Assembly (NCBI GenBank): GCA_025526935.1
Contig: JAHLKD010000106.1
Location: 1-64,000 of the forward strand
DNA: 64,000 nt
From: Cladochytrium replicatum
Taxonomy: Eukaryota; Chytridiomycota; Chytridiomycetes; Cladochytriales; Cladochytriaceae
Direction of reading: 5' to 3'
Within the stretch, counting starts at the first letter, position 1. Each line of letters begins with the position of its first letter. Position numbers and translations under genes: made by a program. This document shows, piece by piece, positions 1 to 64,000 of this stretch. Below the pieces are notes generated by a model. That model was given only the letters and a program-made list of their open reading frames with translations, searched no databases and was not told the DNA's origin.

Positions 1-1299
1 TCGGTATGCCCCCATCGACGTACTTCTATTCCGCTTGTATGAGGCGCTACTCGCATGCGGGTATGGTATCACGTAACCTTGGGCTCGAGGTACAGATCTG
101 GACCTCGAGTAGCTAAACTCACGCGACCCCTGCGGTAGGATCGGGTACGGATTCTTACCTGCTCGCCAGACTCGGTATACCAACATCGATGTGCTTCTAT
201 TCCGCTTGTATGACGCGGTACTCGCATGCGGGTGTGGTATCACGTAACCCTTGGGATCGAGGTACAGATCTGGACCTCGAATAGCTAAAATCACGCGACC
301 CCTGGGGTAATCGGGTACGGATTCTTACCTGCTCGCCAGACTCGGTATGCCCCCATCGATGTACTTCTATTCCGCTTGTATGACGCGCTACTCGCATGCG
401 GGTGTGGTATCACGTAACCCTTGGGATCGAGGTACAGATCTGGACCTCAAATAGCTAAAATCACGCGACCCCTGGGGTAATCGGGTACGGATTCTTACCT
501 GCTCGCCACACTCGGTATGCCCCCATCGATGTACTTCTATTCCGCTTGTATGAGGCGCTACTCGCATGCGGGTGTGGTATCACGTTAACTTTTGGGATCG
601 AGGTACAGATCTGGACCTCGAATAGCTAAAATCACGCGACCCCTGGGGTAATCGGGTACGGATTCTTACCTGCTCGCCAGACTCGGTATGCCCCCATTGA
701 TGTACTTCTATTCCGCTTGTATGAGGCGCTACTCGCATGCGGGTATGGTATCACGTAACCCTTGGGCTCGAGGTGCAGATCTGGACCTCGAGTAGCTAAA
801 CTCACTGCCCCTGGGGTGGGATCGGGTACGGATTCTTACCTGCTCGCCAGACTCGGTATACCAACGTCGATGTTCTTCTATTCCGCTTGTATGAGGCGCT
901 ACTCGCATGCGGGTGTGGTATCACGTAACCCTTGGGATTGAGGTACAGATCTGGACCTCGAGTAGCTAAACTCACGGCCCCTGGGGTGGGATCGGGTACG
1001 GATTCTTACCTGCTCGCCAGACTCGGTATGCCCTCATCGACGTACTTCTATTCCGCTTGTATGAGGCGCTACTCGCATGCGGGTATGGTATCACGTTAAC
1101 TTTTGGGATCGAGGTACAGATCTGGACCTCGAGTAGCTAAACTCACTCGACCCCTGGGGTAGGATCGGGTACGGATTCTTACCTGCTCGCCAGACTCGGT
1201 ATACCAACATCGATGTACTTCTATTCCGCTTGTATGAGGCGCTACTCGCATGCGGGTGTGGTATCACGTAACCCTTGGGATCGACGTACAGATCTGGAC
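1..1299. repeat. Tandem satellite, ~170-bp unit, about 7.6 copies
   Basis: Direct repeats begin at 1, 172, 342, 512, 683, 853, 1023 and 1196, so the period is 170-171 bases (173 for the last step). Copies differ by scattered substitutions and 1-3 base indels, for example the variants near 301-310 and 805-815. The last copy breaks off at about 1299, where ordinary sequence starts. The array runs off the left edge, so its true size is unknown. No open frame is conserved between copies, so short ORFs here are chance. It could be subtelomeric, centromeric or simple satellite DNA; the sequence alone does not decide. Confidence 0.95.
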
Positions 1300-1732
1300 A
1301 ACGATTTAAAGGATGAATGTTGCAGCACTCAAACTGGTATCTGGGCAGCATCTTGTGGAGTTGTAGAGTTGGGAATACATTCATTGGAAGTTCCATGTAC
1401 AAAGGCCCTTCGTCTCGCTTTCTGACAGTTGTTTGCTAGCTAGGTCCTCACTCTTTTGTGGTGTATGTTTGGAAGTCCGGAATATCGCTCGAGAGCTGGA
1501 TTCGATGCTTTTTCTCTATCTTTGTTAGTCTTCACTATTTTGTCTAACATTTCCCCAGTGGCCAATTTTCGGTCAGAATACTCTCAGCTGTCATTCTAAT
1601 ATTGAAGCTGGAAATCAGCAATACGAATGTTGCTTTTGAGGTCGAGTCATTCCACCTGTTATGCCCCTCCTTTATTATTGAACAACCACAGCGCCAGAAT
1701 CAAATGCAAAATCTTTGTATAAGACTGGAGCA
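1300..1732. other. Spacer between satellite and SNX41-like gene
   Basis: No ORF, RNA or repeat is recognised here. The right part is the 3' flank, and presumably the 3' UTR, of the sorting-nexin gene that ends at 1733 on the minus strand. The junction with the satellite at about 1300 is abrupt. Confidence 0.6.
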
Positions 1733-4078
1733 CTATGTGAAAGTCGGTGCTTTCATGCGTCTCCAGTCCACTGCACTCTCGTCTCCCCTCTCTTCAGTCC
1801 GACTAAACACCTGCCCGGCGAAACTGTTGGTATCCTCAACTTTTACCCTCTCCACTTCTGCCCCAGTCTCCCTCCACATCATCGACTCCCTGCGATGGAA
1901 ATCCCTCCACGATACTGCATATCCCACCAACAGATTCCTCAAATCGCGAATCTTCTCCCTCTGGAACCGATCCAAATCCTCCTGCAACTCCACGTTCAGT
2001 GCATTCAAATCGCGAAGTGTACCGGTTCGCTGTTCTACAAGGGTTGTAATCCTGTCCTTATTTCGTGAAATTGCAACCCGGCGAGTGGTTTCCGGATCGT
2101 TGTCAATTAGCGAGTTCAAGGTTGCGAAGAGACCCTGAGGGCGCTGGCTCGAGAATGTACTTGATGACATGGAAGAAGGAGGTGGTGGTGTAGTTCCACT
2201 GTGCCCGAAAGCCCTAGCCGCTTCAGTGGGACTAACCGGCTCATCCGGAAGACCATTGGTAAGCGAAGGAGGTGCTATGTATTGGCGATGCCCTGGTGTT
2301 CCTTCAGCGTTCAGCGCGGCTGCAAGTCTCTGCGCCTCCGCCTCAGACTGTTCGAGCCGCCTCAAGTTTACCTAGATCGAGATTAGTTCCAAGTTACAAA
2401 ATGTTTCGCAAATTCGCTACTCATTTTGTACCTGTTTGATGTGCAGTGTCTCGGTGAGCGTTTCAAACTCCACATGCTTCTCATGTCTCGCAGCAAGCCT
2501 AGCCTCAATCGTCTTCGACAGCGCAGCATATTCCTGCAATGGTTCGGTCATCCTTTCCTCAAGCGCGTTCGAGAGTTTACCAAGATGCGTTCCCGTTGCA
2601 TCAAAAGCGGCACCAAGATGCTCAATACCATGCGAGAGCTCTTTATCCTGAAGTGACCAAGCATTGTACGTCGCCCCAAGCTCAAGATGAGTTGTCGAGA
2701 GGTCGTGGAGAAGCTTTGAGAGTTTCTTGTGCGTTTTATGCATGTGAAGGATGTGGTTGGAAAATTTAATCGTGTACTCCTCTGCTGCCATAAAATGTAG
2801 ATCTGAAGGATAAAACGGCGTCGGCAGATCACAATTAATAGTGAAAGGAAGGATCAGTAAGAAGAGTGTGGACATTCAGAGTTTTGCCATACCAGGATTA
2901 CGGAGTGATCGAGTCTCCGTGAGCTTCTGAATGGCGTTCTTCTGCTTGTTTCCATGACGAAGGATTGCAGCATGCACCGCTGTATTGAGAGCCTCATGCC
3001 ACGCCGTTCCTGGTTCCAAGAACTTGTGGAAAGCCTCGTCCCGTCCAAGAATGGGGTGCGCAGCAATTCTGTTAAGGAAAGTCTGAAGCATTCGCTTGCG
3101 TTTTTCAATCATAAGAGGGTCCTCCTTCGCTTTGCCCTGTTTCGCGGCATAATCGGCCAGCGCGTGCTTCTCTGGAATTGAGGGCACGACGACGTGTGGG
3201 TAGATACGCACGAGAGCTTTCTGGAGTGCCTCGAATTCGGAGTAGCGGTGCTTTGTTTCGTGATGGATGCGGTGCGATTCAATTTCGGTCTGTATGACGT
3301 AGGCAATGTGGCCCGACCCGCCCATCTCCGGCACCTTCTGGGCCTTTTCAGCAATATGGTCAGCAATTGACGTACGATCTCCAAACGTTTGAGTCATACC
3401 TCAACAATCTGTATAATCGGACGGGGAGTTGGCACGCCTGGAACGGTGGAAACGGGAGGGAAAAACGATTCACGCCTTAGAGAATTCAAGGCTCGGTCAA
3501 GGTACGAAGAGTACATAGGTGCCTGATAATGTAATCAGTCCATAAAAACACTGTTATTCGTAATATTGCTCAAGGAGGATCACCTTTCCCTTTCCCTGGT
3601 CGCTCTCCTGGTGTAGGGACCTGTTTGAGCCTCCAGCATTGTAATATAGTCCTCCCGCCTCCCTGTATGACGCGGGAGGAGCAGGATCATCCTGATTATC
3701 GCCAAGAATAGTCCCAGAAAAATCGTAGACGCTGTCATTGAGAACCTGGCTCTCAAAGTGCGAGGAAGTGGCCAAGGGATCTGACACTAAACCAAGGCCC
3801 GAAACGGCAGGGGAGTCCGGCGATGAAGGATTGGAAGAAGACGGTAACAGCTGGGAAGAGGAAGTTGGAGCATCTTCAGCCCATTTTGAGGTAGCTGGGT
3901 GGTGCGTTGGCGAAGACACATGGGCAGATGAGGATGATGAAGAAGGTTCTTCCGAGTAAAGGGCGGACAGCGGATCGATGAAGCTGGTTAGTCAAAAAAG
4001 CGATCAGCATATTTCTCTCCGTTACGTTTGCCGCGGCATGCATGCCGTGCCGCCAGTCCATTCATACCTCGCACTCAT
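1733..4078 (-). CDS. SNX41: Sorting nexin with PX and BAR domains (Snx41/Atg20-like)
   Basis: Six exons on the minus strand (4068-4078, 3584-3983, 3400-3522, 2893-3343, 2432-2802, 1733-2371) join into 664 residues, close to yeast Snx41 and Atg20 (about 625-640). Residues ~1-165 are a low-complexity Ser/Pro-rich leader. A PX phosphoinositide-binding domain covers ~170-290; it has the usual start leading to GHIAYVIQTEIES, then RYSEFEALQKAL and VPSIPEKH. A BAR-type coiled-coil dimerisation domain follows to the C terminus. The family forms heterodimers on endosomes and sorts cargo such as SNAREs to the Golgi, with roles in selective autophagy. The first exon codes only three residues plus two bases; it is chosen because it gives an ATG, a GT donor like that of exon 3 and the right phase. 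Start confidence is moderate. The gene is divergent from the Nup192 gene, 72 bases away. Confidence 0.9.
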
Positions 4079-4150
4079 CTCGGTACAGCGTGTTGTGAAG
4101 GTCCAGCCACGGAACCTGCCAAGCGCGTTTTTTGGGACGCTGAAGTTCGG
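4079..4150. promoter_or_regulatory. Very short bidirectional promoter (SNX41-like / NUP192)
   Basis: Only 72 bases separate the start codons of two divergent genes, so both must share regulatory sequence or initiate inside the other's 5' region. No TATA-like element is obvious. Inferred from gene layout only. Confidence 0.5.
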
Positions 4151-7100
4151 ATGGCCGACGCGAATGCGAATACGAGTGCTGTAATGCTGGGCAAAGAGAA
4201 GGGTGCGGGAAGTTCGGGGTCGTCGCTGTCGGCTAGAGATGGTGTGTCCGTGTCTGCTGCTCACTCCAACGCAGAAAAGCTACGGGACTTGATCCTGGCG
4301 GCCTACTCGGACGCATCGCCGGCTCTGCTGGCCTCGCTGCACTCGAAGCTGCTTAGAGAACGCTCGACTCTGCTTTCGCCCCTTGCTGATCCGCCTAAGA
4401 ACCCCCAATCCAGATCGGAGATCCTGAACTCGAGTAAGTGTGCTGGTACCATCGTTGTTGGTTGCCAGATTTTCTGACACCGCTTCGCAGACTACATCAA
4501 TATTCAGGGAGTCCGCGCTCAGGCAAACGCTGATTTTCGCAACAAAGCTATTTTCATTTCAGACTTTCTGGATATCAACGAAACAAAAGCTGTTCACATC
4601 CTGAACGATGCTCTGGCCCTACAGTCCAGATGGGACAAGGACCCAATCTCCACCGCGGTCACTGTTTATCATCTGGAGCGGTCGAATCGTCTCGATTGCT
4701 TGGTTTCGCTGCTCCAGGGCGCCACCCGTGCACGCCATGAAGCATCCAGAAATCTGTTTAACCAACATCTAGCCGACTTGCTTCCCACTACTGCTCCTAG
4801 TGTACCTGTTGGTGGATCTGGAGGAAGCAGCTCGACTCTCCTTCGTCCTTCCTCGCTTGGAATCCCATTTTCCAACGGATCAACCTCAACAATCCAAAAA
4901 TCGGGTTCGAATGAACCCTCGACTCTCTTTGACTTGCTATTTGCCGCGCTAGCTTCTATCAAGCATCGCGTCGCATCTTTATGGGATGAATCGTTTGTTT
5001 CCAATCTTGCATCAAAACTCAACAGCAACACTCCGGAACTTGTTCGCGCTTTCGTGGAGACTCGCCTTCAATACCTCGCAATCGAAGCCAAATACCTTGG
5101 ATATCTGGTGTTCCTTATCTCGGTGCGCCAGGCTTTGCCTAGCCGAATCTTGTCTCTGCTTCGTCATGCCAAAACGTTACCTCTGTCGGATCCATCGTCA
5201 ATCTATGTTGTCGGCGCCCTGCTTGGTGCTTTTTGGAAACTCTCTCACCCCGGTAAAGCTCAGCCTGACGGCATTATTCCAGAGACGAGTGAAACGGAAA
5301 GCTCTTCGCCAATGCTCGACGACATACTGATCACGGCGATTAATGACTTCTTGATCGTCACTCCATCGACAAATTCTGAGTGGGCAGCTCCGCAGCTTCG
5401 ATCACTTCTGTCTTTCGGTTGGTCTCTCACCCTCCACGACGAAAGCCGCCGTCGCGAGGCAGCATCTGGGGCGTCAGAAAGAACGCTTATGGATGACAGC
5501 GAGAGAGCCGCGGCTTCCACAATCCTCCAAGGAAGGTGCATGGATTTTATGCAAACGCATTTGGTTGGATTTTTGATCGCCCATCATGCTCTCGTCGACC
5601 CTGCAACAGTATCGCCTGCATGGTCTGTTTGGGTCCGTCGAGCTTCCCCGTTAGAAGTTGCGCAGATGTTTGACGAAAATGTACCAGAGTCGAATGGCTC
5701 AATCTCACGAGTTCTCGGGAGTAACATAGCTGGACAACAGTCGTCAGTACGATATTCAACGGGTCGATCAGCACCGTTTCGTGGGGTCTTTGTGCTGGCC
5801 GCAGAAAAAACATTTGGTCCAAGCGCACCATCTGATGATGATATTGACGCTGAGTTCGCTGCCGATCTCGTTCTCCACCTCGAAGATATGATGATGACCC
5901 TAATCCGATCAAAGACAAAATTGATCAAAACTTTGAAGAATGCTGATGAAGACGCCGACCGTCTCTATATGCCACCACCTCCTCCGTCAAGCACGTTTGG
6001 AACAGGTGGACGACGGCACGACTCAATTGGCGCACAACAAAGCACACCCTTGAAGCCCGCACAAGGAGCGTCACGGCCCTTTGAGTCAGTGATGGACCTC
6101 CTTGCGTCTCTTTACTGGAATAGACCTAATGCGGCCTTACCTTACTGGACAACACCTGCTCTCCGCCGCTTTTTAAAGATGGTTGCGGAACTCCGCGCAC
6201 CAAACCTTGTTCCCAGCGGGTTTTCACTGATCGCTGCGTTGGCAACCGGAGAAAGCTGTGCATCGAATGCGTATTCATTCATGTCTGGCGAAACTCCACT
6301 GCAATCTGAAGGTTCTGCATCATTCTCATCAGCCTCCACTTTTCCCAAAAACCAATCGAGCTACGTAACAACCACGACAGGATGGAGAACCCTCTTTTCT
6401 TCTCTCCATCACTACGCTCGCACACTTTCGGAGCAAACTTCGCTCGAAATCCAGCCTTCCGAGACTGCTGCGTTGTGCGCCTTCTTGCGCGTTCTTCGCA
6501 CTGTTGTGGTATACTTCCCTCCTGCACGCGTGATGTTGTACGAGAACCAACACACGAGAGCCATCTTCACGCTCTTTTCTCTCCTAGTTTGTCAAGTACC
6601 GCACGAACTGAAAGCGGCACTTTTTGAGACCTTGGCTGGGTTCTGCATAGGGCCAGCCACCGAGATTCACGGCCAAGTGTGGAACGTCCTTGAGCAGGTT
6701 CAAGTACTTCCAACGGTCTCGGTGCACGGTGGACAAGCACCCTCAGCAGGCCAGCAAAACCAACTGCCGCCGCAACAGCAACAGCAGCGACAAAAGGCGG
6801 GAACAGCTCAAGGCATTGCAAGCAGCAGCGAGGGACTCTTGTATGATCTGGAGGAAACGGAAGCGATTAAAGGCGTGTACCCTGAAACCCTATCATTCCT
6901 CTCACTCCTCAGTGCACTCCTGGCGGATCCAACGGCAGCAACAACCCAATCAATTCTTGAGAACCTTGGGGCGGGTTATAGAACACCCGGGATTGCACCT
7001 TACATTCAATTTGTAATTGATCGTGTTTTCTTGAAGGCGTTCACCAGGAACTTCGTTGAACCAGACGAGAAGTGGAGGATGATTGCTTTGTGTCTTGAGA

Positions 7101-10100
7101 TTTTCGATCGCTGCGTCTCAGCTTTCGATTTTACAACCATGTCAGGTGGAATTTCCCTAGATGGTACAGGCAGGGCATTCGATATGGGAATTGTAGTTGG
7201 ACACCCAGGCTTCGAGCTGTACTGCAGAATTCTTGCGGGCTCAAAACTGACGGAGAGGATCTTTGAAATTGCGAGTGTGGGTGTGGAGATGCTGAATTCG
7301 TCGGAAGCCAACGGTTTGCCGTCACTGCGAGTAGCCGTGCGTAGTGCTCTAAGACTTTCGCATAAAGTCCTTACAGAGCAGCGGATGTTCCTCCAAGTGT
7401 TCATCCCTTCTCTTCTTGAACGCGAGGGCCAGTACGTTCTCCCCACGAGCCTGACGGGTCTTGATCAGCTGCTTGCCTACCATCACCAAACGATTGTGGC
7501 AATTGCGATGCATGTGAATGCTAAAGATCTTGATATTGTGCTTCTTTCAATCAGGATTCTTGGCATGTTAAGTCAAAGCGTCGTGTTCATGAGCTCCGGT
7601 GGTGGGACGTGGATGGACGAAGGAAGCGGCGTGAATCGGCTTGTGAGTTTGTTGGAGGGCAGTGATGAGAGCTCGAGAATCGTGTACGCATTTTCAAACC
7701 TACTTGAGGCCGAAGAGCCGGAGTCGGAGAGCGAGGCTGAGGATCCAGTGGACGTCTTAGGCTCGGAGTTTGACGGATCAAGACCTGAAGATTCCGAGGT
7801 TGCATCTTCAGGGATGATTAACAAGATACGTCTTGCGGTGCTGGATTTGCTGCTCACAAATCTTACCTCGGGGATCTCCGCGCCAAATCTCGCACATTTC
7901 CTTCTTGGCTACCAAGGCCGTGGAGGTACAAGGTTGCGCGCAAATTCAACTTTGCAACAACAGCAGCAGCGGGAAATTCCTGATCCAAGCGTTCCCGGTG
8001 CCAGGCTCTCGTGTCTCCACGTTGTGCTTGACCTCCTTCGTCGTGGTATGAACGCTGCATCCGAAGGAACAGCTCTGGAAGACGGAGACGATGTGGGCGA
8101 TGTGCCGCTATTTGTATCACACCCAGCACTGGCGGAGCGCAGTTATCACCTCATTTACCGGCTCTGCGCGGATGCGTACACGACCTCACCAACCATGAGG
8201 TACCTGAGGATACGTGAGAATTTCTTCGAGACACAATTGAAGGCTATGCCAGTGGATGGTGGTGAAAATCTTGCTGCCCGACTGGCGACGCGGGCGTGGA
8301 TTTTGCAAACCGTCGCCCTCGAGTTACATGTTACAGTGCTAGGTGGGCAAAGATCAAGCACACAGAGGCTTTTGGAGATGTTGTATGTGACCCCGATGGC
8401 CGGTGTATTCCTTGGTGACAGCGAAGGGGACGATGAGAATGAAGGCGGGATGTATCTAGGCATGGACGGACGAAAAGCGAGAAAATTCCAGCAGCCGCTC
8501 ACAAAGATTTTGGAAGTTCTCAACTCGTTGGACATGTCTGGTGCGCAGATCGATGGCGCGGAGGGCTTACTGCGCGGAGCCGCAGCGCAGACAGGAGCTG
8601 GCAGAGGAATCTTCGCCAATGTGCCATTGGAGTATACCACGGAGAGCAAGACCAGGTCTCGGATCTACGACCTCCGTGCAATCCACACACACCTCGTGAC
8701 CGCCATTCGCCAAGCAGAATCCACCGGGGTTATTGCATCCGCGGCACAACGTGCATCCGCTTTACGGGACATACGTATGATCCTTCACGGTTTGTTCGAG
8801 CGTAATGCGAAGCTCGAGCACGCATACGCGAGGCAGCAAGTTGTCCAGTCGTGGTGTCTTCTCGTTCAAACCACGCTCACTCGATGCTTCAATTTATTCC
8901 CTGCCGACATTCGCGAAGAGAAGCTGTTCGAACTTGTGGCTGCTCTGATGCCCAAGATCAACAACTGCGTTCCCGCCCCATCGGTCGTCGTCGCGGAGTC
9001 AGTTTCGACTGTGGTATTGTGCCTGTTTGCGCAGCTACGGGAGGACAAAGGGTTCCAAGCGCTGATGAGGAGAGGCGAGCGTGTTGGCGGGAGGAGTGAA
9101 AGCGGTGTAGACCCGATGCACCAGGTGGCGGTGCGAGGACTTGTTGATGGAATTACAGCAAGTGGGACAACGGAGGTGGTCAGAGGAAACTACTACGCCG
9201 CATTGATCTCGTATTTGCAATACGCCAACCCAGACAGTGTCATGTCGTGGGACGCTGAAGGTGGCAACGGAAGTGCGAGTGGAGGTGGTACCTCCACGGT
9301 CTCGACCGCGAGCTTGCTCACACTGCTTCAGGGTTATGGCGACCGAATTGTCGAAGTAGTTGCACGAGACGCGTCGGACGGTAGCGATGTGTGGAAAACG
9401 GTCGCCTTTGCATTGCTAGACGCCTTGGTGGGCTTGCACGGACGGGAGCAATTTGCAGCAGGGCGGGTGAATCGAGTGGTCGGTCTACTCTGGAGACGGA
9501 ACTACTTGAGCCATTTTGTCGGGATGGTGAAGAGGGAAGATGCCATTCTCCAGGCGATAATTGCTGAAGAGCCAGGTTAGTATATTCGACTGATTTTATG
9601 AGTTCTGATGTGCTCATTCGAACGTTCACTTTAGAATCGCTCAACCAATTATATATCGTCGAGGCCAAGCTCTCGCTTTTGCTGCGGATAGCACAGAGTC
9701 GGGACGGAGCTGAAAAACTAGTCGAGAGCAAGTTGATCGACGTGCTTACGGATTGTCAGTTTGTTGACCAGAAACCCGAAATGGATAATGTCAGCATGAC
9801 TGGTAAGAACATACAGATTAGAAATTTTACGTCATGACCCGGTCATTTGTGCTTTAGATTATGATACATTCTTACCACCGTCCATTGAGAAGTATCAGAG
9901 TCTGTTGCTGCCAACGTTTGAACTGCTCATTGCTGTGAGTTCACAGCTCGCTCGCACGAACGCAGTTGTTCTTGTCAAGGTGTGTCTGCATATTTACTAC
10001 TTCTGATGTGTTGCTGAATGTATTTTCAGCTGTCGAACTTTGTCATGGCACACAAAGACACGTTCGTTCAAATTCTCAAGGATCGTGAACAGACGACAAC

Positions 10101-11408
10101 TCTGACAAACCTGCGAGTGATCAATATGGCAGCGATTTTGATCTCATATTTGGCCTCGAGCAATCGTGCTTTGATCGAGAACGTCGTAAGAATTGCTTAA
10201 TTATATACATCGACATAATGCTCATCGTGAGAGTATTTTGTAGCTACCCGGACCTGGACAATTCACCATTCATCGACTAATGGTTGCTTTGCTTGCAAAG
10301 TACTCGAACCCAGAAAAGTGGATTTCGAAGGTTGTTCCTGTCACTGACGAAGAAGCACAGAAAGACTCCTCAATTGGACTATGTGAGTGATTAATACTGC
10401 GAGATTCTCAAACATACTCTAAAAGTAGTTGGAAAGACTCTTCTGCAGACGGTAAATCACTTTTCAAACAGGAAGCGCTTGGTATTGCACAAGATATCTG
10501 CAAGCATGTGTTGGTATATTGCCGCGGAGTTACTGAAGGTTGGTTGGTCACCAAAACGGTATCGACACACCTAGTTGACGTATTCCCTGTTCAGCATCCA
10601 AATCGCCGCACATTTTTACCCTCGATACATATAAAGACCCGTCGTCAGGTATGTTTATTCTCGATACTGTGTCATCCCGCATACTCAGCCATGACCAACA
10701 TAAGTTTCATCACCACCTTCGCTGCTTAACATGACTGCATATGCCAAAAGAATTGGAAACGAGCTCGTTTTGGCGATCGATCAGCATGCGACATTCACTA
10801 GCCGATACGCTGACGTAAACAAACTGCCAATTGAAGATATCAATGAGGTTTGTCTCAAACCTCTCATCGTTTGATGTCATGATTAAGTTCACGACAGATT
10901 GTATCGACACTGGACATACCAACAGAAGATCTGTCGACATTTCAGCGCCAACAATGCGCTGCAAAGGAGCTGTTGCGATTGTCCGCTCGTTCTTTGAAAG
11001 ATGCACTCTCTGACCTATGTAAGTTGTGATCAGCAAGTCTGACAGTTCATTGACCACGCCAATAAACATCCAGTCATTCTTGAACATGTCCTCCTCCTCA
11101 TATGGCGGCACCTCGAGTCGTTTTCCAAATTTGGTACTGCGGAAGGGTTTGAGGAAATGCAGGGTTGGAGTTCCAACTCCGAACAATTGCAGACCTTCCG
11201 TATGGACACCCTTGCAGCCTTGAATCCGACCCTCGGACGTGTTGCGAATTTGGAATTTGTAAGTGTTGAACAAAAAGGATCTGATGCAACCAGTGAACGA
11301 TTCTATTGGTAGCCATCTCAAATGGTGGGATCCGACAGCTCTGGCCTTCAATTCCTCAAGATGCTTCTCCGCAGGCTGCGTATGATTGATAGTTCAATTG
11401 AGCGCTGA
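4151..11408 (+). CDS. NUP192: Inner-ring nucleoporin Nup192/Nup205
   Basis: Twelve exons: 4151-4433, 4491-9575, 9635-9802, 9858-9979, 10030-10185, 10244-10382, 10449-10538, 10595-10648, 10705-10847, 10898-11018, 11074-11258, 11313-11408. They total 6642 bases, exactly 2213 residues, longer than yeast Nup192 (~1680) and near human NUP205 (~2010). The N-terminal region has the family pattern of a basal helix, AIFISDFLDINETKAV and a HLERSNRLDCLVSLL-like segment. The C-terminal helical repeats include SLNQLYIVEAKLSLLLRIAQ, RVINMAAILISYLASSNR and FILEHVLLLIWRHLE. The protein is an alpha-helical solenoid scaffold of the nuclear pore inner ring and has no enzymatic role. One giant exon carries most of the protein, while nine small exons with 50-66 base introns crowd into the last 1.8 kb. 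Short Gln runs (near 6770 and 7960) lie in loops. Confidence 0.95.
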
Positions 11409-11526
11409 AAAAGAAAGGGATATTTTGGGAGGATACTGCGATGATGGTAGCAACATGTTTTATGGTGGGAATAGAACAGTTAAAACAGAAGTTTTCCCTC
11501 TGGCCTATGTACATCGATGGTTTGCT

Positions 11527-12209
11527 CTAATGCACCGTATTTCGGAACCACTCAGAGTCTTCATAAAACCTTCCAGACGCAAAAACACAAAATAAGTCAT
11601 AGCGGATTGAACATAACCATATACGCACTTTGGGTCGCACAATTGTATCATTGCACGTTCAAATCCGACATAATAGATAACCGACGCTGAAACAGTTTGA
11701 GAGATTGAAGATAACCTTCAGCAAGAGGATCTTACATGTACGATACAAAGTCATAACAGCCACGAACGACGGTGTCCAGAAATCACATTTCGACTGCTCA
11801 CAGCTTGATACCACCGTCTGAGATTGAATGTGTTTGCAACGACGATCAAATTCAATTCTCTTTCTGACTTACGGCTCCAACTCCTCTTCCGATGAGCAAC
11901 ATGAGCGCATGTAGTGCGGCGGTTGCAATGGGCCACTTGAACTCGCTTGCAACTACCGTAATCATACCCGCACGAAAGGGATACGTGTGCGTGAATCTCA
12001 CAAAGAGGAGAACAACGTTTAACCCGAGACACAAAAACTGGAGACTTTGGAGCATAAGTGCCGGTAAACTCACTGTCACCTCAGATCACGTACACATAGC
12101 ATGCAATCACAATGAAGAAGGTGTGACGCGGTTCTTCGGCGAAGAGTGATAATGCGGCATCAGCGATGAGCAACCCGCACTGCACGATTATCATGACCCT
12201 GAATCCCAT
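11527..12209 (-). CDS. TMEM138: TMEM138-like ciliary membrane protein
   Basis: Five exons (12096-12209, 11873-12037, 11736-11817, 11629-11686, 11527-11569) give 153 residues; human TMEM138 has 162. Four hydrophobic segments are visible. Family-like stretches are VLLFVRFTHTYPFRAGMI (human has ..NTFVFQAG..), SVIYYVGFERAMIQLCDPK, and the C-terminal FYEDSEWFRN (human FYQDSLWLRK). The last match fixes the final splice. In animals the protein acts with TMEM231/B9-type proteins at the ciliary transition zone or in vesicles going to the cilium. A homologue in a fungus makes sense only if the organism builds a flagellum. It converges on the Nup192 gene, 118 bases apart. The ATG at 12209 is the first in frame after a stop; an extra upstream exon is possible. 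Donor GTGTAC of intron 1 is unusual, so that junction is least sure. Confidence 0.8.
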
Positions 12210-12490
12210 TGTGAAGTTTCTGGACGCGCGAATCACTGCCTCAGTTCATGAAAGACCGAGAGGGAGAGGGATCCACATCTTTGTAGAATGTTGATTTTTT
12301 GTAAGGCAGTATTACAACGATATAAAACTACATCATTCCATAACATGAAAACATTAGAGAGTCGGTCAACCCCCACGTTATATAACCAAACGCCAACATT
12401 ATACGAATAATAATAGTAATAGTAAGAAGAAGAATCATCCACCAGCGTCAGAGTGCCGTTGACATTGTGTTCTTCTGGCATAGGAATTGC

Positions 12491-12803
12491 TCAAAGGATT
12501 GTACAACCACCAGACTTTGCCTTCTTCGTGAATGGATTGTCTGCAAACTCTGGACGGTTGGGTTGCGTGAGGGGGTCGGGGGTGGAAGTCACGTAGGTCA
12601 CCAGCCTGAGATACCAAGCGTGCCCGGCGAACAAGATCCAGAAGCACGGCGAATTACGAAATGGTAAGCTCAAAGATGTCAGTACCAGATGCCAGAGGCA
12701 CTTACGCCTTGCTCGCTTCGGAAACCTTGATCCGGGGAAGCTCCTCCTCTTGACGTAGCCGCTCGTTCAGCTGGATCAACTTCTGTAACTTAAGCTCCGA
12801 CAT
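12491..12803 (-). CDS. Heterotrimeric G-protein gamma subunit
   Basis: Two exons (12706-12803 and 12491-12605) separated by a 100-base intron give 70 residues, the normal size for G gamma. The N-terminal helix starts MSELKLQKLIQLNERLRQEE, which would form a coiled coil with G beta. Next comes a typical segment PRIKVSEASKALVTYVTSTP and then DPLTQPNRPEFADNPF. The protein ends in a CaaX box, C-T-I-L; terminal Leu predicts geranylgeranylation and membrane anchoring. It would carry receptor signals as a beta-gamma dimer, for example in chemotaxis or mating. The intron falls at a conserved site for this family. It lies on the same strand as TMEM138 but with a separate 280-base spacer containing an AT-rich trinucleotide-like tract at 12400-12440. 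Confidence 0.92.
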
Positions 12804-14433
12804 GTTGGATGTTGTATGGTGTCAGAATCCGAGCGGCCCTTCCAGACTTCCGGACGTGTGTTTGGTTGAGGGAGCGAATCACGGTTGGCGGGACACACGT
12901 GACAGACGCGACCAAAAATAGAAAGAATTTTCAACACACACGGCTATGTCGAACTCGGCAATCGGCAATGCGACATCAACTCGTAGATTATCGCATTGCC
13001 GTTTTGGAACTTGAAAAAGAACTCCACTAGCGAGCGCAGACAGCACGGATTTCGGGAACAGCACGATCGCCTGCGTCCTCACAATGTCCGCGTTGATGTC
13101 GACATCGTTGAGGTCGGCGTCGGGCGACACAGGCGAATTCGAATCTCAGGTGGTTGGAATGTGGTGTGTTGAAAATGTGGGTCCGGGAGTGTGGATGCCC
13201 AGGATAAGATGCAAATAGCCTGCCAGCAGATTTTATGGAGGACCTCTGAGCTTGCTCGAGTGATAATCTGGAATCAGAGATGCAACAAAGTGGTGAAATA
13301 GGAGCGAGAAAAGGGATCACGCCCCTCGCTAAAGCAAAATAAAGCCTCAGAAGGAGCGGCAACGTAGAACAAAACAGTATCAGTGCTTTGATTGCAATCG
13401 ATAACATGCTATAGGGGGTGAATGTCCTGTTGAAGAAAAGGAGTGGTTTGATGCAAAGATGGTGTGGTTTGCAGGTATATATGGGAATCAAGAGGCAGAA
13501 GTTGGTGGCTGGGAGCAGCGAATAGGGGGTAGCGGCTATCGGTGTCCGTAGAGGCACTGCGTTGCGGAGTTACTCCTGCCGGCCCAGAACATGGCATAGT
13601 GGGGAACGGTTAAGCGGAAGACTCTAGTAGTTGTCCAGTGTGTTGAAGTCTGTACAATTTCCTTTTTTGTTCTTCTTTTATAGTTGGTGGCAGACCACCT
13701 TGTGGTTTCACATGATGGAACTTCTGTTGAAGGGGGATTGTTCAAGGTTAACCATGGATGCTGGTAGGTTATGGGATCTGTGTCATTGACCACTATCTTG
13801 TATTCATTATATTATGAGAACACAAACTCAAGGCCTCACTGGCCTTCCAACCCACCTACTCTGCGCTAGATCCTGGAAATCGATACATCTGATTACCAGC
13901 TCCCAAGTCCAGGACACCTGTACTACTCCAAAGGTCGATTTCCGCTGCAGCTTTTGCCAATGTGCAAACACCAACTTGGTGAGAAAGTGGCGGGAATGGC
14001 GATGGGGGCATGTACTCCGCCCAGCACGGGGGCATCGGCTGTAGATGGTCAGGAAGGGGGGTTATTTGTGTGATTTTGTGGTTCCATCTGTTTGCTACAT
14101 GAGTCCCAATTTGGGTGATCTGTCCAGCGATTCACAATATAAAGAAACAAAATTTGGAAAAATTTGAAACGAACTTGGAAGGACCGACAGTAGCATCTGT
14201 GGCATAGGCAGAAGGAATGAAGCCCTTGAGAGACCATGAAGAGTGCTGGAGCATGAACATAGCTCGATGTGGTATCATATCTTAGATAATACATAAAGCT
14301 ACTTGAATCGCTCAACGCTCCGTTTCACTTTCATTTTTACTCGCATTTTCAATTTTTTATTTCATTCCTCCCCACTCGGTGGCTGTGATACGCCCTTTTC
14401 TTTTCGACTTGCGAAAACAAAACCTAAAAAAAG
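12804..14433. other. Intergenic stretch between G-gamma and TCTP genes
   Basis: The ends are the divergent promoters of the G-gamma (-) and TCTP (+) genes. Pyrimidine-rich sequence just before 14434 fits a TCTP leader. One minus-strand frame at about 13027-13150 is GC-rich and reads like protein (PDADLNDVDINADIVRTQAI), but I find no supported start, partner exon or family, so I do not call it a gene. Nothing else is recognised. Confidence 0.5.
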
Positions 14434-15154
14434 ATGCTTCTCTACAGGGATGTCATTTCTGGTGAGTCCATGGGAGGAATGGAGCAAGAATTACCTGTAG
14501 CGCGAATCTGATTTTTATTTCTTCTTTCACAGGCGATGAGATGTTCTCGGACGCCTACAAAATCCAGGAGGTTGACGATGCTCTCTACGAGGTGAACTGC
14601 AGGGTACGTTGTCCTGTCACACGCGCTTTCCAGAGGAAGGGTCGCGTTCGATTTTATTCAGCTGAACACAGGCTCGATTTGCGCCGATTAGGTGATTACC
14701 ATCAAGGAAGGTGCCGATGTCGACATTGGAGGCAACCCTTCCGCTGAGGGTGGCGAAGAAGAAGGTCCTCTTGAGGACGGCATGGTTACCGTCAACGACG
14801 TCGTCTACTCTTTCCGTCTGCAGCAGACCTCTTTCACTAAGGAGGACTGGACCAAGTACATTAAGGGCTACATGCAGTCCCTGAAGAAGCACCTCGAGGC
14901 CACCAACAAGGACCGCGCCGCTACTTTCCAGAAGTCGGTCCAGGAGGCTGTGAAGAAGGTACGGTAGAAATGTTCATGTTTTTTAAATGTTCAAACCCTC
15001 TTTCTAGATCCTCAAGAACTTCAAAGACTACGAGTTCTACGTTGGAGAGACTATGGACCCCAACGGCATGGTTGCCCTCCTCAACTACAGGGAAGACGGT
15101 GTCACGCCTTACCTCACCTTCTTCAAGGACGGTCTTAAGGAGGAGAAACTGTAA
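14434..15154 (+). CDS. TMA19: Translationally controlled tumour protein homologue (TCTP)
   Basis: Four exons (14434-14461, 14533-14603, 14692-14958, 15008-15154) give 170 residues, the standard length. The start [20 protein letters not shown] is nearly diagnostic. The TCTP1-type signature region is present ([20 protein letters not shown]), as is the helical hairpin with [18 protein letters not shown]. The C-terminal core [20 protein letters not shown] also matches the family. TCTP is an abundant cytoplasmic protein that binds ribosomes, calcium and tubulin and is linked to TOR signalling and stress. Codon choice is strongly biased toward C-ending codons, as expected for high expression. Yeast calls this gene TMA19. 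A pyrimidine-rich leader precedes the ATG. Confidence 0.97.
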
Positions 15155-15307
15155 CCAATCACTATCTCCAAATCGTCCATTCTCCATTGTTTGCGGCTCG
15201 CACTTGGGCTTTCAATGCCTAGCGTTTTCTTCAATTTCATTTAATATGAACATGTTATGCATGGAAAACGGTGCATCTGTGAACTAGTTTTAGGTGTAGT
15301 GCTATCC

Positions 15308-17615
15308 TCAAAATTGGACAGGATCCCTCTCCTCGGTGACGTCCAGGTACACTTTCGCAAATTTGACCTCAGGAAAGTCCTCGATCTCTCGTTCTATCCT
15401 CGCCGCCAGCCCAGCTGCTTCTTTAAGGGTCGCTGGTCCGCCAACCCGTCCCGTATACGTTTTCCAAGTAACTTTCTCCCCAGTTGACGGACCCATCTCC
15501 GCCCCTGTCTCCACAACTATTGCATCACCATCTCTCCAGTCCACAGGCTCCCTTCCCGGCGGAGGTGGCGGAGGAACCAATGAAAGCGAGCAGTACACCT
15601 CTAGCCCCGTCGGCAAGAAATGCACCGTCACATGCCCTACCTTTGCATTCTCAGCAATAAACCTTCTGTAATGGTACATCTCTTCTTCGTCATCCCCATC
15701 GTCTATAATTCTCGTGCTGTCCCCATGGATCCCATCATGTGCTGCGGCGATCAGAGATTGCCGGATCTGCGCGGTCACGCGCGCTTCGAGGTCCGAAGTC
15801 GACATCATCGGCCGGGGTTTCTCGTGCCGGTCGTGCAGCTCGCTGTCTATGTGGATCAGAACCTCTGAAATGTCGGGGATCGCGCTCATGACTTGTGCAC
15901 GGAGGTTCTCGGTGATTTGGTGAGCGGAGGACACGGAGATCAACGGTTCTACTTGAAGCTGGAGATCAACGATGGTGTACGGCCCAATTTTGCGAGCGCG
16001 CACGTCCGTGCATGCTACAATGTTTGTATCTTCAAGCTGGAGAATCGACGTATATTGAGGCGTTGTGAGAACTGTTTGGTAATTTTAGCTCACCTTCATT
16101 GCGTCGACGATCTCAATCACTTTCATTGTGGTGTCAGGAGAAGCAGAGGCATCAGTCAGCTCACGGAGAGCAGGAACGACAACAGAGAGGCCAGACTGAA
16201 TAATCATCCCTGCCCATTGGTCAAATCACAGGCAAGATTAAGTGGGTGGCAAACTATTTCACCTGACACGAGCATTCCACCGAGCGGATCGAGCCATTGT
16301 GCTCCGAACACAGCTCCACCTACACCAACCAACGCTACTAAACTTCCAGCAGCATCCGACCTTACAACAAACTGTGAACATGTGGTCACAGCACAGCCTT
16401 TCGAACTGATTTACCTGTGGTGATAAGCGTTCGCAATCAGCACGTCACTCTTCAACTTCTTCCCAATTCTCATTGTGATATGAAACAGTGCCTCTTTCAG
16501 TAGAATCGAGATACCGATGATTGCCAACGCGAACGGGTGCATTCCGTGGGCAAGTGCGTCCACTGTCAGTCCGTGATTATGTAGACCGTTGCTCAGGATC
16601 CCTTGGACTGATGCTGCAGTCGGGAGGTTTGCAGCTAGGCCACCGGATGCTTGGACGAGCTCTTGTAGCAAGTGGAATGAGTGATATCCTGTTCACATCC
16701 ATTGGTGTTATGTTTACGACTTAACTGGGGAAATGCAGAGCTTACCGATCATTGCACCACTTCCGATCAACAGCCCTGACACGGCCAGTGACCCCAGTGG
16801 CTATACAATGGAATGGTGTTCAGCGTTTTTAAGATTCGGGAACGTTTTGCAAATCATCCTGATTCACACCTCAAGCTTTCCATATCCGAATCTATAGAGC
16901 AAGAAATACCACACAAACATGAGTCGTGATCGGATTAAGGGGACACGACGGAGCAAGCAACTTACGGGTATTTAGTGTCTGGAGCCTTTCTGGCACGGTT
17001 GTAGAAAAAGAGCGTCGCAAAGTCGGAAACCATGTCAGACAAGCCGTGGATAGCATCGGCGATCAGAGATGCTGAATTGCACAAGTATCCAGCAATACCC
17101 TTTACGATTGTCAACCCGATGTTTGACGCCAATCTGAAGTATGATCAAGCCGTCAGTAAGTTTGCCGAAACTAACACGAGAGACCATTTAAGTCGATCTA
17201 CGTCCAACTCACTCACCCAACGATGGTAATACGATTTCCTTAATAAATCAATCGCAATTAGCTATGTTTTGACGACGAAAAAACCTTCCAAACCTTCTTC
17301 AAGCGAAACCTCGTCGTGTTCGTGATAATGGTGATGATGAGCACCACCGTGATAACGCAGAGGGACTAAAGCGTGAGGCGATGGTTTTATCAAGGATGTT
17401 GCACGGTTAGCGTTTGGGAGAATTGTTGGGGATGGAGAATTATTCAAGATTCTTCCGCTAGGTGACGATGTTGCCGAGAAGCGAAGGGAGTAAGCGGCGG
17501 AAAGTGTGCTGGTTGATACAGTCGTCCATCTTCTGATTGCCGCTGCTTCGGCAACCCTTGCCAGTGGATCGAGATTTGCGGGCACACAATAACGCACGGC
17601 CAGTCTCTGAATCAT
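15308..17615 (-). CDS. Mitochondrial CDF metal transporter (MMT1/MMT2-like)
   Basis: Nine exons (17285-17615, 17217-17238, 16966-17133, 16870-16891, 16746-16800, 16415-16688, 16263-16360, 16094-16209, 15308-16036) give 604 residues. The first ~90 residues are Arg/Ser-rich with no acids, like a mitochondrial presequence, followed by a His-rich loop GGAHHHHYHEHDE. Cation-diffusion-facilitator signatures are LIADAIHGLSDMVSDF in TM2 and ANAYHHRSDAAGSLVALVG in TM5, each with the metal-binding HxxxD/DxxxD spacing. GMLVSGMIIQSGL is TM6, and a long cytosolic CDF dimer domain with an added insert makes up the C terminus. Yeast Mmt1/Mmt2 move iron out of mitochondria; zinc or manganese cannot be excluded from sequence. 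Two exons are only 22 bases long. Phases agree at every junction. Confidence 0.9.
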
Positions 17616-19911
17616 TGTGAGCGCTCTTTATGTGCGATCCGCGGGTGTTCTCTTGCTCTAGCGCCGTGGTTCTCTGCAACCCGCGAATCCACGCACACTG
17701 GAATCCCTGGGGATGGAATCGGCATCCAATCAAAATTGCTGTTCGAACGTCTTAGCAGCCTGAACACTAAGCCACTGAAATAGCCAGAACACTAAGCCAT
17801 TTCCAGGATACAAAATTTATCAGAGCACGCTATCAATCGGCACATCCGATGAAGCTGCTCGCGTAGGTTTCCATTTAAGCTCCGGAACAGAAAACACCGA
17901 ATAGACACAGGAATCTATCGTTCCAAAATAGCAGGTTTAAGCTTTCAATGCTTCAAAACATATTTTAAAGAACACCTCCAAAACTTTAGGTTCTTCCAAG
18001 AGAGTATCACAACCTGACTGTAGCTAGCCGGATCAGGATCTATTTTTCACTCCCAATCGTCAAGAGCGGTTGTGGGTTTTATTTTGAAACATCCCTTCTC
18101 GATGAAGCCCATTTGCTACCCATCGTTATAGTGAAGCTTCAATGTCACCAGCACATTTGACATCTTGTTGGTGGCTCTCCACAACAGAACCACGTCTCTG
18201 GGAGCCACTGAAGCAACAACGCTATTGGACACTTGTGTTTGAGAAGCCTCGTCAAATATATCGAATTTGGGGCTCGGAAAACACACTGCTCATAAGGATC
18301 AAATAGTATAGAGCCCCATTTACCATATCCAAAGATTTTGCTAACTTCTATCACATCATACATGTCAACCGAGCTACAAATCAACACGATCTACTGGAGC
18401 CCGATTGTTGCTCTAGGCGTGTTCTCTCTGAGCTTCACTGTGGTTGACTACTGTCGTACAGAGAGCCGTACAATGACGCACAAACTTCTCATTGCGGCAG
18501 TCCGCAAAACAACCACAAGGCCAGCGCGTTCAGCCTCGCTACACTAGGAACTGGAATTCGGCACATCATCGTGTTCGATTCCTCTTATTTAGTCGGCGAG
18601 TACTTGTTCGTCTATCTACCCCCCCACCTCATCCTATTCCACCTCTGTGAAGTTCGAATTCCCAACAATTCCTCGCCGCCGTTGGCAAAATCTATTCGCA
18701 TTGGCATGTACACTCCATGGGGTTTCGTGTAACGCAGTTGACAATTTCAAAGTGTTGCCTTTGTCGGTCTTGACCTGGGCTCGCAGTTGCCTGCGCAACA
18801 AACATACTCCCCACACGACGGCCCTTTCCTAAACCAAGTCAAAGTCCTCATGTGTACGCTTCATACAGAGCTCCCTTGCTCTCTGTTCTTTGTCTGGGTA
18901 GGAACCATCATCTCATCGGCATGATTTTCCTTGTACTTGAGAGCGCTATCTCAGCCTTGGACACCAACGTAAGAAACCTTTGGGGACATTTGCCAATGCC
19001 AGTAATCTTTCGCTTCCAACATCTGATCGGTTCAGTCGTTCCCAGCCTTCTGATACCATGTGCCATCCGTGCGAGCAAAGACGAGTCAGTTCAACGGGTT
19101 CTGACAAGGATTCCGCGTCGTTCCGTTGCTTGACACTCGAGTTCTCCCCCGAAACTCGTGGGTATATGCGAATCGAATCAGTTGTCTAAAAAAGATCATA
19201 TTTTTGTAATAAACGGAGCACCAGAACTTGAATAAACAAACGAAAAGCAAAACAGTCATACAAAACAAACCACATTGTGGTTTCGCTCCCCCCTGGAAAA
19301 ATTCATCATCAATGTTACTTTCAATACACAGAAACTATCATGTTTTCTTAAGAAATCAAGTGGTCAGAACCACAACAACATCATCTGATGGAAAATAGAA
19401 AAGGTCTACTAAAAAAAAGCGTGCATCGTGCATTACAAACTCTTGAGATAAAAAAAGTAGTTTGTGTGGAATAAAAATAAAAGGTGACTAGGCTAGTGCA
19501 ACAAAAGAGAGAGGGGGAGATACTGCTCCGAAATCTGGGACAAACATGGCCCCCCGAGCGAATTGGAAAGGAATGAGAGTAAAAGTGAAGTGAGATAAGA
19601 TATAACCAGATCGCTCTCAAGGGAATTATTTTGGAAGAGAATAGAAATGGGAAACTATGACAGTAAAAAAACCTCAAAGAAGTGGATATTCCAATATTTG
19701 GGTGGAAGAAACGCAAAACTAACAAAATCAACTCATTGTTTTTCTTTTTTTTTGGGTTTCCCTTCCGCTCTTCTCCCCAATCGTCTCCTGTATCTTTTTT
19801 TCCTTCTTTGGATTCTTTTGCATCGCCCAAAAGTGTCTTCCGCAAAACCAAACTCCGTGTTTGTACTTGTACAATGCAAACAATTGTGTTTTTTTTTGTT
19901 TCCCCCCTTCT
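17616..19911. other. 2.3-kb gene-poor stretch
   Basis: No ORF here has a family resemblance, plausible splicing or coding-like codon use. The left end is the 5' flank of the CDF transporter. The right end (about 19370-19911) is AT-rich with long A and T runs and is probably the 3' UTR and terminator region of eIF4G. The middle (18000-19200) shows nothing recognisable; small non-coding RNAs cannot be ruled out. Confidence 0.5.
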
Positions 19912-22900
19912 TCATTCCCACTTGGCTTCCCATTCAGCCACCGTGCCCTCATCCCCAAACAACTCCTCCGCAGCCCCCCGTACTTCCGAGGCATTGTCAC
20001 CCGCATACCTCCGGATCTCTCCAAGCACTCTCGGGCCTCCACCGGCCACGCCTTCACCAAAACTGTCCTTCACCTCTCCAAACATGGCCTTCACATCCTC
20101 CGCGCCAACGCCTCCAGACTTCACGAGCCCGCCCACAAACATACCAAAGTGTTTAAATACTTCCGGCACGTCGATCGCAATGTCCTCAATGTCGCGCACA
20201 AAGTCCGACCCGCTCCGCCCAACCATCGAGCCGTTCAGCACTCCGTTCTCGATCAACGACCCAACGAGCTGGCTCGCAAGCTCCACGTCCGACGCTTTTC
20301 GCTCCATCACCTTGAACAGTAGCGACCCGACAAACTCTTGCAGCCATGCATCGTTCGACTCAAAGTCTTCCACGAGCACTTCCTCGACCTCCTTGACGTC
20401 CTTGAGGCTGAAGTACTCCTCAATGAGTCCCGCAATCTTGTCCCCGCGTTTGCCAGAGTCTTGCATCGCACCGTTGCTCTTCTTCTCCGATGCCCGTGCT
20501 GGCGAGGTGACAATGCGCGCAGTAGCGGAGGCCGGAGTCGACGACTTTGAAGATGCTTCGGATCCGCGCATGGGCGATGTTGCGCGCCCTCGGTCCTCAT
20601 CGTGATGCTCGTTTCCATCCGCAAGCAAGCTAGATGGCGCAATCAGTTGCTGCTCAAACTTTATGTAACCTAGGCCAAAAACTTACTGGAACATGTTGCT
20701 TCCGGAAGTGCTCGCACCGCGGGACAACGAAGCCCCAGGCGACCGCCCGTCCTTCCCAGCACCAGCATCCGCAACCGCCTTCCCGCCCCTCGCGCCCCCC
20801 TTCCACAACCCCTGCGTCTGCGGCCCAAGCGTAATGCTCCCCTTCCCTCCCAACTTATCTCCCATCTTTCCGAACTGCGACAGATCTCCCGCCTTGTTCG
20901 TAACCGCGCTCGACCCCATTCTCCCAACAGTCTCAAACCCGTCCGCACCCACATTGCTCCCCCGTCCGTCCTGCGACCCCCTCGGTCCTCGCCCACCCGC
21001 GCCGCCCTTCCCTCTGAACTGGTCCTGCATCCTCGGCAACCCGTTCCTCCCACCTTTGCTCGCGTTCCTCCGCGCTTCCTCCTCAGCAGCCTCCCGATCC
21101 CTCTCAACCTGCTCACGAATCTCCGCAATCGTCTTCGGACCCGCAGCCTCCTGCCGTGCCTTCCACTCGTTCTTTCGCAAATCGATCAGGTCGAGCATCA
21201 TGAACCTGATCCGCGACGGCAGGCTTTTGGACCTGCTCAACACGTCGATCCGCTCAAAGTACGAATCCACATGCAACCGCGCTTCCCTGTGATCCAGCAA
21301 CGACCCTACAGTCGTCACAAGCTTGCACAGACTCTCCAGGTCCTCTTCCTGAGGATCCGTTTGGCTACGCAACAAGTGCGTAATGCACCTGTGGATAATC
21401 TTCTCCGTAATCATCCCAATCTTGAACAGCTCGCCGATAAACATCATGTTTCCAAGCGCCCTTCGCTGCAACTTGGCCCTCGCGTACTCCTTCTCCGCCC
21501 TCGCAACAGGATCCTCATCCGCTTTCACACCTGCGGCCCGGTCCTCATCATCATCACGGGCCCACTTCACTCCAGACTCAAACTCCATCTGGCACTTGCT
21601 CAACAGCGCTCGTCGGAACTGGTTGCTTCGCTCGTCTGAAGACACCCAGGTCTCCAGTCCGGGGAGCTCCTTCGCAAGGAACAAACACAGCTGTGCGTAC
21701 ATGTGCCCAAAGTTTGGCTCGTCCAGCGCCTTGTCAAAGATCAACCCAATGACTCCAAACAAGATCTCCTCGGTAGTGATCCCGACCCTCAGAATCTGGC
21801 TCGCAAGAGAGTTGAACTTTTCTATCGTGAGCTTGTTCAGCAACGACCGAACGTTCCTGTACACTTCCTCGTTCGCATCCTCGTCCAGCCCACCTCCTTT
21901 CTTGTTCTTCCCGGCTCTAGGCGCCCACGCATTGGCACTGTGCTGCAACGGCTCCACGGGCGGCAAGTTCTCTTCCGCAGCAGACATCCCCCTCTGCGGC
22001 TCTCGCACGCTCCCGGTGCGTCCCATCGCGGCTCCACGCGGTCCCTTCCCGCTTCCCGATGGCGTCCGGCTCCCCATGCTCGCGCCAGGCGGCGGTGGCA
22101 CCCCGGCCATCACCCCTCCAATGACTCCAGATCGAGAAGACTTGGCCATAGCGTACCGCTGCTCGCTCGTCAGTCTCAAGCTCGGGTCTCCGCCTCCCGA
22201 ACCCGTCTTGGACATCTGCACAGCGCGAGATCCAGAGCCCGGACCGATCGAGTTGCGCGAGTTGCTCGGGCGCGGCGACGCTGGCTTGTCGTCGTACACC
22301 GACTCCATCGACGGCATCTCCTCAGGCGCTTTAGTCAAGACGGCTTGGAAGAGCATCAGGAACTCCCGCGGGTATCGGAACCTGGATCCTTCCATAACAG
22401 GCCTCACCGTCACGGTCTCGGGATACTGTACATTCTCAAAGTCGGTGAGGATCTTCTTCGCCTTGGGCGCCGCGATAGCTGTCGCTGTCGATCCTTTTCG
22501 AACAGGTGCAGGTGCCGGTGCTGGTGCCTTGTCTTCCTCCTTGGTCTCTCCGAGACCCTTGGCAGCCTCTTCCTCCTCTGGCTCCTTCGTGACAACAACC
22601 TCAGGTTCAACTTCTTTAGCCTTTGGCGGTGCTTCCCCATCCTCAGGCTTCTCAATTACAGGAGCCTCGACCACCTTGACTTCCTCTGTCGCAGCCTCGA
22701 CCGGCTTGACCGCACCTTCCTCGTTCTTTACAGCCTCCTCAACAACAACCTTCACCTCCTCCTTCTCCTTCTCTACAACGTCAACCTTCTTCTCCTCCTT
22801 CACGACTTCAACCTTCCTCTCCTCCTTCACCTCCGCAACGGGTTTGCTGTCCTCAAGCCCCACCACCCCATCCGAACCTTTCACCTCCCCATCCTTCTTG

Positions 22901-25161
22901 TTGAAATCCAACACCGCCCCCGTCTTCGGATCCTTGAACTGCAAAGCTCCCGGCTTCCCAGGCGTGGCAGCCGCAGCAGGCGCTCTCACAGGCGTCGCGG
23001 CCGGCGTCACAACCGCACCACCACCACCAGCAGCAACCCCCACCACCACCGGCTTCTCTGGCACAACCTCCGCGCTCAGCACCGGACTCGCACCTCCGAC
23101 CTTCGGCGGCACCGCCGCAGCAAGCGCAGGCGTCGACGCCGCACTCGACCCAGCTCCCGTAGCAGCAGCAGCCTGGGCAGCCGCGCTCGCCGTCGTCGTC
23201 GTCTTCCCGACGTCGCGGATCGACACAACCTCCCCCGTGGTCGGGTTCTTGATCGTGATCTTGCTCGGCGTCGTCGCGGCCGGTCGCGGGCGGTCCATCT
23301 GCGGCGACGGCGTGCCGGGGTGCACCATGGCCTGCGCGCCTTGCTGGTGGTGGGGTGGCTGCTGCTGGGCTTGCATCGGCGATGCACCAGGTGCTGTGCC
23401 GGGAACAACGGGGGGTCGCGCGTACCCGCCTGGTGGTGCCATCTGCGTGGCGACGTAGTATCCCGCATTGGTGTCGTAGTACACCATGGGCTTTTCGTTT
23501 CAAAAAAACAAAAGAAACAAAATCAGCTCCAAGGCCGTTTACGAAAAAACGTCGGGAATGTCAACCGCGTACCTGAACTTGCCCGGGAACCATGTACCCA
23601 GGGAATGGCGGGTAGTACATCACCGGCATCACGCCCTAACAGACCAACCCATCACATCAGCTCAATCTTTGTTCGCAATCGCTCATACAAAAGTCCTTCT
23701 CACCTGTTGCTGCTGCGGCGCCGGCGCACCACCCGGCTTGTATTGCTGCTTATACCCTCCCTGCTGCCCCTGCTGCCCCTGGGGTCCCTGCGGCTGCCCT
23801 CCCTGCCTCCTGATTCCTTGCTGCTGCTGCGGAGAAGGCGGCACCCCGTACTGCGGCTGTACATACTGCGGTTGGTACATCATCCCCTGCCCGTACATCG
23901 GCTGACCCTGGTACTGCTGCTGCGGATGTTGCTGCGGGTGATGTTGTTGATGCTGCTGCTGATGCTGCTGCGTGTGGGGATGTTGCTGCTGCTGCTGCTG
24001 GTGTGCATGTGTGTTGGCGGGAGGGTGTGGTGACTGTTGCTGCACGGGTTGCTGGGGAGGCCGCGCGGGTATGGTCACGGGGGTCTCGTGTGGTTGTTGT
24101 TGTTGTTGTTGTTGTTGTGGGACTGTAGCTTGTGCCGGGACAGGAGTCGGCGGGGCAGGTGTAGATTGTGCTGTTGTCGCGGACGACGACGAGCTGGTGG
24201 GTGGTTTGGCAGCTGCCACTGCAGATGCTGCTGTGACAGCCGGGGTTTGCCCAACACTAGGTGCCGCGGCCTTGGGCACAGGTGTGGGAGTCGCGATCGA
24301 TTTGGCCGCAATTGCAGCCGCCGTCGGTGCAGCGGGCTTTATAGGTGCCGCTGGAGTCGTAGGCGGTTTCGCAGTGGCTGGGGTAGTCGTAGCAGCACCG
24401 GCAGCCACGAACGGAGCAGCCTTTGGTGCCGGGGTCGCACCTGGATTCGATGCCGGAGCAGGAGACTTTCCGTTTGCCTCGTCTGCAGCGGGGGGTGTAG
24501 GTTTAGATGGCAACACTTTGGGTGGTGCAGACATGGTTCGTGCTAAGGGATCCACGACCGCTGGCTTCCCAGGTCCGGGCTTCCTCACCTATAAAAGCCG
24601 TAAGTAAAGAACGAGATATCATCGCCATCCCAGATTCTCAACCATCCTCCTGGAACAAAAAACACAATTTCCCCATTCTCAAGTCCAATGATCTCCTCAC
24701 CGATGGAACAACCACGGCCGGCGAGTTTGTATTGGCGGCAGGTGTGCCTGTCGTGGCAGTAGTAGAAGCACCACCAGTACCCTGATCGCTCTCCGTTCCT
24801 TCCAAACTTCCAAAATGCATTTTCGACGCCCTCGCAGCCGGAGGCGCTTTATTTTTAAAAAAAAGAAAACAGTCATTTAAAGCATTCCCTCGTTGATCGA
24901 TTTTTGCGATCTACCATTCCTCATGACACTGGCGGAGAATTGCACTCCCTGCTGTGGGTTCTGTCGAGCGGATCCATTCTGTTGTTGCTGTGGTGTGTTG
25001 GGTACAGACGAGGCGGGAGTCGACGAAGTGCTGCTGCTGCTCTTTGCAGCGGTAGCAGCGGCGGCGGCAGCAGAAGCAGTTGGCGAGTTTGCGGAAAGGC
25101 TATTCTTTTTGATAGCTTGAGCCCACGACAGCTTCTCTTTCGGCGGATCTGGGGTAGACAT
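19912..25161 (-). CDS. Translation initiation factor eIF4G with MIF4G and MA3 domains
   Basis: Six exons (24915-25161, 24701-24846, 23704-24588, 23573-23635, 20687-23490, 19912-20629) give 1620 residues. The N-terminal half is low complexity: Ala/Ser, Gln/His/Pro runs and an acidic Val/Glu/Lys stretch. An eIF4E-binding motif fitting Y-x4-L-hydrophobic is present as YPREFLM at roughly residue 820. The MIF4G HEAT domain (about 990-1230) has VRSLLNKLTIEKFNSLASQI and LGNMMFIGELFKIGMITEKI and would bind eIF4A. RG-rich stretches and a C-terminal MA3 domain follow, with KIAGLIEEYFSLKDVKEVEE. The scaffold joins cap-bound eIF4E, eIF4A and eIF3 to recruit ribosomes. The MA3 domain is lacking in Saccharomyces eIF4G, so this is the longer layout of animals and plants, without a recognisable W2 domain. 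Long antisense frames over this gene are GC-driven shadows. Confidence 0.95.
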
Positions 25162-25678
25162 GCGATGGTGGGAGGACGAACTTCTGCGTGTGAAGGGGTT
25201 GTCGAAGGGGGAGAGATCGGATTTTTTCAGATACCAATGGGAATGAGGGATTTTCTCTCTCTCTCTGTTGAATCGTTGAATGTAACTAGGTAGGTCCCTT
25301 TCTTATCACGGTTTCGAAGGGATTCTTCTTCCTATAGAGCCCGCGGATTCGATTCCTTTCCAAAAGTCTTTGTTGCTTTGTTGCCGTGCAGGGCACAAAA
25401 AAAAGACGAAAAGTGGCGGGGAGGAGAGAATTTAAAAAGTTGAAACTAGAAAATTAGAGATCTACAGAAAAGGAGGTATTGCTGTCACTGTATGTGTATA
25501 CTGTAGTTTATATTGTTGTGCTCTCAGAAAAAAAAACCGAATTCAGAACAGAAAGGAAGAATCCGAGTCACTCTCTTGAGACTGACCGACAGACCGCATT
25601 GCAAAAAAACCTGACCCTCTAGGGTTACCCCAAAAAAAAACGCAAACCCTTCCCTCGCCTCTAGTAGCACATTGCACT
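25162..25678. other. Promoter of eIF4G and 3' flank of CRH gene
   Basis: No gene is seen. Several A-rich and pyrimidine-rich tracts (25395-25420, 25620-25640) lie here. The two flanking genes point the same way (minus), so this holds the eIF4G upstream region and the downstream region of the GH16 gene. Confidence 0.5.
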
Positions 25679-27436
25679 TTATGCGAAGAGCGAGAGGAGC
25701 GAGCATACGAACGCGCCAATCACAAACGTCGCTGCAACGAAGGCAGTGTCGCGTCCAACACCCGCGGTCGTGCCCTGGGGGACGATACCGCCCGACGGAT
25801 TGGCGCTGGGGAGCGCAGCCTGCGTGCCGACCGTGTTGGGAACGTAGTCGGGCGTTCCGTCGACGACCGAGTCGATCTTGGGGGCGCCGTTGATGTCGGG
25901 CTTGGTGTACCCGGCGGGACGGGTTGGGGGACCGGTGGGCTCGGCGTCGCCGGGGCACTGGATCTTGATGTAATCGAAGAGCGCAAAGAAGGCGCCGTTG
26001 TTGGACTGGCCCCAGTCGGTCACACCGCCGGCCCAGCTGACTGTACCGCCCTGGACGGTCTGGGCGTCCCAGATACTGATCTGGACGCGGGCAGGGTTCT
26101 GGGGAAAGTATTTGCCGGGAGAGGGCTGCCAGAAGATGCGTAAGTCAGTTAGTGCCTTGTGGGTCTCCTTTATTCATCTGCTTTTTTCCACACCGTGCTT
26201 CTCTCCTTTATTCATCTGCTTTCTTCAAGGCGCTTCGCGCCTTGTTTCTCTCCTGTACTTTCTCTTCTTTTTCACCGCTTCGTGTTGCTGCATCATGGCG
26301 CTTCGTGCCTTTTGTTTCTCTCCTGTTCTTTCTCTTCTGTTTCACCGCTTCGGGATGTGTCAAGGTGCTTCGGGAGTTGTTTCTCTCAATACTTTCACTT
26401 CTTTCACAAGGCGCTTCGCGCCTTGTTTCTCTTCTTTCACCGCTTCGCGGTGATGTATCTGTACATTGTTCCTTGTTTCTCCCCCTTCACTCTGTATTTT
26501 CTTGGGGGGGGGGCAACATACGCCAGTGGAGCGGATAGAGACACCGTCAACGGTCCAGGTGACCTTGTCCTTTTCGTAGAGAATGCAGTACTCGTGGCTC
26601 TGGGCGACGGTCTCCGTGTTGTTGGAGGTGGCACTGTTGCCGTAGTCACGTACACCGTTTCCGAACCAGTTGGTCTCGGTCGACCTTGAGCTTTCTGTAG
26701 TTTTGATCAACAAACGAGTCGTTGGTGGTTGGTTGAGTGGACTACTCACTTCCTGTCCATTCAAAGTCGACTTCGTCCTTGTTATCGGCCATCAAGATGA
26801 AGGCAGTAATGATACCCTTGGCACCGCTCTGCCTGACCCTGGCGCAGGCCTTCCCGCCGAGGGGCAGGTAGCTTGTGCTGGAGAGACGGGCACCGACACC
26901 GCCCTGCTGAGCACCGTTGACGGTGAGCGGGTTCGGCCTTACGATGCGGAGGTAGGTACCGCTGCCGCCCGAGTTTGGAACGACGTTCTGAGCGTCGAGG
27001 GTCTGGGGGTCGATGGTAAAGTCGGCGACCTTTGGGTTTCCGTTGTAGGCGTCGACACGGAGCAGCCAAGTGTTGTTGTCAAAGGTGTACATTCCCGAGA
27101 CGCACTGCTGGCCACCGGGCCTCTGGACAAGGCACGACGCGGTGGACGAGTTTGCCGAGTTGATCAGCGAGTAGTTTGGCTGGCAACCGCCGCCACAGTG
27201 CTGCGAAGAGCGAGGTTGGGTCAGCACACACACAGGTCAGGCAGTAGTATTCGCCAACATACGAGAGCGGAGCGACCGCAGAAGTCTGCTTCGGAGCAGC
27301 AGGGGTAGTCCTTGTCGGTGCATTTCGTGTTGACGTCCTTCCCGCAGCGAGCGTCTGCGGCAGTGGCAGCGGCGGCCAGGGCAGCGACAGCGAAAGCGAC
27401 GGCCAGCAGGGAAGTCTTTGACGTTGAGCGGGACAT
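25679..27436 (-). CDS. GPI-anchored GH16 cell-wall transglycosylase (CRH family) with chitin-binding module
   Basis: Four exons (27263-27436, 26750-27200, 26522-26694, 25679-26125) give 414 residues. A signal peptide (Ala/Val-rich, ~1-28) is followed by a CBM18-like Cys-rich module with CCSEADFCGRSALHCGGGC. The GH16 domain carries the catalytic motif D-E-V-D-F-E at about residue 200, the CRH form of the GH16 site, preceded by GIITAFILMADNK. It ends with FPQNPARVQISIWDAQ and a WAGGVTDW segment. A Ser/Pro/Thr tail and a hydrophobic C terminus suit GPI attachment. CRH enzymes covalently link chitin to beta-glucan at the wall. The third intron is about 396 bases, far longer than others here, and is filled with hairpin repeats. 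The ATG at 27436 is chosen because it starts the signal peptide directly. Confidence 0.93.
26220..26460. repeat. Degenerate hairpin repeats inside a CRH-gene intron
   Basis: Within the third intron of the GH16 gene, palindromes of the type CAAGGCGC-TTC-GCGCCTTG recur. Perfect copies lie at about 26226-26244 and 26406-26424. Partial ones lie near 26272, 26294, 26343, 26360 and 26438. They are separated by pyrimidine-rich blocks of the form TTTCTCTCCTGTTCTTTCTCTTC. The array looks like a tandem repeat of hairpin plus CT-rich spacer that has drifted. A nine-base G run follows at about 26503. Confidence 0.85.
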
Positions 27437-28199
27437 TGGCACAGCTCAGCAGAGAGAGAGGAGGGAAGGTGGCTCAGGTACAAATTTGAGCGGAAGAGAA
27501 ATGAGAAATTAAATTTTGGATTTGAATGTGAATTTGAGCGTGAATTATTGAACGGGGAATGCAATGGGAATCGATGGGGATGGAATGGGGCTGTGGTGAC
27601 ACGACTGTGGCTGTGGCAGTGGGGGCGTGACAGACAGAGCCACACTGGGCGCTTTCCCGAGCCTAAATCTGTTTAAAGTTTGTCTGCAATAGCACATAAA
27701 ATAAGCAAATGGAGTTCACCCAAAGTGCCTTACAAGATGGTCACGGACCACCACGTAGGGAAGCGCGCGCAGCATAAGGAAAAGCAACAAAGAAAAACAG
27801 AGGAAGCAAACTCAAACCTGTGGCTACCCGTCAGATACTGCTGAGGTGCCTAAAGCAGGTGATAATAAATAATGAAAAAAGAAAACTTAAAGATCCATAA
27901 ATGCAGGGCCAAAGACGGAGTCTGGAGGACAAATTCCTATTGGCAGACCCATGCAGTGAAGCCAAATCTTATGAAGACAACAAAAAACCAGATCCCATGG
28001 TGCAAGATTTGCTGGGTTGACAATGTGAAGTGGTCAAAGGCTATCAATTGCAACATCAAGCAGAAGCTATATAAAACAGGAACAGGAACAGGAGGCAACA
28101 ATAGATCAAGACGCAAACATTCTGGAACATGAGATCCAGAGAGAGTTGCAGCGCGGCAGTGACAACACTGCTTGCGGAGGTGAGAAAACAAACATCCAA
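27437..28199. other. CRH promoter and left flank of decayed retroelement
   Basis: 27437-27660 is the upstream region of the GH16 gene. Beyond ~27700 the sequence becomes A-rich and is probably decayed retroelement 5' sequence, but I could not find a 5' LTR, a primer-binding site or a clean gag frame. Confidence 0.4.
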
Positions 28200-28432
28200 G
28201 ACGATACTGCAGAAGCCTCAAGATTTACGAAATAGAGGAGCATGGAGGAGCAATTGCTAGCGCATCAGAATGCAAGGGGAGCTAAGCTAGCAGCTATAGC
28301 ACCATTGGCAGATGAGGCTAATTGGCGAAAGTGTATATGCAATAACATTGGTTTGGGAACTACAACATTTGCAGCCAGGAAGAGGAAGGGATTGTCGAAA
28401 GGAACAGGAGAACAACGAAACTGCTTTCTCTT

Positions 28433-28708
28433 GTGAAGAAGGAATGACAACATAGAGTGAACCATATCAGTGGCATCATCATCCAACCAATGTTGAAACA
28501 TCTGAAACTGCAGATATTGAAGCAGAAACTGAAGATCAGAAACGTGAAAAACAGGAAAACACAGCTGTTGGTGAAGAAGGAATGCCAACATAGAGTGAAC
28601 CATATCAGGGGCATCATCATCCAACCAATGTTGAAACATCTGAAACTGCAGATATTGAAGCAGAAACTGAAGATCAGAAACGTGAAAAACAGCAAAACAC
28701 AGCCGTTG
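28433..28708 (+). repeat. 138-bp direct tandem duplication in retroelement
   Basis: Two adjacent units (28433-28570 and 28571-28708) differ at only a few positions. The period of 138 is 46 codons, so the duplication kept the reading frame. The same frame carries a stop in each unit, so either the stop predates the copy or the region was not coding when it duplicated. Confidence 0.92.
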
Positions 28709-28748
28709 GAGTGGAAAATGAAAGGCAAAGAAATTGGCACAATCTTTG

Positions 28749-29044
28749 GTGAATAAATGGCTGAACTGGTTTGCAAACTGCAACAGAGGGAAGAATAACA
28801 TATCAACAAAATTCAAATTTAGGTTGAATAAAAGACAAAAACAAATGAACAAGGACAACTAGAGAATGAGAGAAATATGAACAAACTTGAATAGTGGTGA
28901 ATAAATGGCTGAACTGGTTTGCAAACTGCAACAGAGGGAAGAACAACATATCAACGAAATTCAAATGTAGGTTGAATAAAAGACAAAAACAAATGAACAA
29001 GGACAACTAGAGAATGAGAGAAATATGAACAAAGTTGAATAGTA
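28749..29044 (+). repeat. 148-bp direct tandem duplication in retroelement
   Basis: Units at 28749-28896 and 28897-29044 are almost identical. The period of 148 is not a multiple of three, so this copy arose when the region no longer needed a frame, or it broke the frame. Confidence 0.92.
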
Positions 29045-30845
29045 GTTTCACCACTGCTTAAGCACTGAAAGGGTGTCAGTTCGAACCTCGCAGTCGGTAC
29101 AATGCTTTTGACATTGCAAGATCTTTTTGCTAAACAAAAACTGTTATCAATGGCACTGGAACGTTGTATGAAGAACATCATGGGAAGAACGTCACGGGAA
29201 GAAGATCAGGGGGACAACATCACACTATGGCATAACAACAACAGATCGACTGGAGATATACAGGATGCAAAGAGACCTGTTGGTTATAATTGTTAAGTTG
29301 AGTCAAGGGCATGGCCCCGACTCCATCCCCCTGTCGTTTGGTCAACACCAAGGACATTAGTATTGAGGTGACTTTTACAATGGTGGAATGTAGTGGCAGT
29401 TCCACCCCCACGACAAGTATATCTGTTGTGGGCCCACAGACAACTATGGGGACATCGTTGAGATGAGAATCTTCTGTATTCTTTTGCAACAGAGGTCTTT
29501 ACATCAGATGTGACGCGATCGGTGCAGGATGGAAGGTTTCCATGCATTCTGGACGCAGGTTCCACCCATACCATTCTCATGGACAAATGCTTCTTCCTGA
29601 AGCTGACCCACATCTTGCATTTGCTCAGACAATAACACATGCGATGCATGCTTTTGCTGCTGCCAAAGGTCCTGCTCTGATCCGTTTCAGCAATGGCACT
29701 TTGCTGCGGATCCAGAACACTCTGTATGAGCCCAAGGCTCTTTGGAACCAAGTGTCTTTCTGCGATGTGACTTGCGCTGATTTTGCGCTCAGCTGCAATG
29801 CTGATCGCCTCCTGATGACTTGCAATGGACCAATTGTGGAATCTTTTGCCCAAGATGATGGGCTATTCAAGGCAGATATTCAACCTTGTAAGGTTGCATC
29901 TGCTGAAATCCTGTAAAAGCGATGCATGAGGAACTGTTATTACTTATCAAACGAGGGACATTTAGGAACCCAGTCAGCGTTGCTGATGGACAGCTACTTG
30001 TGGACATCAAGTGAGTATTCCTCAGGCGGTGCGATGCAGCTGGAAATATCCTGAGATACAAGGCACAACTTGTGGTGAGAGGATTCACCCAAAGACCTGG
30101 CTTTGACTTCGATGCCACTTACTCTCCTGTATTGGATAGCACGACCCTGCACTACCTCATTGCCCTATCCTTACTGACTGAGTCAGAGATGGAGATTATG
30201 GATGTAGTAGCAGCTTTTCTGTACGGAGAACTGGATCGAGAGGTATATATGAAGGTAACGTATTAAGATTCCTGAAGGGATAGAAAAACCTGGACAACTG
30301 CTAGAAAGAGCCGTGTACTTGCTGAAGCATTCTTGTAGGATGTAGTTCCAGAGATTCTCACCATTCCTGATCTCAAAAGGATTTAAAGCCCCTGACAAAA
30401 CACCTGTGGGTTTTCTACAGAACCAATGAAAGCGGCTGGGTAATTCTGTGCCTTTATGTTGATGACTTAAATATATTCGGAACACCTGCAGCTGTCACTG
30501 AGGCCAAAACACTTCTCTCGAAGGAGTTGAAGTTTTCCTAGCCCATCACCACAATGGAAAATCTGCTCAGGTGGAGTATATTTTAACTGAAGATAATGTG
30601 GCTGATCTCCTCACCAAGATGCTGAATTGGCCCAGGCATCGCAAGCTATGCGAAATGATTGGTCTACAATCATTGAAGGTGCTCAATGCCTAGAATGCCA
30701 AGGAGGCAAAGAAACGTGACAGACATGTCTTGTTTCCTAACAATGCTTGATTATTCGATCCACACTTTTCCTCATCTTAGGTTTTCCCTGGTATTTTAAT
30801 AGAAAGGTTTCAGTGCGAGATTTTTGATGGACATCACGAGGGGAG

Positions 30846-31090
30846 TGTTAAAGAATTATCCCAAATAGCGGAAATGTGGGCTGAAACTTTCCCAATGTTG
30901 GAATAATCAGGAATGTGTAAAGAGGACTTAAGAGAGGAAAGTCCACATGGAGACCTCGGGTCCCGAGTCTTCTTCAGTCTTATTGTAGAGTCCTTGTGAT
31001 CAAGGACACTATAAATAGAGGTCCTACCTAATGCGTTAAATTCAATCACAACTTTGTTGGGTTGTGTCCAAACTAGGCAGAACAAATTTC
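30846..31090 (+). repeat. Probable 3' LTR of the copia element
   Basis: Starts TGTTAAAG right after a purine tract (ACGAGGGGAG), the usual polypurine-tract/LTR junction. It contains a TATA-like ACTATAAATAGAGG at about 31008-31021. The right boundary is uncertain because no partner LTR or target-site duplication could be matched. Confidence 0.65.
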
Positions 31091-33196
31091 AGAAATGCAA
31101 AAAAAAAAATTGCTTTTTCTGATTTTTCATTGTAACCTAGCAACCAAAAAAAAGGGGCACCCTCGACGACCTGAAAGACATTTGTGGTTGAGGTGAAGGG
31201 GAACCGAGATGGTTGCGAAGGGCAAAAGCTATGCACTTTGAAACCCGTTCATGCTTTTTTTTTCATGCAATATAGTCATCTAATTTTGCAGGCTTGCCTT
31301 TTGTGGAAGAGATAAGAAACAACCAACTGACGAATAAACCAAACCACGTTTCACAGACCACATAAAAAACCCAGGTATTGGAATGGATTAAAGTTTGTCA
31401 TCCCCCCTGATCCCTTGTTTGCTACTGTTTACGAATTGCGACCTCGAGGCGGGGACGCACAACCGTCGCATTTGGCACCCGGTGCACGGCCCAAACCCAC
31501 TTACGGGCAGTATTGCATCAAAGGGCGTTTAGTGACAAAGTCGTTGTCGGGCACCGATCACGCCATACGCTCAGTCCAAGCCGATATATTCACTGAGTCA
31601 CTATCAAAATACAGTTTCTTTTGTGATTTATCATAAACAAAGCACCAATTTATGTGTTGAGAAAAAAACGCGAGTCACGTGTCTACGCAGACCCTCTTCC
31701 AATCTTCGGCAAATCAGGGAAATTGCATGGGGGGTTTTTTTTTTGCTTGCTGCATGAGAGAGATCCTGCACGAGCGCATCGGGAGCAGCGACTGAGAGCA
31801 AGCACAATGCAGCATCACCTGTGATCGTCTTATCTGCTCCTTCTATCAAGCCGCGTGATCCCATGAAATCTGCTGCCGCTTATTTTCTACATCTCAGGGT
31901 CCAGACTCAGTCTGCCGCCTTTATTTTATTTTCTCCCCTCATGCAGACTTTTTTCATGTCCTCTGAGTAAGGGCCGGAACAGTCAATAAATTGCGGCCAC
32001 CTTCTCGGTAGGGACGAACATTGTTGTTTTGCCCCCCGTATCACTCATCCACCCACCACAAGTTGTATCACTGTTCTTTCACAAGGTATATCTACGTTAC
32101 AGCATTAATTTCGGTTGTTATTTTTTGGGGATCGAGAACATTTGAATCCCAACCTCCCGCCGCAACCGAGGATGGGCCTCCGACCTCAGCACTGTCACCA
32201 CTCCGACCGCGATAAATCCCCGACCCCGATTCCGCCCCCGCCCAAAAGCACTATAAGGACTCCCCCCATGCCCCAAACACACTTTAAGGACTCCCCCCCC
32301 CATGCCCACTTCCATTCCCCAAAAATGTCCAGATCATTATCCACACGCATACCGAATTGACCTCCAGGCATTCACCTCCCGTTTTTTGGAATCATTCACT
32401 TGGTCTTTCAATGGAGTGTTGTTCACGCTTGCGCGGTCGTGAAGATTCTTGGGTTTGAATCAATTATTGTTTATTGATAGCCCCTTCACCACTCGCTAGC
32501 GGACAACGCTCCAATGAACTCCACATATTGAATGTTGGTTAGTCTCTTGTCTTGTTGCCTTTGGGTGATATGGTGATCGGTTTGGCCTGTTTCTTTGGTG
32601 TTTTTTTTTCGTTATGATGATTGGAACTTTTCTTGTGTAGATTGATCTGTCACACATTGGAGACTTTGTTGGCAATAACATCTGAATAGACGATGAAATT
32701 TATTTCCGAAGCAACTTTTTGTTGTTGACATAGTTTCTCTTTGAAACACAGAACTCAAAACTTGAATGGCCTTTTCCTATCCGGCCCATAGCCCACCTCG
32801 AACACATTTACAGAATATTGCCAAGCGACACGTTCTCACCCAAAAAATTGTGCGAAACGGTAGCGAAGAAGAAACCAAAGATCGCTAGGATGTGTAACCA
32901 GATAGAGAAAGAAGTGGAACGATGGCGTCAGCAGAAATATCAGCAGAAGCACTGAGAAAGAATCAAAGATAGAAACAAAACTATATAAGACTATTTAATC
33001 CGCGAACGTTGAAAAGAAATCGACGGACAGAAATGAAGAAACGAAGCGTCTCAGATCAGATCCAAAACTGCTCGGCGTCACAGAGGAACGGTCAGGCAGC
33101 GACAAAACAGCCCTTTCTGAACCGGATATACACAACTATCCACACAGACCCATCTTCGCTTCCTCTCATCATCTTTCACCTCTCCCTACATTTCCA
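31091..33196. other. 2.1-kb region without recognised genes
   Basis: AT- and C-rich tracts alternate. A small imperfect direct repeat of about 36 bases (CTATAAGGACTCCCCCCATGCCC type) lies at 32250-32310. No ORF has family resemblance or plausible splicing. The right end (33000-33196) is the 3' flank of the methyltransferase gene. Confidence 0.45.
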
Positions 33197-35112
33197 TCAC
33201 TTTCCTTGTAAGGGCTTCCTGCCGACGGCCCAGAAATAGTTCAGATACGCTTCAGTATTCTTACACTCTTCTTCAACCCGATCCATAAACTCTGCAAACT
33301 CCCTTGCTGTCATCCTCATCCCTCCCACACTCCCACTCCCAACCGCAGGGTTCGACGCAAAGAACGGTCGCATCGCGATCATCATCTGCCGAATCGCGGT
33401 CCTCCACAGGCCGCCCAGCTCCCCTTGCCAGTTCAGAGGCGCTGAAGCGTAGTCAGACGCAACGTTGACGAGCCCGCACTGGTGCAGGAACTTGTCGAGC
33501 TTGCCACCGACACGCGGGTCGATTCCTCTCGTCGTCATCGCAGTAATCACGGCCTCGAACAGCCGCGCCGTGAGCTCGCCACATCGCAGCGGCGCCATGT
33601 CGGACTCGACGAGCTCAATCCATCCACCGGGCTTCAGCACACGAAGCAGCTCCGAAACCACATGCATCCACCGGTCCGCAGGGATAGACCGCACGAGTTG
33701 CCGCTGGAACACATAATCAAACGTCCCGTCTTGGACTAGACAAAGGAAATTGAATAACATGAGCTTGAAATTCTAGAGCGTTACTTGATTTATGAAACGT
33801 ACAAGGAAGTCGGTCTAGAACGTCTCCGACTCCCAGGATAACGTTCGGAAATCGCGACATGGACTCCACCGTCGATGGCGCCATCACAATATCGACGCCG
33901 TAGAAGTGAGATTGCGGGAACATGGCAGCCGTTTCGCGCAGCCAGACACCGGTTCCGGTGCCAACGTCCAGAACGCGTATACCCGCTCGCAGCTCGTGCT
34001 CGATTGGTGCGTGGTAGTGCGTTTGGTACATGTGCGCCAATAGATAGTGCTTAAAAAAAAACAAGAAGTTGGATAAGTGGACGTTGAAAACGATGGGGAC
34101 AACAAGCGGGGAAATGTTCGATTAAATGATAGGGAAAATAGACTGTTATCACACGCACGACGACATAAACGAAAGAGAAATCAACGTGAAATTCTCTAGA
34201 TCTTTGGTTGTGACCCCCCCAATTCCTCTTCCTGTTTTTGCCTACCTGCAAGTTTGGACGGTCATTCTCCGCAGCCCACTGCAAGTTCACAGGGGTGAAA
34301 GCAGCCGGTGGTGGAGCGGGAACAGAGGCTCCTATCTGTTGTTGTTGAGCCTGGAGCGCGTTCAAGTGCTGCTGGTGGCTAGGTACAGATGGGACAGCTG
34401 TGTGTGCGGAAGAGGCATTGCTAGCGTTGCTAGTAGCGGGAGAAGAGGGTGTGGCGGTCGGGAGAGCAGCCGCGACGTTGGTCATGTCGAATCTCTTCGC
34501 ATTGTCCAATCGCGACGATATAGGTTGGGGTTGAGGCATTGGCAAGGGGTTGTAATTCTTACTGCTCTGCTGCATGAAAGATTGAGAGGCAGCAGCGGCG
34601 GCAGCAGCGGATGAGTGGGCATTGGAGGGTAGACGTGAGTTGATGGTGGTGAATGGGCTATGGTGACGACTCGCAGCAGAATATTGCTGGTTTGAGTTGT
34701 TGTAGTCGGAATCCGAAATGGACGAAGCATCGTCGGGACCCGAGCCGGATGTGATTGAAGCAGTTCTTGGGTTAGATAGGGCTGGTGAAGAAGGAACGAT
34801 GGAGAGTGGGGAGGTGTCAGTTGAGAGAGAAGCGGAAGCCGAGCCCAGGACAGCATTGTTGAAGGGGGAACGTTTTGGTTTTCTAACACCAGAGGGACCG
34901 AACGACGGCAGGTCGGCGTGCGAAGCGCTGATGTAGTGGTCTCCAAGAGCAGCAGCGGTGATGAGCGGGGAGGCGGTTGAGAGCAGGAGCGAAGCGACCG
35001 TGGAGATGTCTATTGACGAAGCAGGGTTGTTTGGGTCGTTGCTCTGCTGTGGGTTGACAGCGTTAGCCCGGGAAGGATTAGGATTGGCGGCAGAGATTGG
35101 CGGCGGAGACAT
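33197..35112 (-). CDS. SAM-dependent class I methyltransferase (fungal LaeA/UMTA-like group)
   Basis: Three exons (34246-35112, 33803-34049, 33197-33735) give 550 residues from the ATG at 35112. About 280 N-terminal residues are low complexity (Ser/Ala/Asn/Gln). The catalytic domain has the SAM motif I RVLDVGTGTGVWL, motif II-like FYGVDIV, and FPNVILGVGDVLDRLPFQDGTFDYV leading to motif IV. RQLVRSIPADRW and LRVLKPGGWIELVE complete the fold. The substrate is unknown; relatives include regulators of secondary metabolism, but that role cannot be assigned here. An alternative start at 35241 also works: a seven-residue exon, a donor at about 35219 and an acceptor at about 35174 keep phase and would add ~27 residues. 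Confidence 0.85.
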
Positions 35113-35224
35113 TCTGGCAGAAAGAGGAGCAGCGTAGCTGGGAGGGTGTTGCTGGGTGGGGTGTTTTGGTGGTGCTGTTCGCAAAATTGTTATTAAAATT
35201 ATTATTATTCGGTACTCACCACAG

Positions 35225-35737
35225 TTACCAGCCACACACATTCACCAGCCATGATCTGATGCACTGCCTCCAGTAGTGGCACAGCTGCACCAGCACGGCC
35301 GGATCACGCCGATAAATGTGACGGTACGGCTTGGTACTGCCAAAGTGGAGGAACAGCGCATCGTCGCTGGGATCTGCGATATCGACAGTAGCGAGCATCA
35401 CAACTGTGCGCAGACACTTCTCTGCAGTCTTCAGGAAGCTGTGATCCGCGGTGTGCCTCGCTCGATACGTACACGATCCGTCTGTACAGCACAACTGTCC
35501 TTCGACACGCTGATAATGCTCATGCAGCGCAGATGGACCATCAGATCGAGCCCTGCTTTCGTACGAACTGATACATGTGTGAAAGCTCCCGCGTTCAGCA
35601 CTAGAGTTGTAAAAGGCATCGGCTCTCGCTGAATCGCGCGATAAAAACTGTTTAAGAGACTCGAGATCTGCCACAGACGTAACAGCCTGTCCTTCTATTC
35701 TATACTTGAACTTCACTAGCCAATGCTTTATCTTCAT
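35225..35737 (-). CDS. Hypothetical 170-residue ORF
   Basis: An uninterrupted minus-strand frame starts with ATG at 35737 and ends at 35225. It overlaps the possible alternative start of the methyltransferase. No family is recognised. It has six or so Cys, no clear signal peptide and no membrane segment. Its position just upstream of the methyltransferase means it could be that gene's promoter region read by chance. Confidence 0.3.
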   Translation of the reverse strand: MKIKHWLVKFKYRIEGQAVTSVADLESLKQFLSRDSARADAFYNSSAERGSFHTCISSYESRARSDGPSALHEHYQRVEGQLCCTDGSCTYRARHTADHSFLKTAEKCLRTVVMLATVDIADPSDDALFLHFGSTKPYRHIYRRDPAVLVQLCHYWRQCIRSWLVNVCGW

Positions 35738-37723
35738 TGATCTTCAATTCTACAATTGCAACACCAACTCAGCACACTAATACACCTGGCTGTAGTCATT
35801 GGTTTGCTGCCGGTAGAATCCCCATTGCCTGCTGCTGTCCGTACCTGTTACAAGTTGCACCGGATTTGGCATGTCGAAAATCGGTCCCGGCCCTGCAAGC
35901 TGCGAGCCAAGCACAGGCTTCACTGGTTTTAACCGGCGTCAACACCATCTGCGGGCAAACATCGGCGTCTTGTTGTTGCTCGCTTGCCCGTCGTAGCTAA
36001 AGTCCTGCGGGAGGAGGGACGATGTGAGCACGAAGAGCAGCAGAAAGTTATGCAGTTTCTTGCTCGTGATGGTGGTGTATCTCGCGCAGTACTTTTTCTT
36101 GTGGTTCTGGCCGGCGCTGAATAGGGTGATCCACGCGGTGGTCGATGGTGTACCATTAAGTCCCTCTTGATCCCAACAATCACCTTTATAATGACCGAAA
36201 AACAAAACACTCCAATGAAAAACCCAAACCACGCCAGGAAATTCGCCCAGATCGAGCACCATATCCCCAGCCCCCTCCCACACACACCACTAGGGTCGAG
36301 ATGAAAGGCAACGGGAAAACAGGAAGAAACACAGCGCGGTATCCCCCACCCGAACAGGGGGTACCATTTTCGCGACCTTCATGAGATCCTGGAGGGCCAA
36401 TTTCTTCATCCCGACAAAGTACTCGTTCAGCGTCATATTGAAATCGTCCCCGCTGGCACAGGATTGGATCCTGCCATCGCACCACATTTGGAACAGAACC
36501 ACAACCCAACGAAATTTTCGATGGCTTTTTAATTTGGGTTGTTTCGGACATCACAGTATGTCATTATCGTTCTCAAAACATATTGGAGCGAAACACAAAA
36601 ACTACATAAGCTTATGTGTGTTAGCTCAAATCATGTGTGCAAACCGTTTAACAGTGAGCAATTGGAAATTTCACCGTCACAATAAACTCATCGAGTACTA
36701 TCCCAATTTTTGATATTGAGTTCTACTCTTGCGAAAGCAAACCAAGCGTAGAATTGGATGCACTAAATTGCGCTGGAGTACTGCCCTCCTTATGATCATG
36801 GTGGTCTGAGCGGGCAACTTTTGAGAAGGAATTATAATATCAATTTCGAATGAAAAAATAACCAACTCTTTTCATTTCCTTGCTCATCGAATGCTAAAAC
36901 TCTTTACGTCCCACCAGTTGCCCCTCTAGCATCAAACAGTTTTCTTCTCGCTGCCGTGCCAACCATACGCTCCTGTACCGCAAGAACACGATATACACAC
37001 AATCCGGTCTCGGATAACTCTCCCCGGGCATCCTCGATCCCGCCAACCCCACAACCACCGCCTTCTCAACCATACCCTCCCTCCTTTGCCCTGGGTTCCA
37101 CGACCTCGACGAATGCCACATCTTCCTTGCAGTCCAAAACGTCTGCATCTCGCTGTGCGATCGCGACGCCCAAGCTTGGACGCCCGCATACGAAACTTTC
37201 CTCTGTTCACACACGGCGATCGCACACGTTACAACCTCGGTGATCAAACCTGCATGAGTCGGGACTGATCCGTCACGCGCACAACAGTAATCTCTCAAAG
37301 AACCTCCGCACCGCCGGGATCGTGTGTCTTTCCGACCTTGCGATCTCGGGAAGTGACGCGGAAGTGAGGTCCATGGCTTCCGAACGCGGTCGCATCCGAG
37401 ACGGAAAGGATGCGTGTTGTCCGTATTTGTATGCATCCAAAATGATCACAATCTTCTCACTGGCTCCATTTTGAGAATAATAGTGTTGTAAGGGCTGAAT
37501 CACAAGTTTATCAAACTTGGTAAATACATCTTGATCTAATAGAGGCAGTTTGGAACTTGGGGTTGGTCGAAGGGTACGTGCAGTCGTTGAGGCGGTACGA
37601 GATGATAAGGAGGTTTGTGATGGGCCCGTGAGCATAGAGGAGAGAGGGCTGGGACCGCGGGAGCTGTTGCGAAGGCGGAATATGGGAAGAACGAGAGGAA
37701 GGAGGGCGGTGAGGCCGTGAAGG
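35738..37723. other. Region with uninterpretable coding-like fragments
   Basis: Several minus-strand frames look protein-like for short runs. Examples are one at about 36440-36300 with FNMTLNEYFVGMKKLALQDL, one at 36920-37250, and one at 37470-37570 with FDKLVIQPLQ followed by KIVIILDA, which faintly recalls a NACHT Walker B. They do not join into a model, frames switch, and no family is supported. The area may be relics of genes or an undetected gene. Confidence 0.35.
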
Positions 37724-38330
37724 TTAAGAGTGTGAGGAAGTGAAGGAAAACTGCAAGGGGGTTTGGTGGGGCGGTTGAAGCAAGCGAACGAAATTGATCC
37801 CCAACAGCCTATACGTGTGTGTGTTGATAAGACTGAAATTTTGCGTTCTGTTATGGCTGCCTACCTCTCCCATTTCTCGACGACGTCATCCACGATCTCG
37901 GAGAATGCAGCACATGTCCTCCAAAGTTTTTCGATTCCGACCATACGCATCACGCGTGAAACCATCCCAAGTCCGATAGGTTTCGACATTGCCTCATCGG
38001 TCTCTGATTCGCTCGACATGAACCATTTCAGCCTTAATAACAAAAAGTTCGAGATGACACGATAGTGATCATGGTGTTTAACTCACTAAATCCGAATGCA
38101 TATCCTGAGATACTCATGATACGTTCCGGTACCATCCGCTTCTGCCCAGCTTCTTCTTTTCCATACCGCTTTGGTAATTCAATGCTTCCTTAGTGTCCCT
38201 GGGTAACTCAAATGTTCTCGTGTTCCACGCATATTCTGGACTCTGCAAAATCATATACACGTACTATCAACAACGATCCCGTTAGTCATGTATTGTCCGG
38301 AATTTCGTCGTCTCCCCTCACCTGTACCAA
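37724..38330 (-). CDS. C-terminal exons of an unidentified multi-exon gene
   Basis: Consecutive exons at 38242 and below fit by phase: 38133-38242, 37865-38032 and 37808-37724 (stop TAA). An upstream exon ends at a GTGAGG donor just before 38330 and contributes ERWTWECEKSGEEEEILVQ. The joined protein reads on through SPEYAWNTRTFELPRDTKEA, GRSGWLKWFMSSESETDEA and GIEKLWRTCAAFSEIVDD. It is hydrophilic and helical with no membrane segment. A further protein-like frame upstream (to about 38700, with DPTRIARFVKTYNHS) may be the N-terminal part, but the link is not resolved. I do not recognise the family. Confidence 0.45.
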
Positions 38331-38930
38331 AATCTCCTCTTCCTCCCCACTCTTCTCACACTCCCACGTCCAACGCTCCCTGGCACTCCTCGACACGTTA
38401 CAACTTCAAATGGGGACCGTCTCGCCCTCCCGGCAACCGACTTGTCTACTCCCCGTGCCAGTCTCTCGATATGGATGATAAGGTCGTGCGCGCGTGTGTC
38501 AAGGCGGGCCAGGAACGGATGGGATCTGGACAGATCGAGCGCGAGCGCGGCGGAGTGGTTGTATGTTTTTACGAATCTGGCGATGCGAGTTGGGTCCGCG
38601 AGGGAGGGCAGGGAAGTGTGGGTTAAGGACGGAAGTGCTGGTGTTTGAGGCGTCGTGTTTGTCGTTTTGCACCATTGCGGCTGAAGGGGCCATTGCCCAT
38701 GCTGTGGTAAACAAAACTAGATCTAGGCTATGATCATATTCTTGGAGGGTATGTACCATGTTGGCCTGGGGCAATAACGAATCCCATGTTGGAAAAAGAT
38801 ATCTGGACGAAGTTGAACACATCCGATAATGGTTGGTGTTAAATGACCATCCAATCACTGAGATTGATCCCCTGTTCTCTAGTCGCCTTCGACACCATTT
38901 GATTTTGCCTCGCTAGATCCTCTTGGAACT

Positions 38931-40974
38931 ATGCCCGCCTCTGCTCCAATTCCTCCCCGCTCAGCACCACACCCTCGCCCACCCCGATCTCCCAATCCTC
39001 GTCCCCGAACACCAATGGGAACCTACACAGGCACCGAGCCGCTCTCATCCCTCGGTAAAAACAATATTCTTACATAAGACCCGTCATGATCCAACCACTG
39101 AACTCATCTCTTTGGCAGCGATCCCAACCCCAGGACCGCTGGATTACATACCCACGCTCCCACCGTCGGGTTTCCACTACTCCATCCTCGGAAAGCATCC
39201 GCCCCGAATTTCAAGGACGGAGGGCCCAGGCCCGGCGGCTGTGAACGTGAGGGAGGTGCGAGAGGTGTTCTGGGAAGATCCGCACTGGTCACTTGGCGTC
39301 AAGCGTCCAGAGCTAAAGAAACGTACTGCGAATGCTTTTACCTCACAACTTTGCTTCAGATTTATTAACAATTTTGCTGCTTCTGTAGGGCTGGTGACGC
39401 CTGCACCGGGGACGTACAGTGCAAATCAGGACGAACAGTTTGCGCAGGGTAAGCCTGCAACAAGTATATCGGGATCGTTCGGTACTCAAGGTAAAAATGA
39501 ATCAGCAGAGAGACGATTCTGTTTAAGAATGTTGAGGCTGAATGAAAATCGTTCTTCTAAGCGAACGAGACACCTGGACCGGACCGCTATTTTCCGCCAT
39601 CAGAGTTCGGATCAGCACCGAAATACTCGTTCCGCCTTAAACCAGTTTCAATCGGTAATATCATAACCTAGAAAAAAAAATCAATTTGACCATCAATAAT
39701 TGAACATAGAGGATCCCAATCCGGGTCCAATGGATTACGACTCACCATGGGTGCTCCCCAGCGCGAAGAGCGCTCCGGCTTACACAATGCGGCCCTTTGT
39801 CGGCGAAAAAGTGTTTTCAGACTCCGAAGCAGGTAACAACGATGAAACGGGACCACACGATGAACACGTTGAATATATTCATTATAGCATCACGACCTGC
39901 ACCGAACAAATACTACCCCGAATTGGGCTGGTCCGAGATCGCCGCATCTCTCAAAGGATGGTTCAAAGAATCGAAATGTAGGGAGGGAATACAACCAATT
40001 CATTTCAAAAGGATTGAATACTTGGCTTTGTTTCATCAGCAACGAAAACACCTGGGCCGGCAAACTATATCATGCCCAACACGCTCTTCAGCGGGCCACA
40101 ACCATCTTTCACAGGTCGGAACATCCCTTACGAAGGTAGATTCCCAATATTTGAGCCCTCAACGCTCTAAACTACAAAGCTAAAGTCAAACTTTCTTTAT
40201 GTCCCGAGACGAACCATATTATGTTCCTCCTCCTGGCCCCTCAGATTACAGCCCCAAAGCCGAAAACGTTCTCTGGCGTGCCCCCGCGTTCTCACTCGGA
40301 ACCCCCGCCGCCGAACGCTCCCCGACACCGAAATCAGTTGTGCCAGGGCCAGGTGCATACGAGCCGCGTGATCGGCAGGTGAGGGGCAACGGTGCACCCA
40401 AAGTCACTCTTAAAAGCCGGCATTCCAGCAGAATCGGTAAAGATTTAGATAATCCCATCACTTTACTTAAAGTTTGGCTCAATTTAGAATCGACGCCGGG
40501 GCCGGCGGACTATCGTTGTCTCAACGACACGATCCCAAGTCGCGAAGCTGTCCTCGCGCGCATGGCACTCGTCAAAAGTCGTGCATCGGGTACCAAGCAA
40601 TGGCGACAATAATGTTCATCTCACGCTTATGATTTCATAGATCGCACCAGTACACCAAAACGCTCCACAAGCGCACAACCGACACCTGGACCGGCGTCTT
40701 ATGACCTCAAACCGCTCTCGATCACGAAACCAAGCGGGCCACAGTACTCACTCGCTCGTCGGCTGCAGAAACAAAAAAGTACGTGAAGAGAATTAAACCC
40801 GGTTTCTTCTATTTCTTTTCTGATCGCTTTTCTGCTACAGGTGCACCAACGCCGGGCCCAAATGCTTACGATGGGCGGGTAAAAAGTGATGGTGCGAGAA
40901 TCTCGTTGAAAAGCAGGAGCAGCCCTTACGTTCTGGCTTTCCCTTCAACGAGAGTGGATAAACTTAGAGCTTGA
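38931..40974 (+). CDS. Sperm-tail PG-rich repeat protein (ODF3/CIMAP/STPG-like, flagellar)
   Basis: Eleven exons: 38931-39054, 39119-39322, 39389-39490, 39562-39654, 39710-39832, 39888-39977, 40040-40135, 40209-40436, 40488-40589, 40641-40778, 40841-40974. They sum to 1434 bases, 477 residues. The protein is a string of about ten PG-rich (shippo) repeats of the form xPGPxxY, such as IPTPGPLDY, VTPAPGTY, NETPGPDRY, PNPGPMDY, TKTPGPANY, PPPGPSDY, VVPGPGAY, STPGPADY, QPTPGPASY and APTPGPNAY. Most introns fall in phase 1 just before a repeat, so exons and repeats coincide. Such proteins bind the lumen or surface of axonemal microtubules. The acceptor of exon 8 is a weak GAG. Short exon-shadow ORFs within introns are ignored. 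Confidence 0.9.
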
Positions 40975-41907
40975 AAAGATGTCATAATGAATAAGAACGC
41001 AGATTTTGGGATTGGATACACCACGTGACACACCTTTTCTGTGCGTCAGACCCGAACCGGCCGGTTGGTTGGCCGCTTCTGTTAGCACTGGCACTACAAA
41101 GCAGATCTCTCCCGCTGTTTTCACGGCTGCTCCTCATCGGTCGGAGTCGGCTTAAACTAGCAGCGAAGATTCATCGCTGCATCTGCCCGTGTTCTTGTCG
41201 CAGTAATACAATGCTGTCCGGAACTCTTTTCCTGGCGCACTGATGCCTGTGCGGGCCATGCACACATAATCTCTAGTTTTAATACATTTACAGCATACGT
41301 ATCCATGCCTATATTTCGACACTTTACTACTTGGTTTTCTCATCGTTTTTCTCTCTGCTCAGTCATACTTAAAAGATTGATCGGTAAATCGTTCATATCT
41401 TCTTAAAAATTAGCAGTAAGTTCAATTGTTGCACATTTAGTTTGAGTTTAGGGTGATGCCAGACATCTTATGTTTCTAGTTTGTTGCAGAGTTTGCATGA
41501 CAGTCCGCCAGACAGGTTTCCAATTGTGTGTTCTGTTTATGTGTTGAAATGCCAGTTTCTGCTTCAAAAAATGTGACAACAAGCCTTGCACCATAAGGAA
41601 CTTGCCAACAGCTCTCTTTGCCGTATTCTGGGGTTTCAGGAATATGCTGAACAGCCAGAGTGCTCGGACCCACGTGTTAGAAGCATGAATATTTTCCCGC
41701 TGAATCATTTCCCTGAGATTATGGGCTTACAGAAAGTACATTTCAACAATCCCGTTCGAAAAACAGTTTGAAGCATCACTGCGAAACAGCGGGTTCCCAC
41801 GGTAAAGATTGCACGTGACTCTCGGCCCCAACTTCATCCGATGGATGAAACTACGAGTTACGAACTTGTTGATCATGGTGGGATAGGCGAGGAGTGGAGT
41901 GGCAGGC
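40975..41907. other. Intergenic, no recognised gene
   Basis: A small minus-strand ATG frame at 41152-41343 has several Cys but no family match or supporting context. Nothing else is seen. The right end is the promoter region of the CMD-like gene. Confidence 0.4.
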
Positions 41908-42761
41908 ATGAGCCGTGATCTGATACAGAGCTTTGTTAAAGCACCGATCGAAGCATCATACGCCCTAACACTGCTTGTATGTTGACGAATACTCCTGCAC
42001 TCAAGCCGTTAATTGTATCCCAAAGTGCTGTGCATTTGCTGCAGCAGACAGACCCAAGCGCATTGTCTCAACCCTACACCACCTCCTTTCTGGACGCTTT
42101 AAATCGTTGGCAAGTCGAGAAGAGTCAGTGCTGTGCATACAGATTGTAAGGGAAGCTTTGATAAAGTCGATTCCGACTTGCGGAATCCCAAAGGTGTGCG
42201 ACAAGTCGACACAATCACTTTTTGTCTCGCATCACCTTTATTTTATCGATAGATCATCAACGCACTTTCTGTGGTCCACGACACCATTCGAAAGCACGAC
42301 GAGTCACTTTGGAACGAAATCATCGCCTCCGAAGCGTCGACAGAGCCCCGATCGCTCGAACAGAACCCGAACGTGCGCGACCGTGGATCTGCACTCTTCG
42401 AAACCGTCTACGGCCCGAAGAGTTTGTTCCATGCAACCTAACCAGCATCTCAAAAACTCATGATATCTCAGCCCAGAAGCTCCGGGATAGACTCACAAGC
42501 GTTCATCCGGACCTTTATGATCCGATCATTGTTCAGGACGCGTACGGCCGGATCCTCGCTCGCGACAGCATCCTAGATTTCCGTGCGACAGAGTACGTCA
42601 ATCTTGTGGTGCTTTTGGCACAAGTTCGAAGCGGGAAGGACAGCGATGGAATGCTGGACTTGCAGGTGAAAAGCCATGAGATTGGGTGTCAGCGGGCGGG
42701 TGCAACAGAGGAGCAAGTGGAATTTGTGCGTGGACTAGCAAATGTGGTACGTAACAAGTAA
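41908..42761 (+). CDS. AhpD/carboxymuconolactone-decarboxylase-like protein
   Basis: Four exons (41908-41976, 42026-42193, 42253-42421, 42472-42761) give 231 residues. The fold signature appears as SREESVLCIQIVREALIKSI, IINALSVVHDTIRKH and, in the second half, FRATEYVNLVVLLAQVRSGK followed by KSHEIGCQRAGATEEQVEFV. This is the layout of a fungal CMD-domain family. Catalytic AhpD enzymes have a CxxC pair; here I see only the lone C in EIGCQRAG and PTCGIP, so peroxidase activity is doubtful. The gene may use a further 3' splice near 42757, where AAGTAAG overlaps the stop. The start is the ATG whose exon restores the frame after removal of a 49-base intron. Confidence 0.8.
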
Positions 42762-43008
42762 GTCAAACTGGAGGACATGGTGTAGGGGTGAAGAAAGGGG
42801 TATCATCACACTCCAATGAATATACAATAACTTTTGAGACAGTTAAAGAAGATGACATGTTAAACAGTCCAAAGACAATGAAAATCCAACTACCCCTCTC
42901 CTCAATAACGTTCTCCGTTCGGTCTTCAGCACACATTCAGGCAGTAGGTGAATTTCACCCCATCATTTCCAAAAAAACGCTCTGTAGTCCTTTCCTTCGT
43001 CATCTTTA

Positions 43009-44459
43009 TCAGATTTCCGTGACATGTTTTGCTGGAAACATCCCCACTTTTCCTCGTATCCTCCCTGTCCACCAATCGTTCGTATCCGCCGTCCGTTCCA
43101 CAACCTCAATCAAATCATCCCGCTTGAAACTCAGCTCGTCGTGCGTCTTTGCCGAGGAATCATACAGCGCCATCACTAGATGTCCAGATACCTTTGGCGG
43201 GCGAGGAGCAGAAACAGGAGCTGGGCTGCTCGATGCATTCGCAGCTTTCCCATCATTAGCACCCCACGACGCCCCCGCCGCAGCATTCATCGACGCAAAC
43301 GACGCAGAGATTTTGTTCGTCAACCCGCGCGCGAGACGCTCGCTAGATCCAGTCTCTCCAGCCGCATACGGCGGCGGCGCACTACTCGCACTTGGAGGCG
43401 AAGCCGCCTCCGCCGAACTCGGCGATATCGTATGATACCCCGTGTCGAAGCCCACATCATGATCGCTGATTTTTGCTGCTGGTCCTGCTGGAAGAACTTG
43501 AGCTGATTGCGCTTGAGCATCCTGAAATCATCAAACACCCTGTCTAGGGGCTCGTACTTCATCCTGAACCGTTCAAGCACAGCGTCGGTCGCGAGCTCAC
43601 CGTAGCGCATCCACGTCCACGACACTCCAAGACATCTGGTGGAGCACATTGTGGAGTTTACGTTGGTACCAGTACAGGGTCTGGAAGCACGGTCCGATAA
43701 ACGCTTTGCGGAGCTCCAGGAGCCGCGGGCGGGAGTTCAGAGACAAGAAGGCTGTTCACGGCATTGTATTCCCTCTGCGCGGCCTCAAGCGACACCTCAA
43801 TCTGCGCGAGCCGCTTCTCATCTTTCACGTCCTGATCACTGCGTTCCCGGAGCTTCTTGTGCGCATCGCGGTGACGGTCGTAGTCGAGTACTTTATGTTC
43901 TCTCGTTTCAAAATCACTTTCCGCACACCGGCAAGGAGGTTCAGAAGGTTGGGAGGATCACACGCCGCTCGACGTTTAGATCCGGCAGGAGCGATGACCG
44001 CGCTGACAGCATCGCATCCGCAAACGCCTGTGTGCCATCCAATTTTTCACGGGCGACCGTCGGATCCTGCCGACGTCAAATATCGTTGGTCTAAATTCGG
44101 TTAATTCCTCCACTCAGCAAGAACAGCATTCAAAGACCTACCGCCGACCGGACAGACTGAGCGCTCCGCCTCCCACTTTCACCCTCCGAAGTCCTCCCTT
44201 CTTCCGTGCTCTCTCGACGCTGACCTATTCCCATGTACATCTCATGCCATGTCTGAGCGAATGCTTCCTGATGGCCCAACATCAAGCTCAGTGAATCCTT
44301 GAACATCCGAGCCTCATCGTAAAGCCTCTTTGCTGCTCCCTGGAAGGAGTGAAACCTGATCGTTGTACTCTGGATCCGGAATAGCTTCTGACAGACCCGT
44401 TTTCGAAGCGAGCACCTGAGGCAGCCGTGCGATGGCCTTTTAGATTCCCCTGAACTCAT
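43009..44459 (-). pseudogene. BAR-SH3 protein gene (amphiphysin/Rvs167/Hob1-like) broken by frameshifts
   Basis: Minus-strand reading from 44459 gives an ordered BAR-SH3 protein only if the frame changes several times. The N-terminal BAR signature is ARLPQVLASKTGLSEAI then DPEYNDQ. A +1 shift at about 44355 precedes FQGAAKRLYDEARMFKDSL. After a normal intron (about 44082-44141) come ARSSLLPDLNVERRVIL and LLNLLAGVRKVILKRE. A GA-repeat shift at about 43908 leads to HKVLDYDRHRDAHKK. A CCCG tandem duplication at about 43725-43735 shifts again before LLELRKAFIGPCFQ. Further shifts lie near 43605 and 43465. The linker and SH3 domain (43009-43455: VMALYDSSAKTHDELSF, ADTNDWWTGRI) are open. It would have acted in endocytic membrane curvature. 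Sequence errors could mimic this, but neighbouring genes show none. Confidence 0.65.
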
Positions 44460-44823
44460 GCCTTTGGATTACTTGTCTTGAGGTTATATTGTAAAAGCCA
44501 ATCAGAGCAACGTGCTCGCCGTGAAGCGATGAAACACTATTTAAAAAAGAAGAAAAAGTTGTTTGAACGCTAGGAGGCATTATGGATTGCAAATAATACA
44601 CAGAGATGTTCTTCAGATTGTCCAGAAAGCTTAAAACAGCACTAAAAGTAGTCCACCAAAAAACATGGGTGACAATGGGAGTGGTAATCTGCGCAACAAA
44701 ACAAAAACTTGAGATGGGCTTGATAAAGAGCGCATAAAGAAAACAAAAAGTTCACTGGCATAGCAAAACCGTAGTGTTAAAAAAACCTGTGCATAAACTC
44801 AGGAAGTTTCAATTGGCATCCCA
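44460..44823. other. Intergenic spacer
   Basis: AT-rich, with an A-run near 44534-44560. No gene seen. It holds the upstream region of the BAR-SH3 copy and the 3' flank of the RING gene. Confidence 0.5.
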
Positions 44824-47272
44824 CTATCTATTTCCGGGATCCTCCTGACCCGGCTGCTCTTGATTTTCCTCCTCTGCTTCCTCCGTAATCGAGCTGTCCA
44901 AAATCCGAGACCCACGCTGTTGTTGCTGCTGCTGCTGCTGCGTTTGAAGTTCATCCACGCTACCATGTTCGTCCGGAGTGCTCCGGCTAGTTGCCGCATT
45001 CCCACTATCAGATTCCACCCCAAAAGACGGTGTCCTGACTGCAGTGGATCCTTCACCAACTACCTCAGCGTTCCGCCTTCGTCCAACAAACGTCCACGTG
45101 CGCCTCCACCTCGCTCTCCGCGAAACGCTCGTATCCTCCTCACTCGACGCCGTCTGCATCGACGACGTCGACGCCCGCGGTCCAGCCGAGTTCCCTCTTC
45201 TGTGCGGACGGTGATGCAACGCCGCAGACGAACTTGAAGCTGCCCCCTCCGATGGTCTCTCGGCCACCACCGATGCTGTAGGTGCAGATTCCTCTGCCTG
45301 CCCCAAAGGCGCCGAAACCTCTTCACTCACCTCTCTCTCCAGCTGCAACCTATCCATCCTCCGTCTCCTCCTCCTTCGTCTCCTCGCCGCCTCCGGGTCC
45401 TCCTCATCAATCTCCTCGCCCTCAACTTCACCAAGCCATTCCGCATCACGGTCTTCAGGTCGCACTGCCTCCCGCACACACAGTGGGCACGTCCGGTGTC
45501 CACCAATCCCCGTCTCCGGATCCCCACGAAGCCATTCGTCAATGCATTCCTTGTGAAATACATGCCCGCACGCGAGTTCACGCAGTCGGTCCCCAGTTTC
45601 ATATGCGCAGTAGCAGATCGCGCATGTTTCGTAGGAAGAGTCAATGGCACGAGCTGCGGCATCAGCGCCAGATGTGTCTGTTCCAGCAGGTGGCGCATCT
45701 TTCCCTGCAGCCTCGTTTGAGGCGCTGCTGTGTCCATCTTCAACGACCTCAGGCTTCTTGCCTAATTCATCCTGCTCGACTCCAAAAGACGACGCCACGT
45801 TGGAGGAAGATGTGGCGCCTGGAAGTGCTTCGGACGGCGAACGGCTTTCTTCCTTGTCGACGTGTGTCAGCGACGAATCGGCCGTCAGAGATCTACTTCG
45901 GTTGTTGTCTACAACATCAATTCCGTCGGATTTGCTAGATCCACCGGAAACCCACAGAGGATCGGGGTAACGATTGAACGTCGGTGAAAACCGTGTTTCA
46001 GTGACGATTTGATTCTGAGATTCCTGTCGAAGTTTCGCTGACGTGCTGGAACCGCCGGTGTTGATCCGCTTCGGCTGCTTTTCCGCTGGAACGTCTTTCT
46101 TTTCACGTTCCGGCGTGCTAGATCGGCCAGATGCTGTTGCAGCAGCCTCAGCCTCCCGTTTATGCTCCTCATCGATCCTCGCATACTCTTCTTCAGAAAT
46201 AATCATGATCTCCGTGACTGGTGGCATCTCGTCGCCGTCTCTCTTTGCATCCTCCCCACTTGCCGTTCGAAGCCCATGTCGTTCCGAATCGTGCTCGTCC
46301 AAAGCAGGAGACGCAGTTGGCGTCCCTCCACCTCCCGCTCTCCGCTGGAGCGTTCGCAACAGAGTCCCCTGTTTTGACGCCCGCTCCGCCTGCGTGAGCT
46401 TGTCGGTCATCCGGAACGAGAATGTGCGCAGCCGGGCAAGTTCGCGTGGCGATAAACCGCGGGTGTTGCCACCGGCAGTCAACGAAGCAAGATTTGCCAT
46501 CTCTGTTTCTAGACTCTCTGACCTTCTTCGCATGACAGTGGCGAACACGATCAATGCGAAACTGAGAATCATAACCGTCCAAGTGAACACGGTGTCCGCA
46601 AAAACAAGCCAATAAATGAAGCGGTTGGTGTTCTGACAGGTTTCCGTTTGCCAAAGATAAACGTTTCCCTAGAGAGCAATGAACGGACTCAGCTAAATGC
46701 CAATGGCAGAATCCGGACATACCACAAGGAACCAGCAAAAAGCAAAGTAGTCTGCAAAGCTCCATGTCAACCTTTACGAACATAAGCTGTGAGAATATGA
46801 AAATAGCAGCAAAACGTAATATCCACCTCAAAATGCGAAACCATGCAGTGTCCTCCCAGAGGTGATGTGTTTCCGCCAAATGCCCCACAAGCTTATCCGG
46901 CAGCTTGATGAATACAACGCAGCTCTTCACAAGTAGGTAAATAGAAAGCGGTTTGTCGCAAGGGAGCGTGCCCCATATGGACAAGAACACGACGAAGATG
47001 GTGATATACATGAAATTGAGAAACTTTTCCGCGAGGATGCTGTTCAGAATCGCTCTGCGCTGCGTGGCGTAAGATTCGCCGGCTGAAGGTGGTGGAGAGG
47101 TCTCACTGGTGCCAGCACTGGCTGGCGTTGCGGAACGGTTGGTTCTGGATATTGTTGGCGTGTCCGCAGCGGCAAAGTCCTCGTCACCATCGTTTCGAGA
47201 GCTGCTAGCGACAGTGACTTCAGCGCGCCGGTCTGGAGATGCGTTCAGGGGTGCATTTGGCTCCGCCATCAT
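44824..47272 (-). CDS. Multi-pass membrane RING-H2 ubiquitin ligase
   Basis: Two exons (46733-47272 and 44824-46668) give 794 residues. A ~75-residue low-complexity N terminus is followed by about four membrane segments, including FMYITIFVVFLSIWG, WILRFAAIFIFSQLMF and TWTVMILSFALIVFATVM. A long Ser-rich cytosolic region precedes a RING-H2 finger at about 45480-45630. It reads CAICYCAYETGDRL, then CGHVFHKECIDEWL, an extended loop, and CPLC; all eight zinc ligands are present. The C terminus is Arg- and Ser-rich with a poly-Gln run at 44918-44940. Such proteins ubiquitinate membrane or secretory-pathway substrates with an E2. The intron donor I use (GTTCCT, at 46732) is needed for frame; a better-looking GTATGT ten bases downstream would shift it. 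The ATG at 47272 is the first of two in tandem. Confidence 0.85.
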
Positions 47273-47688
47273 CAAAAGTCTGTCCAACGATATTGAGGGA
47301 CAGTTCGAGGCAGATTCTCGGTGTCGTAATACAGTCAAGTAAAGGTTCCAGGTAAAGATAATTTGTTCCAACTCCACACTTTCACAATATCCCGTTCGCA
47401 ATCCCGGCTCGCAGCTCGCAGCTCTCCCAAAGTGAAGTTTGAGTGTTCCAACACAAACCAAAGTTGGTAAGCGACACGTCAGTTTTGGAATTGGGAATTG
47501 GGAATAAAGAGTAAAATAGCCAGAAATCTGGAACAGCAAAGAATCTGAGAAAAGACATTCAGACAAAGACCTGGGAGTTTCTCTAAAGGAGATCAATCTG
47601 ATGATTGAGTGGGTACGCAACGAGCGAGACCGATATCATGCGAAATCGAATGTCAGCAACTTTTTGACAAGGATTGGAGCAGAAAGGC
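47273..47688. promoter_or_regulatory. Divergent upstream region of RING gene
   Basis: Lies between the RING gene start (-) and a plus-strand coding-like frame at 47689. No clear motif; several imperfect inverted repeats (GCTCGCAGCTCGCAGC at about 47408) are visible. No gene called. Confidence 0.35.
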
Positions 47689-49045
47689 ATGGTGGAGATG
47701 CTCGACGCTGTTGTCGGCGCCATCGCCCAGATCAAGCCAGACGAGTCTCCTGAAAGCCAAGCGTGGAAGACTGTACTGCCGCGTCTCAAATGCTCTTTGA
47801 CCTCCGGGTTGGGCAACTTTGCTTTTGCATTCTTGGAGTCTGAGACGATCTCGACAGTGGAGGAAATTACTCACAGTCTTTTGACGTTTTTGGTATCGAT
47901 CCTAATGTACGGTCGTGATCATGGAGTCGTTCATACAAACTACCGTAATGCATCATTGGGAATCGCCAAACTACTTGCAACTTTTGCCTCGTCATTTGAA
48001 AACTGGATTACTGAAAGGGGGTACAATCAGCGAAAAGTCAGAATCCAAGGCTGTACTCAATGAAATCTACACAACTATCCACATCTCAATGGGAGACCCT
48101 CTGCACAACCGCCCTCGCTTCCACCTACAAAGTTCTCATGCAACTCGACGCCTGAACAGTCGAGATCACCCAAGACTCTTTCGTGCTCGGTCTCGTCCAC
48201 CTGTGCACCTACGATCTCGCCAAAAAATCCCCACAATACCCTCCGACAACCAACGCCTGGACGCAAAACCGATCGAGATCCGCACGTACGCGCTCGGTAA
48301 ACTCGTCGTTCACTCGGGGCGCAAACTGGATAGATGGTGGGAGGATTTTTGAGCCCGAAATGTTCTGGGGGATTACTAGTACATCAGAAAACGGCAGTAA
48401 AAGCACACTGGCGTTTCATTCAGCTCTTCAGGTGCTTTCTTTCTGGCTGAAATTGTCTCCAAGAAACGCTGTGGAGTGGTCGAAAAATGAAACAGGCTGT
48501 TCGTAGCTGCTCGCTGTAAAACAGAAATGGTTTCACCTTGCTCGTCGATGTGGTACGCTGCGCTACCCAGGAGATGGAGATTGCATTGCCAAAAATGATC
48601 AGTTGGATGTTTGACGACACCATGAAACCTTGCCCTCTGCATCGCCGAGTGCGCAACAACGGTACACGTGCTGAAAGATTTGTGCTAATCAAGATGTCTA
48701 GTTGAGCAGCGTGTGTCTGCTTGGAAAATCGAAGTCCCCCACCGTATATGTGACTGCCCGTTCAGGGGCGTCAAAAAGTCGAATCATCTAAGGCAACCTC
48801 ATCGAATATTTGGAAAACTCCAATGCCAAAGCCGCAATTGCACTCAGGCACGCTTCAGTCGCAGGGAAATTGACCTTCCAAGCACACGATACACTCCGCA
48901 AAAATGGTTATTGCCAAACACTTGGATGTATCCGCACAACGGAAAGTTGTTTTTGGTGTATCGATGGGAACGGGTTTGGTGCGCAAGTTAGGGCAAGAAG
49001 CACCACTTTGACCTTATGTGGTGGTAGTGAGTGTGACCCATAGGT
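47689..49045 (+). pseudogene. Decayed helical-repeat-like coding sequence, family unknown
   Basis: An open frame from ATG 47689 to 48063 encodes a plausible helical protein (VEEITHSLLTFLVSILMYG, NYRNASLGIAKLLATFASSF). After about 48000 coding character continues in other frames, for example TISEKSESKAVLNEIYTT, then ASTYKVLMQLDA and ITQDSFVLGLVHLCTYDL, then at about 48800 NSNAKAAIALRHASVAGKL, with stops between. No set of GT-AG introns I tried restores one frame. The pattern suits a HEAT/ARM-type protein gene that has decayed, or one with introns I failed to place. I cannot name the family. Confidence 0.4.
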
Positions 49046-49155
49046 AAGAGGCCCTCCTCCTGATCATCACCCCCATCGTTGTTAACGTTCTTTCTTGAAC
49101 GGTCTCAAATTCAATTTCCCGCAGCCATTTCATACTTCCATCGAACTCCACCAAA

Positions 49156-52100
49156 ATGAAGGCATTCAATAAGCTGTTCAACCCAAAGGACAAGACGGCC
49201 AAGACGGCTAAGAAGGAATCAGCGATTGTCACGGTGCAATCTCTCAGCCCTCTCAACAATGACACAGTGCTCGTGCAGTTGGAATTGCCACCCGACGTCA
49301 GTTTCAGTGACTTTGCTGCCGCTGCCCTCTCAAAGCTCGACCTGGCCGGCCACCGCTTCAACGGACATTCGCCGCAATTTCTCATCAATACCGCTGTCCA
49401 TTTTGGATAATCGCGATGTTGCCAACGCTATAATGTCCAAGTCCCAAGTTTTTGTCGAATGGCGAGTGCGCGAGGTAAGTTGCATTCCCTTGTCATGCTC
49501 ATTTTACTAATCACATAAACACTTAGATCGCCAATTCATCGTTACCGCTGCCAGTTCCTGTACCTCTCACGGCGGCTAACTGGATATGCAAAGAGCATCG
49601 GACCGCCAGTCATGATATTTTCGTCTCGTATCGTCGCGAAAACGAAGGAGACCTTGTGACGACCCTGGTGCCGTACCTGGAGAAGGTTGGGAAGCGGCGC
49701 TTGGGCAACAAAATGAGCGTTTTCTGGGAAATGTCTTAATGATGCCCAGAACTGGAAAGAAGGGTTCATCAATGGCTTACAGCAGAGCCGGGTCATCGTT
49801 TACCTTCTCAGCGCAGAATCTTTCACGACAATGAACCAAAATGTTCTTGCTGGGTATGTTGCACCGACGGACATTGTATAATGTGCTGATCAAATTTGAA
49901 AAATCACAGCAAGGAAGATGATGTACTGATAGAGATTGAAAATGGGATTGAACTTGCCGAATATTCCCCCAATGTTCGCCTGTGTCCTGTGCTCCTAGAC
50001 ACCATTGACGGAGACGGGAGTGTTATTCCATTCACCAAACTTCCAAAGTTTGATCCAGTACTGAAGTCATTCTCAAATGATCAGCTTGTCAGTGTCTTCT
50101 CTCCAGATGCTTTTGTTAAAAGTCAGAGCAGGTCAGGCAGAACTCTTTGTGACACTATATCCAGGCTTTTTCAAAACAACTGTATTCATCTTACTCCTAC
50201 TGAAGGAAAGCTGTATCAGGTTGCGTACAATGTAATTGACTTAGTGAGACCTCTGTCGAAGGTTGCATCAGGTTTGTTACTTGCTAATTTAATCTCTACC
50301 AAACTAATTATTATTGTCACTAGATAATTTGAGCACATTGCCAGAGCCTCCAGTGCATTTTGTTGGACGTAGCAATATATTGTCAGATGTTCAGATGCAA
50401 CTTATTAATCATGGTGCAGCTATTCTGGTTGCACAAGGCGGCATGGGCAAATTGAGCATTGCACTCCAGTACGTCAAGCAGCATGGAAGGTTTTATGATT
50501 CAATCTTTTGGATTCCCTGCAACACAGCTGCAACTGCAATATCTGCTCTGTGTAGTTATGCTGGTTCACACTTTCACTTGACAACCTTTGAAACTATTGC
50601 TCCTGAAGATCTTGTTCGGTTCATGAGTGAGAAACTGTCCAAGATTCATTGCTACCTACTCATCCTTGACAATGTTGATGATGAATCAGTGCTTGATCAA
50701 GTTTTAGATTCTGTGATATTGAGTGGAGATGTCCTTGTAACTTCTCGATCCAATAGCAGTTTGGAAGTGAAGATGAGAAGTTGGGTTGATCCGCTAGTCG
50801 AAACTATTCATGTTGAAACTTGGTCAAGTGATATATCACACCAATTCTTGATGCAGCGATTGAGCAAAAGATATCAGTATCTCATTTCAAGTCAGAATGA
50901 GGTTGCAGCTCTCTGCAAACTTCTTCAACACATTGATGGGCTTCCTCTTGCAGCAGAGCAAGCTGCTGCATTCATAGAAAGACAGCAGTGTAGCTTCTCT
51001 GATCTTGTTGTACGTATCAACAGTTACCTGCCTCAAGATCCTGATTCCAGAGTTGGCATTGCATCTTTGTCACTATCAGTGATTGTCAAGGCAGGTCTTG
51101 ACACGATTGGCCCTGCTGCATCATTGCTTATTCAAGTTCTTTCATTCTATGGCAGTCGTGATATTCCATTTGACATAGTCAATCAAGTTGTATTCCTGTT
51201 ATCTGAATGCAAATTTGAAGGCACTTCAAAATCAGATTTCGATTCTCTTTTGTTGCTTCGGCAATTACGCAGTCAGTCACTTGTCTACAACTCTGCCAAC
51301 AACAGGCTGACAACACATTCACTTATTCAGCAAGTTGTTATGTCAGAAACTTTATTGTCAACAAGACCTCAGTTGACACAAATATCTCTACAGTCATTGC
51401 TCACATTATTTCCACCAAAAATTGATGATCAGGTTGAGAGTTCAAAGATTCCGTTGGCAACAGTGCTCCTCTCTCACACAGAGGCCGCAGCTAAAAAAAT
51501 TCTCCCAGATTCAGTCGACAACCCTTCAGAGTCATTTGGCACATTAGATGATTTACAATGGCAGTGCCAATCCTTCTGCCTATTTGTTGGATATTACACT
51601 CAGTGCATGGATGTACTGAATGATATGTACTCAAGAAAAGTAGCACATTACAACACACTTGAACATAAACATATTGCTTCAACACTAAACAGCATGGGAG
51701 TAGTTTCATTAAGGCAGGGCAAATATGCAAAAGCAGCAAATTTCTTAAAAGACTCCCATGGTATCAAGATGAAACTATACCGCACGAGTGAACATCCAGA
51801 CGTAGCAGAAACTCTGTTGTATATGGGACAGGTTGCAGATAGCCAAGGTGACTATGCCAAAGCAATGCAACTGTATGAAGAGTGTCTTGCAATATATGTT
51901 AAAGCATATGGAACACGAGAGCATGCTGAAGTGGCCACAACACTCGGCTGTATGGGCAGTGTTGCAAAAAGTCAAGGTGACTATGCCAAAGCAATGCAAC
52001 TGTATGAAGAGTGTCTTGCAATATATGTTAAAGCGTATGGAACACGAGAGCATGCATCAGTGGCCACAACACTCAACTGTATGGGACAGGTTGCAAATAG

Positions 52101-52743
52101 GCAAGGTGACTATGCCAAAGCAATGCAACTGTATGAAGAGGATCTTGCAATCAAAGTGAAAGCATATGGAACACGCAAGCATGCATCAGTGGCCACAACA
52201 CTCAACTGTATGGGACATGTTGCAGATAGGCAAGGTGACTATGCGAAAGCAATGCAACTGTATGAAGAGTCTCTTGCGATATAAGTGAAGGCATATGGAA
52301 CACCAGAGCATCCGTCAGTAGCCACAACACTCAACAGTATGGGACAGGTTGCATATAGGCAAGGTGACTATGCCAAAGCAATGCAACTGTATGAAGAGGA
52401 TCTTGCAATATATGTTAAAGCATATGGAACACGAGAGCATGCTGAAGTGGCCACAACACTCAACTGTATGGGACAGGTTGCAGATAGGCAAGGTGACTAT
52501 GCCAAAGCAATGCAACTGTTTGAAGAGTCTCTTGCAATCAAAGTCAGAGTATATGGAACACGAGAGCACCCTTCAGTTGCAATCACATTACACTTTATGA
52601 GTGTGTGCTATTACAAAATGGTTGACATGTCAGGAATGCAGAGGTGTGCAGATGAAGCACTGCAGATATATTCACAATGCCTTCCACCAGGTCATCCACA
52701 CGTAGCAGCATTGCTTGAGTTTCTGAGTGACGTGTCTAGATAG
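49156..52743 (+). pseudogene. TIR - NB-ARC - TPR (NLR/STAND-like) gene with three disabling lesions
   Basis: Four exons fit by phase: 49156-49474, 49527-49853, 49910-50271, 50324-52743. Residues ~1-105 may be a PB1-like ubiquitin fold (LELPPDVSFSDF; weak). A TIR domain follows (HDIFVSYRRENEGDL, then NDAQNWKEGFINGLQQSRVI, LLSAES, and DDVLIEIENGIELA with the likely catalytic Glu). The NB-ARC ATPase has Walker A QGGMGKLS, Walker B CYLLILDNVDD, DVLVTSRS, GLPLAAEQAA and THSLIQQVV in the MHD position. About eight TPRs end at TAG 52741. Lesions: a frameshift at about 49362-49366, a second inside the TIR at about 49727 (stop at 49737), and TAA at 52282-52284 where sister repeats have Lys or Tyr codons. 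In plants, animals and bacteria TIR domains cleave NAD or signal in immunity. Composition is AT-rich from ~49900. Confidence 0.85.
51848..52610 (+). repeat. TPR-coding tandem array, 129-bp unit, six near-identical copies
   Basis: The core GACTATGCCAAAGCAATGCA recurs with exact 129-base spacing (marker base at 51856, 51985, 52114, 52243, 52372 and 52501). The unit is 43 codons, one longer than the usual 42-residue kinesin-light-chain-type TPR. Units are far more alike at DNA level than protein constraint needs, which suggests recent duplication or gene conversion. Flanking TPRs on both sides are diverged. Confidence 0.95.
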
Positions 52744-53403
52744 AATTTGGAGAATGGTATATTAAATAACATGAATTGTCAAGCATTGGATTAGAATTTG
52801 CCCGTGACGTTGTATCAATAACTAGTATCAATAACACCGTATCAATAACACTAATAAAATCAATGACACTGTCTTGTTACTATTTAATTTTGTTTTGAAT
52901 CTCTCCCTACCAACTCCCAACTCTCTACCCCTAATGTATTTATTTGTTTGTTATTTGTTTTTAACTGTTACATTCCAATAACGATTACAGTAATATTCTT
53001 GAAAAAATCTCCATCCACTCAAAACAAAGGATTATCAATCTCATCATGCTTATTCTGAGCCTGTGACAATCGTGCTAGTGCTTCGCAATACCAGGAATGA
53101 AGCTGCCCAGAAAAACGTGGCCAAGGCTTGTGGAAAGCCGTGCCAAATAGGTTTGAAAATAAGCTTACGGTAATAATGATTTGATGATACAAGATTGTTG
53201 CAAAGGTAGAGCTCGCCAGAAAATCGGAGAACTCGGCTGAACGGAAGTCATGCTCACGCTGGGAGCTTAACAAGAGCTGGTGTCGAATATTTATCCACCA
53301 ATTTTATATTTATAATGCAATTGAAGTCATGTTTCTTTAGATCAGGGAAGTTTGCTCATCTGAAGTGAAATACAGCACACAATGTCCACCGATCACGACA
53401 TTT
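52744..53403. other. AT-rich spacer with TATCAATAACA-type minisatellite
   Basis: At 52814-52860 the word TATCAATAACA with short variants is repeated several times. A small minus-strand frame at 53019-53273 lacks an ATG start in frame; a spliced alternative from an ATG at about 53254 is possible but resembles no family. The rest is AT-rich 3' flank of the TIR gene. Confidence 0.5.
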
Positions 53404-55843
53404 TCAGCGTCGCGGAGTTGTCAGAGAAGAAAGCAACAACTTTATCGAGGCATCATTCTAGCATGTCGATCGAGTAAGCATCAAAGATAAACTTGCGTGT
53501 GATTACACCGTTTTACCTGAAGGATACACGTTTTTGTGCTGCGAATGTTCTCGAGCTGAACAAAAGCAGTCAGTCAATTGACGTTTAATTTCGGCATTGC
53601 GCTGTAATACCTGCTCTTCCACATCTCTCTCGACCTGCTTCAACTTTTCTTCCACCGGTTGCAATGTCCCTTCCGTTATACTAATAGCAAGTCAAAATTT
53701 ATAGGTCATTCATTTGATTGCGATGTCTCTCACTTTGCTTCATCATTTAAAGACTCCTTGTACTTCTCGGCTTCCGCTTTCCACATCTCCAACTCCCTAT
53801 TCATGCTATCCACGTCCTCCTGCACATAATGGATCATCTTCCCCAACGGGTTCGTAGATCTACACAGCGACTGAATCAAGTCCCTCAATGCCACGATCTA
53901 AAGGGAAAAGGTAGAAACCTGTCAGTCCAAGAGAAGAAAAACGCCGTAGCACAAAAATTAGTTTCTGAACCTCCTTCTTTTCGCTGGCTTTGTCGGGAAT
54001 GATCTGAACCGCCGTCTTCTTTGTTTGCTCCCCTGGTTCGCCTTCGAGCTCTTTTTTGGTTTCGAGTATCTTTCGAACCAAACCACCTTTTTGTAAATAG
54101 AGTAGATCGAGTTTAGACGCATTCGGCTTTGGCATTATTTGTAAATACCATGTTGCGCATCTGGGTCTAGCACGGTAGATTCGTTTGCGACCTGTAGTAG
54201 AACCAAAACATATAGATCAGCTTCGGCGATGTAAACCTCCAAAGCTAGCATCACCTCCACTTCAGCCGTCATGTCTTCAGTAGGAATAATCACATACTCC
54301 TCGTCGTCATCCACTTTTCTCGCCCCCTCCTGAATGATCAAGTGCGAAGGTCTTCCCAAACCGACCCAAAAAATTAATAAGACAAGAAAAGCAAACTAGA
54401 TTGTTTGTTCTCTTTACCCTGTTTCTCGAACTGCAACTTCCGGCGGACGTTGTTTGGGCGGAGCAGGTCTGGCGCTCGCGGGTCTCTCACGCCTGCTCAC
54501 CTGTGCAACAGGTTTCAGCTGCCTCTCCTCCGCATCAGCATCGGAATGTTTCACAGCCCTTTCATCTTCATAAATCAGTAAAATTCAGTGATTTTTGAGT
54601 AGAAAAAGTCATCATCTCAATCATACCGGTCTCATTCAATCCTCCTTGATCAACAGTCGCTGAAAGATCCGTGACTGACTGGCTCTGGCTTTCTTCAAGC
54701 CGCTTCTGTGCTTGCGAAGAGGTTGGCTGCTGCTGCTGTTGCTGCACTTTTGGTTGAGCCTGAGATGGATTGGACGGTTGCGGTATCGGCGGCCTCTGTG
54801 CGTTCTGTTGTTGTTGTAGGGTTTGCACTTCCTCTTTAACCGGAGCTTGCTGTCGCTGCTGTTGTTGTTGCTGCGGTGGCTGCTGCTGCTGTTGTACTTG
54901 CTGCTTAGGAGCGGGATGTTTAGATTGAACAGGGGGGTTTGTTTGGGGCTGAGAAACTCTGCTTGGCGCTTCTGCTCGCGGTGGTGCAGCAGATCCACTT
55001 TCGACAAAAAAAGTAGAACAAATATCAATTTGTGTGGACTGAGGACGGTATGTTTTTGCATGTCTACGTTACTTTGAGCTAGCAGGAGGTCTTGCACTCT
55101 GCGGATGCGCTGGTTTTGCACTAGGTGGGGGTCGTCGTTTGCTAACAAAAAACAAAAACAGCAAAATTTTGTCAAGAAGAAGCTATGGTCGTAAGAAGTT
55201 ACCCTTGATGTTCCCCAGCCAACACCCGCCTCACAGCGTCCGTTGTATCGATCTTTTGTTTTAAACATTTGATGAATCTTAAACCGAAGAGAATTATAAT
55301 TCCTGGTACCTTTTTCAAGATTACCTTTCCAATTAACTGAATAAAGAGATTTGTTTCTTCTGGATCCATTCCCGCAACGATCTTCAAGGGGTTTGCGCGA
55401 ACCTCGACCCCGGTTGAAAGACCTGATTGTGGGGATCGATAGCATCACCGAAAAACCTTTACATTGACTTGTCATTCATTTTACCAACGCAATCGATCAT
55501 TTTTGTCAAGTACGCAACTTTCGCATCCTTCTCCTTGATTTTCGATTATCAATGCGCTGCTTCGATATCTACCAAATTTGTTCACCTTGACATTTTCCGA
55601 ATTCATCTCGTTCTCATCATACAGTCCCCCAGCGAAACCCGTAGTTCTGATTAACTCGCTGAACATGTCATGCAAGTAACGAAATGGTGGTTTTGATAGC
55701 AGTTTCGGGTTCAACGGTGGCTTCTTGATGATCCTGCCCATGATCTCGGCGGTGTTCTTCATCAGATCGTCTAGCGATTTCTGTCCCTGCTGGGTGCTTC
55801 CCTGATCACCACCGCCTGCCCCTGCCAGATTCTGTGTCGACAT
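53404..55843 (-). CDS. IFT54: Intraflagellar transport protein IFT54 (TRAF3IP1/MIP-T3)
   Basis: Fourteen exons: 55586-55843, 55485-55533, 55310-55422, 55203-55252, 55073-55141, 54627-54997, 54418-54565, 54255-54351, 54149-54191, 53971-54086, 53734-53897, 53611-53680, 53517-53555, 53404-53457. They total 1641 bases, 546 residues. The N-terminal CH-like domain matches the family closely: PPLNPKLLSKPPFRYLHDMF, ANPLKIVAGMDPEETN and TDAVRRVLAGEHQG. The middle is Gln/Pro-rich and unstructured. The C-terminal coiled coil has SLCRSTNPLGKMIHYVQEDV and DSMNRELEMWKAE, then ends NDASIKLLLSSLTTPRR like other IFT54 proteins. IFT54 is an IFT-B complex subunit that binds tubulin, kinesin-2 and IFT20. MSTQNLAG at 55843 is preferred as start; an in-frame upstream ATG at 55903 exists. 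It diverges from UBC9. Confidence 0.95.
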
Positions 55844-55927
55844 GTTCCGAGTTCCAAAATCTGTGATTTCACCAGCTCCCCCGCGTTCAAGCCTCCATTC
55901 CATTTCAACATTTCAACGACATAGAAA
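55844..55927. promoter_or_regulatory. Short bidirectional promoter (IFT54 / UBC9)
   Basis: Eighty-four bases separate the two start codons; if IFT54 starts at the upstream ATG (55903) only 24 remain. No TATA box is evident. Inferred from layout. Confidence 0.5.
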
Positions 55928-56545
55928 ATGAGCTCGATTTGCACGGCGAGACTGCAGGAGGAGAGGCGGCAGTGGAGGAAGGACCACCGTAAGAACACTA
56001 AATAAATGGCGTATCACCCAGCTGCTGACTTGCTCTTTTACCATCTCTCACAGCCTACGGTTTCTGGGCTAGGCCAAAGAAAGGTCCAGACAATGCACTC
56101 AACTTGATGGAATGGGAAGTCGGTATTCCCGGTAACAGACGAAAATAGCAACCCTCCATTTACTCTTCAGTAGCGTGAATCTAAATTTCCATCACCGCAA
56201 ACAGGCAAACCAGCAACACCATGGGAAGGTGGTGTTTACAAGCTAACGATGCAGTTCCCTGACGACTATCCTCAAAAACCACCGAAATGCAAATTTGTGG
56301 GCGGCCTCTTTCATCCCAACGTGTATCCCTCCGGAACCGTCTGCCTTTCCATCTTGAATGAAGAGGAAGGGTGGAAACCGGGTCTTACCGTGAAGCAGAT
56401 ATTGTTGGGAATCCAGGACTTGCTGGACGACCCAAACCCGAACTCGCCCGCTCAACGAGAGGCTTACCAGATGTTCACACAGCACCGCGCAGAATACGAG
56501 AACAAAGTTAGGCAGCAGGCGAAGCAGCATGCTCTAGTGGATTGA
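55928..56545 (+). CDS. UBC9: SUMO-conjugating E2 enzyme Ubc9
   Basis: Three exons (55928-55988, 56054-56131, 56205-56545) give 159 residues, the family length. Ubc9 hallmarks are [19 protein letters not shown] at the N terminus (the SUMO- and E1-binding face), [20 protein letters not shown], and [20 protein letters not shown]. The active-site Cys falls at residue 93, as in yeast and human Ubc9, with the HPN motif ten residues before it. The C-terminal helices contain [18 protein letters not shown]. The enzyme takes SUMO from the E1 and transfers it to lysines of nuclear and cytosolic targets. It converges on the Yos9 gene. Confidence 0.98.
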
Positions 56546-56692
56546 GAAAGTTGAATTTAGAGGGTCGCAACGCTGCTGCAGCGATATACAATGCCATTGG
56601 GTTGGCTCACCTGTTTCTTATATCATTTTTATTCTTTTGTATGCATTGTATTTTAACGAAAAATGTGTTAGCACCTTTTGCTCTGCAAGAAA

Positions 56693-58181
56693 CTATTTCT
56701 CCTCCTCTTCTTCATCGCTTTTTTGGGGGGATTCTTCATCAGTTTTAGGCTTCCCCAGATCCTTCAAGAGTCCGCGAAGCACATTTACAAGTTGTTCATC
56801 CAGTGCGCCGCCTGCATTTGATACAATTCCCTCAAACTCCTCAGAGGTGCTTTCCGAATCCCCATCACTCGACTGTTGATTCGAAAACAAGCTCCCCGCA
56901 TCCACATTCAGTCGGTTCCCATTCCGATCAATAATGAACGCTTTGATATTCGATTTCCCCAATTTTTTAACCCCTGCTTGATCCGAAGATGTCGACGACG
57001 AAATGCCCGGTTCTGCGGGACCCCGTTCCTGCATCTCTCGCTCTCGCAAAATGTCTCTGATAGACGATGCCTGCTTCCTATCTTCATCTTCGAGTGCACT
57101 CCCGTCTCCAAGTGCCGGAAGATTTGGGGGCGGGAGTGGTGCGCATGTGATTCCCTGCGAAGTGTGCAAAAATTTCGGTCGGAAGGCAGCATCTGTGCAC
57201 AGACGCTGTGTGTTGACTGTGATCAAGTACGAACATGTCCCAGTTTCCGTTACGAAAGAAATATGATCCGGACCGTAAGCGCAATGGAACTGGAGAGCAA
57301 TATATCAGCGACCACACATTTCGGGTAAGGCTTTTTTTTCTCAATCGAAGCACACCTGGACTTCGGTTCTCCGCGGTAGGCCAGTGAGATCACAGATGGT
57401 TCCACCGCCCCAGGTCTGCTTCACGTACGTAGACACCTTCACGCCATCCTCGTACTCCCCCAACTGCATAAGCTCCTGACTCCCCGATCCCGACGCCGAA
57501 TGCGGTTTCGATGGCAATCCCGGAAGACTCTCCGCCGCGGCTCCATAACGCCCTAGAAAGAACTCGAGCGCCTTATCATCGCGACCGGGAATCGCATCGT
57601 GGAACTGCCGAATGTGTCGGCCATAGCAAATCTCATACGTCCAATAGGTCTCTTGCTAAAATACCGAAAAATTGGATATAAACTCTTATCTGCTAGCCAT
57701 TGAAATATTCCAATTCACCACGCACCATGTATAAACACTTTGACTTTGCCAAGGGATCCAGCAACGTCAACGCAGTATCCAACATCCCCTTGCGCCGCAC
57801 CGCCTCCTCATCATCTTCTTCCGCCTCTCTCCGCTCATTGTCGAGTTCTGGCGGTGGTGGGATTTGGCACACGTACTTTCGGCCGTTCGCACTCAGCGGG
57901 AGGATAACTATATTTGGATCGTCCTGTAACACGGATAAACCCCGTTCTCAGCATTCCGTACCAACAAATTTGAAATTTAATAAGAATACCGTGTCGATTC
58001 CCTGGATCTCTGACTGTGTGAGCATGGATTGTTGCAGCATGAGACGGTATTGTGGATGGGAGTGCAGGTCCGTGTACACCAAGTTTGACGGCGAGCCTGC
58101 TCGCAGTGCATATGCTGGCGATGTGAGGATGAGCCATGCACCCGCAGCTCCGATCGCAGCGCTCTTGAGCATCATCTTCAT
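56693..58181 (-). CDS. YOS9: ER lectin of ER-associated degradation (Yos9/OS-9)
   Basis: Four exons (57990-58181, 57726-57923, 57356-57655, 56693-57289) give 428 residues. A signal peptide ends near residue 26 (SPAYA-LRAG). An MRH (mannose-6-phosphate-receptor homology) domain follows, with KCLYM, TYWTYEICYGRHIRQFHD, YVKQTWGGGTICDLTGLPRR, EVQFHCAYGPDHISFV and ETGTCSYLITVNTQRLC. These supply the Tyr, Gln, Arg and Glu type residues that bind trimmed mannose, and the paired Cys. The C terminus is acidic and ends in Lys after a Glu run; I see no HDEL-type retention signal, unlike yeast Yos9. The protein delivers misfolded glycoproteins to the Hrd1 ligase. The last exon looks like a separate gene unless the 66-base intron after EVQ is removed; the restored EVQFHC proves the join. 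Confidence 0.93.
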
Positions 58182-58319
58182 CGTTGCGAGGTGTTCCTTA
58201 GCTCCTGTGGGAACTTCGCTTGTGGCGCGAGTTCATTGGGCCAAAAGGGTGGGAAAGTTGTGCCACTACTAATTGTATGGTTGTTTTCTCTACGCTTGAG
58301 CTTTTGTCCAATGCAATAC

Positions 58320-59960
58320 TTCCATAGAAAATCCCCAGCTGAAAGATTCCTCAACGAGTTTGACAGCAACGTGAGGCTTGGCTGCGAGCTTCCAAACCTG
58401 TGCCCTGACAGCGTCTGCCATCGTCTTTGGTCCAGAAACAACAACTGCAACCGCAGCACCACCGTCAAGGATCTCGCACTCCAGCACAGAATTCACTTCC
58501 ACTCTCGCTCGCACCTTCCCTCCCAACATATACCCCTTTGAACAGTTTTAACCAGATTCTCCAAAGCGGATTTCCAACTCCTGTCTCGGGCCGCCCAGTA
58601 CAGCTTGACCCGGCCAGAATGGGTGCAGTAAGTGAGTCACTGCGGTGATGCCTACTCAGCCGGCAATCATGACATGTTTCGGGTGTAGGGAAGTGTATGT
58701 ACGTTTATCCCAAAGCTAAGACACCAGGAACCTCGATCTTGACACACTCGTCATCAATGGACGAAGCGATTGCTTTCCTCAAAAGACCTTTTCGAACGAC
58801 CCGAACCAAACGCACCGCGCAGTCGAAACTCCATTCTGGAATTGTGACGAACATCCAGCTCTCGTAACCCCACTCGCAACCAGACCGGTTGGTATGCAAC
58901 AAGCTTCCTGCAGCACCCAGAATCGCGATCGCAATGTGCCCGTTCAGGAACCACGCGTACGCCCGTTCTCGGATTGGAAGGATGGAATGAAATAGGATGA
59001 TGAACATCCACAGTCCGATGATTCCCCAGTTCCAATACGGCAGCTGGCTCTCAGTAGCATGAAATGATACCTCTTGATAAAGATGCAAAGCAGAGCTAGG
59101 CGCCTTCGACGGTTGCAATGAAAGCAATCCACTTGTGAAGGAACACGTACGTCGGGCAACTCCAGTCCGTGAGCCACAGAAGGACGCTTTTACGGCTTGA
59201 GAATAGGAAGAGAAAAGGGATGTTTGGCAGCGCACGTGCGGTTGGCTAAGCAGGCGATGATCTCGCCTTTTGGCGTCGCCGAACCACGAGCTTGGTTGGC
59301 GCGACTGGTAGCCCACTGACATTAGGTGACATTGGTTGCGATGTTGAACAGGGCTTTCCCGCGATTCGGTGCGAGTCTGAGACCGAAGAAGATAGGGACG
59401 ATGGCTGAGTCTCGAAGAGGGGCCGGTCAAGGAACCCCGCGACGAGCGATTTTGTTCGAGTTAGCAGCAGCACATTGGATGCATAATGTAAAGAGAATTA
59501 ACCCGTATCTGGAGTTATTGTCTCCTGCCTGAGCGAACGCAGTCAAAGCATTCCAGTTTGCCTCGTAATCTGCTGTGGCGACCGTTCAACGTGGCGATCC
59601 CGATCACAGAGTTGCAAGCGAAAGCACAGGTGGGCTTGTAACTGTCGATGCCGTATCCGATGAGTCCATGGCCAGCTCGAGCTTCAACAAAGTCTCGGCG
59701 ACCAACTGGAGAGCAAAGAAGAAGCTCGATTTCGACCCATCTGTGAAAGATGTGTTTTTGGGGCAAAAGGGAGAACGCGGTGTCCTCTAATACTGGACGA
59801 TACGGGAGGCTTGTGGTGTTTTGCATTGGCTGCATATCAAAAAAGCAAAAATCGCGCATCCGTAGTACCACACTTCCCGTTTTGGAAACTAGCAAAGCAC
59901 AGGCAGTTTTGCGAACTATTTGCAACGGTCTCAACCGCAGCACTTCGTAGCATTTCACCC
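58320..59960 (-). pseudogene. Truncated tandem copy of the neighbouring ferric reductase
   Basis: Minus-strand reading recovers pieces of the intact paralogue at 60119-62291 in the same order. The N-terminal Cys-rich part is at about 59680-59560 (VEARAGHGLIGYGIDSYKPT), with its second half deleted. The membrane part lies at about 59470-58730 (SVGYQSRQPSSWFGDA, PYWNWGIIGLWMFI, NGHIAIAILGAAGSLLHT), interrupted by frameshifts. The copy then stops after IDDECVKIEVPGV, and the FAD-binding and linker region (about 180 residues) is missing. It resumes at about 58640-58330 with the NADPH-binding tail (SGPKTMADAVRAQVWKL, HVAVKLVEESFSW). One of the first heme ligands is in a shifted frame. It cannot encode a working enzyme. 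Confidence 0.88.
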
Positions 59961-60118
59961 GTCTTCACTCAAACGTATGTTTTTTTGGTGGTAGCGAAGC
60001 CATAATTTGTTCTGAGTGCAGGTTTAACCAAAAAATCTTATGGTCATTTCAGATCTACACTTCGAAACCAACTTTTTATTCAAAAGAATATCCATAGAAA
60101 CCTTACACACAAATAGAA

Positions 60119-62291
60119 TCACCAGCTGAAAGATTCTTCTACAAGCTTAACAGCAACGTGAGACTTGGCTGCGAGTTTCCCAACCTGTGCCCGGACAGCG
60201 TCCGCCATCCCCTTAGGACCACAAACAACAACTACAACTGCACCACTCGCGTCAAGAATCTCGCACTCCAGCACAGTAGTCACGTCCATTCTCGCCCCTT
60301 CGCTTCCAACAAATATTTCTTTGTCCACACCTTCAATGAGATCCTCCGAAGCTGTGACTAAGCTCCAGCTTCGAACCGCCCAGTACAACTTGACTCGCCC
60401 AGGGTGAGAGTGCAAAAGGTGGGTAACAGCACTGATGCCAACACCGCCTGCGATTACGACAAGGTTCGGGTACTCGGAAAGATCGTCCTTCAGGAATCCC
60501 GCTCCGGCCGATCCATATGATGCTTCAACCAAGACCGGGATGGTCGTCTTTCCACGAAGCCTGGAAGTCCGGCCAGGCATTAAGCGGACGTAGAACGTGA
60601 GTCCGACAGTTGGTTTGCTTGTGCTCTTGACTTCCGTGTTCTCTTGTTCCCTGCTTGATCCGCTTTCCGTTTGCTCCTCAACCAACGAGGTCTCCGTCAC
60701 TTGTTTCCTGATCAAGTGGTCTTCTTCAATTTTGTCGGATTCAACCTTGCCGTTGCTGATTTTCGAGACGTTTGATGCAATGGAAAAGGGGTGGCCTTCC
60801 CAGATTCGCCAAGAGAGCGTCGGGAAATAGAGGTACGCGTATCCGGAGGCGGAGACACCTGGAACTTCGATCTTGACATAATCGTCGTCGATAGACGTAA
60901 CAATCGCGTTCTTTACAAAGCCTTTTCGAAGGATACGAAGAATACGCACCAAGTAGTCGAATCCCCACACAGCGATTGTGATGTAGATCCAATTTTCGTA
61001 GCCCCAGTGGTTATCAAACCGGTAGATAATGTGCAGCAAGCATCCCGCAACAACCAAGATCGAGATCGCAATGTGCCAGTTGAGGAACCACGCGTAAGCC
61101 CGTTCTCGGAGCGGGAGGATAGAAGTCGGAAGAAGAACGACCATTCCCAGAGTTGCGATGATTCCCCAGTACCAGTACGGCAACTGACTTTCTGTAGCGT
61201 GATCCGCAAACTTTTGGTAAAGATACAAAACGGAGTGTAACGAAGCCTCGAGTGTTGCAAGGAAAGCGATCCACTTGTGGAGGAACACGTAGGTCGGACG
61301 ACTCCAGTCCGTGAGCCACAGAAGGAAACTGTTGCGGCTTGAGAACAAGAAGAGTAGAGGAATGTTGGCAAAGCTCAAGACACCGGCGCGGTTGGATACA
61401 TAAGCAATGATTTCGCCTTGGACATCACCAAACCACGCGCTAGGTTGGCGCGACTCGTAGCCTACTGACATCAAGATGATGTTGATTGCGATGAGATAGA
61501 AGATGAATAGAGCCTGTCCGCGAGTTGGTGCGAGCCCAAGGCCCAAGAAAATAGAGAGTCGATGGCGGGTGCCGAAAGCGGGTTGGTCGAGGAAACCCGC
61601 AACAAACTTTCTCACCACGCGGTTGGAAGCAAAGCTAAAGTGAGCGAGCGAGCAGCCGACCGGGAGTAGAATGCCGGATATGAGCAAGATGAGCCTGTTG
61701 CAATTATCAAAGTCAGCCAGAATTTGATATCTAATAAAGGGACCTAGTTTACCCGTATCTGGAGTGAGTGTCTTCAGCCTGCTCGAAAGCAGTCAAAGCA
61801 TTCCAGTTTGCCTCGTAATCCGCCGCAGCGACCAGTTGCGTGCTGTTCAAGACTTTCCCATCGAACGTCACAGTAGGCGTAACCGTCACCTTGGCAAGAG
61901 CTCTCTGATACGACTCCTTCGGATTGGGCTGCACGTCTTCAGTTCCAGCAACATTCTTCTCCCAGTACGTCTCAATCGTAGCTGGCGATAGTTCCGAGCA
62001 TCGGGTGCTGATACAGAACGCAAGGGACTGGAGGAATGCGTCATCCGTAGCGTAGCATTCCGGTGATGTCATTGACATCATCATCATCCCTCCTTCAGAA
62101 CTGTGGTCATGGTGCATCGTGGTGCAGTTCAACGTTGCCATCCCGATCACGGAGCGGCAAGCGGAAGCACAGGCGGGCTTGTACATATCGATGCCGTATC
62201 CGATGAGTCCATGGCCAGTTCGAGCTTCAACAAAGACAGCGGCGAGCCAGAACAACCAGAGAGCAAAGAACAAGTTTGATTTTCGACCCAT
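60119..62291 (-). CDS. Plasma-membrane ferric-chelate reductase (FRE family)
   Basis: Two exons (61753-62291 and 60119-61694) give 704 residues. A signal peptide (LFFALWLFWLAAVFVEA) precedes a ~150-residue Cys-rich extracellular domain with a Met-rich stretch (GGMMMMSM). About seven membrane helices follow. Two pairs of His, each 13 residues apart, bind the two hemes: LHKWIAFLATLEASLHSVL and WHIAISILVVAGCLLHIIY. FAD binding is marked by the HPFSIAS motif. NADPH binding is marked by VEASYGSAGAG, VVIAGGVGISAVTHLL and VCGPKGMADAV. The enzyme moves electrons from NADPH across the membrane to reduce ferric iron (or copper) before uptake. An acidic, Ser-rich insert separates the FAD and NADPH parts; it is the section lost in the nearby pseudogene. 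Expression is likely iron-regulated, but I found no clear control site. Confidence 0.95.
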
Positions 62292-62851
62292 CTGTGGAAG
62301 ATGTGTTTTTGGGGAACAGGAGTGAACAGGGGGGAACGGGGGTCCTCTTATTCTGGACGATAGGGGAGGCTTGTGGTGTTTTGCATTGGCTGCATATCAA
62401 AAAAGCAAAAATCGCGCATGCGTAGCACAGCACTTCACCGCCACACAACCCGTTTTGGTACTGACCAACTGCACCTGCTGATTTGCTCCGGAGAAATCCG
62501 GAAGCGTTCTACCCGAGTTAATACATGTGGGAGTAGGTTAGGCTATGTGCTCGCCTGGACTTAAAAAAAAGCTCTTCGCTTGTCCCTCATTCTTCATTCT
62601 CCCCACTTTTTTTAACTTGCGCTAGAATTTGGATTTTCTGTTCGCACTTATGTTGGCAGTTTGCTGAAGCCCCATTAATGCATCGCACAATAACTCATGA
62701 TCAAGGAAGCTCTCCCGGGTGGAACTCTTTGGAGGTAGCCAATCAATGGACATTATAAGCATCGTTAAAAGTGACGATCTTATTCTTACAATCCAAGCGC
62801 TGACTGTTTGAAATAAACGGGTATAATATAAAATGCAAAAGCTTGTGAAGT
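62292..62851. other. Ferric reductase promoter and 3' flank of BEACH gene
   Basis: No gene is seen. 62292-62450 is very similar to the sequence upstream of the pseudogene copy (about 59720-59900, including TGGTGTTTTGCATTGGCTGCATATC), so the tandem duplication included promoter sequence. Confidence 0.6.
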
Positions 62852-64000
62852 TCACTGAGATTCCCCTTCAACTAATTCCTTGTCCTTCAATTGTTTGGCG
62901 GACTTCGCATCATCCTCTAACGTAGCCTTCGGATCTATCGCAATCATCAACAGTTTTCCATCCGTGCGTCCCAAGAAAAGGAACTGGCTTTTGTGGGAGA
63001 GTGCGACACTGAGCACGCTCACCGACACGTCAAATCTATGTGATATCTGAAGGCTGAAGGAAGAAAAATATGATGAGCATTGTTCAAACCCTTTCTCGTG
63101 GTAACAGTACCTGTGTGCCCGCAGCAAACAAATACCTCCTCGATCATCGGCTGCAACGAGGTGATAACCATCAGAGGAGGCTCGGAGATCATTCAGTCTC
63201 CATGAGAAGAGTCGATCTTTTAGCAACTTCCCGTTAATAGAGTACAAATGCAAGAAGGACGCATTCGCATCCAAGCTTGCGGCAAGTAGCAACGAATGTG
63301 ATGGCGTGCCAGGACCTGAAGTATGCGGGGACCCTTCTCCGCTTGTAGGTGTTGACAAGCCTGTTACACTGCCGCGGCGCTGCCCGCGGTACTGATTTGG
63401 CGTCGCAACACTGCTCACTCTCCGCAAAGTTTGCCGTCTCCGTGCCAACTCATCATCTTTTCCGGCGTCCATTCTGGCATCATCATCGTCATCATCGTCA
63501 TCTGCAGACGTACCACTGGTGGCACGCCCACTGGCCGCCGTTGCTTCCGCTGTAGACTTCTGAAGGCTCTCTGCGTCGGTTCGTTCAAGATATACTACAA
63601 TATATCCCTGCTTTGTGATCACAATCATTTGTGCACTCAGATTGTCGTCCTGGAAATTTGAGGTTGGCCGCAACGTCTTCACATAACGAGCATCATAAAA
63701 TGTATGGATGATGCATGTTCCATCCTAAAATTTATCAGGTTTAAATTTCTCGCTGGACCAGATACCACCATTTACCTTTGAGCCACTAACAACGAGATCA
63801 TGTTCAATATTAACTGCTACGGTTGCAACCTACAATTATGGAAAGCCAAACTGAGTCGAGATTGTCAAGTTACTCTCCAGAATAAGGTCTCTCACCTCAT
63901 CGTCGTGTCCGAAAAAGACCTTCTGTGAACCCGGCTTGATCCCACAAAGCTCGCCAGAAGTGAGCTCCCACGACATTACCGTGGTGTCCTTGGACCCTGT
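62852..64000 (-). CDS. BEACH-domain protein, C-terminal WD40 part (partial, runs off window)
   Basis: Four exons are seen (63896 to the window end, 63776-63829, 63111-63724, 62852-63053). The protein is the WD40 propeller that closes neurobeachin/LYST/Bph1-type proteins: TGSKDTTVMSWELTSGELCG, GHDDEVATVAVNIEHDLVVS, GSKDGTCIIHTFYDARYVKT, LHLYSINGKLLKDRLFSWRL and FLFLGRTDGKLLMIAIDP. A low-complexity insert with an eight-Asp run and Ser/Thr/Gly tracts sits between two blades (about 63300-63580). BEACH proteins are large scaffolds in vesicle fusion and fission and lysosome size control. The BEACH domain itself would lie to the right of the window, so the exact subfamily cannot be given. The C terminus at 62852 is secure. 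Confidence 0.9.

Follow-up and report, generated by a model that had tools for sequence, protein, structure and literature searches.

The closest described relatives of the gene analyzed here are the NB-ARC/TPR NLRs of fungi, among them PLP-1 of Neurospora and genes of Podospora, which combine a central NB-ARC with a C-terminal TPR array (PMC12881547, PMC4986451), the Podospora arrays consisting of near-identical repeats that vary on the concave side (PMC4986451). Plant TIR-NB-LRR receptors resemble it in carrying a TIR followed by an NB-ARC, and one study states both that a glutamate is needed for the NADase activity of plant TIR receptors and that SARM1 E642 belongs to the NADase class (PMC7282519). 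As to chytrids, a 2014 survey records no NLRs there and ties NLRs to filamentous, multicellular growth (PMC4986451); a 2022 paper reports TIR in NLRs of this zoosporic phylum, Chytridiomycota, in a single sentence citing others (PMC9815663); and in a 2025 survey the NLR counts begin at one per species for Chytridiomycota and Mucoromycota, with none recorded for Blastocladiomycota (PMC12258605). The first-pass annotation, which considered a fungal TIR-NB-ARC family notable, overstated its novelty, since the one citing sentence in PMC9815663 already places TIR in Chytridiomycota NLRs. What is new here is that a family with repeats of this kind has expanded outside Dikarya, and that it has an unmatched N-terminal domain; in the literature searched we found no description of the expansion, of the repeat behavior outside Dikarya, or of the exon 1 domain, and an earlier description of the family is possible.

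The family differs from each of these systems in its own way. Unlike the known fungal NB-ARC/TPR NLRs, it has at its N terminus a TIR preceded by an unmatched domain, rather than a patatin, HET, HeLo, or prion-type domain (no HET match was found in exons 1-3 of paralogue L007 or in exon 1 of L011), and its lineage is not Dikarya as far as a flagellar marker shows. Unlike plant TIR-NB-LRR receptors, it has TPRs in place of LRRs, no LRR family appearing among the Pfam matches listed (the best 25 where there were more), and an extra domain before the TIR. SARM1 carries ARM and SAM domains where this family has NB-ARC and TPR, and has in common with it a TIR with a glutamate aligning with E642.

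The gene occupies positions 49156-52743 of the window (the whole 64,000-nucleotide stretch of DNA that was analyzed), on the plus strand, with four exons running from an ATG at 49156 to a last stop codon at 52741-52743, and its domain order is N-terminal domain, intron-split TIR, NB-ARC, and TPR array with 43-residue units. Exon 1 (49156-49474) encodes a conserved N-terminal domain of about 110 residues with a basic start and loses its frame near 49,395; exon 2 (49527-49853) encodes the first part of the TIR, including HDIFVSYRR, and loses its frame near 49,733; exon 3 (49910-50271) encodes the remainder of the TIR, including the glutamate that aligns with SARM1 E642 (the first E of VLIEIE), and then a linker; and exon 4 (50324-52743) encodes the NB-ARC (50419-50979 by Pfam) and then the TPR array, with an in-frame stop at 52282-52284. 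The three intervening introns (49475-49526, 49854-49909, and 50272-50323, of 52, 56, and 52 bases) are all GT-AG, and a tandem array of a 129-base unit, corresponding to the 43-residue TPR, extends over 51822-52568 (5.8 copies, 89% matches).

Two frame losses and one stop make the window copy a pseudogene; it belongs to a fungal NLR (STAND) family built as N-terminal domain - TIR - NB-ARC - TPR. Exon 4 up to the internal stop scores 27.4 bits for NB-ARC (Pfam cut-off 23.5) and 123.6 bits for TPR_12 (cut-off 30.1). The TIR pieces are too broken to reach the TIR_2 cut-off of 28 (12.3 bits on one of the pieces scanned), and the TIR is recognized through paralogue L007, which scores 28.9 bits for exon 2 alone and 34.0 bits for spliced exons 2 and 3; the TIR exon of another paralogue, L016, falls short when taken alone (19.3 bits). 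Both the combination of TIR, NB-ARC, and TPR in one gene at this place and its broken state, as claimed in the first-pass annotation, are therefore borne out. Exons 1-3 of the window copy, aligned piecewise, are 79-100% identical to L007 at the amino acid level. The intron positions are common to the paralogues examined (4 loci compared), and intron 2 lies at the matching place in 10 of 12 loci, the other two having fallen outside the search range of our script. The P-loop reads GGMGKL in the window copy and GGMGKS in the six other copies aligned.

The segment containing the receptor copy (48660-53068) is missing from the otherwise collinear contig C152, where 47 bp stand instead; the part that resembles other receptor copies runs over approximately 48745-53057. 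The left flank (46609-48659) comprises part of an adjoining minus-strand gene and the left part of a decayed plus-strand gene copy, which continues in the right flank (53069-53257), and a further 53-base match lies at 53408-53460; the flanking pieces are 68-80% identical to C152. The counterpart of the decayed gene (L071, C152:10900-15000) has an open 923-aa frame with a TPR on the minus strand at 301-3072 of that interval, and since the point of difference falls inside this open frame, the gene must have had another copy, into which the receptor unit inserted and which has decayed since. The first-pass annotation does not mention this insertion. A search for a target-site duplication at the two ends of the window insertion returned 6-base matches only, hence no clear duplication, and a transposon with target-site duplication was rejected on that ground. 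The receptor copies on C45 and C71 have flanking sequence in common that reaches further than what the window shows. Within the left flank, 251 bases (48329-48579) are 98% identical to C56:127417-127667, probably a dispersed repeat.

The first-pass annotation had supposed that this copy belongs to a larger family with functional versions elsewhere, and the sequence evidence agrees as far as open frames can speak for function. With the NB-ARC part of the window copy as query, the 50.5-Mb genome yields 68 matches, which collapse into 33 loci on 20 contigs when matches within 1.5 kb are merged; at 8 of the 33 loci, the window's included, a single uninterrupted match covers at least 1300 of the 1353 bases. 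At least 14 places in the genome exceed the Pfam NB-ARC cut-off, each inside one of the 33 loci, in a profile search that scores the best candidates only and so could miss a further family; among the paralogues, L007, L011, L012, and L016 score 28.0, 35.3, 41.0, and 48.0 bits (cut-off 23.5). The NB-ARC motifs GGMGK, LLILDNVDDE, TSRS, and GLPLA are invariant in the seven sequences of alignment A3, and the TIR exon 2 was found by tblastn at 17 distinct loci among those examined, plus a 19-residue scrap at C26.

Ten loci were modeled with splice sites chosen to maximize protein length, and all lengths are accordingly upper bounds. Five (L007, L008, L009, L010, and L011) are open from the start codon into the TPR array, and four of these have no early stop in the sequence covered: L007 (1323 aa) and L009 (1062 aa) end at a stop codon with a common C terminus, SDVS[R/I], while the frames of L010 and L011 are open to the end of the sequence modeled. 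In L008 (1091 aa) the frame ends within the array; L016, for which no start was found, has a frame open to 942 aa; early stops interrupt L015, L020, and L026; and no model was obtained for L013. The splice choices depart from the conserved sites at introns 2 and 3 of L011 and at intron 3 of L007 and others. L007 and L008 (C45:257-262 kb and 310-316 kb) are near-identical copies that lie in opposite orientation and are separated by about 53 kb; the compared stretches differ by a single silent and a single replacement change, but the TPR frame of one stops early. On C90, the NB-ARC part of a family member (144176-145528) lies about 8.4 kb from the TIR and exon 1 parts (153976-155025), reflecting either an interruption or a different arrangement.

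The TIR domain retains the residue on which NAD+ cleavage would depend. In a 10-sequence alignment (three TIRs of the receptor family, six other TIRs of this genome, and SARM1), the column of SARM1 E642 is E in 10 of 10 sequences in each of three alignment runs, and all six family TIRs of alignment A2 have the exon 3 glutamate; the check for an NADase glutamate proposed in the first-pass annotation thus came out in its favor on the basis of alignment. (In full-length numbering the SARM1 sequence used begins at residue 563, which puts the final E of WVHKE at 642.) The E of the W(K/R)EGF motif had been considered as the catalytic glutamate and was rejected, because the alignment puts the E642 counterpart in exon 3. 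The W of WVHKE is N in the three family members aligned, with a longer loop before it; other TIRs of this genome also lack a tryptophan before the glutamate, and its loss is therefore not special to the receptor family. Profile comparison of the family TIR with SARM1 by hhalign covers columns 13-86 only, about the first half (probability 83%, E 9.1e-06), and stops short of the glutamate; the A2 profile found nothing in the PDB at E up to 10, and a single-sequence search brought up two bacterial TIR chains with E values no better than 0.78 and 0.94. Genome-wide there are 71 TIR_2 matches (e.g. L036-L065), which to our knowledge is many TIR domains for a fungus; at least 8 are receptor-family TIR exons by position, and the others include a group repeated on C61, C63, and C80, in which two matches fall within frames 1349 and 2327 residues long.

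The domain of about 110 residues before the TIR, missed in the first-pass annotation, is conserved across copies (alignment A1, nine other copies). It has 34 matches in the genome, most at receptor loci; partial copies of the unit lie away from any NB-ARC match at C21:177122, C45:325.5-325.9 kb, and C97:121956, and two weak matches lie on C101 and at C73:55322. The two members scanned have no Pfam family match, and the exon 1 profile returned four PDB matches at E 1.0-1.2, none better than E 1; identification with a known domain was rejected on these results. From the strand-helix pattern, read by eye, we would guess at a ubiquitin-like or PB1-like fold. The C21 interval (176620-177458) has both exon 1 and TIR-region similarity with no NB-ARC match nearby, and could be a partial copy or a short TIR gene.

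Between the diverged copies L007 and L011, dN/dS is 0.15 for the TIR, 0.19 for the NB-ARC, and 0.29 for exon 1 by simple Nei-Gojobori counts, and these low values indicate that TIR and NB-ARC have been kept by selection in the longer run; close copies give higher and less informative values (0.44-0.83 for exon 1, and as much as 0.70 for the TIR, where changes are few). The TPR array scores 336.6 bits for TPR_12 in L007. Its units have a mean pairwise DNA identity of 90.5% in L007 (9 units), 97.2% in L010 (9 units), and 86.8% in L011 (10 units, lowest pair 80.6%), so the 43-residue units of all three exceed the threshold for highly conserved repeats (>85% identity over at least 100 residues), measured here on DNA by a procedure that differs from the published pipeline. 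The units are near-identical except at a few positions, several of them on the ligand-facing side, a pattern shared with fungal recognition NLRs such as those of Podospora (PMC4986451).

The ligand-facing positions of TPR helix A are 2, 5, 9, 12, and 13 according to PMC1261162, and we mapped the 43-residue unit to this numbering by our own alignment (unit G19 = TPR G8). Over 32 units, entropy is higher at these five positions (one-sided p=0.0011), and also at all seven ligand-facing positions once 33 and 34 are added (p=0.0079). At the five positions pN/pS by simple counts is 0.176/0.088 in L007 and 0.400/0.215 in L011, values equaled or bettered by 256 of 5000 random five-column sets for L007 and 7 of 5000 for L011, while L010 has no variation there; at all seven positions the excess is small (0.128/0.115 in L007 and 0.286/0.230 in L011). 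Eight variable columns had been chosen on the same data, which makes the literature positions and cross-gene comparison the fairer tests; in the latter, columns selected for their variability in one gene gave, in the other, 0.193/0.129 and 0.322/0.086. The outcome is uneven from gene to gene, and the detector repeats may be under diversifying pressure.

From the constraint, the conserved glutamate, and the repeat variation we infer that the family encodes recognition receptors signaling through the TIR, most likely by cleaving NAD+. The explanation that we consider probable as a whole is that intact members are TIR-NLR sensors, and that copies such as the window's inserted elsewhere and died. 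Intact members would be intracellular and held off by bound ADP; a ligand would bind the concave face of the TPR array, whereupon the NB-ARC would exchange nucleotide and oligomerize; and the gathered TIR domains would become an active enzyme on NAD+ via the conserved glutamate, the outcome being NAD+ loss or a nucleotide signal and then cell death or defense, as in plant TIR receptors and SARM1. New specificities would arise from copying of whole units and homogenization of repeats, and some copies, such as that in the window, would land elsewhere and die. Alternatively, the TIR could be a scaffold without enzyme activity of its own, signaling by TIR-TIR contact with a partner TIR gene of this genome, for which the TIR_2 matches outside the family are possible candidates and with which the N in place of tryptophan and the longer loop before it would agree; we regard this as doubtful, given that the glutamate is invariant in the family TIRs, that the TIR is constrained between diverged copies, and that the other TIRs of this genome also do without the tryptophan.

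The family might also serve as an internal regulator (self sensing, development, or control of mating or fusion) rather than a defense receptor, as some fungal NLRs act in allorecognition (PMC12881547, PMC10197012); we think this unlikely, because many copies, many of them broken, and ligand-facing repeat variation fit changing targets better, an argument that nevertheless does not separate non-self recognition from allorecognition. That the copies are passengers of mobile elements, spread by transposition without cellular function, would accord with the insertion relative to C152 and with the shared flanks of the C45 and C71 copies, but the 6-base end matches with no clear target-site duplication, the retention of introns, and the low dN/dS (well below 1) that TIR and NB-ARC show when diverged copies are compared make it very unlikely. 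TIR combined with NB-ARC and TPR is common in bacteria, and this general knowledge is what speaks for bacterial contamination or a very recent bacterial gene, the former named in the first-pass annotation as the finding that would undo it. The modeled copies, however, have GT-AG introns, the loci number 33 on 20 contigs, and the prokaryotic matches are distant, with 21-28% identity among those listed (for plasmids, 10 of 21 records); in a GTDB scan resting on two short patterns, which finds few distant relatives, 76 stretches matched a pattern and 3 loci were confirmed, at 22-27% identity. We therefore reject contamination or a recent bacterial origin, the probability of which we take to be negligible, while an old transfer from bacteria is possible.

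If the favored reading of intact members as TIR-NLR sensors is extended to the lineage, zoosporic fungi may run a diversified TIR-NLR immune repertoire of their own, with the NB-ARC genes identified here all belonging to one TIR-NB-ARC-TPR family, arrays homogenized and then varied at ligand contacts, and a new adaptor domain before the TIR; we hold this broader view only tentatively, as possible rather than probable. It would imply that rapidly evolving TIR receptors existed in fungi before Dikarya, and in the absence of complex multicellularity. The presence of 33 loci, open members, and repeat variation in a fungus with a flagellar marker is relevant to the question of whether receptors can diversify rapidly only where there is hyphal multicellularity, and the family provides a fungal TIR that can be assayed beside plant and animal TIRs.

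The host looks like a zoosporic fungus from its sequence markers. The PDB chains closest to a 213-aa RPB2 fragment, separated by small margins (275 to 262 bits), are those of Schizosaccharomyces pombe, followed in order by Komagataella, budding yeast, and mammals; Fungal_trans has 24 matches in the genome, and a flagellar radial-spoke family has 7, of which 6 are above the cut-off. As far as these markers go, they support the fungal, flagellated host supposed in the first-pass annotation. Against this stands a NUP192/205-type protein in the window, which is closest to vertebrate NUP205 (226 and 221 bits, versus 101 for fungal NUP192), an animal-like ranking that may reflect divergence of the ascomycete proteins. 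RPB2 itself occurs twice (C39:323784 and C18:352492; L066 and L067), with 87% DNA identity over 2.46 kb, and C152 is 68-80% identical to the window flank, both of which suggest that large-scale duplicates of some age persist in the genome.
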